DNA of 64,000 bases, taken from positions 558,001 to 622,000 of the forward strand of contig NZ_JACJQU010000001.1 of assembly GCF_014696825.1 (NCBI RefSeq). The letters run 5' to 3'. This document shows, piece by piece, positions 1 to 64,000 of this stretch. The notes beneath the pieces were generated by a model. That model did no database searches. It saw only the letters and a list, made by a program, of their open reading frames with translations, and was not told where the DNA came from. Origin of the DNA: Anabaena sphaerica FACHB-251. GTDB lineage: Bacteria; Cyanobacteriota; Cyanobacteriia; Cyanobacteriales; Nostocaceae. Made by a program: the position numbers and the translations under genes. Numbering within the stretch: the first letter of the stretch is position 1; each line of letters begins with the position of its first letter.

Positions 1-4
1 GTGC

Positions 5-817
5 CTATAGTTTTTGAGCTATTACCTGTATTTCATAGCTATCTTCTTTTAGAAACCGAACTGACATTTGATGATTTTCCAAAGTTTGAGATAAAAAAGT
101 AAAGTCATATGCAATTGTATGCTTCTCACCAAAAGCAAAGCTCTTTTTCTTATTAAGAACTGTTGAAATATCGCAACCATTACAATTAGGCACAGAGATT
201 GCCAATATACCACCAGTTTTTAGGAGTCGCCGGAATAATTGGAATACATCTGATATATCAGGAAGATGCTCTATTACATGACTGCTAAAAATTATATCAA
301 ATGATTCTTGTTCTAAATTATTAATTTCATCCTGACGACTAATAATATCCACTCCTAGAACTTTACGTCCAAAATCAGCACGTGGCTGGGAAATCTCAAA
401 TCCAATACTGTCATAACCAGCTTGTTTAAATTGCCAAACACCATATCCCCAAGAGCAACCATAATCTAAAAGTTTACCTGTTGATATATAAGATTTAACT
501 AAGTTAATTTTCTCAGAAAAATCTTTCGATGAACCATGAAATTTATTTTCTAGTAAGTCTTTTAGAGATAACTCATCGGGTAAATCAGTTGTTAGTCCTT
601 CTTTATAGTCTGACTGATAAAATCTTAAATTTTCTTCTGGCTGTTCTTTGGGAAATCTAAACATCAAGCCACACTGATCACACTTTCTTAACTGGACTAA
701 CAAATACTTTCTTCCCAGAACTTTTGCTTGAGTATGATGGCAAAAAGGACAACTATCATCTATTGGGAAACTCAAATAAGCTTTTGTTACTTTGGTTAAA
801 TATTTCAGTGTTGCCAT
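5..817 (-). CDS. Class I SAM-dependent methyltransferase with N-terminal zinc ribbon
   Basis: A 270-residue protein. A four-cysteine ribbon (C23, C26, C46, C49) precedes a Rossmann methyltransferase fold of the Methyltransf_23 type. The SAM-binding motif I is LLDYGCSWGYG (about residue 117), followed by the FDIIFSSHVIEHLPD strand and LKTGGILAISVPN. The start is supported by CAGGAGA upstream of the ATG. It lies 17 bp downstream of the ABC exporter gene and is read in the same direction, so the two probably share a transcript that may continue past the left edge of the window. By family and context it probably methylates a sugar or glycolipid intermediate in an envelope-polysaccharide pathway; the substrate is not evident. 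Confidence 0.8.
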   Translation of the reverse strand: MATLKYLTKVTKAYLSFPIDDSCPFCHHTQAKVLGRKYLLVQLRKCDQCGLMFRFPKEQPEENLRFYQSDYKEGLTTDLPDELSLKDLLENKFHGSSKDFSEKINLVKSYISTGKLLDYGCSWGYGVWQFKQAGYDSIGFEISQPRADFGRKVLGVDIISRQDEINNLEQESFDIIFSSHVIEHLPDISDVFQLFRRLLKTGGILAISVPNCNGCDISTVLNKKKSFAFGEKHTIAYDFTFLSQTLENHQMSVRFLKEDSYEIQVIAQKL

Positions 818-834
818 TTTTTTCTCCTGATTAA

Positions 835-2646
835 TTAAGATAAAACATCTACTTTCTGATCTAGATTTAATCTATAGTAATATCCTTCACGAGCCATCAG
901 ATCTGAATGACTACCTTGCTCCAAAATCTGACCTTGCTTCAAAACTATAATTTGATCAGCTTGATGAATAGTGGATAATCTATGAGCAATTACCAATACT
1001 GTGCGGTTTTTCCCCACCGCATTTAGTGCCTGTTGCACAATACGCTCAGAACTACTATCTAAGGCACTCGTAGCTTCATCTAATATCAATATTTCTGGAT
1101 TTCGCACAATTGCCCTGGAAATTGCTAACCGCTGCCGTTGTCCACCAGATAACTGTACTCCTCGATCTCCTAAAATAGTATCAAAGCCTTGGGGCAAAGC
1201 CTGAATAAACTCCTCTGCATAAGCCTGTCTTGCTGCTTCCACAATTTCTGCATCTGTTGCCTGGGGATTGCCATACTTAATATTTTCGCGCACAGTGTCA
1301 TTAAACAAAAATGTATCTTGGCTGACAATTGCCATGCGCTGCCGTAGTGATTTAATATCTAAATCTCGAATATCAACTCCATCAATGGTTATTTTTCCCA
1401 TCTGGGGGTCATAGAATCGCAACAGCAGGTCTGCCAAGGTTGATTTTCCTGACCCCGACTCCCCTACCAAAGCAGTGAAACTGCCCTTGGGAATTACCAT
1501 ATTCACTTGCTTTAGTATTGGATTCTCGCTATTCTGATGACTAAATGTTACCGACTCAAAGCAAATCTTCTCTTGGAGTCCCGTAAATTGCCGCGAACCA
1601 TTACAAATATCAGGTGTTTTAGTTTGCTCCAAAAAGTATTGAATCGTTTGAAAGCTATGATAAAAATTGGCGAGTGATACTCTCAGTCCGTTGAGTTGGT
1701 TGATGCGAGGAAACATTCTGACCATGACCAGCAAGAAGGTTAGCAATAGTGGCAATACCAAATCTTGCGACAGAAACCTATTGCCCAGGATAACTAATAT
1801 TACTAGGATGAATATGCCACAAGTATCAGAAATTGGCTGAACCGCGGCCTGTCCGGCATACCCCCTAAGTTCTGCGCTATATCGCTGTTGCAAAATATCA
1901 CTAAGACGTTTTCCTTCATAGGACTCTGCTGTATAAGACTTAATAATGCGAATTCCGCTAATCACCTCAAAGACACGGCTCGAAAACTCTTCAATAGTTT
2001 CGGACACGATTCTTCCAGATGCTTTGACAGATGCAACAATGAATTTCAAGCTGATGCCAATTCCAAGCAACATCACTAAAGACAAGAGGGTTAGTTGCCA
2101 GGAAATACTGAAAAGCAACACCACAAATGAAAAAACAATTAAGCTTTCACTAAATATCGACCCTATGTAAAAGGTTAGCATTTCACAGCGTTGGCTTTGC
2201 TCGTTTACATAGCTTAGTAAATCACCTGCACGAGCTTGGTTGTAGTAAGAAAGCCCTAAATTCAAAAAACGATCAATACAAATTGAACGCAGGTGGAGTC
2301 CTACCTTCAGCATTAAAGTCCGTAAGCTAAAGTCTGCTATAAAGCGCAAACCTCCCTTAGCAATAGACAAGGTTAGCAAACAGGCAATAATCACCCCCAG
2401 TTGTTGTTCAGGTGGGAACCGATCAAAAAAGCTCAAAAGGGACTGAATAAAAGAACTCGCCTCCATTGAGGAGGTCTGGACACCTCCACCAGCCAACTTT
2501 TGCAATAGCGGTATTGCCAAAGACAGTGTTGCCCCTTCCATCAGAGATGCTATTGTAGTGAGCAAGACCATCCCAACAACCAATTTAGGAAATGGTTGTG
2601 TTAGGGCCATAAATGGTGAAGATACTTTCATTCCTGTGTCGATCAA
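835..2646 (-). CDS. ABC transporter, fused permease-ATPase (MsbA-like exporter)
   Basis: A 603-residue half-transporter. Its N-terminal six-helix permease domain (about residues 20-330) is joined to a nucleotide-binding domain. Walker A is GESGSGKST (395-403), the signature is LSGGQ (499-503), and Walker B is ILILDE (519-524) followed by ATSALD. This is the MsbA/lipid-exporter architecture, and the protein would work as an inner-membrane homodimer flipping a lipid-linked substrate. The methyltransferase follows after 17 bp. The first codon is TTG; an in-frame ATG five codons later (2631) is an alternative start, and neither has a well-placed ribosome binding site. The substrate (glycolipid, polysaccharide or peptide) cannot be told from sequence. 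Confidence 0.85.
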   Translation of the reverse strand: MIDTGMKVSSPFMALTQPFPKLVVGMVLLTTIASLMEGATLSLAIPLLQKLAGGGVQTSSMEASSFIQSLLSFFDRFPPEQQLGVIIACLLTLSIAKGGLRFIADFSLRTLMLKVGLHLRSICIDRFLNLGLSYYNQARAGDLLSYVNEQSQRCEMLTFYIGSIFSESLIVFSFVVLLFSISWQLTLLSLVMLLGIGISLKFIVASVKASGRIVSETIEEFSSRVFEVISGIRIIKSYTAESYEGKRLSDILQQRYSAELRGYAGQAAVQPISDTCGIFILVILVILGNRFLSQDLVLPLLLTFLLVMVRMFPRINQLNGLRVSLANFYHSFQTIQYFLEQTKTPDICNGSRQFTGLQEKICFESVTFSHQNSENPILKQVNMVIPKGSFTALVGESGSGKSTLADLLLRFYDPQMGKITIDGVDIRDLDIKSLRQRMAIVSQDTFLFNDTVRENIKYGNPQATDAEIVEAARQAYAEEFIQALPQGFDTILGDRGVQLSGGQRQRLAISRAIVRNPEILILDEATSALDSSSERIVQQALNAVGKNRTVLVIAHRLSTIHQADQIIVLKQGQILEQGSHSDLMAREGYYYRLNLDQKVDVLS

Positions 2647-3015
2647 TTCCGTATGTTATTATGTATAAGCCGGTAGTTATAACCACTTGTCAATCTACCC
2701 AACTAACCTACTTACTCAGATTTTTGGTAACATTGGAGTCAAACCTATTGAACCAAAATAGATTTTAGTGATGATTTATCTTCAAGCCAGATGGTAGTTT
2801 ATATCATCCCATTAATAATGGTTTTAATGTCCTATAGATTTTTGCCAAAATCTGAAAATCTCCTTCTGTATAATTCCTCTGTTCTAGCTAATTCTAGAGT
2901 TTTTCCAACAATCTGTTTTTTTAAACATTACAGATGACTCGATTGTCAAGCAAGTAACAGTGCCACAGAAGCTCCATCTTGTCGTGATATTCCACAAATG
3001 AGAGCTTCTTTCATA
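2647..3015. other. Intergenic, no gene seen
   Basis: This stretch lies between the start of the ABC exporter and the end of the next minus-strand gene. It is AT-rich and should hold the exporter promoter on the minus strand. I see no convincing ORF, RNA gene or repeat. Confidence 0.5.
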
Positions 3016-3441
3016 TCAATTCACCAGCCCAAAATCTTTGATGCCGTTACCACCCACAACGCGGGATTGCCTGAAGGTAAACTCTCCTACAGATGGATTT
3101 CTATGGGGATTAATTACTCCTGTCGCTTGTTGCCAAAGTTCTGATGGTGCTAATGACAACTCGTATATGGATTGACGTTTACGGATGTGGTACCATTTAG
3201 TTTCTTGGCAATCATCACACCACAAAGCTTCTAACCATTCTCCCTCCAAAGGAACTACGGTTTTTGCCGCGACTAACATCACGGCTTCTTTCCGTCTCAT
3301 CCCTCTCTGTTGCAGTTGTCCGGCGCATTCAGCAAATAAGCTGTATTTTTGACTCATGCTATCCATATAGCAGTTATGTACTGGACAATAAATAGCTCGA
3401 CGTTTAGAACGATTTCGATTTCGGTCACACCTTCTCTGCAC
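3016..3441 (-). CDS. Conserved cysteine-rich hypothetical protein
   Basis: A 141-residue basic protein. It begins with an Arg/Asn-rich stretch and has paired cysteines (CPVHNC near residue 19 and WCDDC near residue 79) that may bind a metal. The start is GTG, chosen because a strong AGGAGG lies 5 nt upstream. I do not recognise a named family. The coding frame is clean and the ribosome binding site is strong, so it is probably a real cyanobacterial gene of unknown function. It sits alone between the glycosyltransferase and the ABC exporter genes, all on the minus strand. Confidence 0.6.
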   Translation of the reverse strand: MQRRCDRNRNRSKRRAIYCPVHNCYMDSMSQKYSLFAECAGQLQQRGMRRKEAVMLVAAKTVVPLEGEWLEALWCDDCQETKWYHIRKRQSIYELSLAPSELWQQATGVINPHRNPSVGEFTFRQSRVVGGNGIKDFGLVN

Positions 3442-3627
3442 TTCGGCCTCCTAAAATTTGATCGAAAAAGATCACCAGAAGGTTGCGGTGGAGGGACTGA
3501 GATCAATAAGACCATCAAAGCCCTGCTCCTAATTTAAAAGTTAAGTTATTAAATTTGAAAAACTACGTTTTGTAAATCGACGGATATGTTAGCACATTTG
3601 GGATCATTGGTCTAGTTTATTTATAGA

Positions 3628-5061
3628 CTACAAACTAGACTTTTGTAACACACGGAAATATTCTTTGGCTATGATTTGCGGCGTAAAATTTGACTGCAAA
3701 TATTGTCTAGAAGCTTTACCCATAAGTTCTGCTAGTTTGCGATCGCTATTCAGCAGGCGAATAAATTCAGCTAGAGCCATACTATCACCGTTATCAACAC
3801 TCACCCCACATTTACCATCAGCCATCATTTGTCGCAAATAAGAATATTTGGAACAAATCACAGCTATCGGTCTGCCAGCAGCTAAAGCCGGGTAAAGTTT
3901 GCTGGGAGCAACAAGACTTTCCATACCAGCTTCTACACTTACTAGAGAGAGATCGCAAGCTGTCAGAGAGTAAGGCAGAACTTGCTTGTCTTGATACGGT
4001 AAAAACAGAAAATTGGTTAGTCCTAATTCATTTACTGCCTCCATGAAATCTTTTCGTTTTGCGCCGTTACCAATGCAAACGAACTGAATAGGATCATCTC
4101 GTAGTTGTTTGGCAGCTTCGAGAATGGTGTCCATATCGTGACACCTGCCCATATTACCAGAATAGAGAACCGTGAATTTGTTGACTAAATTATGTTCCTT
4201 GGCAAACCAATTATTCTCTTTGGCAATAGGCAAAATTAAATCAGGATCTCCCCAACTATGAATCACAGACACTTTATTAGCTACTTCGGGACAGATTGCT
4301 ATTACTCTCTCCTTCATATCAGGACTCAGAACCACAATGGCCTTGGACTTGCGCCAAATCATTCTGTTCATTTCTCGCCAAAATCCTGCCAGCCAATGGT
4401 TTTTAGATATTACTCCCAGGGCGATCGCAATATCTGGATAAAGATCATAGATTAAACAAACGTAAGAAATCCTCAAACACAGGTGAGCCAGATATGCTGC
4501 TATGGGCAAAAAAGGCGGGGCAGATGTAGCTAAAAATACATTGTGGCTACGAAAATTTTTGATCAGATGAATAAAAGCACGCAATGTAAAGAGGACACCA
4601 TTTGCTGCTTTGCCACGAATCCTTCCAGACCACACCTGGGTGGAGCGCGATCGCTGAATGCGAATATCACCCAATTTTTCCACAGCCGGAGCTTTCGCAG
4701 TGGAAAATGCATAACCAGGCTGTCCTGTAAACACTTCAATATCTAACTCTTGCTGCTCTAATTGTTTTACTAGTTCTTCAATCAACTGTCCCGTAGCAGC
4801 ATAGTCAGGCGGAAAAAATTCTGTAATTATTGATACTTTAAGCTTTTGGGATTCGGGGTTTTCCTGGGCTTGAGAAACATCGGTTAACTCTATTGGAGAT
4901 AGCCTAGCTGTAGTAACATGGGTCTCTTTGTAAATTGGTGTATTCACAGTATTTGGTTTTTTAAATATATTTAGCCTGTCTGTATCATTTTTTGTATCCT
5001 GATTTGGGGATGGGGATGTGATTGGATGAGAAATGGTTGACTTTTTTGGCCAGAATGCCAT
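3628..5061 (-). CDS. Glycosyltransferase family 4 (WbuB-like)
   Basis: A 477-residue GT-B fold glycosyltransferase. After a low-complexity 60-residue N-terminal extension, the acceptor domain opens with KVSIITEFFPPDYAATGQL, typical of WbuB-like GT4 enzymes. The donor domain carries SGNMGRCHDMDTILEAA and the EAGMESLVAPSKLYPALAAG segment, which binds the nucleotide-sugar phosphate. A CAGGAAA motif precedes the ATG. It probably transfers a sugar to a lipid-linked or polysaccharide acceptor at the cytoplasmic face of the membrane. Neighbouring exporter, methyltransferase and WecA-like genes support an envelope-polysaccharide role. Donor and acceptor are unknown. Confidence 0.85.
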   Translation of the reverse strand: MAFWPKKSTISHPITSPSPNQDTKNDTDRLNIFKKPNTVNTPIYKETHVTTARLSPIELTDVSQAQENPESQKLKVSIITEFFPPDYAATGQLIEELVKQLEQQELDIEVFTGQPGYAFSTAKAPAVEKLGDIRIQRSRSTQVWSGRIRGKAANGVLFTLRAFIHLIKNFRSHNVFLATSAPPFLPIAAYLAHLCLRISYVCLIYDLYPDIAIALGVISKNHWLAGFWREMNRMIWRKSKAIVVLSPDMKERVIAICPEVANKVSVIHSWGDPDLILPIAKENNWFAKEHNLVNKFTVLYSGNMGRCHDMDTILEAAKQLRDDPIQFVCIGNGAKRKDFMEAVNELGLTNFLFLPYQDKQVLPYSLTACDLSLVSVEAGMESLVAPSKLYPALAAGRPIAVICSKYSYLRQMMADGKCGVSVDNGDSMALAEFIRLLNSDRKLAELMGKASRQYLQSNFTPQIIAKEYFRVLQKSSL

Positions 5062-5583
5062 GAGCGTATTTTCCTGTAGAAAATTTTTAGGTTTACAGGT
5101 AGGATTATTGACTGGAATTATCCGGTAAATATTTTTTCAGTCTCTAGATGGTTCTCAGTGAATTTTTAGGACTTGTTGTCAATAGGTTACATATTAATTG
5201 ACAACAAAGAAACGCTTGTTCCGGAAAAAAACAACTAAGCAAAATCACTGTTTTAACTAAAGCTCCATGGGTAAACCTTCTGAAGTAGAATAGACACAAA
5301 CTGAGGAGTTCAATCGGTTATTTGAGTACACTAGAACAAAACCATGATAAAAAAGTCTCTTGAAGAATAACAGAACTTGGCAAACATCTTTACCAAAATT
5401 TGATAAATTTGTTATCTATATATATCAGAATTAAATAATTTGGTAAAGTTCCACTGTTTGATACGTTACATAGGTTAACAACAAAACGATGTTCTTGTTA
5501 ATAAGACTAGCACTCATTAACACAAATATTTTCCAGAGAAACTTCATTTATTAGTATAATCCTGTATCCTCATATAGCCTGGA
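5062..5583. other. Long intergenic region, no gene seen
   Basis: About 520 bp of AT-rich sequence between the end of cinA and the start of the GT4 gene. It must contain the promoter of the GT4 gene. I see no ORF with a plausible ribosome binding site, no RNA gene and no clear repeat. Confidence 0.5.
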
Positions 5584-6834
5584 CTAACAGATCAGCCAGG
5601 TGCGCCGCAAATTATCCAAAGCTGTACACGCACTTAGATGACGAATAAAAGAGCGAGTCTGCATGGCTCCAAATCTACACTCATAACTTCTCACCTCATC
5701 TGCTGAACCAGCTAGACCAATATACACCAAACCCACAGGCTTTGTATCCGTTCCTCCACTAGGGCCAGCAACTCCCGTAATACTTAATCCCCAAGTAGTT
5801 TTCAGCCGATTTTTCACACCAATAGCCATTTGTTCGGCTACAGTAGCACTCACAGCCCCAAACTGCTCTAAATCTTCGGGTTTAACCCCCAATAATCTAA
5901 CTTTCACAGAATTATCATAAGAAATTACCCCACCCCAAAAGTAATCAGAACTACCAGGAATTTCTGTCAGCATTTGCCCTAGTCCCCCACCTGTGCAAGA
6001 TTCTGCAACTGATAAAGTTTCCCCTGATGACCGCAATAATTCACCAACAACAGAAGCCAATGTATCATCATCAGCACCGTAATAATCTAATCCACCAATT
6101 TCCCTAAGTTGTTTTTCAATCGGTGCAATCAATTCCTCTGCGGCTTTTGTGTTAGATGCTTTCGCAGAAATTCGCAGCCTGACTTCTCCCTTACCCGCGT
6201 AAGGTGCTACTGTCGGGTTAAGTAAATTCAGGTACGCAGATACTTTTTCTGCCAAAGCTGATTCACCAATACCCCAAAATTTCAAACTCCGACTGCAAAT
6301 AATTTCCTTGCCCCAACCTTGACTTTTCAGAAAAGGCACTGCTGTATCTGACCACATTCGGTGCATTTCGCTAGGAACACCAGGGAAAGTAAAAATGGTT
6401 AATCCCGGTCGGGGTTGCCAAATAATACCCGGTGCTGTTCCTGTAGGATTGGGTAAAATTTCTGCCCCTTGGGGAATTAAGGCTTGTTTGCGGTTGCTAG
6501 GAGACATCACACGACCGCGTTGGGCAAATTTCGCAGTTATATCTTCAATAATCTCGGCACTCTCCACCAAGGGAACACCAAAAAAATCAGCGATGGTTTC
6601 ACAGGTGAGGTCATCGGGTGTCGGTCCCAGACCACCTGTGAAAATCAGAATTTGCACTCTGGAAGCGGCAATGTCGATAACTTGCTTAAGTCTTTGGGGA
6701 TTATCTCCCACTACGGTTTGATAGTAGTGAGGAATGCCTAGTTGTGCTAACTGCTGGGCAAGAAATTGAGCATTGCTGTTGAGGATATCTCCAAGCAGCA
6801 ATTCAGTACCGACACAAATAATTTCTGCACTCAT
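5584..6834 (-). CDS. cinA: CinA-like protein (competence/damage-inducible; NMN deamidase)
   Basis: A 416-residue two-domain CinA. The N-terminal molybdopterin-binding-like domain (COG1058; about 1-170) carries EIICVGTELLLGDILNSN and FTGGLGPTPDDLT. The C-terminal PncC domain (about 255-416) carries SVAESCTGGGLG and SITGVAGPSGGT. The family is linked to pyridine-nucleotide salvage (NMN deamidation, ADP-ribose hydrolysis) and, in some bacteria, to competence. Full length, no defect. The start codon is immediately preceded on its 5' side by the GGGGACT heptad repeat, so no normal Shine-Dalgarno sequence is present. Confidence 0.92.
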   Translation of the reverse strand: MSAEIICVGTELLLGDILNSNAQFLAQQLAQLGIPHYYQTVVGDNPQRLKQVIDIAASRVQILIFTGGLGPTPDDLTCETIADFFGVPLVESAEIIEDITAKFAQRGRVMSPSNRKQALIPQGAEILPNPTGTAPGIIWQPRPGLTIFTFPGVPSEMHRMWSDTAVPFLKSQGWGKEIICSRSLKFWGIGESALAEKVSAYLNLLNPTVAPYAGKGEVRLRISAKASNTKAAEELIAPIEKQLREIGGLDYYGADDDTLASVVGELLRSSGETLSVAESCTGGGLGQMLTEIPGSSDYFWGGVISYDNSVKVRLLGVKPEDLEQFGAVSATVAEQMAIGVKNRLKTTWGLSITGVAGPSGGTDTKPVGLVYIGLAGSADEVRSYECRFGAMQTRSFIRHLSACTALDNLRRTWLIC

Positions 6835-6890
6835 TGGGACTGGGGACTGGGGACTGGGGACTGGGGATTTGTGATTTGTGATTTGTGATT
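6835..6890. repeat. Tandem heptamers (GGGGACT) plus GTGATTT repeats abutting cinA start
   Basis: Four to five copies of a GGGACTG-type 7-mer are followed by three GTGATTT-type units. They lie directly upstream of the cinA ATG on the minus strand and so occupy the ribosome-binding and 5' UTR position. Similar short tandem repeats recur across this window at gene ends. Confidence 0.85.
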
Positions 6891-6948
6891 GGGAAAAATC
6901 TGCTTATTTGTTTCCTGTTGTTTTTCCTCTTCACTGTCACCTGTCACC

Positions 6949-7995
6949 TTATTGTCGAGAAAGTTTCCAGACTCGCCAAATAGCATAACTCAACACAGAG
7001 GTAGATGCACAGGCATAAGTCATACCGCTGGGAATGCCAGCAATAGCTAAGGCTAAACTACCCACCCAAAGAGTTAAGGAATAAATAAACAGAACCGTTA
7101 ATCTGTGGGATAAACCCACTCTTAAAAGTCGGTGGTGCAAATGGCTGTGTCCATCAGCGACCCAAGGTAGTTTACCTTTGCGGAGTCGAGATAAAATCAC
7201 GGCTGACATATCCACAATTGGTACTGCCAAAATCAAATAAGGTAAGATGACAGCTGTAAAAGCGGGGACTTTTACCAGACCAATGACACCTACAGATGCT
7301 AAGGTGAATCCCATAAAATAAGAGCCACCATCACCCATAAAGATTTGGGCAGGGTTGAAGTTGTAGCGAAGAAATCCCAATGCTGCACCAGCTAAGGCTG
7401 CTGCAATTAAGGCTGCTTCTGGTTGGTGCATAAATAAGGATACGAACAGCATGACTACGGCAGCAATTCCTGTGACACCAGCTGCTAGTCCATCTAAACC
7501 ATCAATCCAGTTAATAGCATTAACCATTCCCACTAGCCAAATGACTGTAATTGGTAAACTCAGCCAATCGAGATTAACTATGCCGATGGTGGGTATGGTA
7601 ATAAAATCTATACTTACACCTGCTTTCCATGCACCAGCAGCGACAATTACTTGTATCAGCAGGCGTACTAAGGGAGACAGGTTTAATAAATCGTCTGCTA
7701 AACCGATGAGAAAAAAGCCCAGTCCACCTAATGTCACACCCCAAATTTGCCATTCTTTTTCCAGTGGTAGATTCGCAAATCCACCCAAGCACCAGACAAT
7801 TAATAGGGATATGAAAGTACCTGCAAAGATAGAAACTCCTCCCAGGCGTACCATCGGACGTTGATGAAGTTTTCGACCACCAGGTTTATCTAAATGTCCG
7901 CTTTTGATGCCAATTTTTTTGACATCGGGTATAGTCCAGAGAACGACTACTGCGGCGACAAGAAAGGCAATCAGATGATAAATCTGAGCAGGCAT
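6949..7995 (-). CDS. WecA/MraY-like UDP-sugar:polyprenyl-phosphate sugar-1-phosphate transferase
   Basis: A 348-residue polytopic protein with about ten hydrophobic segments. Family signatures are the Mg-binding ADDLLNLSP near residue 100, NAINWIDGLDGLAAG near 160 (the NxxNxxDGxDGL motif), GDGGSYFMGF, and the late HSHLHHRLL motif near 284, characteristic of WecA/TagO-type enzymes. It transfers a sugar-1-phosphate (usually GlcNAc-1-P) to undecaprenyl phosphate, the first step of many polysaccharide pathways. The HSHLHHR motif favours WecA/TagO over true MraY. It lies upstream of cinA on the same strand, separated by the heptad repeat. Confidence 0.88.
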   Translation of the reverse strand: MPAQIYHLIAFLVAAVVVLWTIPDVKKIGIKSGHLDKPGGRKLHQRPMVRLGGVSIFAGTFISLLIVWCLGGFANLPLEKEWQIWGVTLGGLGFFLIGLADDLLNLSPLVRLLIQVIVAAGAWKAGVSIDFITIPTIGIVNLDWLSLPITVIWLVGMVNAINWIDGLDGLAAGVTGIAAVVMLFVSLFMHQPEAALIAAALAGAALGFLRYNFNPAQIFMGDGGSYFMGFTLASVGVIGLVKVPAFTAVILPYLILAVPIVDMSAVILSRLRKGKLPWVADGHSHLHHRLLRVGLSHRLTVLFIYSLTLWVGSLALAIAGIPSGMTYACASTSVLSYAIWRVWKLSRQ

Positions 7996-8096
7996 CGGTA
8001 TTTTTTAAGAAGTAGTTGGTAGGAGCAAAATTGTGTGAGGGCAATTTCTACTTACATTTACTACATTTGGAGTATTTATCAGCACAATAATATTTG

Positions 8097-8139
8097 GATA
8101 TTAGATTTTAGATTAGGGATTAATCTAAAATCTAATATC
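8097..8139. repeat. Perfect 19-bp inverted repeat, 3' of glyA
   Basis: Two perfectly complementary 19-bp AT-rich arms (8097-8115 and 8121-8139) flank a 5-nt loop, 10 bp beyond the glyA stop codon. It could form a long RNA hairpin at the end of the glyA transcript. It is not followed by a T tract on the minus strand, so a classical intrinsic terminator is not certain. Confidence 0.8.
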
Positions 8140-8148
8140 TAAGCTCGC

Positions 8149-9432
8149 TTAGGCTAGAACTGGTAAGGGAATTTCTAGGTGAGGATATAAGGGGAAGCGA
8201 TCGCACAAGACAGCAACTCGACGACGGCAATCTTCTGCCACTGCGCTAGAATCAGGGGAAAGCAAGCGATCGCTAATAATATTCCCAATTTCTTTAAATT
8301 CTTCCACACCTAAGCCTCTAGTAGTCATGGCGGGTGAACCCAATCTCAACCCGCTGGTAACAAATGGAGATGCTGGGTCAAAAGGCACTGTATTTTTGTT
8401 AGCTGTAATATTTACGCCACTCACTAGCTGATCTGCCTTTTTACCAGTCATGCCGATAGACTGTAAATCTACTAGCATTAAATGGTTATCCGTGCCATCA
8501 GATACTAACTTTAAGCCTCTGTTTTGCAGTTGGATAGCCAAAGCACGAGCATTTTCAATCACTTGGGCGGAATAGGTTGTAAACTCAGGCTTCAGCGCCT
8601 CACCAAATGCTACAGCTTTACCAGCAATTACGTGTTCTAATGGTCCACCTTGAGTACCAGGGAAAACTGATTTATCCAGCTTTTTACCCAATTCTGCATC
8701 ATGGGTTAATATCAAGCCGCCTCTTGGACCGCGCAAGGTTTTATGAGTTGTTGTTGTCACCACATCACAATAGGGCAGAGGGTTAGGATGATGACCTGTA
8801 GCTACTAACCCAGCGATGTGAGCAATATCTGCCAGCAGGTAAGCGCCAACTTCATCAGCAATACTGCGGAATTTTTCAAAGTCAATGATCCGAGGATAAG
8901 CTGAATAACCGCAAATTAATAGCTTAGGACGTTCTTTGAGGGCTAAATCACGAATTTGGTCATAGTCTAGTTGTTCTGTTTCTTTGCTGACTCCATAGTG
9001 CCGCACTTGGAACCATTTACCGGAAACATTCACAGGTGAACCGTGGGTTAAGTGTCCACCGTGGGACAAGTCCATCCCCATAATTGTGTCACCTGGTTCT
9101 AGCAGGGTCAGGAACACGGCAAAATTTGCCTGTGCGCCAGAATGGGGTTGGACATTAGCATGAGCAGCACCAAATAGTTGTTTGGCTCTATCAATGGCTA
9201 TTTGTTCAATTTTGTCAACAAACTCACAACCGCCATAGTAGCGTTTACCTGGTAAGCCTTCGGCGTATTTATTGGTTAGTACAGAACCTTGAGCAGCTAA
9301 TACAGCAGCCGAGGTAAAGTTTTCACTCGCAATCATTTCTAGGTGGTCACGTTGACGTTGTAGCTCTTGGTTAATTAATTCGTCAATAGCAGGGTCGGAG
9401 GATTTAAGCAGGTCTGAGTTAGTTTTATTCAC
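8149..9432 (-). CDS. glyA: Serine hydroxymethyltransferase
   Basis: PLP-dependent enzyme converting serine plus tetrahydrofolate to glycine plus 5,10-methylene-THF, central to one-carbon metabolism and photorespiratory glycine handling. The Schiff-base lysine lies in [30 protein letters not shown] and [15 protein letters not shown] are family hallmarks. I place the start at a GTG (9432-9430) preceded by AAGGA at 8 nt. This gives 427 residues, the usual length. An ATG nine codons upstream would give 436 residues but lacks this support. Monocistronic; a 19-bp hairpin follows the stop codon. Confidence 0.95.
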
Positions 9433-10053
9433 GTTAATTATCCTTGTGGAATTTGACAAAACTGTATTTTGGGGTTGGGAACAAAATTGAATTGACAGTT
9501 TAGGAATGCTGACTAATAAAATTGATTGTTGCTGATTTACTGATTATGAGACACGCGCTTAATGAATGCGTTAACCAGGAGCAAGCTTTGTTGTCAACAA
9601 TTGGGTTTGACATTCACTATCACTAAGTTAACGAGAATGTCATCATATATAGCTACCCTTCTGGATTCAACCTTGCTGTCAGAATTTATGTATTAAGTAA
9701 GTCGGCGGGAAAAAACCGAAGTATGTAACAAAAAGTAAATTCACCAAAACCCTCTTCCCCGTTCCCCGTTCCCCGTTCCCTGTTCCCTGTTCCCTTGTCA
9801 TAACGACAATTTTTAACGCCCACTTACTTACTTTTTACTAAAAGAATTAATCTCCAAGATATACAACATACAATAAAACTAGGTGAAGTTAGCAACTTTT
9901 TGCTATTGTCCACATTTTTGCTAAAAAGAGCGTCGGAGGTTGCTCTATTGTCATCCTCCCTTTGCCTTTATGTCACTCTTTCTTTCCTTGACTAAGAGTG
10001 TCTTCCTCTAGGTGAGATGTGGGTAAAAACGAGGATTTACAGGAGGGATTTGG
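9433..10053. other. Long intergenic between divergent glyA and a small ORF
   Basis: This region of about 620 bp contains the promoters for glyA (leftward) and for the small gene at 10054 (rightward). A TA-flanked MITE-like element occupies 9696-9828. The remainder shows no gene I can support. Confidence 0.5.
9696..9828. mobile_element. MITE-like element, relative of the cas2-disrupting family
   Basis: Ends are AGTAAGTCGGCG on the left and the reverse complement of AGTAAGTGGGCG on the right, and the element is flanked on both sides by TA. These are the same terminal inverted repeats as the MITEs at 45389 and 61321. Its interior differs: it holds tandem TTCCCCG/TTCCCTG heptamers (about 9757-9794) in place of the GC-rich core. 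It is 133 bp, has no coding capacity, and would need a transposase acting in trans. Confidence 0.65.
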
Positions 10054-10251
10054 ATGCTAGTCATTTTAACGGATGATCAAATCTTTGCCCCTGAGCAGGT
10101 TTGCCAGTCTTGTTTGCTTGCTAACAACAGCGGACAACCCCGCTGGCATGGAGGTCAACTCCGCTGTGGTCAAGCTATTCGCAAATTCACAGAACAGCAA
10201 CCAGAGCAGTATGAGTGTGTGATGGGCTTCCGGATTGCCAATATAAAATAA
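10054..10251 (+). CDS. Small conserved hypothetical protein, cysteine-bearing
   Basis: A 65-residue protein with a CQSC motif (near residue 17), two further cysteines and the segment GQPRWHGGQLRCGQA. The start is well supported: AGGAGGG lies about 8 nt before the ATG. It resembles a short metal-binding domain, but I do not recognise a named family. It precedes the Tic20-like gene by 81 bp on the same strand, so the two may be co-transcribed. The cysteine spacing suggests zinc binding, which is inference only. Confidence 0.65.
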   Translation: MLVILTDDQIFAPEQVCQSCLLANNSGQPRWHGGQLRCGQAIRKFTEQQPEQYECVMGFRIANIK

Positions 10252-10332
10252 TCTAATTTTCCAGCAATATCAAGCAACTGCGTTATCCTATGGTCAAATA
10301 GCTATTGAAATTTAGCCATAGGAGAATTTAAG

Positions 10333-10812
10333 ATGTCTTGGCGTGGCTCTACAACGGTTCCTGACCGAATTTTCGCTTGTTTACCTTATTTACTACCTCT
10401 AATTGAGAGTTTAGTTTTTGGTAGCTTCTTGTTGAGACAATTTCCAGTATTGGCTGTGCTGTTGTTTCCCGTGCTACCAGTTAAAGCAGTTTACGATGCG
10501 TTGGGTCCATTAGGTCAAATTATTGTGTTTTTCGCCTTGTTCATGTTGGTGGTGAGAAACGAAAAAATCAATCATTTTATTCGTTTCAACACAATGCAAG
10601 CAATTCTTTTAGATATTGTGATATTTTTGTGTTCCATACTCCTGAGAATTTTAACTCCTGTTCCTGGTGCTGGCTTTGCAATAGAAACTCTAGCCAATAC
10701 TATCTTTCTAGGTATAGTGGCAGCTGTTGTTTATTCTCTGTTCCAGTGTCTCATGGGACGCTACGCCGAAATACCAGCCATTTCTGATGCTGTTCATATG
10801 CAGGTGCGCTAG
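10333..10812 (+). CDS. Tic20 family protein
   Basis: A 159-residue integral membrane protein with four predicted transmembrane helices. It opens with the conserved TVPDRIFACLPYLLPLIESL and has VRNEKINHFIRFNTMQAIL, both typical of cyanobacterial Tic20 homologues. In plastids Tic20 belongs to the inner-envelope import machinery; the cyanobacterial function is unsettled. TAGGAG lies upstream of the ATG. The gene is convergent with the FAH-family gene, with only 3 bp between their stop codons. Confidence 0.85.
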   Translation: MSWRGSTTVPDRIFACLPYLLPLIESLVFGSFLLRQFPVLAVLLFPVLPVKAVYDALGPLGQIIVFFALFMLVVRNEKINHFIRFNTMQAILLDIVIFLCSILLRILTPVPGAGFAIETLANTIFLGIVAAVVYSLFQCLMGRYAEIPAISDAVHMQVR

Positions 10813-10815
10813 GAG

Positions 10816-11589
10816 CTAACGGTTGATTACACGGTTTTCTAGGCGACCAATACCTTCGATTTCTACACGGATGTGATCGCCTAAATTTAATGCTCCCACC
10901 CCAAAAGGTGTACCTGTTAGCACTACATCCCCAGGTAATAGTGTCATCACTTGACTAATATAAGACACTAAAAAATCTGGAGAAAACACCATCTGATCAA
11001 TACCAGCAGATTGAACGGGATGAGGATCTTCATTCAAAAAGGTCTGCAATCTGGCTCCTGGGTTCAATTCTCGGACAATCCAAGGACCCAAGGGGCAGAA
11101 TGTATCAAAACCTTTGGCTCTAGTCCATTGAGCATCTTTCTTTTGTAAATCCCTGGCGGTGACATCATTGGCAATGGTGTAACCCCAAATTTTGCTTTGG
11201 GCTTCTTCTGGTGTACAGTCACAGGTGCGATCGCCTATCACTAATGCTAACTCGCCTTCATAGTCTACCCGCTGTGACTGTGGAGGATATTTAATTTCCA
11301 TTTCTGAGGCAATGACAGTTGTAGGCGGTTTGAGGAAAATCAGCGGTTCAGCGGGTACTGAAGTTCCCATTTCTGCTGCATGATCGGCATAATTCTTGCC
11401 TACAGCCACTATTTTGGACGGTGAACAGGGGGCCAGAATTCGGTATTTGTCTGGTTCTAAAATTAAATCTGTGGGTTGCCCTTCCAACCAAGGTGGAGCG
11501 TCCAAAACCTCCACATTGAGGGATAATTGCAGCAACCCATAGTAAATTTGTCCTTCTTGACTTTTAACTCGCACATAGCGTTGCGCCAT
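10816..11589 (-). CDS. Fumarylacetoacetate hydrolase (FAH) family protein
   Basis: A 257-residue single-domain FAH-fold protein, with KIVAVGKNYADHAAEMG at the fold entry, DYEGELALVIG carrying metal ligands, WTRAKGFDTFCPLGPW, and GTPFGVGALNLGDHI near the C-terminus. The family includes acylpyruvases, oxaloacetate tautomerases/decarboxylases and hydratase-isomerases acting on 2-oxo acids with a divalent metal. The precise substrate cannot be assigned. Monocistronic; convergent with the Tic20-like gene and divergent from rpsF. Confidence 0.88.
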   Translation of the reverse strand: MAQRYVRVKSQEGQIYYGLLQLSLNVEVLDAPPWLEGQPTDLILEPDKYRILAPCSPSKIVAVGKNYADHAAEMGTSVPAEPLIFLKPPTTVIASEMEIKYPPQSQRVDYEGELALVIGDRTCDCTPEEAQSKIWGYTIANDVTARDLQKKDAQWTRAKGFDTFCPLGPWIVRELNPGARLQTFLNEDPHPVQSAGIDQMVFSPDFLVSYISQVMTLLPGDVVLTGTPFGVGALNLGDHIRVEIEGIGRLENRVINR

Positions 11590-11772
11590 AACCTTGATTA
11601 ATATCCTTAGAGATGCAAATTTCGGCGGACTAAGCTAATGATTTCGATGGAAAACTGGTAAGATTATAGTTCCTTGTTGCTTCAGATGTTGATTTTTGCC
11701 AGTAACTCATTAAGTTTACTTGTATAAATATACATCAGCAGCCTTTTCTGTCCATAAGGTGACTAAAAATAT

Positions 11773-12099
11773 ATGACCACAGTTTACGAAACAATGTACA
11801 TTCTCCGCCCTGACTTGGGAGATGAGCAGGTAGATCAAGCCGTTACTAAATACCAGAACTTGTTAACTGAACAAGGCGCACAGAATATTGAAATTCAAAA
11901 TCGTGGTAAGCGTCGTCTTGCTTATGAAATCAATAGGCATCGTGACGGCATCTACATCCAATTTAACTACACAGCCCCCGCAGGTGCGATCGCTCCCTTA
12001 GAACGTGCCATGCGATTGAGCGAAGAAGTGATTCGCTACCTTACAGTTAAGCAAGAAGTACGCGAAGAAAAATCAGCTAAAGAAGCTGTAACCGCCTAA
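11773..12099 (+). CDS. rpsF: 30S ribosomal protein S6
   Basis: A 108-residue S6, with [20 protein letters not shown] at the N-terminus and [20 protein letters not shown] in the middle, ending in a charged EEKSAKEA tail. It binds S18 and 16S rRNA in the platform of the small subunit. In this window it stands alone, without rpsR or rplI, which is common in cyanobacteria. An imperfect hairpin (12112-12134) follows the stop codon. Confidence 0.96.
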
Positions 12100-12562
12100 A
12101 AAGTTCTGAGTGAGGAATTCTCAAGGAATTCCTCCCACCCAGCCTACCCATATTTTTTGTGCCAGCATTTTTAGAGAAATTTGCGTATTTGAACAGTTGT
12201 CAATTTCTCTTAATTGCGATATGTTTTGGATAAAATCATGAGGTAAGTGTTTCTTTTATACACATAAAGTATAGGAAAGGACACAACAAACACAGATTGA
12301 AACTTTTTTCCTAACTATGACTACAAGGGTTTTGATAAATCAAGTTTTCTACAAAACAGTCTTAATACCTTGTAATCTTGTATTAAAGTTCCACATCGCG
12401 TACAACAAGCTTGTAACAAGAGGTGTCAAGCCTCCTGAAAATATAGCTTGTGATTTGTACTTTGCCTTGTCGAAAGAGGGCAAAGCCCAGTATGTTGATG
12501 GTTCCTCAAGCACTTACCAAAGGCAATATTGTCGCAGTTATACCTAAGAGATGTAAGCCACT
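12100..12562. other. Intergenic after rpsF, with short hairpin
   Basis: A GAGGAATTC / GAATTCCTC inverted repeat (12112-12120 and 12126-12134) lies just after rpsF and could mark the transcript end, although no T run follows at once. The rest shows only a 76-codon ORF (12317-12547) with no ribosome binding site, which I do not accept as a gene. The promoter of the coiled-coil gene at 12563 should lie here. Confidence 0.45.
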
Positions 12563-13123
12563 GTGAGCCAATCTGACACCCCCAACATCCAAGCTCTTTC
12601 TACTGAAGTATCGCAGTTGCGTCAAGAGTTGCAACTGAGAGATCAATTAGTACAACAGCTATCTCAAGAACTGTTCCGACTGGTAAAGGGTAATACTAGC
12701 TTTATCCCTCAACGGACTGAGCCTGATTGCGATTTGAGTCAATTAGAGGCTTTAAGAGAACAACTCCAAGCTGTGGAAGAGCAAGTAGCGTTCTACCAAG
12801 AGCAAATTACATCTCGTGACTCAGAAATTCACCAATTACGACAGTCAGTTCAAGAATTAACTGATCGCAGTCGGATGTTGGAGCAAGTAGTACAAGAATT
12901 ACCCCAAATTTACCGACGTAAATTTGAGGAACGGATGGCTCCAGTCAGAGATAAGGTAGCAATGCTGCAAAGAGAAAATCGCCAACTACAAGCAGAATTG
13001 CAAAGTGTGAGTTATCGGTTAGCACTTAAAACTCGTCACTCAAGTCATAGTGGTATTGATTTACCGAATTTCTCCAGTCCTATGTCTGGGCAAGCAAATA
13101 TATCTACTCCTCAAAACGCCTAA
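12563..13123 (+). CDS. Conserved coiled-coil hypothetical protein
   Basis: A 186-residue protein that is almost entirely heptad-patterned helix (about residues 8-155) with repeated LxxxLxxQLxxL spacing, followed by a Ser/Gln-rich tail. The start is GTG; no better in-frame start was found, and an AAGAG lies a short distance upstream. I recognise no enzymatic motif. It looks like a structural or scaffold coiled-coil protein of the kind conserved across filamentous cyanobacteria. It stands alone and is convergent with the STAS-domain gene. Confidence 0.65.
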   Translation: MSQSDTPNIQALSTEVSQLRQELQLRDQLVQQLSQELFRLVKGNTSFIPQRTEPDCDLSQLEALREQLQAVEEQVAFYQEQITSRDSEIHQLRQSVQELTDRSRMLEQVVQELPQIYRRKFEERMAPVRDKVAMLQRENRQLQAELQSVSYRLALKTRHSSHSGIDLPNFSSPMSGQANISTPQNA

Positions 13124-13378
13124 ATGAGTAGATATTTTGAGTTAGGAATAGATATTCGTGTTGATTGATTTTTTCAGCCGGTGGTTTATTTCTAAATCAT
13201 TTATGAGAAACAAGCCTGCAAATTTTGCCACTCTTACCCGCTCTAAAATCTTTATCGCCTAGCAGCCGGACTTCTAGTCAACCTGCCCATATTGTGGAGG
13301 TGAAATAGAGATTCAGCTTGCTAGATCGAGGATTTAAAGGGTGATTATATCGATTAATGTGTTGCCAATGTGAAAAGC

Positions 13379-13410
13379 GGAAAAATTTTGCTTAACTTGG
13401 CAATTTTTCC
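13379..13410. terminator. Possible bidirectional terminator
   Basis: GGAAAAATT (13379-13387) and AATTTTTCC (13402-13410) form a 9-bp stem between two convergent genes. It is A/T-rich at the tips on both strands. Assigned by position and symmetry only. Confidence 0.4.
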
Positions 13411-13428
13411 CTGAGAAAAGTCGATAAT

Positions 13429-13782
13429 TTAGCCTGCTGTCACCAAACTTTGCTCGTTAAGTCCAGAAAATATATCTTCGTAATTGTTAACTATCTCAAA
13501 CACTGAATCTAGGTGAGTAAGTTCTAAAATTAGTCTTACAGGAGCTTGCACATTGCAGAGAACTAAGCGACAACCGATTTCACGTGCAGCTTTCAGTGCT
13601 TGGACTAGGGGAACTAAACCAGAACTATCCATGAATTCAACTTCTGCTAGATCGATAACCCAGAGTTGATCAGGCTGAGGTATTACTCCAGCCATCTGTT
13701 CGCTCAAGGCCGTACCAACCTGTAAGTCTATGCTTCCTTGGGGTTTGAACAAAATCACTTGGCGTTCTTGTGTAAGAGTCAT
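13429..13782 (-). CDS. STAS-domain protein (anti-sigma factor antagonist-like)
   Basis: A 117-residue single STAS domain. The hallmark segment VEFMDSSGLVPLVQALKAA contains the serine that is phosphorylated in SpoIIAA-type antagonists (DSSG, near residue 52). Such proteins switch partner kinases or anti-sigma factors through reversible serine phosphorylation. No partner kinase or phosphatase gene is adjacent, so its partner is unknown. Monocistronic. Confidence 0.85.
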   Translation of the reverse strand: MTLTQERQVILFKPQGSIDLQVGTALSEQMAGVIPQPDQLWVIDLAEVEFMDSSGLVPLVQALKAAREIGCRLVLCNVQAPVRLILELTHLDSVFEIVNNYEDIFSGLNEQSLVTAG

Positions 13783-14295
13783 GAATTTAACTGGGTAGTT
13801 GAACTGGGCAGTTGAAATGTTCAGAAAAGGGACTTTATATCAATAATGATGAAGTGTCAACAGTGGAAATACTGTTTTCACCTGATTAGGAAGGACTTAA
13901 TGCAATTATAGTCGATATATATGGAAGTGGTACAGGAATCATGGTTTAAGAGGGTATAAAATTTGATAGATAGCCCCAGTATAAGCATAAATGCCTGTGA
14001 ATTTCGGTAGCGAATTTAACTGTTACAGAATTCTTATAATTTGTATGTAGTTTTATAAATTTTTAATAATTAAATCTCAAGAATGCACATAAAACCGCAA
14101 GCCAATGATTTCTTGTCGCAATTTGATGAAAAATTCATAATTACATTATGCAAGTGGATTTAGACTCCAACTAAAACAGGCTCACGAGTTTTTAATTATG
14201 AATTCTGAATTCTGAATTACTAATTATTTGACAGCCTCACCAAAAACAAGCCAAGATATAGTAAAGGTAAAAATTTGTAAAGTCGGCGGTGCTGG
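13783..14295. other. Intergenic between divergent STAS and dedA genes
   Basis: About 510 bp of AT-rich sequence. It includes a short direct repeat of GAATTCT near 14203-14216 and should contain two divergent promoters. I see no gene. Confidence 0.5.
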
Positions 14296-14925
14296 ATGTC
14301 TTTTGAGCTAATTTCACTAGAAAACATCCAAGAATTTGCTCAATCTTATGGTTATTGGGCAATTTTTTTAGGAATTTTGCTAGAGAATTTGGGCATTCCT
14401 CTTCCCGGTGAAACCGTGACTTTAGTGGGCGGTTTCCTGGCTGGTAGTGATGAGCTTAATTACTGGCTGGTTCTGGGTGACGCTGTTACAGGTGCTGTAA
14501 TTGGCGGTACTTGCGGCTATTGGATTGGCAGGGTTGGTGGTTGGCCATTCCTGCTACAGGTTGGTAAGATATTCCGCATATCTGAAACCCGACTGCTGAG
14601 TATTAAAGAGCAATTTAGTGAAAATGCTGCTAAAGCTGTATTTTTTGGTCGCTTTTTCGCGTTATTGAGAATTTTTGCATCCCCACTTGCTGGTATAGCT
14701 GAAATGCCCTTCGGGAAATTCTTGGTATATAACTTAGCAGGAGCTTCTGCCTGGGCTAGTGTGATGGTGACTTTAGCTTTCTTTGCAGGCAGAATTGTTT
14801 CTCTAGAACAATTAGTTGCTTGGGTAAGTCAATTTGCAATTTTGGCATTACTTATCCTAGTTGCTGTGATTGTTGTGCCTATTTGGTGGGAATCACGCCA
14901 AGTTAAGCATCAAACTGGGGAATAG
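14296..14925 (+). CDS. DedA family membrane protein
   Basis: A 209-residue membrane protein with several hydrophobic helices. DedA/SNARE-associated family signatures are FLGILLENLGIPLPGETV near residue 23, GTCGYWIGRVGG, and FFGRFFALLRIFASPLAG with the conserved F-G-R-F...R. DedA proteins are thought to act in lipid-carrier recycling (undecaprenyl phosphate or phospholipid flipping) and membrane homeostasis. The last codons and the stop fall inside the start of the heptad repeat (TGGGGAATAG), so the native C-terminus may have been altered slightly by repeat growth. Confidence 0.88.
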   Translation: MSFELISLENIQEFAQSYGYWAIFLGILLENLGIPLPGETVTLVGGFLAGSDELNYWLVLGDAVTGAVIGGTCGYWIGRVGGWPFLLQVGKIFRISETRLLSIKEQFSENAAKAVFFGRFFALLRIFASPLAGIAEMPFGKFLVYNLAGASAWASVMVTLAFFAGRIVSLEQLVAWVSQFAILALLILVAVIVVPIWWESRQVKHQTGE

Positions 14926-15072
14926 GTGATTGGGGGGACTGGGGAATAGGTGATTGGGGGGACTGGGGACTGGGGACTGGGGACTGGGGACTGGGGACTG
15001 GGGACTGGGGACTGGGAAGAAAAACCTATTCCCTATTCCCTATTCCCTATTCCCTATTCCCTATTCCCTGTC
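14917..15072. repeat. Opposed heptad tandem arrays between dedA and argG
   Basis: A run of GGGGACT-type 7-mers (about 14933-15016) is followed by a run of TTCCCTA-type 7-mers (about 15028-15070). G-rich and C-rich halves face each other and could pair into a long imperfect hairpin between two convergent genes, possibly serving as a bidirectional terminator. The dedA stop codon lies inside it. Confidence 0.85.
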
Positions 15073-15078
15073 ACCTAA

Positions 15079-16278
15079 TTACTTGTTAGTCTGCGCCCAA
15101 ATGCGGGTAGGTAGTCCCCAGACATAGATAAAGCCTTCTGCGGCTTTGTGATCAAATTGATCTTCTGCTCCGTAGGTGGCTAAGTCGGGAGTATAGAGGG
15201 AATTATCACTCCAACGGCCAACTATAGTGGCGTTACCTTTGAAAAGTTTTAACCGCACAACACCAGAAACTCTCTCTTGTGTTTGTTGAATAAAGGCATC
15301 TAATGCGGCTTTGAGTGGGCTATACCAAAGTCCGTTGTATACGAGTTTGGTGTAAGTTTCTTCAATACCCCGTTTATATTGAGTAACATCTGCTGTTAAA
15401 GTCAGGCTTTCTAAATCGCGGTGGGCGTTAATTAGGACTACCATTGCGGGTGATTCGTAGATTTCCCGTGATTTAATACCTACTAAGCGGTTTTCAATCA
15501 TGTCAATCCGACCAATACCGTGATTTCCTACGATTTGATTGAGTTGTTCAATTAACTCAACCGGATTTTTGGATGTACCGTTGATGGCGGTAGGAATGCC
15601 TTTTTGGAAGCCAATTTCCAGATATTCTGGCTCGTTAGGGGTATCGGCTATAGCTTTGGTCATTTCATAAATTTCTTCTGGTGGTTCATTTGCTGGATCT
15701 TCCAACACACCAGCTTCAATACTCCGACCAAGTAAGTTTTTGTCGATACTGAAGGGAGAAGACTTTTTCACGGGTGTAGGAATGCCAAATTGCTCACCAT
15801 AAGCTATAGTTTGTTCTCGGCTCATTCCCCATTCTCTTGCTGGTGCGAGAATCTTTAAGTTGGGATTTAAGGCTGTACAGGAAACATCAAAACGTACTTG
15901 ATCGTTACCTTTACCTGTGCAACCGTGAGCGATCGCATCAGCACCGTATTTTTCGGCTGTTTCTACTAATACCTTAGCAATCAAAGGTCTAGCTAATGCA
16001 GTTCCCAGCGGATAGCGATTTTCATAGAGTGCGTTGGCTTGAATTGCGGGAAATGCGTACTCTGTCACGAAACTCTCTTTGACATCCGCTACCAGGGATT
16101 CACTTGCACCAGATTTAAGAGCTTTTTCTCGTACTGGTTCTAATTCATCTCCCTGACCTAAATCTGCTGCTAGGGTAATTACCTCTTCAACTCCCCATTC
16201 TTTTTTTAAGTAGGGTATGCAAACAGAAGTATCAACTCCACCAGAATATGCTAAGACAACCTTTTTGGCGCGACCCAT
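15079..16278 (-). CDS. argG: Argininosuccinate synthase
   Basis: Catalyses ATP-dependent condensation of citrulline and aspartate in arginine synthesis. The ATP pyrophosphatase loop [10 protein letters not shown] lies near the N-terminus; [14 protein letters not shown] and the [17 protein letters not shown] segment are family hallmarks. I place the start at the ATG of MGRAKK (16278), preceded by GGAG at 6 nt, giving 399 residues. A start 12 codons upstream would add a non-conserved extension. Monocistronic and convergent with dedA across the opposed heptad repeats. Confidence 0.95.
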
Positions 16279-16448
16279 CAGTTTCTCCAGTTGGGAAAAC
16301 AAACAATGAGTCATTATTATATCTGACTACACAGTATATATTTTAATCATGCAACAGGGATCTAATTAAAAATTCTCAATTCCAAATCAAGAAACTGTGA
16401 CCTGGCGGTATTTGTCATATTATAAATAATTGCATTTTAGGTGAAACT

Positions 16449-17387
16449 GTGTTTTTTAGTGTTGTAATTCCCACTTATAATCGCCTACCGATTTTGCAAA
16501 AATGCCTCCGCGCTTTGGAGTCACAGCAATGGAGAGATGATCACCTTGTTCAAGGTTATGAGGTAGTTTTGGTAGATGATGGTTCTACTGATGGGACTTT
16601 GAACTGGTTAGAGTCACATAAAGATGAGTTTCCTCATGTACGGTGTTTTGAACAGGATCATGCTGGTCCTGCCGCTGCGCGAAATTTGGGTGTAGAAAAA
16701 GCCGAGGGTGACACGATTATTTTTATTGATAGTGATTTGGTGGTTTTGTCTAATTTCTTGCAAGCTCATACAGAAGCTTTGGTACAAGGAAAGGAGAAAT
16801 TAGGGAGCGATCGCTTTTTTACCTATGGGGCTGTAATTAATACTTGTAATTTTGAAAATCCTACTTCAGAACCTTATAAAATCACAGATTTTTCGGCTGC
16901 TTTTTTCGCTACGGGTAATGTAGCTATTCCTAAACATTGGTTAGAAAAAGCTGGTTTGTTTGATACTGGTTTTCAACTCTATGGTTGGGAAGATTTAGAG
17001 TTAGGTGTGAGATTAAAAAATTTGGGTTTGCAATTAATTAAATGTCCTGAAGCTGTTGGTTATCATTGGCATCCAGCTTTTAGGTTACAACAAATTCCTA
17101 AGTTAATTGATCAAGAAATTCAACGCGGAAGGATGGGAGTTTTATTTTATCAAAAACATCCTACATGGGAAGTAAAAATGATGATTCAAATGACTTGGTT
17201 TCATCGTTTATTGTGGGGAATTTTATCTTTAAATGGGTTGTTGAATGAAAAAACGATGGCTCCTTTTTTACAATGGTTGATTAATATTGGTAAGCCGCAG
17301 TTGGCGCTGGAAATTGCGCGGATTTTTTTGAATTGGTATAATGTCAAGGGTGTTTATGCGGCTTATGCTGAAATTCTGGATAAATAG
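16449..17387 (+). CDS. Glycosyltransferase family 2
   Basis: A 312-residue GT-A fold enzyme. VVIPTYNRLPILQKCLRALE and LVDDGSTDGT bind the nucleotide-sugar, and FIDSDLV is the DXD-type metal site. GWEDLELGVRLKNLGL carries the catalytic-base ED motif of the GT2 family. The start is GTG. It probably adds a sugar to a surface polysaccharide or glycolipid. No other glycan gene is immediately adjacent, so its pathway is undefined. Confidence 0.88.
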   Translation: MFFSVVIPTYNRLPILQKCLRALESQQWRDDHLVQGYEVVLVDDGSTDGTLNWLESHKDEFPHVRCFEQDHAGPAAARNLGVEKAEGDTIIFIDSDLVVLSNFLQAHTEALVQGKEKLGSDRFFTYGAVINTCNFENPTSEPYKITDFSAAFFATGNVAIPKHWLEKAGLFDTGFQLYGWEDLELGVRLKNLGLQLIKCPEAVGYHWHPAFRLQQIPKLIDQEIQRGRMGVLFYQKHPTWEVKMMIQMTWFHRLLWGILSLNGLLNEKTMAPFLQWLINIGKPQLALEIARIFLNWYNVKGVYAAYAEILDK

Positions 17388-17591
17388 CAGAAAGCGATCG
17401 CTTTTTGATCAGCTATAAACGCAACCAAATTAATTGACTTGTGACGAAAAGGTTCAGCTTGACCTAAAAAATCAACATATTTGTGCTACCCTAGTATAGT
17501 TGTCTAAAATCCGCACATCCGGGAATTCGGGTGTTTCCTCACGGGGAAATGCACCTGGGTGGAGGTTTAACCCGAATAGGAGTAAGAAAAT

Positions 17592-18386
17592 ATGCCAGTC
17601 GTTTCATTGGCTCAAATGATGGAGTCAGGTGTTCACTTTGGGCATCAAACCCGACGTTGGAACCCAAAGATGTCTCCATACATCTACACTTCCCGCAATG
17701 GTGTACATATCATTGATTTGGTGCAAACTGCCCAGTTGATGGATAATGCCTACAACTATATGCGGACACAAGCAGAGCAAGGGAAGAAATTCTTGTTTGT
17801 TGGTACAAAGCGCCAAGCAGCAGGGATTATTGCTCAAGAAGCTACCCGTTGTGGTTCTCACTACATTAACCAACGTTGGTTGGGTGGAATGCTCACCAAC
17901 TGGGCTACCATCAAAACCAGAGCAGACCGTCTGAAAGATTTAGAACGTCGGGAAGAAAACGGCGCACTGGATTTATTGCCTAAGAAAGAAGCGTCTATGC
18001 TGCGACGAGAAATGTCGAAGCTGCAAAAATACTTGGGCGGCATTAAAAATATGCGGAAAGTCCCCGATGTAGTGATAATTGTTGACCAACGTCGGGAGTA
18101 TAACGCCGTTCAAGAATGCGAAAAATTGGGTATTCCTATTGTGTCCATGCTGGATACAAACTGTGATCCAGATGTAGTAGATATTCCCATCCCAGCGAAT
18201 GATGACGCAATCAGATCAATTAAGCTGATTGTCGGCAAATTAGCAGATGCTATTTATGAAGGCCGTCATGGTCAGCTGGAAGCGGAAGGGGATTACGAAG
18301 ATTACGAAGGCGCTGAGGAAGATTACGACTACGATGAAACTGAGTACGCTGACTCGTTCATTCCCGACGACGAAGATAAAGAATAA
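17592..18386 (+). CDS. rpsB: 30S ribosomal protein S2
   Basis: A 264-residue S2 with the canonical [29 protein letters not shown] and [11 protein letters not shown] segments. TAGGAG lies 9 nt upstream of the ATG. The last 35 or so residues form a strongly acidic Asp/Glu/Tyr-rich tail ([19 protein letters not shown]) beyond the conserved fold, a lineage-specific extension. It is the first gene of the usual rpsB-tsf pair, with tsf 136 bp downstream. Confidence 0.96.
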
Positions 18387-18522
18387 TAAGAAGGAAGGAT
18401 TTACTAGGGGTTAAGCAATATGCTTGACCTTGAGAGTCATAACTCCTGTAACTCCTGTCGTGGCAATTACCAACCCAAGTAATTGAGCATTGAAACTTGA
18501 AATGGAACGGAATTGAGGCAAC

Positions 18523-19464
18523 ATGGCGGAAATATCTGCAAAACTCGTCCAAGAGCTACGCCAAAAAACTGGTGCCGGCATGATGGACTGCAAAAAGGCG
18601 CTGAAAGAAACTGATGGCAATATTGACGAAGCCATAGACTGGCTACGTAAAAAAGGCATCGCTTCGGCGGGTAAAAAAAGCGATCGCATCGCAGCAGAAG
18701 GTCTAGTAGACACCTACATTCAGCCTGGTGGTAAGGTGGGTGTACTGATAGAAGTTAACTGTCAAACAGATTTTGTTGCCCGTAACGATGCTTTCAAATC
18801 TTTAGTTAAGAATCTGGCACAACAAGCGACAACTGCTGATAGCGTTGAGTCTTTGCTGGCTCAACCCTATATTGAAAAAGCCAGCGTGACTGTAGATGAG
18901 TTTATCAAAGAAACTATTGCTACCCTGGGTGAAAATATTCAGGTGCGGCGCTTTGTCAATTTTGCGCTTGGTAACACACCAGGAGTAGTAGACAGCTACA
19001 TTCATACGGGTGGTCGAGTTGGTGTTTTGGTTCAATTGAGCGCCCAAACTGACGCATCTGCTGGTAAAGAAGAGTTTCAAAGCTTGGCTAAAAATGCAGC
19101 TATGCAAGTAGCAGCTTGCCCCAATGTCGAGTATGTCAGTGTAGACCAAATTCCTGCTGAAGTTGTCAAAAAAGAAAAAGACATCGAAATGGGCAAGGAT
19201 GACTTGGGCAATAAACCAGAGAACATTAAAGAAAAGATTGTTCAAGGACGAATTGACAAACGCCTCAAAGAAATGACTTTGCTGGATCAACCTTACATCC
19301 GCGACCAAAGCATCTCTGTAGAAGACTTGGTGAAGCAAGTTAAGTCTAAAGTAGGCGACGAGATCCAAGTACATCGCTTTGTGCGCTATGTGCTAGGTGA
19401 AGGCATTGAAAAGCAAGAAATTAGCTTTGCTGAAGAAGTAGCTGCTCAAATGGGCGCTAAGTAA
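18523..19464 (+). CDS. tsf: Translation elongation factor Ts
   Basis: A 313-residue EF-Ts. The N-terminal UBA-like module [20 protein letters not shown] is followed by the core with [10 protein letters not shown], the motif contacting EF-Tu. It exchanges GDP for GTP on EF-Tu. It follows rpsB as in most bacteria; a 136-bp spacer separates them, so tsf may also have its own control. Confidence 0.96.
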
Positions 19465-19587
19465 TTTAGTTGTTAGTCATTAGTCATTAGTTCAATTGTT
19501 AAAAATTTCTAATTAACTAGAGGTTTTTAACTATAGACTTTTGACTTATGCTTTCTTCAGGTTGATCAGCTTACAGCTATTAGAGCC

Positions 19588-19679
19588 AGGACTTACGCAA
19601 AGCAGAACGGAAGTAGGGGTAATTCATGAATTACCCCTACGCAGGAATCAGGTTTTCAGTTCAATCTTGCGTAAGTCCT
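19588..19679. mobile_element. Palindromic MITE, 92 bp
   Basis: It has 13-bp perfect terminal inverted repeats (AGGACTTACGCAA at 19588-19600 and its complement at 19667-19679). They surround an internal perfect 28-bp palindrome at 19613-19640 centred on TTCATGAA. There is no coding capacity. The structure fits a non-autonomous element mobilised by an IS transposase in trans. Confidence 0.75.
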
Positions 19680-19852
19680 AAGAGCATCAAGCCTACCACT
19701 AAATTCATTGGCATCCCTATGAAGCAAGAATCCCAAGTCCTATAGCCGTGGGAGTTTCAATCTTCAATCAGTACACAGTAGACAGTTCTGAGACTTTATG
19801 GTATTTTTCCCAGAGATGAAACTGATAACTGATAACTGATAAGTGTTAAATA

Positions 19853-19880
19853 ACAGGTCTAGCAAACTTTGCTGACCTGT
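19853..19880 (+). terminator. Hairpin followed by ATTTTATT
   Basis: ACAGGTC...AGCAAA pairs with TTTGCT...GACCTGT (one bulged T) and a T-rich stretch follows. It is terminator-like on the plus strand but lies about 390 bp after tsf, so what it terminates is unclear. Confidence 0.4.
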
Positions 19881-20087
19881 ATTTTATTGGCAGTTATAGC
19901 AGGTGACAGGTGACAGGGCTAAAAGTCTTTTGATGTCTAAGTTTTTCATCAGTTGATGTCCTAACCGTCTTGTCCGTTGCTATACAATTGGAGTAATCCA
20001 AAACTCCAGATGATCTGGATGATTATTTTTACTGCAAATTGTACATTTGTATCAAAATAAAATTCAGGTGGAGAAAAAGGGGAAGAT

Positions 20088-21011
20088 ATGGCCAGATCAA
20101 TTGAGCGAATAGAAAGAGATATTACAGCCCTAAAACAGGCGATTAGAGCGATCGCCATAGAACTCCACAGCAATTATGTCAATTATTTAACTATCCTGGG
20201 AGAAGCTTTACAAAAACAGTTAATTGTGGCAGTTTATCACCTTTGTACTCAAGGCTATCCTGATAAATTTCTCAACTTGTCACTGAATCAGCGGCAACAA
20301 TTGCAACAAAGCATTCGCAAATTAGGTCAAAAAGGCGCACAACAGCTGCTTGTTTATATTCAGGGTGGGAAAAATCAGGAAGTCGAGCAACCGGAGGAAA
20401 TTGAGCAATCTGAGGAAATAGACGAGAGTGAAACCAATCCCTTCGCAAACAGCAGTCCGCCAAATTCCTGCGGAAACGCTACGCAAACGACAGAAACCAC
20501 CAATACGGGTGCTGCTTCACCACAATCGAAAACCCAAAATCAAAATTACTTAGATCCTTGCAACCCGATGGAACTGGCACAATGGCATCAGGATTTAGAG
20601 GAAGGGATTCAGGATACACTCAAAAAAGTATCTCATGATGCTAATTCTTTAATCCAAAAAGCTGGAATCTTACCCAAAAAATTACCAGAACCGATTTTAG
20701 CGGCTGCGGCTGCGGCTGCCTCAGAAGCTTCAGCCGAGATGATACCAGGTCCTCCTAACCTATTAAACTTGGTAATTGAAATAAGTAATGAGCAGGAATC
20801 AGAAGATGCTAACTTGACACAGCTGATGACCCTTAACTTGCGATTGGGAGACATTGAATTTGCTGATACCACACTCTTGTCAGGGCGCAAGCAAATCCGC
20901 AATATTTTATTGCAGCTAAATAAGCTGGGACGAGAATATCATAAAAAACAGCGAGAACTCAAAGTTGCAGAAGCTGAAGCTGCCTGGCGTGCTAGTTGGT
21001 TTGAGGATTAG
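20088..21011 (+). CDS. Conserved cyanobacterial hypothetical protein
   Basis: A 307-residue protein. A helical N-terminal domain (1-110, IERIERDITALKQAI) is followed by a low-complexity Glu/Ser/Gln/Asn-rich linker (about 115-165), then an Ala-rich segment and a C-terminal domain with charged helices ending REYHKKQRELKVAEAEAAW. The linker coding DNA contains a short dispersed repeat (GGAAACGCTACGCAAACGA), suggesting it grew by repeat insertion. I recognise no catalytic motif. It lies 94 bp upstream of recG on the same strand and could be co-transcribed with it. Confidence 0.65.
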   Translation: MARSIERIERDITALKQAIRAIAIELHSNYVNYLTILGEALQKQLIVAVYHLCTQGYPDKFLNLSLNQRQQLQQSIRKLGQKGAQQLLVYIQGGKNQEVEQPEEIEQSEEIDESETNPFANSSPPNSCGNATQTTETTNTGAASPQSKTQNQNYLDPCNPMELAQWHQDLEEGIQDTLKKVSHDANSLIQKAGILPKKLPEPILAAAAAAASEASAEMIPGPPNLLNLVIEISNEQESEDANLTQLMTLNLRLGDIEFADTTLLSGRKQIRNILLQLNKLGREYHKKQRELKVAEAEAAWRASWFED

Positions 21012-21105
21012 CACCGCTACGCGGAAATCAAAAATCAAAAGTCAAAAGTCAAAATGAAAGAACTTCTGCCTATTCCCTATTTTTTATTCCCTATTCCCTT
21101 GACCA

Positions 21106-23595
21106 ATGACAAATGAAACACCCGATTGGATAAGATTGCATAAAGCTTTGGCAGTAGAGGCCGAATCTGGCTTTACAGATTTGGTGGGTAAGCAATACCG
21201 CTTCAGTGAATTTCTCAGTTTGACCTTTGGGAAATTCCCCCAAGCTTTGCCACCAAAAGAACGCTCACGCTGGCATGGAATAGCTATGCAATTTGCCAGT
21301 TATCCAAATCTGGAAGTGGAAGCAAGACAACATTTAATAGCAGAAGTCAGAAGATATCTTTACCAATTGCAGCAAGAACTAGAAGAGGGTGAAGAAAAGA
21401 CCAAGGGAGAAGGGGAGAAGGGGAGAATATATCCCAGTAAAACTATAAATCTCACAACCCCAATTGTTGCGGAAGTGAGTAAAAAACTAGCTCCAAAAAT
21501 TGAGCAAAAACTGAGTGATTTGCCAGAGATTGGCATTAAAAAAGCTGAAAATTTGGCACGTTTGGATTTATTGACTGTGCGTGATTTGCTGTTTTATTAT
21601 CCTCGTGATCATATTGATTATGCACGTCAAGTCAATATTCAAGAATTGCAGGGAGGGGAAACAGTAACAATCATAGCAACAGTAAAGCGTATTAATTGTT
21701 TTACTAGCCCTAAAAATAAGAAGTTATCAATTTTAGAATTGATGCTGAAAGATAATACAGGGCAAATTAAAGTTAGTCGTTTTTATGCTGGGGCGCGTTT
21801 TAGTAGTCGTGGTTGGCAGGAAAGCTTAAAACGCCGCTATGCTGTGGGTAGTGTTTTGGCGGCTTGTGGGTTGGTGAAAGGTGGGAAATATGGTTTAACT
21901 TTGGATAATCCAGAATTGGAAGTTTTGGCAAATCCAGGAGATGCGATTGATTCGCTGACCATTGGCCGCGTTGTGCCGATTTATGCTTTAACTGAAGGAG
22001 TGGTGGCAAATACGGTCAGACAAGCTGTAATTGCGGCTTTACCTGCGGCGGCGCATTTAAAAGATCCTTTACCTAGTGGGTTGCGGAAAAAATATGATTT
22101 AATGGAATTGAAAGATGCAATTCCTAATATTCATTTTCCTAAAGATAGTGATACTTTAAAATCTGCGCGTCGTCGTTTAGTATTTGATGAATTTTTCTAT
22201 TTGCAAGTTGGTTTATTGCAACGTCAGAAAAAAGCCAAGGAAATTCAAACCAGCGCCGTCCTTGCACCGAAAGGAAAGTTATTAGAAGAATTTAACGAAA
22301 TTCTCCCTTTTAAATTTACTGGCGCTCAACAAAGAGTTATTAACGATATTCTCAACGACTTACAAAAACCTACACCGATGAATCGGTTAGTTCAAGGTGA
22401 TGTGGGTTCAGGTAAAACTGTGGTGGCTGTGGTGGCGATTTTAGCCGCAATTCAATCCGGTTATCAAGCTGCTTTGATGGCTCCGACTGAAGTATTAGCA
22501 GAACAACATTATAGGAAGTTAGTTAGTTGGTTTAACTTGCTACATTTGCCCGTTGAATTATTAACAGGTTCGACAAAAATAGCCAAAAGGCGAGAAATTC
22601 ATTCTCAGTTAGAAACAGGTGAATTACCTTTGTTGGTTGGAACTCACGCCTTAATTCAAGATAAAGTAAATTTTCAAAGTTTGGGTTTAGTTGTCATTGA
22701 TGAACAGCATCGTTTTGGGGTAGAACAAAGAGCGAAGTTACAGCAGAAAGGCGAACAGCCCCATGTTTTAACCATGACTGCAACTCCTATCCCTCGAACT
22801 TTAGCATTAACAGTACATGGGGATTTAGATGTTAGTCAAATTGATGAATTACCCCCAGGAAGACAACAAATTAAAACCACTTTGTTAACTGGTCAGCAAC
22901 GACCCCAAGCTTATGATTTAATGCGCCGAGAAGTTGCCCAAGGTAGACAAATATACGTGGTTTTACCATTGGTGGAAGAATCAGAAAAGTTGGATTTGCG
23001 ATCGGCTGTAGATGAACATCAAAAATTACAAGAAAGCGTTTTTCCTGATTTTCAAGTTGGGTTATTGCATGGACGTATGACTTCAGCGGAGAAAGATGAA
23101 GCAATTACCAAATTTCGGGATAATGAAACGCAGATATTAGTTTCTACTACTGTGGTTGAAGTGGGTGTAGACGTGCCAAATGCCACGGTGATGCTAATTG
23201 AACACGCGGAAAGATTTGGTTTATCGCAGTTGCATCAATTACGGGGGCGTGTGGGTCGGGGTGCGGCGCAGTCTTATTGTTTATTGATGAGTAGTTCGAG
23301 AAGTGCGGATGCTCAACAACGGTTAAAGGTGTTGGAACAGTCCCAGGATGGGTTTTTTATCTCGGAAATGGATATGCGTTTTCGTGGCCCTGGGGAAGTG
23401 ATGGGAACTCGTCAATCAGGGGTAGCGGATTTTACTTTAGCTAGTTTGGTGGAAGATGAGGATGTTTTGCTGTTAGCGCGACAAGCAGCAGAAAAGGTGA
23501 TTGATATGGATGTAAGTTTGGCGCGTTGGCCGTTGATGAAGGATGAGTTGCAGTATAGGTATGCGCGGTTAATGGGTGGAGCTATTTTGACGTAA
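21106..23595 (+). CDS. recG: ATP-dependent DNA helicase RecG
   Basis: A 829-residue superfamily 2 helicase that remodels stalled replication forks and Holliday junctions. An N-terminal extension of about 130 residues, usual in cyanobacterial RecG, precedes the wedge/OB domain (LLFYYPRDHIDY, TVTIIATVKRI). Helicase motifs are Walker A GDVGSGKTVVA, the DEQH box VVIDEQHRFGVEQR, TATPIPRTLAL, the motif V/VI region VVEVGVDVPNATVM, and QLRGRVGRG. It is full length. A TTCCCTA-type repeat lies directly upstream of the start codon. Confidence 0.95.
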   Translation: MTNETPDWIRLHKALAVEAESGFTDLVGKQYRFSEFLSLTFGKFPQALPPKERSRWHGIAMQFASYPNLEVEARQHLIAEVRRYLYQLQQELEEGEEKTKGEGEKGRIYPSKTINLTTPIVAEVSKKLAPKIEQKLSDLPEIGIKKAENLARLDLLTVRDLLFYYPRDHIDYARQVNIQELQGGETVTIIATVKRINCFTSPKNKKLSILELMLKDNTGQIKVSRFYAGARFSSRGWQESLKRRYAVGSVLAACGLVKGGKYGLTLDNPELEVLANPGDAIDSLTIGRVVPIYALTEGVVANTVRQAVIAALPAAAHLKDPLPSGLRKKYDLMELKDAIPNIHFPKDSDTLKSARRRLVFDEFFYLQVGLLQRQKKAKEIQTSAVLAPKGKLLEEFNEILPFKFTGAQQRVINDILNDLQKPTPMNRLVQGDVGSGKTVVAVVAILAAIQSGYQAALMAPTEVLAEQHYRKLVSWFNLLHLPVELLTGSTKIAKRREIHSQLETGELPLLVGTHALIQDKVNFQSLGLVVIDEQHRFGVEQRAKLQQKGEQPHVLTMTATPIPRTLALTVHGDLDVSQIDELPPGRQQIKTTLLTGQQRPQAYDLMRREVAQGRQIYVVLPLVEESEKLDLRSAVDEHQKLQESVFPDFQVGLLHGRMTSAEKDEAITKFRDNETQILVSTTVVEVGVDVPNATVMLIEHAERFGLSQLHQLRGRVGRGAAQSYCLLMSSSRSADAQQRLKVLEQSQDGFFISEMDMRFRGPGEVMGTRQSGVADFTLASLVEDEDVLLLARQAAEKVIDMDVSLARWPLMKDELQYRYARLMGGAILT

Positions 23596-23708
23596 TAATA
23601 TTGATGATATTGGCTTTTTTTGGATTGGATATTTCCTTTCTCTTGGGTTGATTTTTTCCATTTAAGTCATAATCGTTTTAGGTTTAATCATTATTAGGAG
23701 GTGTGATT

Positions 23709-24320
23709 GTGGTTATTTCACAAACCAACCCGCCAAACCTTGGAAAAGAGGTCACAAAAACTGATTTCACTCCAGATGAGTATCGAGCGATGGAGGAAAT
23801 CGCCCAAGAACGTCATGAATATTGTAATGGAGAAATTATTATTATGCCTGGAGGTTCAGAAGTTCATAGTGCGATAGCTAGTAATATATTAATTTACTTG
23901 GGATTTTTACTCAGAGATACTGATTTTCGCTTTTACAATAGTGATTTGCGAGTTTGGATTCCTAATTTTAATCATGGAACTTATGCAGATGTTCTGGTGA
24001 TTAATGGTGAACCGGAATTCAATAATAATCGCAACGATGAAATTCTCAATCCTTTACTGATTATTGAAGTTCTTTCTCCTTCTACAGAGGGTTATGATAG
24101 AGGAGAGAAATTCAGAAAATATCGCTCTCTTTCTAGTTTTTGTGAATATGTGCTTGTTAGTCAAACTGAACCTTATATTGAGCATTATTATAAACAGGAA
24201 GATCAAAATAATAATCTTTGGCAATTGCAAGTTTATGATCAGATTGATTTGTCTATTTTTATGCACAGTTTAAATCTAGAAGTTCCTATGAATGAAAATT
24301 ATCGACGGATTAAATTTTAA
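23709..24320 (+). CDS. Uma2 family PD-(D/E)xK endonuclease
   Basis: A 203-residue Uma2 (DUF820) protein, a restriction-endonuclease-like fold highly expanded in cyanobacteria. EYCNGEIIIMPGGSEVHS, YADVLVING (the aspartate) and LLIIEVLSPSTEGYDRGEKF (the Glu/Lys region) are the family signature. I chose the GTG at 23709 because AGGAGG lies 7 nt upstream; the GTG at 23703 is too close to it. The biological role of Uma2 proteins is unknown. It sits next to the AAA-ATPase/nuclease pair, though separated by 114 bp. Confidence 0.85.
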   Translation: MVISQTNPPNLGKEVTKTDFTPDEYRAMEEIAQERHEYCNGEIIIMPGGSEVHSAIASNILIYLGFLLRDTDFRFYNSDLRVWIPNFNHGTYADVLVINGEPEFNNNRNDEILNPLLIIEVLSPSTEGYDRGEKFRKYRSLSSFCEYVLVSQTEPYIEHYYKQEDQNNNLWQLQVYDQIDLSIFMHSLNLEVPMNENYRRIKF

Positions 24321-24434
24321 GATTTCTGTACAGTCTCACATAAAATTGGTATTAGCTATAAAAATTCTGCTTCTCAGGCAATAAAATGCTGGAAATCCCA
24401 TTTTTAACAACGTAGATAAATTATTTATAAGCCA

Positions 24435-25829
24435 ATGAAAATTAAAGTCAAAAATCTTGGTGCATTAAAACAAGCCGAATTCACACTTGGCGACCTGACG
24501 ATTATTTGTGGCTACAACAATACTGGAAAAACTTACGCAACTTATGCGCTGTTCGGCTTTTTATATACTTGGCGCAAGATGTTTTCGATTAAAATGAACG
24601 ACGACAAGATTGAGCAACTGCTTGCTGACGGTGTAATTCGTCTTGATATACAAGAATATGTTAATCAGGTTGAGCAGATTGTGACTCAAGGTTGTCAGGC
24701 ATATACCCAGGAATTACCAAAGATTTTTGCAGCATCGGCTGAACGATTTAAGGAATCAGAATTTCAAGTAATCCTGGACACGAAAAATATACGTTTAGCA
24801 AGGAGATTTGATTCGGAAATTGGCTCTGGCGAAGTATCACTTTTTTCGATTACCAAAAGTGAAGAAAGTGCAGAATTAGTTGTCACTTTGCTGGTTGAGA
24901 AAGATAAGGTAAAAATCCCCACTCTTATCCTTGAGCGTTTAATTACTGATGCACTAAAAAATATCATTTTTGTTCAGCTTTTTCCTCGTCCTTTTATCGC
25001 CAGTAGCGAACGAACCGGTGCGGCCATTTTTCGTAAAGACTTGAATTTCGACCGCAATCGCTTATTGGAAGAAATAGGTCAAGCTGGACAAAATATGGAT
25101 CGAACGGAACTTCTACTTAAAGATTATGGAGATTATGCACTGCCGATAAAGACGAATGTGGATTTTATCCGGCGACTTGAAACTATTGTCAAAAAAAATA
25201 GTTTCATTGCTGATAAATATCCTGATGTACTAGTAGATTTTGCTGATATTATCGGTGGCGAGTACACCGTTACCCGCAACGATGAGCTTTATTATCAGCC
25301 GAAGGGGAAACGGGTTAAGCTTTCTATGGATGAAAGTTCTAGTGCTGTGCGTTCTTTACTAGACATTGGCTTTTACTTGAAACACGAAGCCCAGTCTGGT
25401 GATTTACTGATGGTAGACGAACCTGAACTGAACCTACACCCTGAAAATCAGCGTCGAGTTGCGCGACTTTTTGCTCGACTGGTTAACTTGGGTATTAAAG
25501 TTTTTATCACTACCCACAGTGATTACATTATTAAAGAACTGAATACGCTGATCATGCTCAATCATGATAAACCTCATCTCAAGCGAATTGCGGAACAAGA
25601 AGGATATCGTCAAGAAGAACTGATTTCTTCTGAAAAAATCAAAGTCTACATTGCAGAAGAAGCATATATAACAGGAACAACAGTAGGGGGAAAGACAAAA
25701 AGAACTAAAGGACAAACTCTGATACCAGCCGACATCAGCCCAGAATTGGGTATTGAAGCCCGCAGTTTTGATACAACCATTGAAACAATGAATCGGATTC
25801 AGGAAGCAATTGTTTGGGGTGAGGATTAA
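24435..25829 (+). CDS. AAA family ATPase, SMC/OLD-like (candidate defence ATPase)
   Basis: A 464-residue ABC-type ATPase of the AAA_21/OLD-like kind. Walker A is GYNNTGKT (26-33) close to the N-terminus. The signature-like MDESSSAVRSLLDIGFYL comes late, then Walker B MVDEPELNLHPENQRR (about 326-341) and the H-loop ITTHSDYIIKEL. A long helical insert (about 60-280) lies between the lobes. No TOPRIM domain is seen, so it is not a complete OLD nuclease. The stop codon overlaps the start of the next gene (shared A, TAATG), indicating coupled translation with the PD-(D/E)xK-like protein. ATPase plus nuclease pairs of this kind are common in anti-phage systems. Confidence 0.8.
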   Translation: MKIKVKNLGALKQAEFTLGDLTIICGYNNTGKTYATYALFGFLYTWRKMFSIKMNDDKIEQLLADGVIRLDIQEYVNQVEQIVTQGCQAYTQELPKIFAASAERFKESEFQVILDTKNIRLARRFDSEIGSGEVSLFSITKSEESAELVVTLLVEKDKVKIPTLILERLITDALKNIIFVQLFPRPFIASSERTGAAIFRKDLNFDRNRLLEEIGQAGQNMDRTELLLKDYGDYALPIKTNVDFIRRLETIVKKNSFIADKYPDVLVDFADIIGGEYTVTRNDELYYQPKGKRVKLSMDESSSAVRSLLDIGFYLKHEAQSGDLLMVDEPELNLHPENQRRVARLFARLVNLGIKVFITTHSDYIIKELNTLIMLNHDKPHLKRIAEQEGYRQEELISSEKIKVYIAEEAYITGTTVGGKTKRTKGQTLIPADISPELGIEARSFDTTIETMNRIQEAIVWGED

Positions 25830-26389
25830 TGTCTGATATTGCTATCCTCAAAGAAATGATCAAGGAAGATGCTACCGTTCCATTAGAAGAGAAAAACGGC
25901 AAAAATCTGGTTACGCTTACAGAGCCTGATCTTCCCAACTGTTGCGTAACAATTCATGGAATGCCCCATAATAATGATGTCATTATCATCAAGGCAGATA
26001 AATTTAAGTCACCAGATATGTTTATTGGCTCAAAAGGTGAGTGTAAGCGTGCAGATTTTGTCATAGTCGCCGATACTGATACGCAACAGGTCATTCTCTG
26101 CATTGAGATGAAGGCCAAGACAAAGACAACCACAGAGAAGAAAATTATTGAGCAACTTAAGGGTGCAAAGTGTTTTGCAGCCTATTGTCAGAAAATTGGT
26201 AAAGAGTTTTGGGAGCAACCGACATTCCTTGACAGTTATGTTTATCGCTTCGTCACTATCAGAAATATCAACATTGATATTAGACCAACGCGTGGGGAAA
26301 AAACGGTTACTCATGACAGTCCAGAAAGGATGCTAAAAATTAGCTCTCCGAAGGGTCTTCAATTTAATCGTTTGATTGGAGGTAAATAG
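25829..26389 (+). CDS. Putative PD-(D/E)xK nuclease-like partner of the AAA ATPase
   Basis: A 186-residue protein. Its middle reads ADFVIV (D76), then ILCIEMKAK (E93-x-K95), then a helix with IIEQLKGAKCFAAYC. This D...ExK...Q arrangement is the core of PD-(D/E)xK nucleases. The ATG overlaps the stop codon of the ATPase gene by one base, so the two are translationally coupled. I do not recognise a named family. Nuclease activity is inference from the motif alone; a DNA-binding or regulatory role remains possible. Confidence 0.65.
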   Translation: MSDIAILKEMIKEDATVPLEEKNGKNLVTLTEPDLPNCCVTIHGMPHNNDVIIIKADKFKSPDMFIGSKGECKRADFVIVADTDTQQVILCIEMKAKTKTTTEKKIIEQLKGAKCFAAYCQKIGKEFWEQPTFLDSYVYRFVTIRNINIDIRPTRGEKTVTHDSPERMLKISSPKGLQFNRLIGGK

Positions 26390-26518
26390 CCAATATCACT
26401 GCATAAAGACTTTTCCAATTTACTTTACGCAAATTCTGAGAAAATAATATGATTTATATTTGGATAGGGGTTGGTTTCTGAAACATCACCCCTTTATTAC
26501 CACCGCAAAAATCAAGAG

Positions 26519-27574
26519 TTAACTAAACTCCATCGTCTCCACAAACTCTAAAATATTCTGCTTAATGTCCTCAGCTTCTTCCAAAATAGAACCAGGAATG
26601 TCATCGCTAAAAAAGGTACGCTGACTGCTAACTATATACAAAAATTCCCCATTGATAAAAGCTAATAAACCCCGATAGGCATCTAATCTGATAGCATTGC
26701 CGTTATTTTCTTGCTTGGAAATTGTTGAACCTTTAGGCATATCAACTAATACATAGTAGTAGCCCTTTAAGGTATCTTGCAGATATTCTGTGTACTTTAT
26801 TTCTGCACCTTCGACATGGGCAAAAATGGCTTGTGGTAGATATTTCTCGATCAGAATGGAGTGGAGATATGTTTCCTGTCCTTGAGACTCCATTGTTTCT
26901 AAATATTCTGGAGGGAGAGGATAATAATCAATTCTAAGTAAAGTACCAACATCATCAGAAAAGCCAACTATTCCTTCTTGACTTTGAATTTTTCCTCCCT
27001 GTTCTGTGGTAACTGGGATGGGAACGATAAAATTACCCAAGGGTGATTGATATATTTGTTGGCCAAATTCATCTAATATTACTGCGTCCTGTTCTGTATC
27101 TGCATATTCTTCTGCTTGTTCTGCTTCTTCTATGGCAGCTATTACCTCTTTGATAATTTCTTCAGCTTCTATATCTTCTAATTCTAAGGCTTGCTGTAAT
27201 TGTTTAATGTAAGGCTGTTTTTGTTTGGGGATAGTCAATGTTTCGTCGTCTAAAAGCATGATCACCCCCGCAGCAAAGGCATCTAATACTATCTCATCAG
27301 TCAGGCTGGCGTGGGCGGTATTAAATAATGCACCTAGTCCTTCATCTTCTACGATCGCTACTAGTCGATCAACTGTTTCTAGCATTTCCTCTTCTGAGTA
27401 TTCGTCAAAAACCTCAAATTCCCAGAGAATATCCGCTAAACTTTCAGTATCTAAGTCTTCAACGGAAGAATCAACTATTGCGGTAATGACAGCTATGGCT
27501 GCTACCGCTTCTTCTGGACTCAGTGATTCTTCGGAAATTTTTTGGGATTTGAATATTTTATCATACTTTGTCAT
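26519..27574 (-). CDS. TerB-like domain hypothetical protein
   Basis: An acidic protein of about 350 residues. The N-terminal half (about 15-150) is all-helical with the TerB-like pattern SPEEAVAAIAVITAIVDSS followed by a second acidic repeat (DAFAAGVIMLLDDETLT). The C-terminal half is a separate alpha/beta domain with hydrophobic strands (GYYYVLVDMPKGS, GEFLYIVSSQRTFF). I use the ATG of MTKYDK (27574), which has a GGAG about 9 nt upstream; earlier in-frame ATGs (27601) have none. TerB-like domains occur in stress and metal-sensing proteins; the specific role is unknown. Confidence 0.65.
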   Translation of the reverse strand: MTKYDKIFKSQKISEESLSPEEAVAAIAVITAIVDSSVEDLDTESLADILWEFEVFDEYSEEEMLETVDRLVAIVEDEGLGALFNTAHASLTDEIVLDAFAAGVIMLLDDETLTIPKQKQPYIKQLQQALELEDIEAEEIIKEVIAAIEEAEQAEEYADTEQDAVILDEFGQQIYQSPLGNFIVPIPVTTEQGGKIQSQEGIVGFSDDVGTLLRIDYYPLPPEYLETMESQGQETYLHSILIEKYLPQAIFAHVEGAEIKYTEYLQDTLKGYYYVLVDMPKGSTISKQENNGNAIRLDAYRGLLAFINGEFLYIVSSQRTFFSDDIPGSILEEAEDIKQNILEFVETMEFS

Positions 27575-27686
27575 AATATTTATCTCCATCCTCTCCATCA
27601 ATGGTTTTTAGTAATAACCGATCTTGAACGGTAACAATTGTTAGTTTAGCAAGGTCAGCAACCTTGTATAGATTTTATAGAGAGAA

Positions 27687-28091
27687 TTACTTGTTTGGTT
27701 GAGTAATACGCGTTTCAATATCTTCTAATGTGTGTAATAAGAGACGAGTTGCTTGTAACTGCCAACCCCATTTCTGAATTCTAAAGGCTGCAACAGTTCC
27801 AACTATGGCGGCTAACAAACCGATGGGTTGATTGAGAGAAATTCCCAATAACAAACCCAAGCCCGCAATACCCCAGAATGGCAAGGCTGCTGCTTGTCTT
27901 TGTTCCTCGACTATTTCCGCAATTTTGCTAGATTGCATTGTAGCTAATAATTCTGCCTTGATTTGCCTCTGTTCTGCTAATGATAGGGATAAACTGATCT
28001 TCCGGCGTAGTTTTTCCATCTTCCGGGCATCAGTGCTGTATTCAGTTAGCTCATCTTCGGCCATTTTCAAAAGACGTTCTAATTGTGACAT
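27687..28091 (-). CDS. Small coiled-coil membrane protein, hypothetical
   Basis: A 134-residue protein. A charged helical N-terminus (1-68) is followed by two hydrophobic segments (about 70-86 and 88-104, WGIAGLGLLLGISL and IGLLAAIVGTVAAF) and a short charged C-terminus. This is a helical hairpin membrane protein with a cytoplasmic coiled coil. I do not recognise the family. It lies upstream of the TerB-like gene on the same strand (113 bp apart), so both may be expressed together. Confidence 0.6.
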   Translation of the reverse strand: MSQLERLLKMAEDELTEYSTDARKMEKLRRKISLSLSLAEQRQIKAELLATMQSSKIAEIVEEQRQAAALPFWGIAGLGLLLGISLNQPIGLLAAIVGTVAAFRIQKWGWQLQATRLLLHTLEDIETRITQPNK

Positions 28092-28317
28092 GGTGCATCT
28101 AGTAAATATTTCATGTACAGTTATTTATTATCTCGAATAATTGTTAATTTTTTTTGACTAGTATTTTATTTTTACTGCCATAACCTAGAATGACAAATCT
28201 ACAATTAAATATAGGCAAAATTTCTTAGCAGTTGTACCAACTCCCCTTAAAAAGGGGGATGACGAGAAATGGTATAACATACGGGCAACTAGAGCATCTA
28301 AATAAGAGGTAATACTG

Positions 28318-30765
28318 ATGGCTACAGTATCTAGAAACACTGTATCTCAATCTGACAAAGATAGCTCACTCCTCCTCTGGTTTGATGAAGTTGGTATTGC
28401 TGATATTCCCTTAGTCGGTGGGAAGAATGCTTCTTTGGGGGAGATGATTCAGCAGTTAACACCCAAAGGTGTCAATGTGCCGACAGGATTTGCTACTACG
28501 GCTTATGCTTATCGTTATTTCTTAGAATCTGCTGGGTTAGAAAGCAAACTGCGAGAACTGTTTGCAGATTTGGATGTAGAAGATGTGAAAAATCTGCAAG
28601 TGCGGGGGAAAAAAGCCAGATCATTATTAATGCACACACCATTCCCCAAAGATCTGCGAGATGCGATCGCCTCAGCATACCAAATTCTTTGTCAAAAATA
28701 CAATGCAGATACAGATGTTGCGGTTCGTTCTAGTGCGACTGCTGAAGATTTACCCGATGCGAGTTTTGCAGGACAACAGGAAAGTTATCTCAACATTGTG
28801 GGAGTTGAAAGTGTTTTAGCAGCTTGTCATAAATGCTTTGCTTCCCTATTTACAGACCGCGCAATTTCCTATCGTCATACTAAAGGCTTTGATCATTTTA
28901 GCATTGCTTTGGCTGTCGGTGTGCAGAAAATGGTGCGTTCTGATTTAGCAGCTTCCGGTGTGATGTTTTCCATTGACACAGAAACAGGATTTAAAGATGC
29001 AGCCTTAATTACTGCTGCTTATGGTTTAGGAGAAAACGTAGTTCAAGGAACAGTTAACCCAGATGAATATTATGTGTTTAAACCAACTTTAAAAACAGGT
29101 TTTCGCCCAATTATTGATAAAAGATTGGGTAGTAAAAAACTCAAAATGGTTTATGATGACGGTTCTCGCTTCACAAAAAATATTCCAGTTACTCAAGGTG
29201 AACAAGTTAAATTTGCAATTACTGATGATGAGATTATTCAATTAGCAAAATGGGCTTGTTTAATAGAAGACCATTATTCTCAAGTTCACAATAATTACAG
29301 CCCAATGGATATCGAATGGGCAAAAGATGGCATTACCAATCAATTATTTATTGTTCAAGCTAGACCAGAAACAGTACAATCACAAAGACAAGGTAATGTC
29401 CTGCGGAATTATCGTTTACTGGGTGGAGATGGAAAGCAGACAGAACAACCACTTATAACTGGTCGGGCAGTAGGTTCAGCTATTAGTCAAGGTGAAGTAC
29501 ATTTGATTTTAGATGCTAGTAAAATTGACCAATTTCAACCGGGAGAAGTGTTAGTCACAGAGAGGACTGATCCTGATTGGGAACCAATTATGAAACGTGC
29601 TAGTGCAATTATTACTAATTCTGGAGGTAGAACTTGTCACGCCGCAATTATTGCTAGAGAATTAGGTGTTCCTGCAATTGTTGGCTGTGGTAATGCTACA
29701 GAAATATTAACAACTGGACAACTGGTAACTGTTTCTTGTGCGGAAGGGGAAGAAGGTAAAGTTTATCCGGGTTTATTACCTTTTGAATTACAGGAAGTTG
29801 CTTTAGATAATTTACCCCGGACTCGGACTAAAATTTTAATGAATGTGGGTAATCCTCAAGAAGCTTTGAGTTTATCTGCTATTCCTAATGATGGTGTGGG
29901 TTTAGCGAGAACAGAATTTATCATTGCTAATCAAATTCAAATTCACCCGATGGCATTGATTCATTTTGATTTGTTAGAAGATAAGTTTGTCAAAAACAAA
30001 ATTGGCGAAATTACGGCAATTTATGATGATAAATCTCAATATTTTGTAGATAAATTAGCCCAAGGTATTGGCAGAATAGCGGCTGCATTTTATCCGAAAC
30101 CTGTGATTGTGCGAATGTCAGATTTCAAAAGTAATGAATATGCCAATTTATTAGGTGGTAAACAATTTGAACCTAACGAAGAAAACCCCATGTTAGGTTG
30201 GAGAGGTGCTTCGCGTTATTATGATCCGGGTTATCAAGCTGCTTTTGCTTTAGAATGTTATGCCATTAAGCGGGTACGGGAAGATATGGGTTTAGTGAAT
30301 GTTATTCCCATGATTCCTTTTTGTCGTACTCCCCATGAGGGACGTTTAGTATTAGCAGAAATGGCAAAAAATGGTTTACAGCAAGGTGTGAATAATTTGC
30401 AAGTTTACGTGATGTGTGAGTTACCAAGTAATGTGATTTTAGCGGAAGAATTTGCTCAGATATTTGATGGTTTTTCTATCGGTTCTAATGATTTGACTCA
30501 GCTAACTTTGGGGATAGATAGAGATTCGGCTTTGGTAGCGCATTTGTTTGATGAACGCAGCCAAGGTGTGAAACAAATGGTGAAAATGGCCATTGCGGGA
30601 GCGAAAAAACACAATCGTAAAATCGGCATTTGTGGACAAGCACCTAGTGACTACCCGGAATTTGTGCAGTTTTTGGTAGAGGAGGGAATTGATAGTATTA
30701 GTTTAAATCCTGATTCTGTTTTACAAACTATGTTGTCAGTAGCAAAGTGTGAAGATTCTGTTTAA
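28318..30765 (+). CDS. ppsA: Phosphoenolpyruvate synthase (pyruvate, water dikinase)
   Basis: An 815-residue enzyme making PEP from pyruvate and ATP. The N-terminal ATP-grasp domain carries VGGKNASLGEM and VRSSATAEDLPDASFAGQQE. The central swivelling domain has the phospho-histidine in GGRTCHAAIIARELGVPAI. The C-terminal PEP/pyruvate TIM barrel has CELPSNVILAEEFAQ and SIGSNDLTQL. Full length. A strong terminator-like hairpin lies downstream (30822-30858), just before CRISPR array 1. Confidence 0.94.
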   Translation: MATVSRNTVSQSDKDSSLLLWFDEVGIADIPLVGGKNASLGEMIQQLTPKGVNVPTGFATTAYAYRYFLESAGLESKLRELFADLDVEDVKNLQVRGKKARSLLMHTPFPKDLRDAIASAYQILCQKYNADTDVAVRSSATAEDLPDASFAGQQESYLNIVGVESVLAACHKCFASLFTDRAISYRHTKGFDHFSIALAVGVQKMVRSDLAASGVMFSIDTETGFKDAALITAAYGLGENVVQGTVNPDEYYVFKPTLKTGFRPIIDKRLGSKKLKMVYDDGSRFTKNIPVTQGEQVKFAITDDEIIQLAKWACLIEDHYSQVHNNYSPMDIEWAKDGITNQLFIVQARPETVQSQRQGNVLRNYRLLGGDGKQTEQPLITGRAVGSAISQGEVHLILDASKIDQFQPGEVLVTERTDPDWEPIMKRASAIITNSGGRTCHAAIIARELGVPAIVGCGNATEILTTGQLVTVSCAEGEEGKVYPGLLPFELQEVALDNLPRTRTKILMNVGNPQEALSLSAIPNDGVGLARTEFIIANQIQIHPMALIHFDLLEDKFVKNKIGEITAIYDDKSQYFVDKLAQGIGRIAAAFYPKPVIVRMSDFKSNEYANLLGGKQFEPNEENPMLGWRGASRYYDPGYQAAFALECYAIKRVREDMGLVNVIPMIPFCRTPHEGRLVLAEMAKNGLQQGVNNLQVYVMCELPSNVILAEEFAQIFDGFSIGSNDLTQLTLGIDRDSALVAHLFDERSQGVKQMVKMAIAGAKKHNRKIGICGQAPSDYPEFVQFLVEEGIDSISLNPDSVLQTMLSVAKCEDSV

Positions 30766-30821
30766 ATATCCCCGTTTTCTGAGGATAATTTTGCTGTTAA
30801 TTAACTAATTAAATATAAAAT

Positions 30822-30858
30822 TCGGGGATCTAGGTAAGGTTAAAGATCCCCGATTTTT
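30822..30858 (+). terminator. Terminator of ppsA, member of the GATCCCCGA hairpin family
   Basis: TCGGGGATCT (30822-30831) pairs with AGATCCCCGA (30844-30853) and is followed by a run of T. This is a convincing intrinsic terminator on the plus strand. It insulates the array, which starts 5 bp later. Confidence 0.75.
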
Positions 30859-30862
30859 TCAT

Positions 30863-31362
30863 GTTTCCATTAATTCCACTTCCTATAAAGGAAGCGACAA
30901 TTAGCTGAGTCGATGCCTAACGAACACTTCGCACAATTCCCGTTTCCATTAATTCCACTTCCTATAAAGGAAGCGACTCAGAACCATTAAACTACACCGA
31001 TTGGTTGGACGTTACGGGTTTCCATTAATTCCACTTCCTATAAAGGAAGCGACCTGAACTTTTTCTTCAACCGTGAGGCTATACTTGGTGCGTTTCCATT
31101 AATTCCGCTCCCTATAAAGGAAGCGACCCTATTGATGGGCAAATTGACAACTTTACAGAGTTATTGTTTTCATTAATTCCACTTCCCATAAAGGAAGCGA
31201 CTTCAATCGCCGTACACAATACATTTACCCGCATCTTCTACATCAAGCCGTTTCCATTAATTCCACTTCCCATAAAGGAAGCGACTGGCATTGGGTTTTC
31301 AATACAACAAACTTCGAGGATCTACCGTTTCCATTAATTCCACTTCCTATAAAGGAAGCGAC
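30863..31362 (-). CRISPR. CRISPR array 1: 7 repeats, 6 spacers
   Basis: Seven copies of a 36-bp repeat start at 30863, 30942, 31018, 31092, 31166, 31250 and 31327; spacers are 38-48 bp. In transcribed orientation (minus strand) the repeat begins GTCGCTTCC and ends ATTAATGGAAAC, with a short CTTCC/GGAAG stem. Orientation is set by the leader on the right (31363 onward), which is homologous to the leader of array 2. Repeats at 31092 (two changes), 31166 (two) and 31250 (one) are degenerate, while the leader-distal one at 30863 matches the consensus. Confidence 0.98.
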
Positions 31363-31600
31363 CCCTCTAGTATAAACCCTTGCTGTGCCTAGTGTCTAGA
31401 GGCGATTTCCGATAGCGAAGCGTGGCGTTAGCCATAGGTCACTGAAAACAGGACAATTTTCAGCCAAAAACCACCAACTAAAACGCCTGAAACCCTTACA
31501 CAGAGACAGACCGAAGTTCACAACGAAAGAATCAGCATTTGAGTCTTGTTGGGCTGACCCTCGGAAAAAATCAAAACTAATACAAAAACCTGTCATATCC
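31363..31600 (-). promoter_or_regulatory. CRISPR leader 1 with promoter
   Basis: This leader can be aligned by eye with the one right of array 2; shared blocks include AGTATAAACCC, CATTTTCAGCC-like, TTACACAG and CAACGAAA.AATCAGCATTT. On the minus strand it carries TAGACA (31398-31393), an 18-bp spacer and TATACT (31374-31369), placing the transcription start at about the first base of the array. A short dispersed repeat (31411-31436) is inserted relative to leader 2. Confidence 0.8.
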
Positions 31601-31637
31601 TCCTGACTCCTGACTCCTGAATTCTTACATTTGTAGA

Positions 31638-31916
31638 TTAGTTAATTGAATTTGCTAATTGTTGCAATTTTTCCTCCAATTGATTTTCTATAGGTTGTTC
31701 TGGGGAAAGTGCAAATAACTTTAATGCTTTCAAAAATGGTGTTTTCACGTTTTCTACATAAGCTTTATGAGCTTCATTAATTGACGGTTCAAGTTGATTA
31801 TTTGGGTGTTTAGTTTGATCAGTTGAGTGTTCAGGTTGATTATTTGAGTGTTGATCTTGATTAGTTGATTTATTAATTGTAGTCGAAAATCTGGCGATAT
31901 CATGATCATGAGACAA
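31638..31916 (-). CDS. Small Asn/Gln/His-rich repeat protein at the end of the cmr operon
   Basis: A 92-residue polar protein. Residues about 17-44 are two tandem copies of a 14-residue unit (STNQDQHSNNQPEH, then STDQTKHPNNQLEP), followed by a helical C-terminus (AHKAYVENVKTPFLKALKLF). The only usable start in frame is TTG and no clear ribosome binding site is seen, so the 5' end is uncertain. It lies 29 bp after the CARF-HEPN gene on the same strand, between the effector operon and array 1. I do not recognise a family; the conserved-looking C-terminal helix suggests a real gene, but it may be a decayed fragment. Confidence 0.45.
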   Translation of the reverse strand: MSHDHDIARFSTTINKSTNQDQHSNNQPEHSTDQTKHPNNQLEPSINEAHKAYVENVKTPFLKALKLFALSPEQPIENQLEEKLQQLANSIN

Positions 31917-31945
31917 AGAGATTATGAGTAAATTGTTAATTAATG

Positions 31946-33343
31946 CTAGGTTTGCAATTCATAATTATTAATTGCTGTGTCTAGTTCTTGATGGACACAT
32001 GACATGAGACTGGCTTCTTCTAATGAGTTAAATTCTTGTTTAGTTATAAAATCTAAGCATCTTCTAACTCTCTTTTGCCATTCTTTGTTACTATTTGTAT
32101 TCCATGCTTGAAATACTTCCTCTTGTTGTAATCCTAGCAAATTATGAAATAAATTATTTCTTTGTTTGGATGTGTAGTCTTTAAAAATTCTGATATCTTC
32201 ACTCAATTTCCAATCAGATAAAACTGTTTCAATTAAATCATGGATACCTTTGTGATCATATTTACTTGCCTCCATATCTCTCAACAAACCTTCAACAGCA
32301 CGGAAACTATGAAACAAAGCTTCTAAATTATTACCTTGCCTCAGTCTTATAACCGCTAAATAAGCAGCTTCATAACTTGTCCACCACCTTTTTTTAGTCT
32401 GTTCCTCAGCATTTTTATCTATTTTACTTCTGGCTTTTCCAAAATCATTAAAATTAGCATTATTCCATTGAATAGCCATTGCTAATAAATCTTTAATTTT
32501 TTGTTCTTGAACATTTAATAATTCTTGTTTTTGCTTCCAAACTTCAGTTAATATTTTATCAACACCAGAGTAATCATATCGTTTTAATAATTCCTTTGCT
32601 TCTTGCAATTTAATACCTTTCAAGTAATTGGAACTGGGAATAGAGATAGGATTTCCTGGTTCGTACTCATTACTTACTAAAAATTGTACTTGCTTTTCAA
32701 ATTTTGCTAAACTGCTGAACTGAACTGCTGAAGAAATAGCCGGAGTACCTGCTTGATGACTGACAAAAATCTTTGTATATTCTCTAATTTCTAAGTCAGC
32801 CATTTCTTGGTAAAATAAATTGTTAACCAAGATTAAGCATTTATCCCAATTATCAAGACCTTCTTCTTTAGAATTAGGCTTTAATTCTAAATATTTAATA
32901 TCGTGATTTGATTTCAGTCGAGGGAACTTTTTCTCAAAATATTTCTCTAGAATTGGCTTGAGTGTATAAGTATCTTGCCAATAAGGACATTTATTGTTTG
33001 TTTTATCTTCATCAGAAAAAACATTTTCCTGATTAGTTAAAATCACAATTATTTTATCAGGTTGATTTTTACCAGTTAACCCATTAATAAAAGTATCTAA
33101 CAAAGGAAAGTGTAAATCCTTAAAAATTTCATCATCTAATTGAGGACTATAAACCATACCCATAACCCTTGCAGGAACAGTATAAGGTTCATTAGCAGGA
33201 GCATTTTTTAATCTATATGGTTCAAACAAATGATCAGAGAATTCGCTTCTAACTTCTCTATAAAGTTTCTGCCATTTATTAGAGTTATAATTAGGTTTTA
33301 GCTGCACATCACTATTACCAGTTGTTACAATCCAAATACTCAT
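31946..33343 (-). CDS. CARF-HEPN ribonuclease (Csm6/Csx1-like ancillary effector)
   Basis: A 465-residue protein. The N-terminal CARF-like Rossmann domain (about 1-240) starts SIWIVTTGNSDVQL and contains the ligand-loop-like HQAGTPAISSAVQF (196-209). The C-terminal HEPN domain holds the catalytic R-x4-H motif RNNLFH (R395, H400). In type III systems cyclic oligoadenylate made by Cas10 binds the CARF domain and activates HEPN RNase. GGGGAG precedes its ATG, and it starts just 3 bp after the double-RAMP stop codon, clearly in the cmr operon. Assignment to Csm6 or Csx1 proper is not possible by eye. Confidence 0.82.
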   Translation of the reverse strand: MSIWIVTTGNSDVQLKPNYNSNKWQKLYREVRSEFSDHLFEPYRLKNAPANEPYTVPARVMGMVYSPQLDDEIFKDLHFPLLDTFINGLTGKNQPDKIIVILTNQENVFSDEDKTNNKCPYWQDTYTLKPILEKYFEKKFPRLKSNHDIKYLELKPNSKEEGLDNWDKCLILVNNLFYQEMADLEIREYTKIFVSHQAGTPAISSAVQFSSLAKFEKQVQFLVSNEYEPGNPISIPSSNYLKGIKLQEAKELLKRYDYSGVDKILTEVWKQKQELLNVQEQKIKDLLAMAIQWNNANFNDFGKARSKIDKNAEEQTKKRWWTSYEAAYLAVIRLRQGNNLEALFHSFRAVEGLLRDMEASKYDHKGIHDLIETVLSDWKLSEDIRIFKDYTSKQRNNLFHNLLGLQQEEVFQAWNTNSNKEWQKRVRRCLDFITKQEFNSLEEASLMSCVHQELDTAINNYELQT

Positions 33344-33346
33344 TGT

Positions 33347-35083
33347 TTATACTCCCCAAAATTTAGTAAAATCACTTGTTGGTAAAAATGTTAAAAATTC
33401 TTGTGTTCTTTCATCTCTTGTATCTGGAAAGATAGTTAATAACTCTATATACTTTTTCTGATAAATCATCTTCCCATCACTGATTTTGTAATGTGGATAC
33501 ATTCTATGGTAAATTCTGCCAATACTCCCCATTTTACCCGTCAATTTAGAACCTTTAATTGATTGATTTCCTTTGTAATTCCCATGAAACCATCTCACAG
33601 CTAAACTATCATCTTCACCTAAAGCAATTCGCCCCCAAACTTGCACTTTTTCAGGATGAAAAGATTCACGCCATGAACTGTTTTTATTTGTTGGTGTATG
33701 ACCTTTAAAAATCAACCAATTTTTAACAGCCTTGTGAACACCATCAATAATATTAGTGATGTGATTCAGGTTATTAACAGGAAAATAGTATTGATTTGAT
33801 TCCTTGGTAAATTGCCAATGACAGCCTATCATTGGTTTATTTCCATTTTCCAAATATTCGGGAAAAAATATTCTATGATCAATTCTGCGGGATGATTTAC
33901 CAAAACCACCTATCAGCATGGAAAACTTGATCAATTGGAAGGCTAAAATTTTCAATTCTTTTTTATATTCATCTGTAAAATTTTTCATACAGAGAATATT
34001 TAAAACGCCTTTATTTAATTCATAAATTGGCATTTTCAGATTATTGTATTTAAATTCATCCATTTCTAAATCAACAGGATTAAATGCAATACCTAAATCT
34101 CCAACTATTGCACCTTTATTATTATCGGCAAAACCTCCCCAAAGTTCCTTAGTTAATTCTTCTGCTGTTTTCTCATCAGTCAATGCACTAAATAACCGCA
34201 ATGTATGACCACGTAAAGCGGCTTTAAACATATTCGGACGAAATTCAGGTGTTTTATCTGTATCTACTAATTGTGATGCTAAACCTTGTCCTTTTAAATT
34301 AACAGTAAGTAGTTTAGTTTCTGGGTGTTTAACAGGTTGACCATACCCCGCACTTACCCTAGAACCAATACCCCTTTCTATGGCTTTATCCCAAATATTC
34401 CAAATAATTTCCCATTCACTATCATCTAATTCAATATTGCTAGAAATACCAAAAACTAAAGTCGGTTGATAGAGAGATATTTGCAAAAAAGCCGAGTGAG
34501 AATCATTATTTTTAACTTGCCAATCTTGTTGAGGATGAACCACATCAATTAATGGTTGTTCACACCAACTATCATCTTCAGGATATGCACCATGAAAACG
34601 CAAAATACCCGGTTTAGTTTCGTTATTTGTAAAACCTCTCTCCAAACCTCTCTCCTGCAAGGAGAGAGGCTTTAAATTCTCCCCATTTGTTCCTTCTCCT
34701 CTTAGGAGAGGGTTAGGGAGAGGTAGGGAAGGGGGTTGGGGGGTTAGGTTCTTACCTCCACAATATTTCATAGCCTGTTCAGGGTTACAACTTCTTAAAA
34801 AAGCACCCTTCATACTCGCACCAGGATAATAGGGAAAGCCATTAGCAGCTATGACAGGTCTGATGATACTGTCATCTTGTCCACTGTTAGAAATAAAACG
34901 CCAAGTGATTTTATATGGTTTGGTTTTGACATTGTGGTTAAATTTAGGGGAATTTGTAGCAGTAGCTTCTACCCATTCATCAACCCATCTTTCTGACTGT
35001 TCTCGTTCTTCAATATATTGAACTTGTCCCCTACCGCTAATTGGTGCTTGAAACATTAACGGCACTTCATTACTATTCGGCAT
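33347..35083 (-). CDS. Double-RAMP protein: Cmr6-like N-half, Cmr1-like C-half
   Basis: A 578-residue RAMP-superfamily subunit of the type III-B complex. The N-terminal half is Cmr6-like: PVIAANGFPYYPGASMKGAF and ERGIGSRVSAGYGQ glycine-rich loops. The C-terminal half (about 280-578) has Cmr1-like features: NMFKAALRGHTLRLFSAL, ELWGGF, and IGGFGKSSRRIDHR. There is no separate cmr1 gene, and the length is about twice a usual Cmr6, so a Cmr6-Cmr1 fusion is the best reading. Residues 112-151 are encoded by an inserted GC-rich dispersed repeat (34631-34750). AGGAGA precedes the ATG, which overlaps cmr5 by 11 bp. Confidence 0.75.
   Translation of the reverse strand: MPNSNEVPLMFQAPISGRGQVQYIEEREQSERWVDEWVEATATNSPKFNHNVKTKPYKITWRFISNSGQDDSIIRPVIAANGFPYYPGASMKGAFLRSCNPEQAMKYCGGKNLTPQPPSLPLPNPLLRGEGTNGENLKPLSLQERGLERGFTNNETKPGILRFHGAYPEDDSWCEQPLIDVVHPQQDWQVKNNDSHSAFLQISLYQPTLVFGISSNIELDDSEWEIIWNIWDKAIERGIGSRVSAGYGQPVKHPETKLLTVNLKGQGLASQLVDTDKTPEFRPNMFKAALRGHTLRLFSALTDEKTAEELTKELWGGFADNNKGAIVGDLGIAFNPVDLEMDEFKYNNLKMPIYELNKGVLNILCMKNFTDEYKKELKILAFQLIKFSMLIGGFGKSSRRIDHRIFFPEYLENGNKPMIGCHWQFTKESNQYYFPVNNLNHITNIIDGVHKAVKNWLIFKGHTPTNKNSSWRESFHPEKVQVWGRIALGEDDSLAVRWFHGNYKGNQSIKGSKLTGKMGSIGRIYHRMYPHYKISDGKMIYQKKYIELLTIFPDTRDERTQEFLTFLPTSDFTKFWGV
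34631..34750. repeat. In-frame dispersed repeat inside the double-RAMP gene
   Basis: A 120-bp stretch beginning AACCTCTCTCCAAACCTCTC-like and ending GGGGTTAGGTT-like. It matches the GC-rich core of the MITEs at 45389-45527 and 61321-61459, but lacks their AGTAAGT ends. Its length keeps the reading frame and it adds about 40 residues (NLTPQPPSLPLPNPLL onward), Pro/Leu/Gly-rich and unlike the surrounding RAMP fold. Confidence 0.8.
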
Positions 35084-35498
35084 CGTTATCTCCTGGTTTT
35101 TTATAACGTTGAGTCCACCAAACCAAACTGTCGCAAAATTGAGTAAGAACTGCTAAACAAATGCGCTGGTCTTCAATGGGAAATTCCCATAATTTAGCTG
35201 CATAATCTTGTACTTGTTTGGTATTATTACCATCAACTTTTTCTTCAGGAAGTTTAATTCCTGCTTTTTTCATAATTTCGACAAAAGTTGTCCAAGTATC
35301 ACGCCAATATTCACCTTTTGCGCGTTCTTTAGAGTCGGTTTTACCTAACAGTCGTAAATGTTCACCCCAAAAACGTTCTAAACCATAAGCTACAGTAGTT
35401 CGCATTTTATGAGATTGACCAATTACGCCTTTTTTATCCCGATGTTTGAGGACTAACTTTTGTGCTTCTTGGTCTAAATTGTAAGATTTCCAAGTCAT
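35073..35498 (-). CDS. cmr5: CRISPR-associated protein Cmr5
   Basis: A 141-residue all-helical small subunit of the Cmr complex. SHKMRTTVAYGLERFWGEHL and the Trp-rich C-terminus DSLVWWTQRYKK fit the Cmr5 family, as do its size and its position between cmr4 and the cmr6-type gene. Cmr5 forms the minor filament along the target RNA. AAAGGAG precedes the ATG. The stop codon overlaps the start of the double-RAMP gene. Confidence 0.88.
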   Translation of the reverse strand: MTWKSYNLDQEAQKLVLKHRDKKGVIGQSHKMRTTVAYGLERFWGEHLRLLGKTDSKERAKGEYWRDTWTTFVEIMKKAGIKLPEEKVDGNNTKQVQDYAAKLWEFPIEDQRICLAVLTQFCDSLVWWTQRYKKPGDNDAE

Positions 35499-35502
35499 AT
35501 AT

Positions 35503-36354
35503 TTACACTCCTTTGAAGGTTAATTCACAATGACCTAAACCGATAGATTCTAACCCACCTAAATAAATATCTGCGGTTTCACCACTTTTTAAAGGTTGCC
35601 ATTTTTTACCAGATTTATCATCTCTAATAGCCACAGGAAATACTAAAATTGTGCCTTCTGGTAATGCTTCAGTGTTGAAAAATCCACCACCATCAACTAC
35701 TTTCTGATCTGGTTTTAATCGCACACGACTTTGGCGATATAATGCCATATCATGAATCATGCCAATATCACTATCATCGACTATTACAGATGGTTGTTGT
35801 TTTTGGTCAGGAAACCAAGGTGATAAATCTTTGGTTTTGTTAATTTCTAAGAAACCTAAATTAAAGAAGATGGTTTTTTTACCTCCTGTTGCTTGTTTAG
35901 CTACAAGATTAGTTGAACCTGTATATTTATCAGGAATTTGTATCTCTTTGAGAAGTTTAGTTTTACCATCTACTTGAACTTGAACACTATCACCAGCAAT
36001 TCTTTGATAACGTTGCAATAAACGGGGACAACTTACCCAAACTATTGGTTGTCCAGGACAAAAAACAGGAATCCAAATAATAGAAGCATATTCAAATTTA
36101 ACAATGGATTCATTATTATTTACTTCTGCTGCACCTGCTTCATTACCATACCAATAATTTGCGTCTGCTTCTCCGTTTTCTATCAAGCGCATTTCTGAAC
36201 GCAAACGACCACGAATAGAACTACCAGGAATGATCCCAGTTTGGGTAAATTGGTCACGGAAAATCAGGTTTAAATTACCACTTTCTTCTCCTGCGGTTGC
36301 ACCAACATGGAGAGGTGCTAAGGTTTCAATAATGCCATAAGCTTTTTTGTACAT
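35503..36354 (-). CDS. cmr4: CRISPR-associated RAMP protein Cmr4
   Basis: A 283-residue Cas7-like backbone subunit. The N-terminal GIIETLAPLHVGATAGEESGN and GIIPGSSIRGRLRSEM are diagnostic of Cmr4, and the C-terminus has the glycine-rich YLGGLESIGLGHCEL. Cmr4 copies line the crRNA and cut the target RNA at 6-nt intervals; the catalytic aspartate could be the one in NLIFRDQFTQ (inference). AAGGAG spans the end of cmr3 and lies about 9 nt before the ATG, so translation is coupled. Confidence 0.93.
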   Translation of the reverse strand: MYKKAYGIIETLAPLHVGATAGEESGNLNLIFRDQFTQTGIIPGSSIRGRLRSEMRLIENGEADANYWYGNEAGAAEVNNNESIVKFEYASIIWIPVFCPGQPIVWVSCPRLLQRYQRIAGDSVQVQVDGKTKLLKEIQIPDKYTGSTNLVAKQATGGKKTIFFNLGFLEINKTKDLSPWFPDQKQQPSVIVDDSDIGMIHDMALYRQSRVRLKPDQKVVDGGGFFNTEALPEGTILVFPVAIRDDKSGKKWQPLKSGETADIYLGGLESIGLGHCELTFKGV

Positions 36355-36355
36355 T

Positions 36356-37363
36356 TTAGTTAACTCCTTGAATTTCTACTGGTAAACACAAACCACAACC
36401 AACTTTTTTGAGACTGTAACCTTCATTGGGAAACCATTTTTCGTCCCATTCCCACCAAGGTTTGTTAATGGGTTCTTTGAGAACGTAAACACTACCCGCA
36501 GGAACTGCATAACGTCCTCTTCCTAATGTTCCTTGAGAACGGTAACGATAGGGAACTGGTTTATCAGTTAACATCTGCATAGTTTCAGGAAAACTATTAT
36601 CTTGAGGTTGACGGTGAGAAATACGGTTAGAACCCCAAATTCCTGGTGTAATTAAAGCAAATTTATCTTTTATTGGCTGACGTAAAAGCTCTAAAATTGG
36701 ACTGTTATCAGGTAGTTCAAAACTGTTGATTTCTACAATATGATTTTCACCACCAAATCTATACCAACCATTGGGTAAAGCCTGAGTAGATAAATAAACT
36801 AAGCAATATTCCGAGTCTAACTGTACAGAATATTCTAGAAACAATCCACCTTTTGTATCATCCTCATTTTTCAGAGTACATCTTTCATCATTTTTTAAGT
36901 GAGGATGCAATACAGATACAAAATTCCAAGGTACTTTTTCCGCATACCCATTACTACGAATTCTTTCTGCTGAATAATTCCAGTAATTAATTGTTTGCCA
37001 CTGATAATCTGGTGTTAATTCTGAGTTTTCACAGTGCCATTTTTTGTTTTTAAATTCCCATTCACTAGATTCATCTTCAGCTATAATTTTAGTCCAAGGT
37101 ATTGGTACATAAAAATATTCTGGATTATTGGTTTTGCTCCAAAATGGACCTGCAACAGATAAATCATTACTTAATTGTTTTTTATCCCATAATTTTTGAA
37201 CTTGGTTAACACTAAAGAATAATCCAGATAAAGTAGCTGCTTCAGGAGGAAATTTAGCACCAGAACGACCAACTAAATTTTCAGGTGATAAAAATGCTCC
37301 AGCACTACCATACATTAAACCTAAAGGATTGATACAGATTAGATATTTGAACATAAATGCCAT
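36356..37363 (-). CDS. cmr3: CRISPR-associated protein Cmr3
   Basis: A 335-residue Cas5-like subunit that caps the crRNA 5' tag. The segment INPLGLMYGSAGAFLSPENL with FPPEAATLSGLFF is Cmr3-like, as is PVPYRYRSQGTLGRGRYAVP. Two starts are possible: the ATG at 37363, or the ATG three codons later (37354), which has AGGA at better spacing. Either overlaps the end of cas10 by 16-25 bp, so translation is coupled. Confidence 0.9.
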   Translation of the reverse strand: MAFMFKYLICINPLGLMYGSAGAFLSPENLVGRSGAKFPPEAATLSGLFFSVNQVQKLWDKKQLSNDLSVAGPFWSKTNNPEYFYVPIPWTKIIAEDESSEWEFKNKKWHCENSELTPDYQWQTINYWNYSAERIRSNGYAEKVPWNFVSVLHPHLKNDERCTLKNEDDTKGGLFLEYSVQLDSEYCLVYLSTQALPNGWYRFGGENHIVEINSFELPDNSPILELLRQPIKDKFALITPGIWGSNRISHRQPQDNSFPETMQMLTDKPVPYRYRSQGTLGRGRYAVPAGSVYVLKEPINKPWWEWDEKWFPNEGYSLKKVGCGLCLPVEIQGVN

Positions 37364-38925
37364 CCTATATGAATTAAACCATCAATCCATTTCATGAGTT
37401 CTAGATTATCTGATTTACCAACTATTTTTTCCTGTTGGTTTTCTAAATATTCTTTCTGTTTCTCAAAGTAAATATTAAAGAGTTCTAATGCTATCCGTTC
37501 ATCAACATGATACCCTTTTGCATTCAAATTTATTGCATGACGAGCTTTTAAAGTTGCTAAATCACTATAAACATGACCCCAGTTAGGAAAATCTTCCTTC
37601 TTTCTTCCCTTACATTCCCACTCATAAAATGTTTTACCATCCCTATCTCGATACTTCATCAAAATCCCCAAATAATCCCAAGGACAAGTCCACTGGACAT
37701 ATTGACCACTATTAAAAACCACCCGAATAGTAACTCTATCTCTTCCCAAAGATTTCGCTACCTTTTCCGCTTCCCGACAATGTTGTAAAACATCTCGCTG
37801 AGGTACACTACCCGCGACCCAAACAAAACCCACACTAACATTAATACCCTGTTTATGTTCCTTCCATTTATCTTTTAAAGTCCGTAACCATTCATAAGCT
37901 GTAAATGCTGGAATTGGTTTTTTAGAATCTTTACTATAAATAATTCCTAAAAAATCATCACCACCAGCATAAACAATTCTCCCTAAATTTTCAGGAAACT
38001 CTTGATCAAAATCTTTACCCCAATTCCTAATTGCATCACTAAATTGGTGAATTTCTTCATCACCATTGTCTTTTTTAGCTAACTCCTTCAAATGGTCTCC
38101 AACTTTATCACCATCTCCCATAAACCACCCTGTCCATTGTCCAGGAATGTTTTTACTAGGTTCTGGTTTTCTTTGAATGTCTTTAAAACTCTCTTCTAGT
38201 GTTTCCATCCCTAATTTTTGCCCTATTCCATACCAGGTAACTAACCGTTTTACTAATTCAGGAATACTCAGCTTTTCATTAGGTGCAATATATTTACCTT
38301 CTGGTTCTTTATCATCTGGACAATTATCTAATTTTCGCGCTAATTTTGTATAAAAATCCTTGACTTTATCATCTTCTAATCCATAATTTAAGGTCTTAGG
38401 ATTACGATAATCAGAACCCAAACCAGGAAAAGCAATTCCATCAGTACCCGTCAAACTAGAACTTTCACCAATCCAATTTACAGCACTCCAATCACGAGAT
38501 AATTTATTAGTTTCTAAATCATCCATCGCTGCTTTGATGCTGTCACCACATCCTTGAAATACTTCCCAAGTATGACAACCCCAAAGCGTCCATTCTCTTT
38601 CCCATTCATAATGAAATTCTGGGAGTTTTTTTTGTATCCATTCTCGACAAACTTTTAACATCTCCTTCCATGCAGAAAGAATGATTTTTTCAGCTTCTTC
38701 TTTACTCATTTCTCCTTTAATTAAAATGCGGTTAGGCATTCCTTTTTGGACGCTAGGAAGCGCAGGAGAAATCAGTTTTAAATCCTTATGATTATCAACA
38801 TAACTAACTATTTGTTGACTCAAATAAGAAAGAATTAAAGATGCACCATACAAGTCTCGAAGCTTGCGGGATTTTTCAATAAACCCTTGAACGGGAGCAA
38901 AGGTGATAGCAGTATATTTATCCAC
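37339..38925 (-). CDS. cmr2: Cas10/Cmr2, HD-less, with intact GGDD cyclase motif
   Basis: A 528-residue large subunit of the type III-B complex. It begins directly at the first palm region, TFAPVQGFIEKSRKLRDLYGASL (6-28), so the N-terminal HD nuclease domain found in many Cas10 proteins is absent. The second palm contains YAGGDDFLGI with GGDD at 321-324, the site of cyclic oligoadenylate synthesis; GWFMGDGDKVGDHL (267-280) is the other palm motif. It should therefore signal through second messengers to the CARF-HEPN RNase and not cut DNA. The start is GTG, with AAGGAG 11 nt upstream. First gene of the operon. Confidence 0.92.
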   Translation of the reverse strand: MDKYTAITFAPVQGFIEKSRKLRDLYGASLILSYLSQQIVSYVDNHKDLKLISPALPSVQKGMPNRILIKGEMSKEEAEKIILSAWKEMLKVCREWIQKKLPEFHYEWEREWTLWGCHTWEVFQGCGDSIKAAMDDLETNKLSRDWSAVNWIGESSSLTGTDGIAFPGLGSDYRNPKTLNYGLEDDKVKDFYTKLARKLDNCPDDKEPEGKYIAPNEKLSIPELVKRLVTWYGIGQKLGMETLEESFKDIQRKPEPSKNIPGQWTGWFMGDGDKVGDHLKELAKKDNGDEEIHQFSDAIRNWGKDFDQEFPENLGRIVYAGGDDFLGIIYSKDSKKPIPAFTAYEWLRTLKDKWKEHKQGINVSVGFVWVAGSVPQRDVLQHCREAEKVAKSLGRDRVTIRVVFNSGQYVQWTCPWDYLGILMKYRDRDGKTFYEWECKGRKKEDFPNWGHVYSDLATLKARHAINLNAKGYHVDERIALELFNIYFEKQKEYLENQQEKIVGKSDNLELMKWIDGLIHIGWHLCSNI

Positions 38926-39316
38926 TAACTATGTATCTCCTTGTTATGCTTAATTTTCAACATACACGTTATAAGTTATACAGTGTTCAAAAAAAGATAC
39001 TTTGTAATATTTAGTGACTAAAAGCAACAGGTTTTGTCATAAATGACTAAGTTTTATCTACTAAACATCAGGTTTTATTTACATATCAAACGATATATCA
39101 ACAAACTTAGCTGTATTTTGCAATCTGTAAAGTTTGAAAGATTTATGTCTTGTTTTTATCTTAGCGGTAAAAAACTGGCTGTAAACTGCTACTCATGCGA
39201 ACGACGAAATTTACTGACCAGATATGGTAAAAAAATTCGTGATTCGCTTGAAAACACTAGACTTTCACCCCAGTGAACAAGAGAAAATGTAAGACAAATC
39301 TTGAGTATGAAAAAAA
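38926..39316. other. Divergent promoter region, cmr operon / P-loop-WYL gene
   Basis: About 390 bp of AT-rich sequence between divergently read cas10 and the kinase-WYL gene. Both promoters must lie here, which makes it a plausible binding site for the WYL regulator. I see no clear operator palindrome. A 77-codon ORF at 39043 looks spurious. Confidence 0.5.
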
Positions 39317-41410
39317 ATGTCCAACCCTCCCATCTGTCATTTCCTCATCGGTGTCCCTGGTAGCGGAAAATCAACTTTTGCTGCTAATCTGGCTAAATTA
39401 GGCAATTATCGCGTTATCTCTACAGACGCTATTCGACAGCAACTATATAATGATGCGACTATTCAAGGTGAATGGACAGAAATAGAAGCGAAAGTCATCT
39501 CTGCGGTTGTGACAGCTATTACTGAAGGCGTTAGCGTGATTTATGATGCTACTAACGCCAAGCGTGTATGGAGACTGGATTTATTACAAAAGCTGAATTT
39601 AGCTGTGAGTACCCCTGTATTGTGGATGGGGTGGTATTTACAAACACCTATTGAAATCTGTAAGCACTGGAATCAACAACGCTCTCGTCAAGTTCCAGAT
39701 GTGATAATTGATAAAATGTCCGCATCTCTACAAGATTTTCCCCCCATTGCAGCGGAAGGATTTGCAATTATTAAAGAAGTTGATGTCACTGCGTCAAATT
39801 TCGATTTCCAACAAATTTATACTCACATTCACCAGCTTGATAAAACTCTTATCAATCGCAGTAATCGCAATAGTCACATGACTTTTCATGCTTATAGTAA
39901 ATTGCTGGATTTTGAACGTTTAATTTATCTCATTTCCTTGATTATCAACTATCCAGGAATTGGTAACTTAACAGAAAATCAGCCTGGTTTATTAGTAAAT
40001 ATTTTCGGTAATGTTCCTGATTTTCCAACTGCTTTATCAGAAATTACTGGTTTTATGATGCAATTGCATGGTAAAATATATGCAGATCAAAAAGCTATCG
40101 CTAATGATTTACAGTGGTTACAAAAAAACGCTCTAATTGGCGTTAATACAATTTCTTCAACACCCCATACTCCTATTGATGCTGGTGATTATGTTGAGCA
40201 TTATTCTAGTAATTTAGTAACTCATCCTTATTCAGATTTACCAGCATTTCAGCGATTAATACACACAATCAGATTAATTTTACATCATCCTTTTTTAGTA
40301 AACACTGGAAAAGGAAGTTTAAAAACTTTAGTTTCTGTCATGCAAGAACAGGGAATAATTGATGTCAATAATAGTAATATATTCAAGACCGTTTTAAATT
40401 CTGTCCGTAAAGATATCGAAAAAATTCTCAAACCCTATAAAATTTTACCTGATTTTTCTATGCGCGATGGTTATTTTGCGGGAACTGCGATTTTATCAAC
40501 ATTAGAATTAACTCAAGTCTTTCAAGTGCTTCAATCTCAAGCACAAAGTCTTAATGACCCCATAGCATTAGAGATTTATGAAAAGTTCGCTAATCGCATG
40601 GAAAAAAGTAAATTAGGTGTGAGTGAAGTTTATCCGGTGAGAGCGATCGCAAATCGTAGTATGATTGACCCAGAGTATTTACCAGCGGAGTCCTTAGCGA
40701 GAAATTTACAACGAGTTGAAGAAGCTATTATCAAGGGACAACTTTTAGAATTAAATCGTTTTCCCGGTGGTGGTCAATTTATTTTAGATGAAGAAAGTTT
40801 CTTTTTAGCTTTCCCCCTCCAAATAGTTTTTTTTAACTATGCTTGGTATTTAGGTTACGAACTTGTTGAAGGGAAAGATGACGGTTTACTGAGATTTGAA
40901 AGATTAGATAGATTATTTATTGGTAAACCCCAAACAAAAACCCGTTCTCAACTAGAACAGGAAGAAACTTTAAAGAAATTACAAAAACTATCCGCAGCTA
41001 GTGGAGGAATTTTTTTAGGATATAATCCCCAAGACCAAAAACAATTTCTGGATGGAAATAAAAAAGCACGTTCTCAGGTCTGCGTTACTGTGGAACTGTG
41101 GTTTAGTGATGGAATGTTTCGGTTTGTAGCTGAAGGAACTAAACGCTTTCCATCACAACAAATGAAAATGTCTTTACCAGTTACTGGCAATAAATTAAAT
41201 TTACCAAAATCTATTTTTTCTCTCAAATCAACTGGAGAGAAAAATTTTCCTAATCGCTTTCAAGTCATCCTCCCGCAATGGTGTTTAGATGACATAGAAT
41301 TGTTACGCTGGATTCTTGGTTTTAAAGCAGGTGTAAAGGTAGTAAAACCACAATTATTAGTTGATAAATTTAAACAAATTGGTGAGGATATTGTCAATAT
41401 TTATAGGTAA
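39317..41410 (+). CDS. P-loop kinase (AAA_33-like) fused to WYL-domain module
   Basis: A 697-residue protein not matching any named Cas family I know. The N-terminus (1-180) is a P-loop kinase of polynucleotide-kinase type: Walker A GVPGSGKST (12-20), then ISTDAIRQQLYND and VIYDATNAKR. The long central helical region (190-470) has no motif I recognise. The C-terminal part (about 480-690) contains NYAWYLGYELV and LLRFERLDRLFIG, the WYL-domain hallmark, then a segment like the WYL C-terminal extension (FSDGMFRFVAEGTKRF). WYL domains sense nucleotide-like ligands and regulate several CRISPR loci. Divergent from cas10 and next to array 2, it is a likely regulator or accessory factor. Confidence 0.75.
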   Translation: MSNPPICHFLIGVPGSGKSTFAANLAKLGNYRVISTDAIRQQLYNDATIQGEWTEIEAKVISAVVTAITEGVSVIYDATNAKRVWRLDLLQKLNLAVSTPVLWMGWYLQTPIEICKHWNQQRSRQVPDVIIDKMSASLQDFPPIAAEGFAIIKEVDVTASNFDFQQIYTHIHQLDKTLINRSNRNSHMTFHAYSKLLDFERLIYLISLIINYPGIGNLTENQPGLLVNIFGNVPDFPTALSEITGFMMQLHGKIYADQKAIANDLQWLQKNALIGVNTISSTPHTPIDAGDYVEHYSSNLVTHPYSDLPAFQRLIHTIRLILHHPFLVNTGKGSLKTLVSVMQEQGIIDVNNSNIFKTVLNSVRKDIEKILKPYKILPDFSMRDGYFAGTAILSTLELTQVFQVLQSQAQSLNDPIALEIYEKFANRMEKSKLGVSEVYPVRAIANRSMIDPEYLPAESLARNLQRVEEAIIKGQLLELNRFPGGGQFILDEESFFLAFPLQIVFFNYAWYLGYELVEGKDDGLLRFERLDRLFIGKPQTKTRSQLEQEETLKKLQKLSAASGGIFLGYNPQDQKQFLDGNKKARSQVCVTVELWFSDGMFRFVAEGTKRFPSQQMKMSLPVTGNKLNLPKSIFSLKSTGEKNFPNRFQVILPQWCLDDIELLRWILGFKAGVKVVKPQLLVDKFKQIGEDIVNIYR

Positions 41411-41424
41411 TATAAATACCCTAT

Positions 41425-41489
41425 AGATCCCCGACTTCTTAGATAAATCTTCTGAAAAACAGATGATTACACAGAGAAGTCGGGGATCT
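41425..41489. repeat. GATCCCCGACTTCT hairpin, copy 1
   Basis: Perfect 15-bp arms AGATCCCCGACTTCT (41425-41439) and AGAAGTCGGGGATCT (41475-41489). It lies just after the kinase-WYL stop codon. A 45-bp part of it is tandemly duplicated at about 41510-41553. Confidence 0.85.
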
Positions 41490-41578
41490 CAATCAGTTTC
41501 CACTAAATATCCCCGACTTCTTAGATAAATATTCTAAACAACAGATGATTACACGCTACTTGATGATTAGTTTGGCAC

Positions 41579-41644
41579 AGATCCCCGACTTCTATGATTA
41601 ATTATCTGTTTAATAGACAGATTTTTTGAAGAAGTCGGGGATCT
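41579..41644. repeat. GATCCCCGACTTCT hairpin, copy 2
   Basis: The same perfect 15-bp arms occur at 41579-41593 and 41630-41644, 38 bp before array 2. On the plus strand it could stop transcription from the kinase-WYL gene. On the minus strand it could mark the end of the array 2 transcript. Confidence 0.85.
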
Positions 41645-41682
41645 TAATCTTTATTGATGCAATATCCCCAATTTATTTTAAT

Positions 41683-43669
41683 GTTTCCATTAATTCCACT
41701 TCCTATAAAGGAAGCGACAAAACAATTGAGAATCTCTACTTTCAGAAGGATAGGTTTCCATTAATTCCACTTCCTATAAAGGAAGCGACACGTTCTGACT
41801 TGTGCGCCAACTCACAGCAAGGGGATGATAGGTTTCCATTAATTCCACTTCCTATAAAGGAAGCGACTGTCTGTTTAAAGACGCAGTGGTAATAGGAGCT
41901 GGTGTTAATGCCGTTTCCATTAATTCCACTTCCTATAAAGGAAGCGACTGGAACAGCAGCCATATATAGCCTACGTTGACGGGGTATATCCGTTTCCATT
42001 AATTCCACTTCCTATAAAGGAAGCGACAGTGCTTGCGGAGATATGATTGGTCCGTTCTCAGGATGCTTGTTTCCATTAATTCCACTTCCTATAAAGGAAG
42101 CGACCAGTGGGAGATGAAAGCAGCCGCAATAGAGGCTATTAGAAGATGTTTCCATTAATTCCACTTCCTATAAAGGAAGCGACGTTTATTAAGAAAGAGG
42201 AGGTATGTATGACTAAACCAGTCATGTTTCCATTAATTCCACTTCCTATAAAGGAAGCGACGCAGATGATATCAATGAACTCAAGCAGAAGTTTCGTCTA
42301 GGTTTCCATTAATTCCACTTCCTATAAAGGAAGCGACCTCATGAGAATGAAGCGGTGGAAGAATCAGAAAAGGTTTCCATTAATTCCACTTCCTATAAAG
42401 GAAGCGACCTTCTTTTAACTCATGCTGCTATCGGAAGAATCAAGTTTCCATTAATTCCACTTCCTATAAAGGAAGCGACGTTGTACACTGTGGAGTTAGA
42501 CACTAACCACCTGACCTGCAAGTTTCCATTAATTCCACTTCCTATAAAGGAAGCGACAACAGGCGATCGCAGATTGTCCTATCAGCAAACTAGAATCGTT
42601 TCCATTAATTCCACTTCCTATAAAGGAAGCGACGTATTGGAAGCCCTCAAGGCTGAACCAATGCTCCATATTGTTTCCATTAATTCCACTTCCTATAAAG
42701 GAAGCGACTCAGAGAACTTATCAGCTTTCCTGAACTAGACTTTATGCCGTTTCCATTAATTCCACTTCCTATAAAGGAAGCGACTACGAGTAACACAACC
42801 TAAAGTTTCTCTAGGTTTAAGTTTCCATTAATTCCACTTCCTATAAAGGAAGCGACACAGCTGGGATAACTTGGGGTATTTCAACCACTCGTTTCCATTA
42901 ATTCCACTTCCTATAAAGGAAGCGACTCATAGCTGCAAGGATTTGTAGTTCAGGTTTAGCTTGTTTCCATTAATTCCACTTCCTATAAAGGAAGCGACAA
43001 AGTACGTCACAGAAATGGGAAGAGTTAACCCACATGTCGTTTCCATTAATTCCACTTCCTATAAAGGAAGCGACTAGAAGATGAGGCACAATGGACCAAA
43101 GTCTTGAGTGTTTCCATTAATTCCACTTCCTATAAAGGAAGCGACAGTGAAATAAGAGAACTTGTTGTATCAACAGATAGATATGTTTCCATTAATTCCA
43201 CTTCCTATAAAGGAAGCGACAGTTAACACCTAAACAACTAGATTCATATAGTAAGTTGTTTCCATTAATTCCACTTCCTATAAAGGAAGCGACAACGCAC
43301 TATTTGATAGTGGTGCTACTATTCCTGTACTGTTTCCATTAATTCCACTTCCTATAAAGGAAGCGACTATCAAACCGCCGATCTGAACTTGAACTACAAC
43401 AACGTTTCCATTAATTCCACTTCCTATAAAGGAAGCGACATCTCTCTAGTTGAGTACAATGAGGACAGTGTAGTAATGTTTCCATTAATTCCACTTCCTA
43501 TAAAGGAAGCGACAAAGTGTGTGCTAGTAAATCCATCAAGCTGTCAAAGATAATTCAAGTTTCCATTAATTCCACTTCCTATAAAGGAAGCGACGCTACT
43601 GCATTCACTGTGGCTACTGGCGGATTAGGAGTAGTTTCCATTAATTCCACTTCCTATAAAGGAAGCGAC
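41683..43669 (-). CRISPR. CRISPR array 2: 27 repeats, 26 spacers
   Basis: Twenty-seven near-identical copies of the same 36-bp repeat as array 1, first at 41683-41718 and last at 43634-43669; spacers are 34-45 bp, in the range of type III systems. Read on the minus strand, because the leader homologous to that of array 1 lies on the right (43670 onward). In that orientation the repeat ends ATTAATGGAAAC, giving a crRNA 5' tag of the usual type ending GAAAC-like. The uniform repeats suggest a more recently active array than array 1. Confidence 0.99.
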
Positions 43670-43890
43670 CCCTCATAGTATAAACCCAGACAGCGACTAA
43701 TGTCTAGATGCCATTTGCGACGGGGTATGAACACAAGACCATTTTCAGCCCAAAGCCACACAGCCAAAAGCCGTAAAATCCTTACACAGCAACACATCGG
43801 CCGGGTCAACGAAACAATCAGCATTTCCACCCCCCAGCGTACCCGGCCGCAAAAAAATCAACACCAATAAAAAAAATCGTCATTCGCATG
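43670..43890 (-). promoter_or_regulatory. CRISPR leader 2 with promoter
   Basis: Homologous to leader 1. On the minus strand TAGACA (43706-43701), an 18-bp spacer and TATACT (43682-43677) put transcription initiation about 8 nt before the first repeat. The identical hexamers and spacing in both leaders support a shared functional promoter. It lies between array 2 and the divergently read csx18-like gene. Confidence 0.8.
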
Positions 43891-43961
43891 AAACCACTTG
43901 TATAAACTTCCTATACCGATTAACTTAAAAAAACAGCATCAACTCAAATCCCAAGTAAATT

Positions 43962-44234
43962 ATGTATATTTCCCATCGTGCAGCCTTAGTGCGAAACTTA
44001 TCAGTTGCCTTACTCAATGGTGGAATTACACTCATCATTTTGTTAATCGCACCATTAGGACTAGCAGCAGTAATTATTAACACACTTTTAGTCACTCTCG
44101 CTAGTTTTATAAATGCCACAGCAGGAGATACAATTGTCCGTTTCTTGCAACCAACTCAAATCAAAACAATGATAGCAGAAATCATCTCACAACAGTCACT
44201 AATAGTTAATAATTCACAACATCATCAAGACTAA
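43962..44234 (+). CDS. csx18: Csx18-like small membrane protein
   Basis: A 90-residue protein with two adjacent hydrophobic helices (about 12-33 and 35-52, GGITLIILLIAPLGLAAVI and NTLLVTLASFINA) and a polar C-terminal tail. Sequence and position, beside cas1 and a leader in a cyanobacterial type III-B locus, match my recollection of the Csx18 family, whose function is unknown. A membrane component next to the adaptation gene is unusual. The family name is from memory and should be confirmed. Confidence 0.65.
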   Translation: MYISHRAALVRNLSVALLNGGITLIILLIAPLGLAAVIINTLLVTLASFINATAGDTIVRFLQPTQIKTMIAEIISQQSLIVNNSQHHQD

Positions 44235-44271
44235 ATTTATATTATGGATTGCTAAATGAGGCGGAAAAATA

Positions 44272-44334
44272 AGATCCCCGTTTTTTTTAACTCTTGCCAA
44301 TAAATTATTAATTGATGCCAGAAATCGGGGATCT
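44272..44334. repeat. GATCCCCG hairpin between csx18-like gene and cas1
   Basis: AGATCCCCG (44272-44280) pairs with CGGGGATCT (44326-44334); a T run follows the left arm. Another member of the hairpin family found at several gene ends in this window. Confidence 0.7.
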
Positions 44335-44368
44335 GAGTAGATAAAAAATCAATCATAAAATAACCAAT

Positions 44369-45361
44369 ATGCGAACACTTTACGTCTCACGTCAAGGTTG
44401 TTATATCTCCCTCAAAGCGGAAACATTAATAGTTAAACAAGGAGAAACAATTCACGGCGAAATTCAACTACCATTACTAGAACAAATACTAATCTTTGGT
44501 AAATCACAAATCACAACCCAAGCAATTCGTAGCTGTCTTTGGCGAGATATACCCATCGCTTATTTATCAAGAATGGGATATTGTTATGGTCGATTAATGC
44601 CCATAGAAAGAGGATATCGGCGCTTATCTCGCTATCAACAAGAATTAACCACAATTGATAAAGTCATAGTAGCCAGAAAAATCATTCAAGCTAAATTAAA
44701 AAACAGTCGCACATTTTTACAACGTCAACAACGGCGTAACCCTTCCACCACGGCTGATATTAGCATTAAAAGTTTAGAAGTATTAATCCAAAAAGCCGGA
44801 GAAGCTGAAACAATAGAACGTTTAATGGGCTTAGAAGGTGCTGGTGCTGCTCAATATTTTTCAGCATTTGGTGAATGTTTAAATAATCCTAATTTTATAT
44901 TTTTAGCCCGCAGTCGTCGTCCTCCAGGCAACCCTGTTAATGCTATGCTGAGTTTTGGTTATCAAATTCTCTGGAATCACTTATTAACATTAATTGAACT
45001 CCAAGGATTAGACCCCTATTATGCTTGTTTACATCAAGGAACAGAACGCCATGCAGCTTTAGCTTCTGACTTAATTGAAGAATTTAGAACACCCATAATT
45101 GATTCTTTAGTATTGTGGTTAGTTAATACTAAAATTATGGACGCTAACAACGATTTTGAATATCATGATAGTGGTTGTTATTTAAATAATGCAGGTAGAC
45201 CAAAATATATTAAATATTTCCTCCAAAGATTAGAGGAAGAAGTCCAAAACTCCCAAGGAGAAAAACAACCCCGTTGGGATTTAATGACTCAACAAATTAA
45301 AGCCTTTAAAGATTTTGTTTATCAACCTAGTCAAATATACAAACCTTATCAAATTCGCTAA
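44369..45361 (+). CDS. cas1: CRISPR-associated endonuclease Cas1
   Basis: A 330-residue integrase for new spacers. The beta-rich N-terminal domain (MRTLYVSRQGCYISLK) leads to the helical catalytic domain, with the conserved Glu in LMGLEGAGAAQYFSAF, the His in CLHQGTERHAALASDLIEEFR, and the acidic DLIEEFR motif. It looks complete. Its TAA stop codon shares the A of the original cas2 ATG (TAATG), showing the ancestral cas1-cas2 coupling. No reverse-transcriptase fusion. Confidence 0.96.
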   Translation: MRTLYVSRQGCYISLKAETLIVKQGETIHGEIQLPLLEQILIFGKSQITTQAIRSCLWRDIPIAYLSRMGYCYGRLMPIERGYRRLSRYQQELTTIDKVIVARKIIQAKLKNSRTFLQRQQRRNPSTTADISIKSLEVLIQKAGEAETIERLMGLEGAGAAQYFSAFGECLNNPNFIFLARSRRPPGNPVNAMLSFGYQILWNHLLTLIELQGLDPYYACLHQGTERHAALASDLIEEFRTPIIDSLVLWLVNTKIMDANNDFEYHDSGCYLNNAGRPKYIKYFLQRLEEEVQNSQGEKQPRWDLMTQQIKAFKDFVYQPSQIYKPYQIR

Positions 45362-45780
45362 TGTTATTTTATGTTATTGTCTATGATAAGTAAGTGGGCG
45401 TTAAAAAATATAATATAAACCTAACCCCCCAGCCCCCTTCCCTACTAGGGAAGGGGGAGTCAAAGCCTCTCCCCTGGTAGGGGAGAGGTTTGGAGAGAGG
45501 TTTTATATTTAATTGTGCCAAGTTACTTATACCCTGTGATAAAAGGCGTAAAAAAGTAGCTGATTTATTAGAAGGATATGGTCAACGAGTCCAATATTCA
45601 GTTTTTGAATGTATTCTTAACCAAAATAAATATAAAGAACTGAAAAAACGACTGCATCAACAAGTAAATCTTACAGAAGATAGCGTCAGATTTTATCCAT
45701 TAACCAAACATACACTCAACCAAATAGACACCTGGGGACAAACACCCGTTACAGAAATTCCCAACTCAACTATAATTTAA
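45361..45780 (+). pseudogene. cas2: cas2, interrupted by a MITE after codon 9
   Basis: The original gene starts at the ATG overlapping the cas1 stop codon and reads MLFYVIVYD, the first beta strand of Cas2. A 139-bp MITE then intervenes. The frame resumes at 45529 with IPCDKRRKKVADLLEGYG and runs to the normal end. Reading into the element from the native start meets a stop at once (AAG TAA). A TTG inside the element (45490) is in frame with the rest and could give a 96-residue chimaera lacking the first strand and its conserved Asp, so true Cas2 function is probably lost. Confidence 0.9.
45389..45527. mobile_element. 139-bp MITE inserted in cas2
   Basis: It is flanked by TA on both sides (45387-45388 and 45528-45529). 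Ends are AGTAAGTGGGCG and, inverted, AGTAACTTGGCA. The GC-rich core contains GGGAAGGGGG and GGTTTGGAGAGAGG motifs. Removing it with one TA restores an intact cas2 frame (GAT ATA CCC). It differs from the inverted copy at 61321-61459 at only three positions that I could count. The TA duplication fits an IS630/Tc1-type transposase acting in trans. Confidence 0.9.
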
Positions 45781-45781
45781 T

Positions 45782-45815
45782 ATCCCCGACTTTTTAGAGA
45801 AGTTGGGATTTTGTT
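45782..45815 (+). terminator. Terminator-like hairpin after cas2
   Basis: ATCCCCGACTT pairs imperfectly with AAGTTGGGAT (G:T pairs) and TTTTG/TTTT follows. It lies directly after the cas2 stop codon and is a member of the GATCCCCGACTTCT family. Confidence 0.55.
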
Positions 45816-45899
45816 TTATGATGAATACCACAATCGGCTATTACAAGTAATTTATGATTGCTATAATTATTCAAACTGAAGTAATCTAACAAACCCAAA

Positions 45900-46463
45900 A
45901 TGACCCATCTTTTAGAAACAGAACGCTTAATTATTCGCAATTGGATACCGCAACAAGATGCAGAACAAGTATTTGCAATTTATAATGACCCAGAAGTAAT
46001 ATACTTTCTTGGTAGTGCTGCACGTCCTCCCAGTATTGAAGTACAACGTCAGCATTTAATTGATAGTTTAGAAGAATCAGAACAACTCAAAAATGGTACA
46101 GGTTCTTGGGCAATTGTTGAAAAAGATACCAAAAAAATCGCAGGTACTATCATGCTTTCCCAACTACCAGATAAAAATCGCATACCCACTCAAGAAATTG
46201 AAGTAGGATGGCATTTAAAACGTTCGGATTGGGGTAAAGGATATGCAACCGAAGCTGGACGCGCTATCCTTGAATACGGCTTTAATCAGTTGCATTTACC
46301 AGTTATTTATGCTGTAGTTAAACCAGGGCATCTTGCTTCAATCCATGTTACTGAAAGATTGCAAATGAAACCATTAGGATTAACAAGCAATTACTACGGT
46401 ATTGAACTGCTTTTATTTCAACAAACTCCACCTGATAAAATCAAGGGAATAGGTGATAGGTGA
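45900..46463 (+). CDS. GNAT family N-acetyltransferase (RimJ/RimL type)
   Basis: A 187-residue GNAT enzyme. LETERLIIRNWIPQQDAEQVF is the typical RimJ-like opening, and GWHLKRSDWGKGYATEAGRA contains the acetyl-CoA pyrophosphate-binding QxxGxG-like loop (here DWGKGYA). The substrate is unknown. The last residues (KGIGDR) are encoded by a tandem repeat (GGGAATA/GGTGATA), so the C-terminus has probably been extended by repeat growth. Confidence 0.85.
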   Translation: MTHLLETERLIIRNWIPQQDAEQVFAIYNDPEVIYFLGSAARPPSIEVQRQHLIDSLEESEQLKNGTGSWAIVEKDTKKIAGTIMLSQLPDKNRIPTQEIEVGWHLKRSDWGKGYATEAGRAILEYGFNQLHLPVIYAVVKPGHLASIHVTERLQMKPLGLTSNYYGIELLLFQQTPPDKIKGIGDR

Positions 46464-46508
46464 CAGGTGATAGGTGACAGAGGAAAAATAACAACTGACT
46501 AATAACTA

Positions 46509-48011
46509 ATGACTAAAAAATGGTTTCGTATCGGCATGACAGTGATATTTATCCTGTCATTTATTTTAAGATTTTGGGGATTAGACCGATTTAATACCCT
46601 CGTCTTTGATGAAGTTTATTTTGCTCAGTTTGGTAACAACTATCTTACCAAAACTCCCTTTTTTAATGCCCATCCCCCACTAAGTCAATATATCATTGGT
46701 ATTGGTATTTGGATTGGTAATCATATTCCCTTTTGGCAAAATACTGTCAATGGTGCCACAGGTTCTTTATTATCTCCTTGGAGTTATCGTTGGGCAAATG
46801 CTTTTACAGGTTCATTAATTCCCTTAATAGTTGTTTTACTGACTTATCAGTTAAGTTATCGTCGTGGCTTTGCTTTATTAGCAGGTTTATTTACAGCTTG
46901 TGACGGCTTATTTTTGGTAGAATCACGCTATGCTTTAAGTAATATTTATATAGTTATCTTTGGATTAATTGGACAATGGTTTTTATTATTAGCTTTGGAA
47001 AAACAAAATAAACAACGTTGGTTGTCTTTAGTTATAGCTGGGATTAGTTTTGGTGCTTCCGTTGGCACAAAATGGAATGGTTTATGGTTTCTTGCTGGTG
47101 CTTATGGAATGTGGGTATCAGCTTGGATAATTCGCTGGTTGCAATCTTTTTCACCATCACCGCGCTTACCTTTATTTTCTTATTTGCATCCTTTTATTTC
47201 TCCTCCAAATTCTCAAGTTAATCCACAAAAGATTATTCAGACACCGCTGCAAAACTTGACTCAAATAAATATTTTGCAGATGCTATCTTGTCTAGGAATT
47301 ATCCCTATATTAATGTACAGTTTAATTTGGATTCCTCATTTACAACTAGACACAAGTTATGGATTTATAGAGGTTCATAAGCAAATTTTACAGTTTCATC
47401 TTCAGTTGGGTGGTAATAGTCCCAGTATTCATCCTTACTGTGCAGCTTGGTACAAATGGCCATTATTAACTCGGCCAATGGCTTATTATTACCAAATAAC
47501 TCAAAGTTTTAAAGATCCCCTCCCTGTACTTGGTCCTCCCTTACCTCCTGGTGCAGGGAAAGTGATTTATGATGTCCATGCAATGGGTAATCCTTTTTTA
47601 TGGTGGTTTGGCTTGGCAGCGATTATATTTTTAATAGGAATGTTATTTGTAAAAATCGTCCTACCGGGAATACAGCAAAAACGGTTATTTATTCCTAAAA
47701 ATCTGAGTGTTGATACTTGGATTGGTTTATATATAGTTATCAATTATGCCGCTAATTTATTACCCTGGGTGAAGGTGAATCGCTGCGTATTTATCTACCA
47801 TTATATGTGTGCCGTAGTCTTTACATTTATTGCGATCGCTTGGTTTATTGATCAGTGTCTTCGTAGTTATTATAGCAGAATGCGTATACTTGGTCTGACA
47901 ATCACCTTCACTATCATAGCTGCTTTCATTTTCTGGATGCCTATTTATTTGGGTTTACCTCTTTCTTTGGATGATTATCACCTACGGATGTGGTTTAGAA
48001 GTTGGATTTGA
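46509..48011 (+). CDS. PMT-family dolichyl-phosphate-mannose-type protein glycosyltransferase
   Basis: A 500-residue membrane protein with about ten transmembrane helices. The N-terminal FDEVYFAQFGNNYL and FNAHPPLSQYIIGIG correspond to the acidic DE motif and the HPPLG-type loop of GT39/PMT enzymes. SYRWANAFTGSLIPL and FLVESRYALSN are also typical. It uses a polyprenyl-phosphate sugar to glycosylate a protein or glycolipid outside the cytoplasmic membrane. The acceptor is unknown. It follows the GNAT gene after 45 bp of repeats. Confidence 0.85.
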   Translation: MTKKWFRIGMTVIFILSFILRFWGLDRFNTLVFDEVYFAQFGNNYLTKTPFFNAHPPLSQYIIGIGIWIGNHIPFWQNTVNGATGSLLSPWSYRWANAFTGSLIPLIVVLLTYQLSYRRGFALLAGLFTACDGLFLVESRYALSNIYIVIFGLIGQWFLLLALEKQNKQRWLSLVIAGISFGASVGTKWNGLWFLAGAYGMWVSAWIIRWLQSFSPSPRLPLFSYLHPFISPPNSQVNPQKIIQTPLQNLTQINILQMLSCLGIIPILMYSLIWIPHLQLDTSYGFIEVHKQILQFHLQLGGNSPSIHPYCAAWYKWPLLTRPMAYYYQITQSFKDPLPVLGPPLPPGAGKVIYDVHAMGNPFLWWFGLAAIIFLIGMLFVKIVLPGIQQKRLFIPKNLSVDTWIGLYIVINYAANLLPWVKVNRCVFIYHYMCAVVFTFIAIAWFIDQCLRSYYSRMRILGLTITFTIIAAFIFWMPIYLGLPLSLDDYHLRMWFRSWI

Positions 48012-48428
48012 GGTCAGCAGTCAAAATAATTATTAAAGTAATCAAATATCCGCGTAATTTTTACTTAACATAAGTACATAAAAAGCGTTTACTTAATCAC
48101 CTGTATTTTACATTTCTTATCTGTAGTCAGGATAACCACCTGTTAAACTGTAGGCAGTTGACAGATTAGGGTAACTCTACCCAATTACAAAAGAGCAAGT
48201 AAATGATATAGACCATACAGCAAAATTAAACAAGTATGGAAATGGCAAATGAGAAGTTAGCTAAATATCTCATTCAGTTTATTAGCTACTTAATCATCTG
48301 CCAGTTAATTTAATAGTAAATTTAAAAGTGCTAAGAGAGTTAAATCCGCGTAAGTTACTAAACCTGATAGGTGAACAAATCTATCGCTAACTCTACTCTT
48401 GATGCACCTAGATAATTGAGGGGGAATC
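48012..48428. other. Intergenic upstream of the phytochrome operon
   Basis: About 420 bp, AT-rich. It should hold the promoter of the phytochrome operon. No gene or repeat that I can support. Confidence 0.5.
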
Positions 48429-48431
48429 GTG

Positions 48432-50738
48432 ATGGATATCGGCTTACAAATGCAACCTGCTCCAGCTATTAATATAACTAGCTTGAAAGAAGCACCAATT
48501 CATATTTCAAGCAAAATTCAACCTCATGGCATTCTGTTAGTATTAGAAGAACCAGAGCTAAAAGTATTACAAGTTAGTAATAATACCTTAAATGTTTTCG
48601 GAATTTCTCCCGAAAATATGGTGCAGAAAAAATTAGAAGATTTAGTAGATCCATTTCAGCTAGAGAGAATTAAATCCGGGTTATCAGAACAGAATCTAGA
48701 TTTTATCAACCCTACCAAAATTTGGATCAGAAAAAAAGGTGATGAATACACAGTATTTGATGCTGTATTTCACCGTAATTCTGAAGGATTTTTGATTTTA
48801 GAATTAGAGCCTGCTATTTCTCAAGAAAATATTCCTTTTTTAAGTTTTTATCATTTAGCCAGAGCTTCCATCAATCGTTTAGAAAGCACGAAAAACCTGC
48901 GGGAATTTGGTCAAATCATCGTCCAAGAAGTGCGGCAAGTGACCGGATTTGACAGAGTAATGCTATATAAATTCGATGATGATGGACATGGTTCTGTGAT
49001 CGCTGAAGAAAAAATAGCCGAGTTAGAGCCTTATTTGGGGTTACACTATCCAGAGTCAGATATTCCCAAACCTGCGAGAAAATTATTTATTTCCAATTCC
49101 ATTAGATTAATCCCCGATGCTAATGTAGAACCTGTACAAATTTTTCCCGATAATAATCCTGTAACTAATCGTCCCCTTGATTTAACTAACTCTAGTCTGA
49201 GAAGTCCTGCATCTTGCCATATAGAGTATTTACATAATATGGGTGTCGGTGCTTCTTTAACTATTTCTTTGATCAAAGATCAAAAACTTTGGGGTTTAAT
49301 TGCTTGTCATCATCAAACACCCAAATACGTTTCCTATGAACTGCGGAAAGCCTGCGAATTTTTAGGAAGAGTCATATTTTCGGAAATTTCAGCCAGAGAA
49401 GAAACAGAAGATTATGATTATCGGATGAATTTGACATATATTCAAACACTGTTAGTTGAATATATGTCCCAAGAAGATAACTTTATTGACGGTTTGGTGA
49501 AAAACCAGCCCAATCTTCTAGATTTAACCAGTGCAAAAGGAGCAGCTGTTTGTTTTGGGGGAAACTATACACTGATTGGTGAAACTCCCAAAGAAGAAGA
49601 CCTGAACTTTTTAGTAGAATGGTTAAAGAATCATGTAGAAGATGAAGTATTTTATACGGATTCTCTTCCTAGTTTATATCCAGATGCGATTAGCTTCAAA
49701 AATGTTGCTAGTGGTTTATTAGCTATTCCTATTTCCCAGCGAAATTATGTTTTATGGTTTCGACCGGAAGTAATTCAAACAGTTAATTGGGGTGGTGATC
49801 CTAATAAAGCTTTTGAAGTCAATCAATCACATGGAAATGTGCGGTTGTGTCCCCGGAAATCATTTGAACTGTGGAAAGAAACAGTTAAATTAACATCTTT
49901 ACCCTGGCGTTATGTAGAAATCAAATCAGCATTAGAATTACGGAAAGCAATTGTCAATATTGTTCTGCGTCAAGCGGATGAATTAGCGCAGTTGGCACAT
50001 GATTTAGAAAGGTCTAATGCGGAATTGAAAAAGTTTGCTTATGTCGCTTCCCATGACTTGCAAGAACCACTTAATCAAGTAGCCAATTATGTGCAGTTAT
50101 TAGAGATGCGCTATGAAGCCCAACTTGATGAAGATGCGAAGGAATTTATTAATTATGCAGTCGAGGGAGTGAGCTTAATGCAAACCTTGATTGATGATGT
50201 ATTAGCATATTCCAAAGTAGATACTCAAGCGATCGCATTTCAAGCAACTGAAGTAGATACAGCCTTAGAACGAGCCTTAAGCAACTTACGCAAACGCATT
50301 TCCGAAACCGGGACAACTATTACCCATGACTCTTTACCCACTGTCATGGCTGATGGCACCCAACTCATGCAGCTATTTTTGAATCTGGTAGGTAATGCCA
50401 TCAAGTTCCGCAGTAACGAACCACCGCAAATCCATATAGGTGCAGAGAGACTAGAAGATGAGTGGTTATTCTCAGTGCGCGATAATGGAATTGGCATAGA
50501 TCCGCAATTTAGCGATCGCATTTTTATCATCTTTCAACGCCTACACACACGGGATGAATATCCAGGAACTGGTATGGGCTTGGCAATTTGTAAAAAAATT
50601 ATCGAATGCCATCGGGGGCGGATCTGGGTAGAGTCACAACTCGGTCAGGGCGCAACCTTCTACTTTACCATTCCAGCCGGAGGACGTGATCGTGAGCGTA
50701 GAAACGGAAGAAACACACAAAATAATCTTTTTAGTTGA
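48432..50738 (+). CDS. Cph1-type phytochrome histidine kinase
   Basis: A 768-residue red/far-red photoreceptor kinase with PAS-GAF-PHY-HisKA-HATPase order. The bilin-binding cysteine is in [16 protein letters not shown] (C262) and there is no N-terminal cysteine, so it is a phycocyanobilin-binding Cph1 type, not a bacteriophytochrome. The DIP motif ([10 protein letters not shown]) and PHY PRxSF motif (PRKSF) are present. The kinase H-box is [13 protein letters not shown] (H541) and the ATP lid [20 protein letters not shown] lies about 7 nt before the ATG; a GTG one codon earlier is less likely. Its 3' end overlaps the Rcp1-like regulator gene. Confidence 0.93.
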
Positions 50739-51138
50739 GGATAATAAAGCCGATATCCGTCTCATCCAAGAAGCATTAAAAACTAGTTCACTACCTCATC
50801 AGGTAGTGACAGTTAGGGATGGTATAGACGCTATGGCCTATCTCCGTCAAGAAGGCGAATATGCTGATGCACTACGTCCCGACCTCATCTTGCTAGACTT
50901 GAATCTCCCCAGGAAGGATGGCCGAGAGGTGCTGGCAGAAATTAAATCTGACCCCAAATTAAAGCGCATTCCCGTAGTAGTGTTAACAACTTCCAAAAAC
51001 GAAGATGACATTTACCACAGCTACGACTTGCACGTAAACTGCTACATCACCAAATCCCGCAACCTCGCTCAGTTATTCCAAATCGTCAAAGGGATTGAAG
51101 AATTTTGGTTTGCTACCGCTACCTTACCATCAGAATAA
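50692..51138 (+). CDS. Rcp1-like response regulator (phytochrome partner)
   Basis: A 148-residue single receiver domain. [15 protein letters not shown] has the acidic pair, [17 protein letters not shown] the phospho-accepting aspartate, and [13 protein letters not shown] the switch threonine. It belongs to the Rcp1 family that takes phosphate from Cph1. The start GTG at 50692 lies 8 nt after GGAGG, whereas the GTG at 50686 is too close. It overlaps the end of the phytochrome gene by 47 bp, so the two proteins are translationally coupled. Confidence 0.93.
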
Positions 51139-51142
51139 TACT

Positions 51143-51247
51143 GGTGATTGGTGATTGGTGATTGGTGATTGGTGACTGGGAAAAATCTTTTTCTCCCCTG
51201 CTTCCCCTGCTTCCTGCCTCCTGCCTCCTGCCTCCTGCCTCCTGCCT
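51143..51247. repeat. GGTGATT and CCTGCCT tandem heptamers
   Basis: Four to five GGTGATT units are followed by a run of TCCTGCC units, lying between the Rcp1-like gene and the hybrid kinase. An upstream in-frame ATG of the kinase (51162) falls in it but encodes only repeat-derived residues. Confidence 0.85.
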
Positions 51248-51263
51248 CCTTAAACTCCTGAAC

Positions 51264-52430
51264 ATGATGGCTGCAACCTGCTTAGTAAAAATCTTGTTGA
51301 TTGAAGACAACTTGGCGGAAGCTAGGTTGTTACAAGAGTTTCTGAAGCAAGCCCAATCTAAAGAATTTAGTTTAGTTCATGTCCAAAGATTACGAGACGC
51401 ATTTCATGAATTAAATCAGCAAACTTATGATGTAATTTTGTTGGATTTAACTTTACCTGACAGTCAAGGATTATCATCCCTACCCTTGCTAATATCCCAA
51501 GCCCCTAGCACACCGATTGTCGTTCTCACTAATACAAATGATGAAGAATTAGCCATAGAAGCCGTGCGACAGGGAGCGCAAGATTATTTAGTTAAAAGGC
51601 AAGTAAATCCAGATGTTTTAGTTCGCTCGGTACAGTATGCGATCGCCAGAAAACAGGTTTTAGAACAATTGCGTACAGTCAATCAAACATTAGAAAATAG
51701 AGTAGAAGAAAGAACTGCTCAACTAGAGAAAGCTCAAGAACTATATCAGTTTAAATCTGAATTTGTCTCCATGCTTTCCCATGACATTCGTAATCCATTG
51801 AATACTATTCTCTTGGCTGCGGGCTTGCTGCAAAACAACGATGACAAATTAACCAAAGAGAAAAAATTTAATCATTTACAAATGATTCGTTCCGCTATCA
51901 AAAACATGGCGCAATTATTGGATGAAGTTACATTCATTGGTAAAGCCGATTCTGGTAAATTACAAAGTCAACTTAGCCAGCTAGATTTAGAAGCCTTTTG
52001 TCACCAAATACTAGAAGATATTCATTTAACTGCTTTAGAAAAACACATACTCATAGAATTTACCAGCTTGGGAGACTTTAGCCACAGCCTTTGGGATGAA
52101 GGCTTGTTAAGGCACATTTTAGGAAATTTGCTGAATAACGCCATTAAATATTCCCATCCTGAAAGCAAAGTCAAGTTTGAATTAATTCGACAAGATAAAA
52201 CAGTCACTTTCAAAATTCAAGATTGGGGAATTGGCATTTCTAAAAGAGACCAAAGCCAACTATTTGTTCCTTTTCATCGGGGGGAAAATGTCGGCAGTAT
52301 TTCCGGTACAGGTATGGGTTTAGCGATTGTAAAAAAGTGTGTTGAGGCTCATGGTGGTGAAATTTTAGTTGATAGTCAGGTTGGCGTTGGGACAACGTTT
52401 ACAGTGACTTTACCATTGATGAAAATTTAA
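51264..52430 (+). CDS. Response regulator-histidine kinase hybrid
   Basis: About 388 residues. An N-terminal receiver domain (ILLIEDNLAEARLL, then the phospho-Asp in DVILLDLTLPDSQG) is followed by a short coiled-coil linker, then HisKA (FVSMLSHDIRNPLNTIL) and the HATPase domain ([32 protein letters not shown]). I take the ATG at 51264; the longer frame from 51162 would translate the tandem repeat. No ribosome binding site is obvious at either. It is the third gene of the phytochrome cluster and probably acts downstream of, or in parallel to, the light signal. Confidence 0.9.
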   Translation: MMAATCLVKILLIEDNLAEARLLQEFLKQAQSKEFSLVHVQRLRDAFHELNQQTYDVILLDLTLPDSQGLSSLPLLISQAPSTPIVVLTNTNDEELAIEAVRQGAQDYLVKRQVNPDVLVRSVQYAIARKQVLEQLRTVNQTLENRVEERTAQLEKAQELYQFKSEFVSMLSHDIRNPLNTILLAAGLLQNNDDKLTKEKKFNHLQMIRSAIKNMAQLLDEVTFIGKADSGKLQSQLSQLDLEAFCHQILEDIHLTALEKHILIEFTSLGDFSHSLWDEGLLRHILGNLLNNAIKYSHPESKVKFELIRQDKTVTFKIQDWGIGISKRDQSQLFVPFHRGENVGSISGTGMGLAIVKKCVEAHGGEILVDSQVGVGTTFTVTLPLMKI

Positions 52431-52480
52431 ATTTTTGGAGCTTCGGTACTTTGGTAATTGGGTAATTCTTCCTCTATTCC

Positions 52481-53128
52481 CTATTCCCTGCTTTCTCGCT
52501 TCACAAACAAAGCCCGATAAACAGGTTCACCCTTCTTTTGCGTTGCTATTTCTCGTTCTGTAGGAACTGGGAGCGGATTTTCTGCTAACCATTTCTCTGT
52601 ACCCATCTTTTCAAATGCCGGATGTTCTTTAAAGCGATCGCACATTTCCACAGCAATAAATTCCATATCAGATTGCAGAAATACAACCCCACCCACAGCC
52701 AAATAATTAGCTAATTCTTCCACTAATTCTGGTTGCACTACACGCCGTTTTGCATGACGAGTTTTAAACCAAGGATCAGGAAATTGAATTGTTACTCGCT
52801 GTAAAATTCCAGATTGTAAAGTAGATAAAATCGGTGCTAAAGAATTATTTACATTACAAAATAAATAATGCAAATTTTTTAAACCTAACTCACAACCCAA
52901 CCTATTAGCCTCTACAACCAAAGGTTCTCTAATTTCCAAACCTAAAAAATTCCACTTCGGTTCTACCTGTGCCATCTGGAGTAAAAACCTGCCCCTAGCA
53001 CAACCAATATCTAAATGTAGCGGTTGATTTGCCTCTGTATAAACTTTTTCCCATTCTAGGGGATCAACCGGGGTTTGAAACTTTCTCGCTAGTGGGTTAA
53101 CGTGCTGACGCACTCGAATCAACGGCAT
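52481..53128 (-). CDS. trmB: tRNA (guanine-N7-)-methyltransferase
   Basis: A 215-residue SAM enzyme making m7G46 in t[20 protein letters not shown] is the SAM motif; [11 protein letters not shown] and [20 protein letters not shown] (with the PDPW motif) are diagnostic. I take the ATG of MPLIRVRQH (53128), with AAAGGAG 8 nt upstream. The frame stays open 31 codons further but those residues are not family-like. Divergent from the metallophosphoesterase gene. Confidence 0.93.
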
Positions 53129-53291
53129 AATGAACACTCCTTTAGGTGAAATTTGGGTAAAAAAATTTAAACATAAATGTATACAAATATTAAGTCTAAC
53201 TGTTATTACGCAGTCAGACAAAGCAAGAGGTATACTTTGGTAAAAAGACTATTTGCATTTGCACTTTTCGTTTTAACATTTTCTTAAATCA

Positions 53292-54401
53292 ATGGATCTC
53301 AACTTTCGCTTTGCCATAGTTAGTGACTTACACACTGCACTACCCCATACAATTTGGGATCATCCCAGCCGATTTCATCTGGTGGAAGTCAGTATCGCAG
53401 CTTTTGAAAGCGTATTAGAACATTTAAAACAACTTGATTTAGATTTTCTCTTGATTCCCGGAGACTTAACCCAACACGGTGAACCTGAAAATCATGCTTG
53501 GTTGGCAAAAAGGTTATCTCAGCTACCTTTTCCAGCCTATGTTGTTCCTGGTAATCATGATGTTCCCGTATTGATGGCAAATGAGCAATCAATCGCTTTT
53601 GCAGATTTTCCCCATTATTACCGCAAGTTTGGTTATGAAAACCCACAGCAACTTTATTACAATTGTCAACTACTGCCAGGAGTCAGGCTGATTGGTTTAA
53701 ATTCTAACTCGTTTGATGACCAGGGTAATCAGATAGGGCGTTTAGATAACCAGCAACTCCAGTGGTTAGAAGCAGAACTAGCAGCAATGGGTGATGAATT
53801 AGTTCTTGTTATGGTACATCACAACGTTGTTGAGCATTTGCCCAATCAATCAAATCACCCCATGGCAAATCGCTATATGTTAGAAAATGCGCCAGAGCTT
53901 TTAATTTTACTACGTAAACATGGAGTGAGATTAGTATTTACCGGACATTTGCACGTTCAGGATGTAGCCTGTGCAGATGGAGTCTATGATATTACCACTG
54001 GTTCATTAGTTAGCTATCCCCATCCTTATCGTGTCCTAGAATTTGAACGAGATCATCTAGGTAGGGAATGGTTACAAATTGTCTCTCATCGCGTGGAATC
54101 AGTACCCGATTTCCCCAACTTGCAGCAGTCATCAAGAGAATGGATGGGCGATCGCTCATTTCCCTTCGTTGTCAAGTTACTAACCTTACCCCCCTTAAAC
54201 CTACCCTTAGCACAAGCGAAAAAACTAGCTCCCGATTTGCGCGATTTTTGGGCAACTATAGCCGATGGGGATGGAGTTCTAGACTACCCTGACTTTCCCC
54301 TAGAAGTCCGCCGCTACATTCAAAAATATGGCGCAATTACTCATACTGGTTATCCTGCCTCAATTGATAACAACAGTAGACTTTTAATTGGGGATTGGTG
54401 A
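53292..54401 (+). CDS. Calcineurin-like metallophosphoesterase
   Basis: A 369-residue protein with the full metallophosphatase motif set: IVSDLHTA, IPGDLTQHG, VPGNHDVP, VMVHHNVVEH and FTGHLHVQD. It resembles class III cyclic nucleotide phosphodiesterases (CpdA-like), but the substrate is not determinable. The C-terminal 100 residues are less conserved. The terminal IGDW codons and the stop are part of the GGTGATT tandem repeat that follows, so the native end has probably been altered. Confidence 0.88.
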   Translation: MDLNFRFAIVSDLHTALPHTIWDHPSRFHLVEVSIAAFESVLEHLKQLDLDFLLIPGDLTQHGEPENHAWLAKRLSQLPFPAYVVPGNHDVPVLMANEQSIAFADFPHYYRKFGYENPQQLYYNCQLLPGVRLIGLNSNSFDDQGNQIGRLDNQQLQWLEAELAAMGDELVLVMVHHNVVEHLPNQSNHPMANRYMLENAPELLILLRKHGVRLVFTGHLHVQDVACADGVYDITTGSLVSYPHPYRVLEFERDHLGREWLQIVSHRVESVPDFPNLQQSSREWMGDRSFPFVVKLLTLPPLNLPLAQAKKLAPDLRDFWATIADGDGVLDYPDFPLEVRRYIQKYGAITHTGYPASIDNNSRLLIGDW

Positions 54402-54550
54402 TTGGTGATTGGGCATTGGGCATTGAGCATTGGGCATTGGGCATTGGGCATTGGGCATTGGGTTATTAATCTTTCCCTACTTCCCCTGTTCCCTATTCCC
54501 TATTCCCTATTCCCTATTCCCTGTTCCCTGTTCCCTATTCCCTGTTCCCT
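54388..54550. repeat. GGGCATT and TTCCCTA tandem heptamers
   Basis: GATTGGT/GGGCATT units (about 54388-54463) are followed by TTCCCTA/TTCCCTG units (about 54487-54550), lying between convergent metallophosphoesterase and FIST genes. Both stop codons fall inside the repeats. G-rich and C-rich halves face each other as at 14917-15072. Confidence 0.85.
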
Positions 54551-55753
54551 TCTTTTACAAATTGCAAAAACTGAAGTATAACCGTGTAGGAAAGTTCTGC
54601 CGCTGACAGGACCAATTTCACCACCACAGAAACAACCTCCCATCGGGATGTCTTTGAGGTAAAGGCTAAATAGCTGTGAATCAAAATTTGGTTTACCGTA
54701 GAGTCCAGCACCACGTCCCACACAACTGAACATCAAAGCCGCTGAAGGAGAAGATTGATTGCTGTTTTGGGCTTGATACTCTTGTAAGAACAATTCTAGG
54801 TCTTCTGCTGAGGCCTGAGCATCACGCAGGTGGAATTGTAACCTTTGACCAGGACGCACGCGATCGCCAATCGCGATCGCCCCAGCAGATGGATCTACTC
54901 CCAGCAAATTACGAATGAGAAAATCACCCTGCTCTAAAGAAAGCTTAAACTCATTCATTGCCAAACCCACAAACAGAGAATGCTGTGCCAGCATCTTGTC
55001 CTGTTCGCTCAGAGTCCCAATCAAATTCCGCAACACTACCAAAGGAACTTGTTCATCCAACTCCAAAATAATATTGCGTTCAGCTTTAGTCACCTGTAAT
55101 GGTTCACCAATTGGTCGGCATCCTTGGGCGACAATGGTTTCCAGCACAATATCACCACTCAAAGCCAAACCCACCGTACCCTGACGATAAAGGCGATCAT
55201 TACAAAATAAGGCAATGCGATCGCTCACAAATCCACCGCTGGCCTGTCCCCCCACAATCACCGAACCAGGATAAGCAAAATCTAACCCCTGCAACAGATC
55301 ATTAGTTCCTGAAGAAAAAGCACTAGACAACAAAATAAACTGCGGTACTGGTGATGGTGGCACACCCACTAAATCAATCCAAGCATTTGGTGAACTATCT
55401 GAATCAGGTAACTGATCTCCCAGAATATGAAAAGCGCGAATATCCACACCAGGGAGATGAGCCAAAGTCAAGCTGATGGCTGGTTCGGCTTCTATTTCTT
55501 GAGTTTGGCTTTCTGATGTCTTACCAACTACACCAGCAGCACTACAACCAATCAGCACACGTACTGAAAGTTTTTCTGCCAGCAGCGGTAAAAGTCGGGA
55601 ATACTCACTTGTAAAAGCAGACGAAATGAATACCAGCCCTAGATCCGCAGGTGCTGTTAAAGATGAAACAGCTTGTTGCACTACATCTGTAACAGCTGCT
55701 TCTAAAGAATGATGGGTTGATAGGGCATTTGCCCACTGCATTTGGTCTGCCAT
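54500..55753 (-). CDS. FIST-domain sensory protein
   Basis: About 417 residues: FIST_N (DLGLVFISSAFTSEY, VLIGCSAAGVVG) followed by FIST_C (VFVGLAMNEF-like LFVGLAMNEFKLS, and SAALMFSCVGRGAGLYG). FIST domains are thought to bind small ligands in signalling. I take the ATG of MADQMQW (55753) as start; the frame is open 33 codons further with no conserved sequence. The C-terminal tail REQGIGNREQGIGNRE is translated heptad repeat, replacing or extending the native end. No kinase domain is fused. Confidence 0.87.
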   Translation of the reverse strand: MADQMQWANALSTHHSLEAAVTDVVQQAVSSLTAPADLGLVFISSAFTSEYSRLLPLLAEKLSVRVLIGCSAAGVVGKTSESQTQEIEAEPAISLTLAHLPGVDIRAFHILGDQLPDSDSSPNAWIDLVGVPPSPVPQFILLSSAFSSGTNDLLQGLDFAYPGSVIVGGQASGGFVSDRIALFCNDRLYRQGTVGLALSGDIVLETIVAQGCRPIGEPLQVTKAERNIILELDEQVPLVVLRNLIGTLSEQDKMLAQHSLFVGLAMNEFKLSLEQGDFLIRNLLGVDPSAGAIAIGDRVRPGQRLQFHLRDAQASAEDLELFLQEYQAQNSNQSSPSAALMFSCVGRGAGLYGKPNFDSQLFSLYLKDIPMGGCFCGGEIGPVSGRTFLHGYTSVFAICKRREQGIGNREQGIGNRE

Positions 55754-56086
55754 GATTTCTGGGCTTCTCTTTGTGTTGAGGCTAGTAGTTTGTCTTATCC
55801 AGGGAATATTGCATCCTATCAGAGTTGACACAGCAAGCAGGCCTTTCTCCACCCCCTACTATTGCCCTGATCATCTCAAGCAGCTAAATGGGGCGGCTAC
55901 TTACTACTATATTCATTTAAATATTAAATATATTGTATTGTAAAACTTCGCCCCATCCATAGACAAATAGCTAATAGATGGGGATAGAGCAAACCTAAAG
56001 CCAGAGAATTAGCATAAATTTATTGACACAAATACGGAAAAATGTTAGTATATATAATCATGTTTTTACTTTTGGTAAGCTAGTCT

Positions 56087-56395
56087 ATGCAGTTGGTCGA
56101 ACGGCATATCATTCAACGAAATCATCCCCATTATCAGGAGATTGATCAGTTATGTTTTGCTGCCAAAAACCTCTACAATTATGCTAACTTCCACATCCGC
56201 CAAAGCTTTATTCTTGCTCAAAAATATCTCGATTACAATTGTTTAGCGCAACAATTAAAATCAACAGAACCATATCAAGCTTTGCCTGCTAAAGTATCCC
56301 AACAAGTATTATTAGGACTACATCGCAACTGGTTAAGTTTTTTTGCGGCCATTAAAACTTATACAGAAGTTTGTCTATGCTTTTTGGAACTATGA
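56087..56395 (+). pseudogene. tnpB (IS200/IS605-type) remnant, N-terminal part only
   Basis: About 90 codons match the N-terminus of TnpB/OrfB: MQLVERHIIQRNHPHYQEID, AAKNLYNYANFHIRQ, LPAKVSQQVLLGLHRNWLSFFAAI. The typical full length is about 400 residues, and the RuvC-like and zinc-finger parts are missing. The frame then runs into unrelated sequence. The following 150 bp (to about 56530) contain another broken frame (HQEEHSIDVVICC...) that I cannot place. Confidence 0.75.
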
Positions 56396-56608
56396 TTCTT
56401 TTTCTGTAGTCATATTGCCGCCAAATCTTAAAACATCAAGAAGAACACAGTATAGATGTGGTAATTTGCTGTATTAGTGATCGATTATCAGGGTCGAAGC
56501 CTAACTGGGCAACTCAGTGGTTAGAATAGTAAGCGAACAATAAACCAAAAACTGCAATTTTTGATTTTTTCTACACTGGTATAAACAACACATAACGAGA
56601 TTAACGTA

Positions 56609-56851
56609 ATGACCAACATTCAAGAAAAAGCAAACACCATCCAAGAGCAAATCCAAGAAGAGATTGAACAAGCTCGTACTGTCTGTGATGTTTCAGGTGG
56701 CAACTCCGCAGAATGTGCTGCTGCTTGGGATGCCGTCGAAGAATTACAAGCGGAAGCTTCCCACCAGCGTCAAACCAAGCCCAAAAACTCTTTAGAACAA
56801 TACTGTGATGCCAACCCAGAAGCAGATGAGTGTCGGGTTTACGAAGACTAG
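56609..56851 (+). CDS. cp12: CP12, Calvin-cycle regulatory protein
   Basis: An 80-residue, largely disordered protein. The N-terminal cysteine pair (CDVSGGNSAEC) and C-terminal pair (YCDANPEADEC) form redox disulfides. The C-terminal ECRVYED binds GAPDH, and the middle has AAWDAVEELQAE, the conserved core. Oxidised CP12 ties GAPDH and phosphoribulokinase into an inactive complex in the dark. All four cysteines are present, so it is a full CP12. A hairpin (56903-56935) follows. Confidence 0.96.
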   Translation: MTNIQEKANTIQEQIQEEIEQARTVCDVSGGNSAECAAAWDAVEELQAEASHQRQTKPKNSLEQYCDANPEADECRVYED

Positions 56852-57156
56852 AAATTGAGCTAATACCTTTTAAGTATCTCAACCTAAAGAAACGTAATAC
56901 CCAGATCCCCGACTTCTTTGAGAAGTTGGGGTTCTATCGCTTGACAGTTTTATGTTTAATTATGTTGATCTGCTTATCAATAAAGAATTCAGGAGTCAGG
57001 AGAAGGCAGTGCGGTATGAGTGTTTCACGCCACTTTCTTCAAGTCGGGAGACCCACCCACCGGGGTGGCTCCCCAAGTAGATCAACGTCCGCTCACTATT
57101 GAACACGAATTCTGCAAGACTTGCAGAAGTAATTTACTTATTAACTAACAAACGCT
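56852..57156. other. Intergenic after cp12
   Basis: It contains the hairpin at 56903-56935 and GC-richer dispersed-repeat-like sequence (about 57035-57090, with GGGAGACCCACCCACCGGGG). ORFs here lack ribosome binding sites. Confidence 0.5.
56903..56935 (+). terminator. Hairpin after cp12, GATCCCCGACTTCT family
   Basis: AGATCCCCGACTTCT (56903-56917) pairs with AGAAGTTGGGGTTCT (56921-56935) using G:T pairs. No long T run follows, so termination is only possible. Confidence 0.5.
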
Positions 57157-57747
57157 ATGCCACAAGTTTGGTTTCGCCCCTACGTCTGGATGGACTATAG
57201 ATTAGCATTATTATTTACATTAATTATTCCTCTCATTCTTCTGATTTGGGCATTTGTACAAAAAGTAGACGGCATACAACGCTTGCTAATAATTTACTGG
57301 CGGGTAGCAAGTTTATTAGCCATCACAGTTTACTTAATGATGGGCGGTTTGGGAATTAGTTTTATCTCTGGTTTAATGGCTCGTATCCTGATTCCCATTT
57401 CCTTATGGTTCTGGGTTGATATTAACGATGAAATTGATTATCAACCCAAAAGTCCCTTAAAATTGATTTTCACATCTTGGCGCTGGGCAATGACTATTTA
57501 TTGCATTTTAGGCATAGTTGGCTTTGCACCTTTTTTGGGTTGTGCTTTCTCAGAAAATGCTCTGAAAAATCCTGGCTGTAGCGTCTGGTTGGAAGGACCA
57601 TTAATGTTTAAAGACTATTTTCATCATAATAGCAAACCAGCTTTTCTAGGCTTTTTGGGCATGATTGGATTAGTAATTTATGTGGTTTATCTAAGCTATT
57701 TTGTATTTGTAAAACTAGGTAAGCAAGGAAGATCAGCAACACAATAA
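57157..57747 (+). CDS. DUF3177 family membrane protein
   Basis: A 196-residue protein with five or so transmembrane helices (LALLFTLIIPLILLIWAF, LLAITVYLMMGGLGISF, WAMTIYCILGIVGFAPF and others), conserved WFWVDINDEI in a loop, and two cysteines in an extramembrane loop. Assigned from memory to DUF3177, a cyanobacterial and plastid family of unknown function. Monocistronic or read together with the following small gene. Confidence 0.7.
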   Translation: MPQVWFRPYVWMDYRLALLFTLIIPLILLIWAFVQKVDGIQRLLIIYWRVASLLAITVYLMMGGLGISFISGLMARILIPISLWFWVDINDEIDYQPKSPLKLIFTSWRWAMTIYCILGIVGFAPFLGCAFSENALKNPGCSVWLEGPLMFKDYFHHNSKPAFLGFLGMIGLVIYVVYLSYFVFVKLGKQGRSATQ

Positions 57748-57829
57748 AAAAAAGATAAAATATGCTGTTTAATTGTCTAGTTAATGTTAGTAATGCAAAT
57801 ACTCAACTAACTTGTACAGTATTCTCTTG

Positions 57830-58129
57830 ATGAATAATTTCATTGGTAAACGGCTAGAACAATACACGGTCAAACGACCTCAAGAAGTCCTAATAGTGAC
57901 AATAAATATCGCTGATGAACAAGACAAAATCGCCGTTTTCAAGGGATTTTCTAGTTCTTTGATGCGCTCCACTGCTTTTGATCCAGATGTACCTGTGTTC
58001 CCAGATGATGCGATAATTGTGGCTATTGACCGCATAGCCAGTCCTTATAATCCTGAATCACCCCGTTATATTCAACAAGGAATTTCTTGGACAGATATGC
58101 AAGTTCTACTTTCAGAAGTTGGTCTCTAA
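57830..58129 (+). CDS. Conserved small hypothetical protein
   Basis: A 99-residue protein (MNNFIGKRLEQYTVKRPQEV to the C-terminal SWTDMQVLLSEVGL). It looks like a compact alpha/beta fold, with strands VLIVTINIA and KIAVFKGFSSSL and the acidic DDAIIVAIDRI. I take the ATG at 57830; an in-frame TTG six codons earlier is unlikely. The sequence looks conserved in cyanobacteria, but I know no function. It lies 82 bp after the DUF3177 gene on the same strand. Confidence 0.65.
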   Translation: MNNFIGKRLEQYTVKRPQEVLIVTINIADEQDKIAVFKGFSSSLMRSTAFDPDVPVFPDDAIIVAIDRIASPYNPESPRYIQQGISWTDMQVLLSEVGL

Positions 58130-58246
58130 ATTGTTAGTCAACAGAGGCAAAAGGCCAGAGAAAGACAATATTTCTCTTCTGCTCCCCCGGTCAGCGTCAG
58201 GGTTCCTGCTTGACTGACTTCATGCTCCCCTGCTCCCCTGCTCCCT

Positions 58247-59362
58247 ATGTCCCGTTCTGGATACACTCTCCCCGTTTTTGCTTGTGCTGCTGCTGTGGCG
58301 GCTTTACATTGGTTGCGTCATCGTCAACCCTTGACTGTAACTTCGATAGATTTGATTTCACCTTCACAATTAGCAGAAATACCGATTGAGCAGGTAGCAG
58401 GATTATCTGAAAATGCTGCTTTGGCTATTACCCGCAGTGATCCGGGTGATAATCTGGATTTGACTAGAAATACGCCGATTTGGGCAATGGTGGCATGGAA
58501 CGAGGGAGATGAAGAAACAGTAATTATTCAGGGAGGGGAGGGAATTGGTAAGCAATTAAATGGGGAAGGCAACGCAGCGATTTATAGTTATGCTCAAAAG
58601 TTGTTAACGGAGAATTTGCAGCGACTCCTAGCGCCGGGGGAAAAAATCACGGTGAGGATTATTTTACCCGAAGGGCGATCGCTCGCAGTGCGTACTTCCA
58701 ATTCTGCTTTTGGAGTAGTCGAAGGACTTTCTTTATTAGGCACAACAGGTATTTCTCAACCTTTGAGTACACCCGATCAGCTAACAGCTTTCCGCAGCGA
58801 TTTACAAGCAAAAGCTAGTCGGTTTGAAAGTTTAGTTTTCTGTATTGGGGAAAACGGCTTAGATTTAGCAGCAAAACTAGGGATAAATTGCCAACAATTA
58901 GTGAAAACTGCTAATTGGTTAGGACCTTTGTTAGTGGAAGCTGATATTTTAGGGGTTAAAGAAATTTTATTGTTTGGTTATCACGGTAAGCTGATGAAAT
59001 TGGCAGGGGGAATTTTTCACACCCATCATCACTTAGCGGATGGCCGACGGGAAATTTTAGCAGCCCATTGCGCCATGTTGGGTTTAAAATCTTCAGATAT
59101 AGAGGTAGTATTTCACAGCCCCACAGCAGAATCAGCATTACAACACCTGAGATCGCTCGATTATGCTACAGGTTGTGATTGGAGTAAACAAGTTTATAGC
59201 CGCATTGCCGAAACTATTGATGCACGCTCTCAAGAATACATTAAAAGCCATAGCAACCGGGGTACAGCCACAACAGTCTGTGGTTCTGTTCTCTTTGATC
59301 GCGATCGCCAAATAATCGTTAAGAGTAAAACTGGTTGTATGTTGATGGGAAAATTATGTTAA
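58247..59362 (+). CDS. cbiD: Cobalt-precorrin-5B (C1)-methyltransferase
   Basis: A 371-residue CbiD that methylates C1 of the corrin ring in anaerobic-type cobalamin synthesis. It opens SRSGYTLPVFACAAAVAAL, followed by the GEGNAAIYSYAQ-type segment and the diagnostic LFGYHGKLMKLAGGIFHTHHHLADGR region near residue 240. The rest of the pathway is not in the window. Cyanobacterial cobalamin genes are often scattered like this. Monocistronic. Confidence 0.92.
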   Translation: MSRSGYTLPVFACAAAVAALHWLRHRQPLTVTSIDLISPSQLAEIPIEQVAGLSENAALAITRSDPGDNLDLTRNTPIWAMVAWNEGDEETVIIQGGEGIGKQLNGEGNAAIYSYAQKLLTENLQRLLAPGEKITVRIILPEGRSLAVRTSNSAFGVVEGLSLLGTTGISQPLSTPDQLTAFRSDLQAKASRFESLVFCIGENGLDLAAKLGINCQQLVKTANWLGPLLVEADILGVKEILLFGYHGKLMKLAGGIFHTHHHLADGRREILAAHCAMLGLKSSDIEVVFHSPTAESALQHLRSLDYATGCDWSKQVYSRIAETIDARSQEYIKSHSNRGTATTVCGSVLFDRDRQIIVKSKTGCMLMGKLC

Positions 59363-59584
59363 CTTATTATAAATTATCATCAATAAATCACATAAATAAT
59401 TTTTTGTGTACCCACTTTAGAGTGATTTGCTTTTAATAACAAGCCAAATTTATCGGCTCAACAGACGCGACACCAGTTGCGTCTATATATTTAGGTTTTT
59501 AAAGAGGTTTTTACACCATTACTAGCCTAAACAGCCGGAAATGGTAATTCACGTTTTCATTCTCAAAGACACACTTTTGCCATC

Positions 59585-61207
59585 ATGAATACAGCGGTGA
59601 CTCTACCAACCGAACAAGCACCTCAAACCCAAGAAAATTTGAGGCAGCTTAATCGCCAAATGATTGTTATTTTAGACTTTGGTTCTCAATATTCCGAACT
59701 GATTGCTCGGCGTATCCGCGAGACTCAAGTATATTCTGAAGTTCTTTCCTATCGCACCACAGCGGAACAGTTACGCCAACTCAATCCCAAAGGGATTATT
59801 TTCTCTGGTGGACCAAATTCAGTATATAGTGATCATGCTCCCCATTGTGATCCAGAAATCTGGAAATTGGGTATCCCCATCTTAGGAGTATGCTATGGGA
59901 TGCAGCTGATGGTAAACCAGCTGGGAGGAGAAGTCACCAAAGCTGAACGAGGTGAATATGGTAAAGCATCATTATATATAGATGACCCCACAGACTTGCT
60001 TACTAATGTTGAAGATGGGACAACAATGTGGATGAGTCATGGAGACTCTGTCGCCAAAATGCCACCGGGATTTGAGTTACTGGCACATACAGAAAATACT
60101 CCCTGTGCTGCTATTGCTGACCACGACAAGAAACTTTATGGTGTACAGTTCCATCCAGAAGTAGTACATTCTCTGGGTGGTTTAGCATTAATTCGTAACT
60201 TTGTTTACCACATCTGCGATTGTGAACCCACCTGGACAACAGCAGCTTTTGTAGAAGAGTCAATTCGGGAAATTCGCGCTAGAGTCGGTGATAAGCGGGT
60301 ATTATTGGCACTTTCTGGCGGTGTAGATTCTTCAACCTTGGCATTTTTGCTATATAAAGCCATTGGTGAACAGCTAACTTGTGTGTTTATCGACCAAGGC
60401 TTTATGCGGAAATTAGAGCCAGAAAGGTTGCTGAAATTGTTCAAAGAACAGTTTCATATTCCGGTAGAGTATGTCAATGCACGCGATCGCTTTATTGATG
60501 CTATTGCCGGTATCACCGACCCCGAAGAAAAACGCCGTCGCATCGGCCATGAGTTTATCAGTGTCTTTGAAGAAACATCCAAACAGCTAGGTCACTTTGA
60601 TTATTTAGCTCAAGGTACTCTTTATCCCGATGTGATCGAATCTGCTGATACTAACGTTGACCCCAAAACCGGTGAACGAGTCGCGGTGAAAATCAAGAGT
60701 CATCACAATGTCGGTGGTTTACCCAAAGACTTGAGATTTAAATTAGTAGAACCATTACGGAAACTCTTTAAGGATGAAGTCCGTAAAGTAGGACGTTCAA
60801 TTGGTTTACCAGAAGAAATTGTCCAAAGACAACCTTTCCCTGGTCCTGGTTTAGCAATTCGTATTTTAGGCGAAGTTAACGCCGAAAAGTTAAATATTTT
60901 ACGCGATGCTGATTTGATTGTCCGCCAAGAAATCAATCAGCGTGGCTTGTATCATGACTATTGGCAAGCCTTCGCAGTATTATTACCGATTCGTAGTGTC
61001 GGCGTAATGGGTGATAAACGTACCTATGCTTACCCCATAGTTTTACGGATTGTTACGAGTGAAGATGGCATGACAGCTGACTGGGCGCGTGTACCTTACG
61101 ATGTCCTAGAGGCAATTTCTAACAGGATTGTCAACGAGGTAAAAGGCGTTAATCGTGTAGTTTATGACATCACCTCCAAGCCACCTGGAACCATTGAGTG
61201 GGAATAG
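59585..61207 (+). CDS. guaA: GMP synthase (glutamine-hydrolysing)
   Basis: A 540-residue two-domain enzyme converting XMP to GMP. The class I glutamine amidotransferase domain has the catalytic Cys in [11 protein letters not shown] and His-Glu in QFHPEV. The ATP pyrophosphatase domain has [15 protein letters not shown]. The dimerisation domain has [17 protein letters not shown] and ends [13 protein letters not shown]. Full length. Short GGGAATA repeats follow the stop codon. Confidence 0.96.
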
Positions 61208-61759
61208 GGAATAGGGAATAGGCAGGAGGCAGAAGAAAGATAAATATTCATCCTTCTTAGCCTATTTTCCCTCTTTCTCCCCAGTCCCAGGTCTAAATCG
61301 GCAATTTAATGGTGAAAGTAAGTAACTTGGCACAATTAAATATAAAACCTCTCTCCAAACCTCTCCCCTACCAGGAGAGAGGCTTTGACTCCCCCTTCCC
61401 TAGCAGGGAAGGGGGTTGGGGGGTTAGGTTTATATTATATTTTTTAACGCCCACTTACTTAGCACTAATCGCAATTAAGACTCGCCGCTGCCTCTTTGTA
61501 CTTTTGTAAATTTAACTTAACTAACTGTTATCATCTATCCGTTTTGGGGCAAACGGATAAAAAAAAATCTAAAATAGTAACTATGCTCTTGCTTTTCCGG
61601 TTAATTGTTAATAATGCTGGCTTTTACTAATTGATGAACCAAATCGTAACAAATTACATTTGTCACAGTAAAATTACCATTGGTATGGATGGTGAAAGCG
61701 AATAGCAAAATAAGTTCTTTGAGGATATTTCTTCAATTCCCAACACCAATGGAGATATT
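61208..61759. other. Repeat-rich intergenic after guaA
   Basis: GGGAATA repeats (61203-61222), a 139-bp MITE (61321-61459) and an inverted repeat TATCCGTTT / AAACGGATA (61536-61544 and 61551-61559) followed by an A run. No gene is supported. The promoter of the response regulator should be in the right third. Confidence 0.6.
61321..61459. mobile_element. 139-bp MITE, intact copy of the cas2-disrupting element
   Basis: The same length as the copy in cas2 and in inverted orientation, with only three differences that I counted. It begins AGTAACTTGGCACAATT and ends AACGCCCACTTACT, and is flanked by TA at 61319-61320 and 61460-61461. It does not interrupt a recognisable gene. Confidence 0.9.
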
Positions 61760-62164
61760 ATGGAAACTGATCTCCCTCTGACTGGCTTACGCATTCTTGT
61801 GGTTGATGATAATGATGATAGCTGCTGCTACATTACAGCGGTATTAGAACTAGAAGGAGCCAGTGTTAAAGCAGTTCCATCAGCAGCACTAGCCCTGGAA
61901 ATATTACCGCATTTCAACCCAGATGCTTTGATATGTGATATTGCTATGCCTGGTGAAGATGGCTATACTTTTATTCGCAAAGTGCGATTGCTCTCAGCAA
62001 ATGAAGGTGGACAAGTTCCGGCTGTTGCTTTAACTGCTTACGCAGATAGTGAAGACCGTGTTCACGCCTTAGAAGCTGGCTTTCAGAGACATATAGCTAA
62101 ACCTGTTGAACCTAGTGAATTAGTAGAAATTATCGCCAATTTAGTCACATTTTCTAAGTGTTAA
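61760..62164 (+). CDS. Single-domain response regulator (CheY-like)
   Basis: A 134-residue receiver domain. RILVVDDNDDSCCYI gives the acidic cluster, DALICDIAMPGEDGYTFI the phospho-accepting Asp, VAVALTAYA-like PAVALTAYADSEDRV the switch residue, and HIAKPVEPSEL the Lys-Pro motif. No output domain; it likely passes phosphate to, or acts allosterically on, another protein. No kinase is adjacent. The start lies 4 nt after a GGAGAT. Confidence 0.9.
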   Translation: METDLPLTGLRILVVDDNDDSCCYITAVLELEGASVKAVPSAALALEILPHFNPDALICDIAMPGEDGYTFIRKVRLLSANEGGQVPAVALTAYADSEDRVHALEAGFQRHIAKPVEPSELVEIIANLVTFSKC

Positions 62165-62202
62165 TCCTGGAAGTGGAGGAATTAAAATATCTGGAAAATA
62201 TT

Positions 62203-63108
62203 CTAGTTTACTCTATTTTCAAAGCTAATACTTTCAGATTTGTATGCTGGTGGCTCAATGTGAATTACAATTCTCACGGGACTAAACTTTGCTTCTAGTT
62301 GACTTTCTACTTCTTCGGTAATACGGTGAGCAGTTTCTACATCTGGTGCGTCTACTATTAAGTGCATTTCTATAAAAACTTGGCGGCCAAGAACACCACG
62401 AGAAGCAATATCATGACAATTAATCACACCAGGAACAGAAACTGCGATCGCATGAATAGCTTCAGGAGCGATCGCCATTTGATCTACCAACCAAGGTAAA
62501 TTCTCCTTTAAAACTGACCAACCACTCCAAAATACCAACAAAGCCACCGGAAAAGCTAACACCACATCTAGCCATTGAAAATTTAGCCACCAAATCCCTA
62601 TTAACCCTCCCAGCACAGAGATAGTCACCCAAACATCACTCATCGTATGTGTAGCATCAGCAATTAAAATTGAACTACCTACCCGTCTACCAACATTACG
62701 TTCATAAAAGGCTACAAAAATATTTACCCCTAGCACAATTAGTAATAACCACAACTCAGAAGCTGATATTTTCACAGGTGAACTACCTTTCAGAATTCGT
62801 TCAATAGCTCCTTGGAGAATTTCAAAACAGGCTATTCCTAAAAAAGCGGCTATCCCTAAAGCACCCACAGCTTCAAATTTATGATGTCCGTAGGGATGCT
62901 CCCGATCTGGTAACGGTGAAGAAAACTTACTAGCTATCAATCCTAAAACGTTATTGGCGCTATCTGTAACACTATGTAAGGCATCAGCCAACAAACTTAG
63001 AGAACCTGTTGAGTACCCCACAAATGCTTTTAACCCCATCACGAATAAATTGAGTAGCAGGGTAATAATTAAAACCTTTCGTACTTCGGCGCGGTTATCG
63101 TAAGTCAT
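62203..63108 (-). CDS. Cation diffusion facilitator (CDF) family metal transporter
   Basis: About 300 residues, with six membrane helices and a cytoplasmic C-terminal domain. The metal site residues appear as LLADALHSVTDSANN in TM2 and LIADATHTMSDVWVT in TM5 (HxxxD pattern). The C-terminal domain has FIEMHLIVDAPDVETAH. It exports Zn, Fe, Mn or Co from the cytoplasm in exchange for protons; the HD-D arrangement does not fix the metal. I take the ATG of MTYDNRAEVRK (63108); the frame is open 26 codons further upstream. Confidence 0.9.
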   Translation of the reverse strand: MTYDNRAEVRKVLIITLLLNLFVMGLKAFVGYSTGSLSLLADALHSVTDSANNVLGLIASKFSSPLPDREHPYGHHKFEAVGALGIAAFLGIACFEILQGAIERILKGSSPVKISASELWLLLIVLGVNIFVAFYERNVGRRVGSSILIADATHTMSDVWVTISVLGGLIGIWWLNFQWLDVVLAFPVALLVFWSGWSVLKENLPWLVDQMAIAPEAIHAIAVSVPGVINCHDIASRGVLGRQVFIEMHLIVDAPDVETAHRITEEVESQLEAKFSPVRIVIHIEPPAYKSESISFENRVN

Positions 63109-63186
63109 AAAAAATTTATCACATGATGTTCTATGACTTCTACTGTAAATGCTCAATAACAAATAAATACAAATTAAATGTATCAA

Positions 63187-63499
63187 AGTCTTACATAGTA
63201 AGGAATAAATCTCTCGATAATCTCTAAATTTACTACCAATTTCTTGAGATTTATTTTAACTAAAATCAGCTACAACCCCGATTCATTTAGGTAATATCAT
63301 TACTTCTAACAGACTATTATTATCATCAATAGCGTGAGCATTCTGTAAAAATAAAAAATCTGTGATCCCATCGGTATTCTTGTTGTAGGAACAGGGAACT
63401 CTTAACAGGAATTATCAATTATGAATTATGAATTATGAATTGATTTCTCCCCATCCAGTAAGATAAGTAATTACCAAGAAGTTTTAATCACAAAGCTCT
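63187..63499. other. Divergent promoter region, CDF gene / small conserved gene
   Basis: About 310 bp, AT-rich, with a short direct repeat ATGAATT near 63420-63441. No gene seen. Confidence 0.45.
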
Positions 63500-63853
63500 A
63501 TGTCTTCTACCCCTCTGACACTTAACCTGGGTGATGGTTCTATCTCCTTTAGTTTTTCAGCCCAAGCAGCACGAGAATTAAAAGCAGCAATCGATCAATT
63601 GATGCTGAGTCTCAAAGCTGTTGCGGCTAAACCCACCCCAGGTAGTGGTAAAGTCACTCCCCAACCTCCTTTAGAGTATCGCTACACAGGAGAGGTATTT
63701 TTAGAAGTTTTCTGCAATCCCAATATTTGGCCTACTCCTTTTGCAGCCAAAGTTCTGCTGACTATCCGCAATGTTGGTATTCGCTTGACTACAGAAGCTG
63801 AACTGACTCGCATTATTGAAGATATTAACCAGTATTTAGAACAAGTGGGATAG
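63500..63853 (+). CDS. Conserved cyanobacterial hypothetical protein
   Basis: A 117-residue protein. The N-terminal half has beta strands and a helix ([33 protein letters not shown]), followed by a Pro-rich linker and a C-terminal segment [20 protein letters not shown] and [17 protein letters not shown] know no function. The stop codon is directly followed by the GGGGACT repeat. Confidence 0.65.
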
Positions 63854-63961
63854 GGGACTGGGGACTGGGGACTGGGGACTGGGGACTGGGGACTGGGGAC
63901 TGGGGACTGGGGACTGGGGAATGGGGACTGGGGACTGGGGACTGGGGAATGGGGACTGGGA
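63853..63961. repeat. GGGGACT tandem heptamers
   Basis: About fifteen units of a 7-mer (GGGGACT, some GGGGAAT) follow the stop codon of the small gene. The longest uninterrupted such array in the window, and likely to vary in copy number between strains. Confidence 0.9.
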
Positions 63962-64000
63962 AATTTCCCTATTGACCAATGACCAATGACCAATAGACAT

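Follow-up and report, generated by a model that had tools for sequence, protein, structure and literature searches.

A predicted polynucleotide kinase-WYL fusion protein as the probable regulator of a cyanobacterial type III-B CRISPR-Cas locus

Results

Organization of the III-B locus

The window (the whole stretch of DNA that was analysed, 64,000 nucleotides from Anabaena sphaerica FACHB-251) contains an ORF of 697 codons at 39317..41410 on the plus strand, which we call the kinase-WYL gene after the Pfam and PADLOC matches of its product. The ORF check and a homologue search showed that the gene is full length and conserved across many cyanobacteria, while no relatives were found in the viral contigs searched. 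The gene lies head to head with the operon cas10b-cmr3-cmr4-cmr5-cmr6-csx1 and is followed by CRISPR array 2, csx18, cas1, and cas2, in agreement with a preliminary description that had placed it between the effector operon and array 2.

The genes of the effector operon, all on the minus strand, were assigned by profile matches: cas10b (cmr2, 37339..38925, 528 aa), cmr3 (36356..37363), cmr4 (35503..36354), cmr5 (35073..35498), a long cmr6 (33347..35083, 578 aa), and csx1 (31946..33343), which encodes a CARF-HEPN protein with an RNNLFH motif. Since Cas10b is short and, according to the motif check, keeps the GGDD motif without an HD dipeptide, it likely acts through a second messenger and the HEPN nuclease Csx1. 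The operon has no separate cmr1, and the 578-aa Cmr6 may combine two RAMP units. Based on repeat layout, array 1 (30863..31362) holds 7 repeats, degenerate in its middle, and array 2 (41683..43669) holds 27 repeats; both arrays use one and the same 36-nt repeat. On the plus strand, csx18 (43962..44234) and cas1 (44369..45361) were found by profile match; cas2 (45490..45780) is an ORF with a TTG start whose product resembles a Cas2 cluster by eye. An Rfam scan of positions 31000-46000 returned nothing, and at the locus we recognized no phosphatase, RNA ligase, or Hen1 gene and no other DNA-binding gene; RtcB is encoded in the genome. The same genome carries a second RAMP-gene locus, adjoined by tandem TIGR03985 WYL proteins of 470 and 475 aa (G000:C10, L115:7176-10500).

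Domain architecture of the kinase-WYL protein

The N-terminal residues 1-176 (39317..39844, +) form a P-loop kinase of the polynucleotide-kinase type, as the preliminary description had proposed from PNK-like motifs. Pfam AAA_33 matched aa 9-139 (6.7e-20), and with a sequence profile of 59 homologues the best solved relative was the Pnkp kinase of Clostridium thermocellum (4.5e-20). Pnkp was also a fold match of the predicted domain (Foldseek 1.1e-7; VIA Z 18.4 over 162 residues, 2.6 Å). K18, D37, R40, Q50, D77, R83, R86, and N119 do not vary among the 56 homologues having a kinase domain, and R122 and R124 are kept in 55 of them; the Walker lysine, the charged residues of the catalytic site, the DATN motif, and the lid arginines are thus retained in nearly all 56, down to about 30% identity. 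D37, R40, R122, and R124 presumably have the roles of their Pnkp counterparts, to which they were assigned by alignment and from general knowledge. With all inspected catalytic residues kept, the kinase is predicted to be catalytically intact.

At the C-terminus, a WYL Sm-like barrel (residues about 475-543; 40739..40945, +) was delimited by motif, model, and fold search, and a WYL C-terminal extension (WCX; residues about 588-697; 41078..41407, +) by Pfam, model, and a profile match to PafC. The barrel region carries the motifs AWYLGYE and FERLDRLF, the latter containing R526, R529, and R532. PADLOC matched a WYL profile to aa 456-692 (5.4e-16). Among the 59 homologues, Pfam recognized WCX in 54 and WYL in 8; in the window protein alone WCX scored 18.9 bits, under the curated cut-off of 23.9. 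Because the WYL core was poorly modelled in the full-length structure, residues 186-697 were folded alone, with about 377-459 still at low confidence. The top fold matches of this part were WYL regulators alone, namely PafBC (3.5e-7), followed by DriD, CapW, and BrxR, and the C-domain of DriD matched with Z 12.1 (VIA). The structure prediction that the preliminary description had suggested therefore gave a Pnkp-type kinase fold and a WYL-regulator fold, and its WYL-like C-terminus was confirmed. Binding of ssDNA by PafBC requires two WYL arginines in each subunit (PMC11804915); by motif, their counterparts are R526/R529/R532. The TIGR03985 model, which matches two other WYL genes of the same genome, did not match the 697-aa protein, and the PADLOC search found no Csx3 ring-nuclease domain in it. 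Nor does the protein have a CARF domain; its sole CARF+WYL profile match covers aa 360-691, which is the part from the second middle domain to WYL.

The roughly 300 residues between kinase and WYL, previously described as unknown sequence, turned out to hold two mutually homologous domains, wHTH1 (residues 188-290; 39878..40186, +) and wHTH2 (residues 300-395; 40214..40501, +; hhalign probability 97%, E 8e-11). Cyanobacteria widely encode plain WYL proteins of some 400 aa, and both domains are homologous to the N-terminus of these proteins (E 5.9e-15 for wHTH2); over the whole C-terminal half the hhalign comparison reached E 2.7e-49. The sequence pattern and predicted helices of both domains resemble winged helices, and wHTH1 had weak IclR winged-helix matches in the VIA fold search (Z 4.2-4.4). 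As the Pfam search of the protein gave no HTH match and the model of wHTH2 is only moderately confident, we call both domains winged-helix-like. With these two domains the protein likely has, as far as profiles and models indicate, its own DNA-binding part. The predicted domain order is kinase, wHTH-like, wHTH-like, WYL, WCX; in architecture the protein thus joins a kinase to a WYL transcription factor like PafBC, DriD, CapW, and BrxR.

Association with III-B loci and the regulator position

In a collection with one genome per species, all nine homologues with enough flanking sequence on the cas10 side (L005-L012 and L014) are divergent from cas10b; in L016 an unrelated long gene lies upstream of the homologue. 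A broader neighbourhood check, counted by hand from locus tables with association defined as within about 15 kb, covered 388 genomes of the class and yielded 60 kinase+WYL loci. Of these, 28 adjoin III-B genes, as do 10 of the 11 kinase-WYL genes in the window's own family, so the preliminary concern that homologues might lie mostly far from CRISPR loci was not borne out. The gene orders at III-B loci differ (divergent from cas10, downstream of csx1, or codirectional upstream of cas10, L081), as would be expected from a link in function rather than from common descent alone. A quick tree requires 11 changes of the III-B label, vs. 19 when shuffled; the association was therefore gained or lost several times.

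Strong as it is, the pairing is not exclusive. About half of the kinase-WYL genes lie away from III-B genes, including eleven in genomes of the cyanobacterial family f16 that gave no match to Cas10b or RAMP proteins, and so the protein has uses beyond CRISPR. In L058, L059, and L060 the kinase-WYL gene is the last of an operon that also encodes a retron-type reverse transcriptase (RT) and a small protein with an R-x4-H motif. This protein is called HEPN-like by motif only, since it matched none of the family models; an alignment of the five small proteins was not convincing. The operon (L058:7464-11540, L059, L060) could represent an undescribed retron type. Two further retron-type RTs (L067, L068) are next to WYL relatives of 459 and 463 aa that have neither the kinase nor the first winged-helix domain. 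Because these two relatives lack both parts, wHTH2 and WYL together seem able to stand alone; with element-like sites nearby (see below), they also indicate that the kinase is dispensable in part of the family. Another relative without the kinase half was seen at L017:276-1925, immediately preceded by sequence that resembles the final part of a small transposase gene.

We found 92 cas10b loci in 84 genomes. The head-to-head partner of cas10b is a kinase-WYL gene in at least 7 and a plain WYL gene in at least 24 of them; both counts are lower bounds, as the WYL search at cas10b loci covered 80 genomes. The plain WYL genes in this position encode 384-432 aa and lie 190-463 bp from cas10b. Because plain WYL genes of about 400 aa fill the same divergent slot at at least 24 loci, the kinase-fused protein, judged by gene position and homology, occupies the regulator's place beside cas10b.

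A 19-nt element private to the locus

In an alignment of seven loci, the intergenic region between cas10b and the kinase-WYL gene contains two near-invariant blocks. Both are copies of one asymmetric 19-nt element, AATTTCGTSRTTCGCWTGA, one pointing at each divergent gene, and a third copy precedes csx18. Intergenic alignment and a genome scan located the copy toward the kinase-WYL gene at 39233..39251 (+), 65 nt from its start, and the copy toward cas10b at 39193..39211 (-), 267 nt from its start; the genome scan placed the third at 43873..43891 (+), between array 2 and csx18, 70 nt from csx18 and pointing at csx18-cas1-cas2. In the genome of 6.19 Mb only these three sites, all at the III-B locus, have at most one mismatch. 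With two mismatches nine more sites appear, compared with eight for a reversed control pattern.

The element recurs in the loci of relatives. In L008, L009, L011, and L012 an insertion parts cas10b from the regulator gene, and one copy stays with each gene; in nearly all of the relatives' loci the regulator-side copy is 61-68 nt from the start codon. It is followed after 6 nt by TAGAYT or TAGACA (in the window TAGACT, 39258-39263, +, by alignment), and the csx18-side copy mostly by a TAGCAT-like sequence, both without a recognizable -35 box. On the cas10b side, a promoter-like TTTACA-N16-TAAGAT (39158..39185, -) begins 7 nt after the element; it is aligned in relatives, while its consensus match alone is at chance rate. 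A simple promoter scan gave no more matches than shuffled sequences, so the promoter assignment rests on alignment. We also considered the 39193 and 39233 sites as one inverted-repeat operator (19-20-19 nt). This was rejected, as insertions split the sites in the four loci named above and the csx18 copy is single, in the same orientation toward its gene.

Among the cas10b loci with a divergent partner, 5 of the 7 that have a kinase-WYL gene carry the exact core of the element, whereas it is absent from all 24 that have a plain WYL gene in the same slot. A Fisher test of exact element against gene presence gave P = 1e-4; this test is circular in part, since some of the tested loci had served to define the element. 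The fair test is the one outside the window's family, in which 300-nt promoters of kinase-WYL, cas10, csx1, or retron RT genes were scanned at a threshold of 16 of 19 positions: 6 sites were found vs. 0.13 expected (P = 6e-9). Many distant kinase-WYL genes have a weak element or none in front. In genome G387 the element is present at a cas10b locus that lies 1.3 Mb from the nearest kinase-WYL gene; it may be acted on in trans there, or be a relic.

Several element-like sites were noted in other contexts. Upstream of the retron RT they occur at 247-600 nt in L058 and L060, and near the kinase-less relatives of L067 and L068 there are sites with 16-18 of 19 matches, including one 62 nt upstream of a 196-aa gene. 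In L089 (G360) a stop shortens cas10b to 186 aa and no cmr3-cmr5 genes were detected, yet the kinase-WYL gene and both elements are intact.

Discussion

The preliminary description had considered the protein as a regulator or an effector of the CRISPR locus. Its WYL architecture and the private element at three gene sets strengthen the former, and no support was found for an effector. We are highly confident that the kinase-WYL protein is a locus regulator and nearly as confident in the prediction that it binds the 19-nt element. As a whole, including the mechanism proposed below, an autoregulating regulator dedicated to the III-B locus is the explanation that we consider probable. The protein would act as a dimeric DNA-binding WYL regulator, and by binding the element before cas10b-cmr, its own gene, and csx18-cas1 it would couple interference, adaptation, and its own level. 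Regarding the direction of control, the element is placed where an activator could work, as at PafBC-type promoters, but at two of the three promoters a repressor acting by occlusion would fit equally well; for this reason we lean only slightly toward an activator.

As in PafBC, DriD, and CapW, the ligand sensed by the WYL-WCX part may be a nucleic acid or a nucleotide. The WYL domains of PafBC and DriD bind ssDNA, which switches the factor (PMC11804915, PMC12340889). As PafBC is activated by ssDNA and not by ssRNA (PMC11804915), an RNA ligand is not the default for the WYL part. The kinase, in turn, would most likely phosphorylate the 5'-OH end of a nucleic-acid fragment. RNA 5'-OH ends are a plausible substrate by analogy, because the kinase is of the Pnkp type with the inspected catalytic residues kept and HEPN nucleases make such ends; the HEPN RNase Csm6 leaves 5'-OH and 2',3'-cyclic phosphate ends (PMC4748810). 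The natural candidate would be RNA cut by Csx1 of the adjoining operon, and phosphorylation might create, alter, or abolish the ligand that the WYL part recognizes. That the kinase acts on 5'-OH ends of fragments and thereby tunes sensing is our tentative suggestion. We thus infer, as the most economical model, a regulator that reads nucleic-acid fragments and a kinase by which these would be prepared or cleared; each step that connects the kinase with the ligand is conjectural. HEPN or HEPN-like genes partner the kinase-WYL gene in both III-B and retron contexts. A bolder idea, which we regard as doubtful, is a one-protein damage gauge, in which the kinase marks 5'-OH ends made by HEPN proteins, WYL recognizes the fragments so marked, and transcription of the immune locus is reset by the very same polypeptide, this module serving both III-B and a retron-type system with an HEPN-like partner. 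A transcription factor switched by RNA ends is known in RtcR (PMC7790460).

The kinase could instead be a mere ATP sensor or scaffold on an ordinary WYL repressor or activator. Plain WYL proteins seem to do the same job in the same slot at no fewer than 24 cas10b loci, and the two relatives beside retrons do without a kinase; a bare scaffold, however, would not need the catalytic residues that nearly all 56 homologues have kept, and we consider this reading rather unlikely. A repair function, in which the kinase mends RNA broken by Csx1 after infection and WYL only turns on synthesis, would suit the closest relatives of the kinase, which are the RNA-repair kinases Pnkp, Pnkp1, and T4 Pnkp, as well as the 5'-OH ends of HEPN products (PMC4748810) and the Pnkp1-Rnl-Hen1 pathway that counters ribotoxins (PMC4411300). 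The absence of a recognized phosphatase, ligase, or Hen1 gene at the locus speaks against such end healing, as does the RtcB of the genome. RtcB joins 5'-OH ends, and 5'-phosphorylation would block this joining. We hold the repair function to be unlikely.

Equally improbable in our view is a kinase acting on a small molecule whose phosphorylated product is the WYL ligand. Nothing that we found points to cyclic oligoadenylate itself as the substrate, and its intact ring has no free 5'-OH; the kinase would act on a linear oligoadenylate from its breakdown, with a free 5'-OH, or on another nucleotide; the switch would then be tied to Cas10 signalling. The GGDD motif of Cas10b, the CARF protein Csx1, and the small-molecule kinases within the P-loop kinase superfamily are in line with this, but the best sequence and fold matches are nucleic-acid or tRNA kinases rather than metabolite kinases, and kinase-WYL genes also occur beside retrons and alone, without Cas10. 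Finally, the element might belong to another regulator, with the kinase-WYL protein an effector that merely adjoins the locus. The distant kinase-WYL gene of G387 would fit; yet the element is private to the locus within the genome, stands in front of the kinase-WYL gene itself, and tracks this gene rather than cas10b, and the locus holds no other recognized DNA-binding gene. We judge this very unlikely and retain the dedicated regulator as the preferred explanation.

Compared with known systems, the protein shares with PafBC, DriD, CapW, and BrxR a wHTH-like part, a WYL barrel with conserved arginines, WCX, and the same fold (Foldseek, VIA); several of these guard defence or DNA-damage genes. 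They have roughly 270-330 aa, whereas the kinase-WYL protein, with 697 aa, adds the N-terminal kinase and a second winged-helix-like domain. It also resembles the TIGR03985 WYL regulators adjoining cyanobacterial CRISPR, to which Sll7009, as we assume, belongs, but lacks a TIGR03985 match. Sll7009 represses a I-D locus (PMC4012209). By profile (4.5e-20), fold (Z 18.4), and catalytic residues the kinase is akin to bacterial and T4 Pnkp; unlike these 5'-OH kinases, it is fused to a transcription factor and has no phosphatase or ligase domain. RtcR likewise unites sensing and control in one protein, reading RNA fragments and regulating how an operon close by is transcribed (PMC7790460), though its CARF domain and AAA+ sigma-54 activator are unrelated to the domains described here. 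Csx3-AAA proteins (Slr7080-type), encoded next to cyanobacterial III-B, combine a kinase-like domain with a sensor or ring nuclease (PMC7371418, PMC9676260); in contrast, the kinase-WYL protein has no matched Csx3 domain. WYL-enzyme fusions are known in general, and the main-text list of these contains no kinase (PMC4012209). Our literature search found no described WYL protein with a polynucleotide kinase, while an earlier mention in a supplementary table is possible. WYL regulators of CRISPR and WYL-enzyme fusions were thus known, and what appears new is the predicted polynucleotide-kinase-WYL fusion at a III-B locus.

Little is known about the switching of type III CRISPR loci, and a large survey of such loci in 2024 deliberately set regulators aside (PMC11229360). 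Here a predicted circuit with a regulator, three target promoters, and a 19-nt element could be named from sequence alone. If the proposed mechanism holds, the fusion of an enzyme that modifies nucleic-acid ends with a transcription factor that senses nucleic acids would let immune genes respond, by a new route, to how an immune attack has ended.

Stand-alone kinases of about 166-263 aa that resemble the kinase half of the protein are common in cyanobacteria (G000:C2:8191-8610, L004; L108-L113); within the same genome their identity to this half is 37-40%. At L075:2599-3660, within an analysed stretch without III-B genes, an NYN-domain protein (a possible RNase) is encoded directly upstream of a kinase-WYL gene.

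Follow-up and report, generated by a model that had tools for sequence, protein, structure and literature searches.

A TA-flanked MITE interrupts cas2 of a type III-B CRISPR locus in Anabaena sphaerica FACHB-251

Organization of the type III-B locus

The window that we analyzed is a stretch of 64,000 nucleotides from the filamentous cyanobacterium Anabaena sphaerica FACHB-251 (contig NZ_JACJQU010000001.1, positions 558,001 to 622,000 of the forward strand), and it contains a CRISPR locus that was assigned to type III-B from PADLOC matches to cas10/cmr2 together with cmr3 to cmr6 (Table 1). The repeat shared by its two arrays occurs nowhere else in the genome. No phage match was obtained for the spacers of the III-B array, and comparison of the array with plasmids gave low-identity pieces over 18–90% of its length that are not convincing spacer targets. 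In most close relatives, over the stretch that their contigs cover, the Cmr genes, the WYL-domain gene, similar repeats, cas1, and cas2 are found together.

Table 1 Features of the type III-B locus and of the interrupted cas2 gene (positions are those of the window).
Feature	Positions	Strand	Basis
Second CRISPR array, 7 copies of the same repeat, three with 1–2 changes	30863..31362	-	Repeat search
Type III-B effector genes csx1 (CARF-HEPN), cmr6, cmr5, cmr4, cmr3, cmr2/cas10	31946..38925	-	PADLOC matches
WYL-domain protein gene, kept with the module in relatives	39317..41410	+	PADLOC and locus comparison
CRISPR array adjoining cas1, 27 identical repeats GTTTCCATTAATTCCACTTCCTATAAAGGAAGCGAC (+ reading)	41682..43669	-	Probable transcription strand, from the ..GAAAC end
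cas1, intact, 330 aa	44369..45361	+	Translation, PADLOC match, alignment
5' cas2 fragment, MLFYVIVYDK then stop	45361..45393	+	9 native codons, then AAG TAA
Target-site duplication, left TA	45387..45388	.	Read from sequence
139-bp MITE inside cas2	45389..45527	+	Boundaries, TIRs, TA flanks, genome copies
Possible chimaeric Cas2 ORF, 96 aa, TTG start inside the MITE	45490..45780	+	Translation, PADLOC, AF2 model
Target-site duplication, right TA	45528..45529	.	Read from sequence
3' cas2 fragment, residues 10–92, frame intact	45529..45780	+	Translation and Cas2 match

Interruption of cas2

The ATG of cas2 overlaps the TAA that ends cas1. The cas2 gene is split after codon 9, and its frame terminates at positions 45391–45393 after 10 codons have been read; in the AAG TAA at 45388–45393, the AG and the TAA are contributed by the inserted DNA. 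Exactly 139 bp lie between the two TA dinucleotides, after which the frame is picked up as IPCDKRRKK...NSTII and runs to a stop codon at 45778–45780. When the cas2 flanks were joined with a single TA, they yielded one open frame for a Cas2 of 92 amino acids. The joined sequence, GATATACCC, is identical to the uninterrupted site of a Nostoc relative (L060), the repaired junction GATATACCCTGTGATAAAAG equals the orthologous site in that locus, and the native reading at the position of the break in relatives is MLFYVIVYDIPCDKRR. A Cas2 protein is recognized by a ferredoxin-like fold that begins with strand 1 and by a conserved Asp; the native strand 1 and Asp9 are not encoded in the remaining frame, of which residues 10–92 still match Cas2 profiles.

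On these points the initial annotation proved accurate. Its overlap of the cas2 ATG with the cas1 stop codon and its peptide MLFYVIVYD were correct to the base when the sequence was reread; the TA-flanked element that it described as cutting cas2, with the frame resuming at IPCDKRRKK, was confirmed; the excision that it proposed, leaving one TA, does restore a normal Cas2; and Cas1, which it had called intact, aligned with relatives over its full length.

An assembly artefact, or an insertion carried by just a fraction of the cells, appears very improbable. The element is present in many copies in this genome and the assembly was read by itself, but the sequences on either side come from a single gene and together restore an intact Cas2, an outcome that misjoined copies would not give, and the contig measures 846 kb whereas the element measures only 139 bp.

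The MITE family and its mobility

The inserted DNA bears imperfect terminal inverted repeats, AGTAAGTGGGCGTTAAA and AGTAACTTGGCACAATTAAA, with arms of 28 nt and 75% complementarity. It contains two G+C-rich hairpins, and the predicted RNA fold of the element has an energy of -62.8 kcal/mol (z -5.6). With 139 bp it falls well within the length of a MITE (less than about 600 bp, no transposase gene) and contains partial frames only. Given its inverted ends and its lack of coding capacity for a transposase, we classify the element as a MITE, as the initial annotation had done. The genome (G000; 6.19 Mb in 44 contigs) harbours 36 near-full-length copies, eight of which, including that in cas2, are 100% identical. 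All 30 copies that we extracted for comparison share identical 14-nt termini (AGTAA../..TTACT) and a TA on either side, and the empty site of L060 has a single TA. The number of near-full-length copies, the identity of eight of them, and the uniform termini and TA flanks argue that the insertion is not a product of chance. Near-identical copies were also found in G086, G072, and G098, with G086, which belongs to another genus of the same family, containing a copy that is 100% identical. No promoter or terminator acting downstream was predicted in the interior of the MITE.

Most copies are situated outside genes or near gene ends, and a few break open reading frames early or in the middle; cas2 thus appears to be one of many insertion sites. 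Among the open reading frames broken by this MITE, whose identities were judged by eye, are a PIN/VapC-like one, at about codon 10 of 160 (L056, G000:C6:15191), and another at codon 102 of 153 (L047, G000:C4:89458). Another 139-bp copy, 97.8% identical, lies at 61319–61461 of the window on the minus strand.

An autonomous parent with the same ends was found neither at 20 sites bearing an unpaired left end nor in the vicinity of DDE_3 or DDE_Tnp_1 transposases. The sole DDE_3 transposase found consists of two broken frames and does not have these ends. The TA target suggests that the MITE is mobilized by a transposase of the IS630/Tc1-mariner class. All but a few of the 20 lone-left-end sites correspond to a second MITE family of about 110–155 bp, which has the outer end TAAGTAAGTGGGCGTTAAAA in common with the first and differs in its core and right end. 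This second family is common in the genome, with one site at about 9695–9830 of the window and about 20 others (L109–L128).

A further observation concerns cmr6, which contains an in-frame insert of 40 codons at 34631–34750 of the window on the minus strand, NLTPQPPSLPLPNPLLRGEGTNGENLKPLSLQERGLERGF, that is absent from five relatives. Given that the DNA of this insert is similar to the G+C-rich core of the cas2 MITE, a related repeat also entered this CRISPR locus at cmr6, where it has apparently been tolerated as coding sequence.

Relatives and age of the insertion

An intact cas2 gene of 92 codons directly follows cas1 in all ten of the closest relatives (L058–L067), whose Cas1 proteins are 85–93% identical. 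In more distant relatives for which enough sequence was available, an intact cas2 is also present, sometimes behind a non-coding gap. About 90–340 bp of non-coding DNA separates cas1 from cas2 in L072, L074, L078, L081, L085, L086, L087, L093, L098, and L099, in which cas2 is intact or nearly so; this DNA possibly represents further repeat insertions.

The remainder of cas2 at our locus contains no stop codon or frameshift, and its dN/dS values against relatives were 0.12–0.20, with those among intact relatives being about 0.06–0.21. The values of the remainder are thus only slightly higher and speak neither for nor against relaxed constraint. The 100% identity of the MITE to seven other copies together with the undamaged cas2 remainder suggests, without dating the event, that the insertion is probably fairly recent.

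A possible chimaeric Cas2

The initial annotation had raised the possibility that a TTG inside the element drives a chimaeric Cas2 lacking strand 1. An open frame of 96 codons does start at TTG 45490, but the loss of strand 1 was not borne out by structure prediction, in which the MITE-encoded residues FIFNCAKLL were modeled as a lower-confidence strand 1. PADLOC Cas2 profiles matched the chimaera only from residue 14–18 onward. An AlphaFold model obtained with 25 relatives was nevertheless Cas2-like, with a strand at residues 6–13 built from MITE residues, and the Foldseek matches of this model were solved Cas2 proteins. Mean pLDDT was 70.6 for the chimaera versus 78.1 for the intact L060 control, and the confidence of the first block of ten residues was 54 versus 84.

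Such a protein might fold with FIFNCAKLL as strand 1 and support integration, so that the adaptation module would be altered rather than dead. Its open frame, the Cas2 fold retained in the model, and the still well-conserved residues 10–92 favor this possibility; moreover, Cas2 catalysis is reportedly not needed for integration in E. coli, so that some activity is conceivable. The following points nonetheless make it quite unlikely in our judgment. The confidence of the first block is low relative to the control, and guidance by the alignment may impose the fold. The chimaera certainly loses Tyr8 and Asp9, which are invariant in 25 of 25 intact Cas2 sequences and are replaced by other residues. 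In addition, initiation at TTG 45490 should be poor, because this codon closes a hairpin of 13 bp and the preceding GGGGAGAGG is buried within the hairpin, one base from the start.

Other CRISPR systems in the same cell

The initial annotation had expected both arrays to be frozen if no other cas2 existed. Other cas2 genes do exist: two further cas1-cas2 pairs, both intact, are present in the genome, on contigs C2 and C10. The pair on C2 stands with cas10d, csc2, and csc1 and thus belongs to a type I-D system, and that on C10 stands with a Cas8a/Cas7-like set that PADLOC designates type I-A-like. Freezing of the III-B arrays still appears likely. The repeats of the I-D and I-A-like arrays differ from the III-B repeat, III-B Cas1 is only 30% and 27% identical to the I-D and I-A-like Cas1 proteins, respectively, and the corresponding Cas2 proteins share 44% and 42% identity with the intact Cas2 of L060. 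Because of these different repeats and distant Cas1 and Cas2 proteins, the I-D and I-A-like pairs probably do not serve the III-B arrays.

The opposite case, in which the I-D or I-A-like Cas2 pairs with III-B Cas1, or one of these Cas1-Cas2 pairs inserts into the III-B arrays so that they continue to grow, has in its favor that both pairs are intact. As a rule, however, Cas1 and Cas2 are matched to one another and to their own leader-repeat, and on the basis of this specificity as well as the sequence distances given above, we consider such trans-complementation unlikely.

Two observations were made on the arrays of these other systems. A spacer of the I-D array (L038, about 11893–11930) and one of the I-A-like array (L039, 11678–11716) have 23 nt in common, TCGTTTGCAAACTTTCCACCTGT, carried on opposite strands. 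Two CRISPR types of this cell thus appear to be directed against one sequence; these 23 nt had no exact match in viral contigs. The I-A-like array also contains an exact tandem duplication of 225 bp, corresponding to three repeat-spacer units (L039, 13192–13641).

Consequences of the insertion and its possible recurrence

Spacer integration requires Cas1 as well as Cas2. With the cas2 gene interrupted, native Cas2 would no longer be made, the 5' frame giving only a peptide of 10 residues, and Cas1 would be unable to form the Cas1-Cas2 integrase. Both arrays with the III-B repeat would then stop gaining spacers. We therefore consider it probable that the TA-targeting, non-autonomous MITE, which lies directly behind codon 9, has ended the growth of the III-B arrays. 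Cmr interference with existing spacers could continue, given that the Cmr genes look intact. Acquisition by the I-D and I-A-like systems would be unaffected, and the cell as a whole keeps adaptation modules. The freeze is most likely confined to the III-B memory.

We searched 218 genomes of the family for recurrence of such events and obtained 59 matches with at least 62% identity to this Cas2. Of these matches, 55 begin at residue 1 or 2 and extend through the rest of the protein with no stop codon. The four shortened matches are the present locus, G148 (from residue 6), G002 (from residue 14, with a stop codon inside), and G124 (from residues 14–17). In G148 and G002, the DNA preceding the cas2 break terminates in one shared, dispersed motif, ..TTCAGAAATCAAATAGGAGTCCTATA, with many occurrences in those genomes, and in G124 it is a tnpB-like gene on the other strand, as judged by eye. 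The contigs concerned (L141, L142, and L143) break before or near cas1, so that a single flank is visible in each. As read from these flanks, the 5' end of cas2 has apparently been lost to mobile DNA in 3 of the 58 other family matches.

It is conceivable, although doubtful, that unrelated mobile elements have repeatedly inactivated III-B adaptation in Nostocales by striking the 5' end of cas2, with interference and other CRISPR systems being kept. If true, such repeated loss would point to selection acting specifically against the uptake of spacers by the III-B module. The three other apparent losses, counted for cas2 alone, hint that adaptation disappears more easily than interference does.

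Comparison with known systems

The locus presents a clean natural knock-out of cas2 beside two intact adaptation modules and is mainly of interest as a natural experiment. Such a system could address whether CRISPR types that coexist in a cell share their adaptation proteins, and whether type III-B is maintained as a read-only memory.

In about 33% of the cyanobacteria that have cas operons, cas1-cas2 are absent altogether (cited in PMC4428289). MITEs that disrupt genes are common in Nostocales: in Anabaena sp. 90, 15 of 147 do so (PMC3542288), and mcy clusters inactivated by MITEs are cited in PMC10969869. These elements are also short, multi-copy, and interrupt open reading frames to give pseudogenes, a likeness of description, and the text of the two reports that was searched contains no case of cas2. 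Nezha (Zhou et al. 2008, as cited in PMC10969869) is likewise described as a cyanobacterial MITE family.

A close parallel is a survey that recorded 163 IS insertions in cas genes across 57 genera, together with a separate MITE survey (Nat Commun 2023, PMC10359306). There, too, natural mobile DNA, MITEs included, resides in cas genes and is taken to inactivate CRISPR-Cas. Its main text names cas2 only as an E. coli model gene and does not mention cyanobacteria; the present insertion differs in affecting adaptation only, with the interference genes intact. In view of this survey, the description of the insertion as a notable case in the initial annotation was overstated. The insertion in cas2 adds a well-defined case to a kind of event that is already known, and does not represent a new mechanism.
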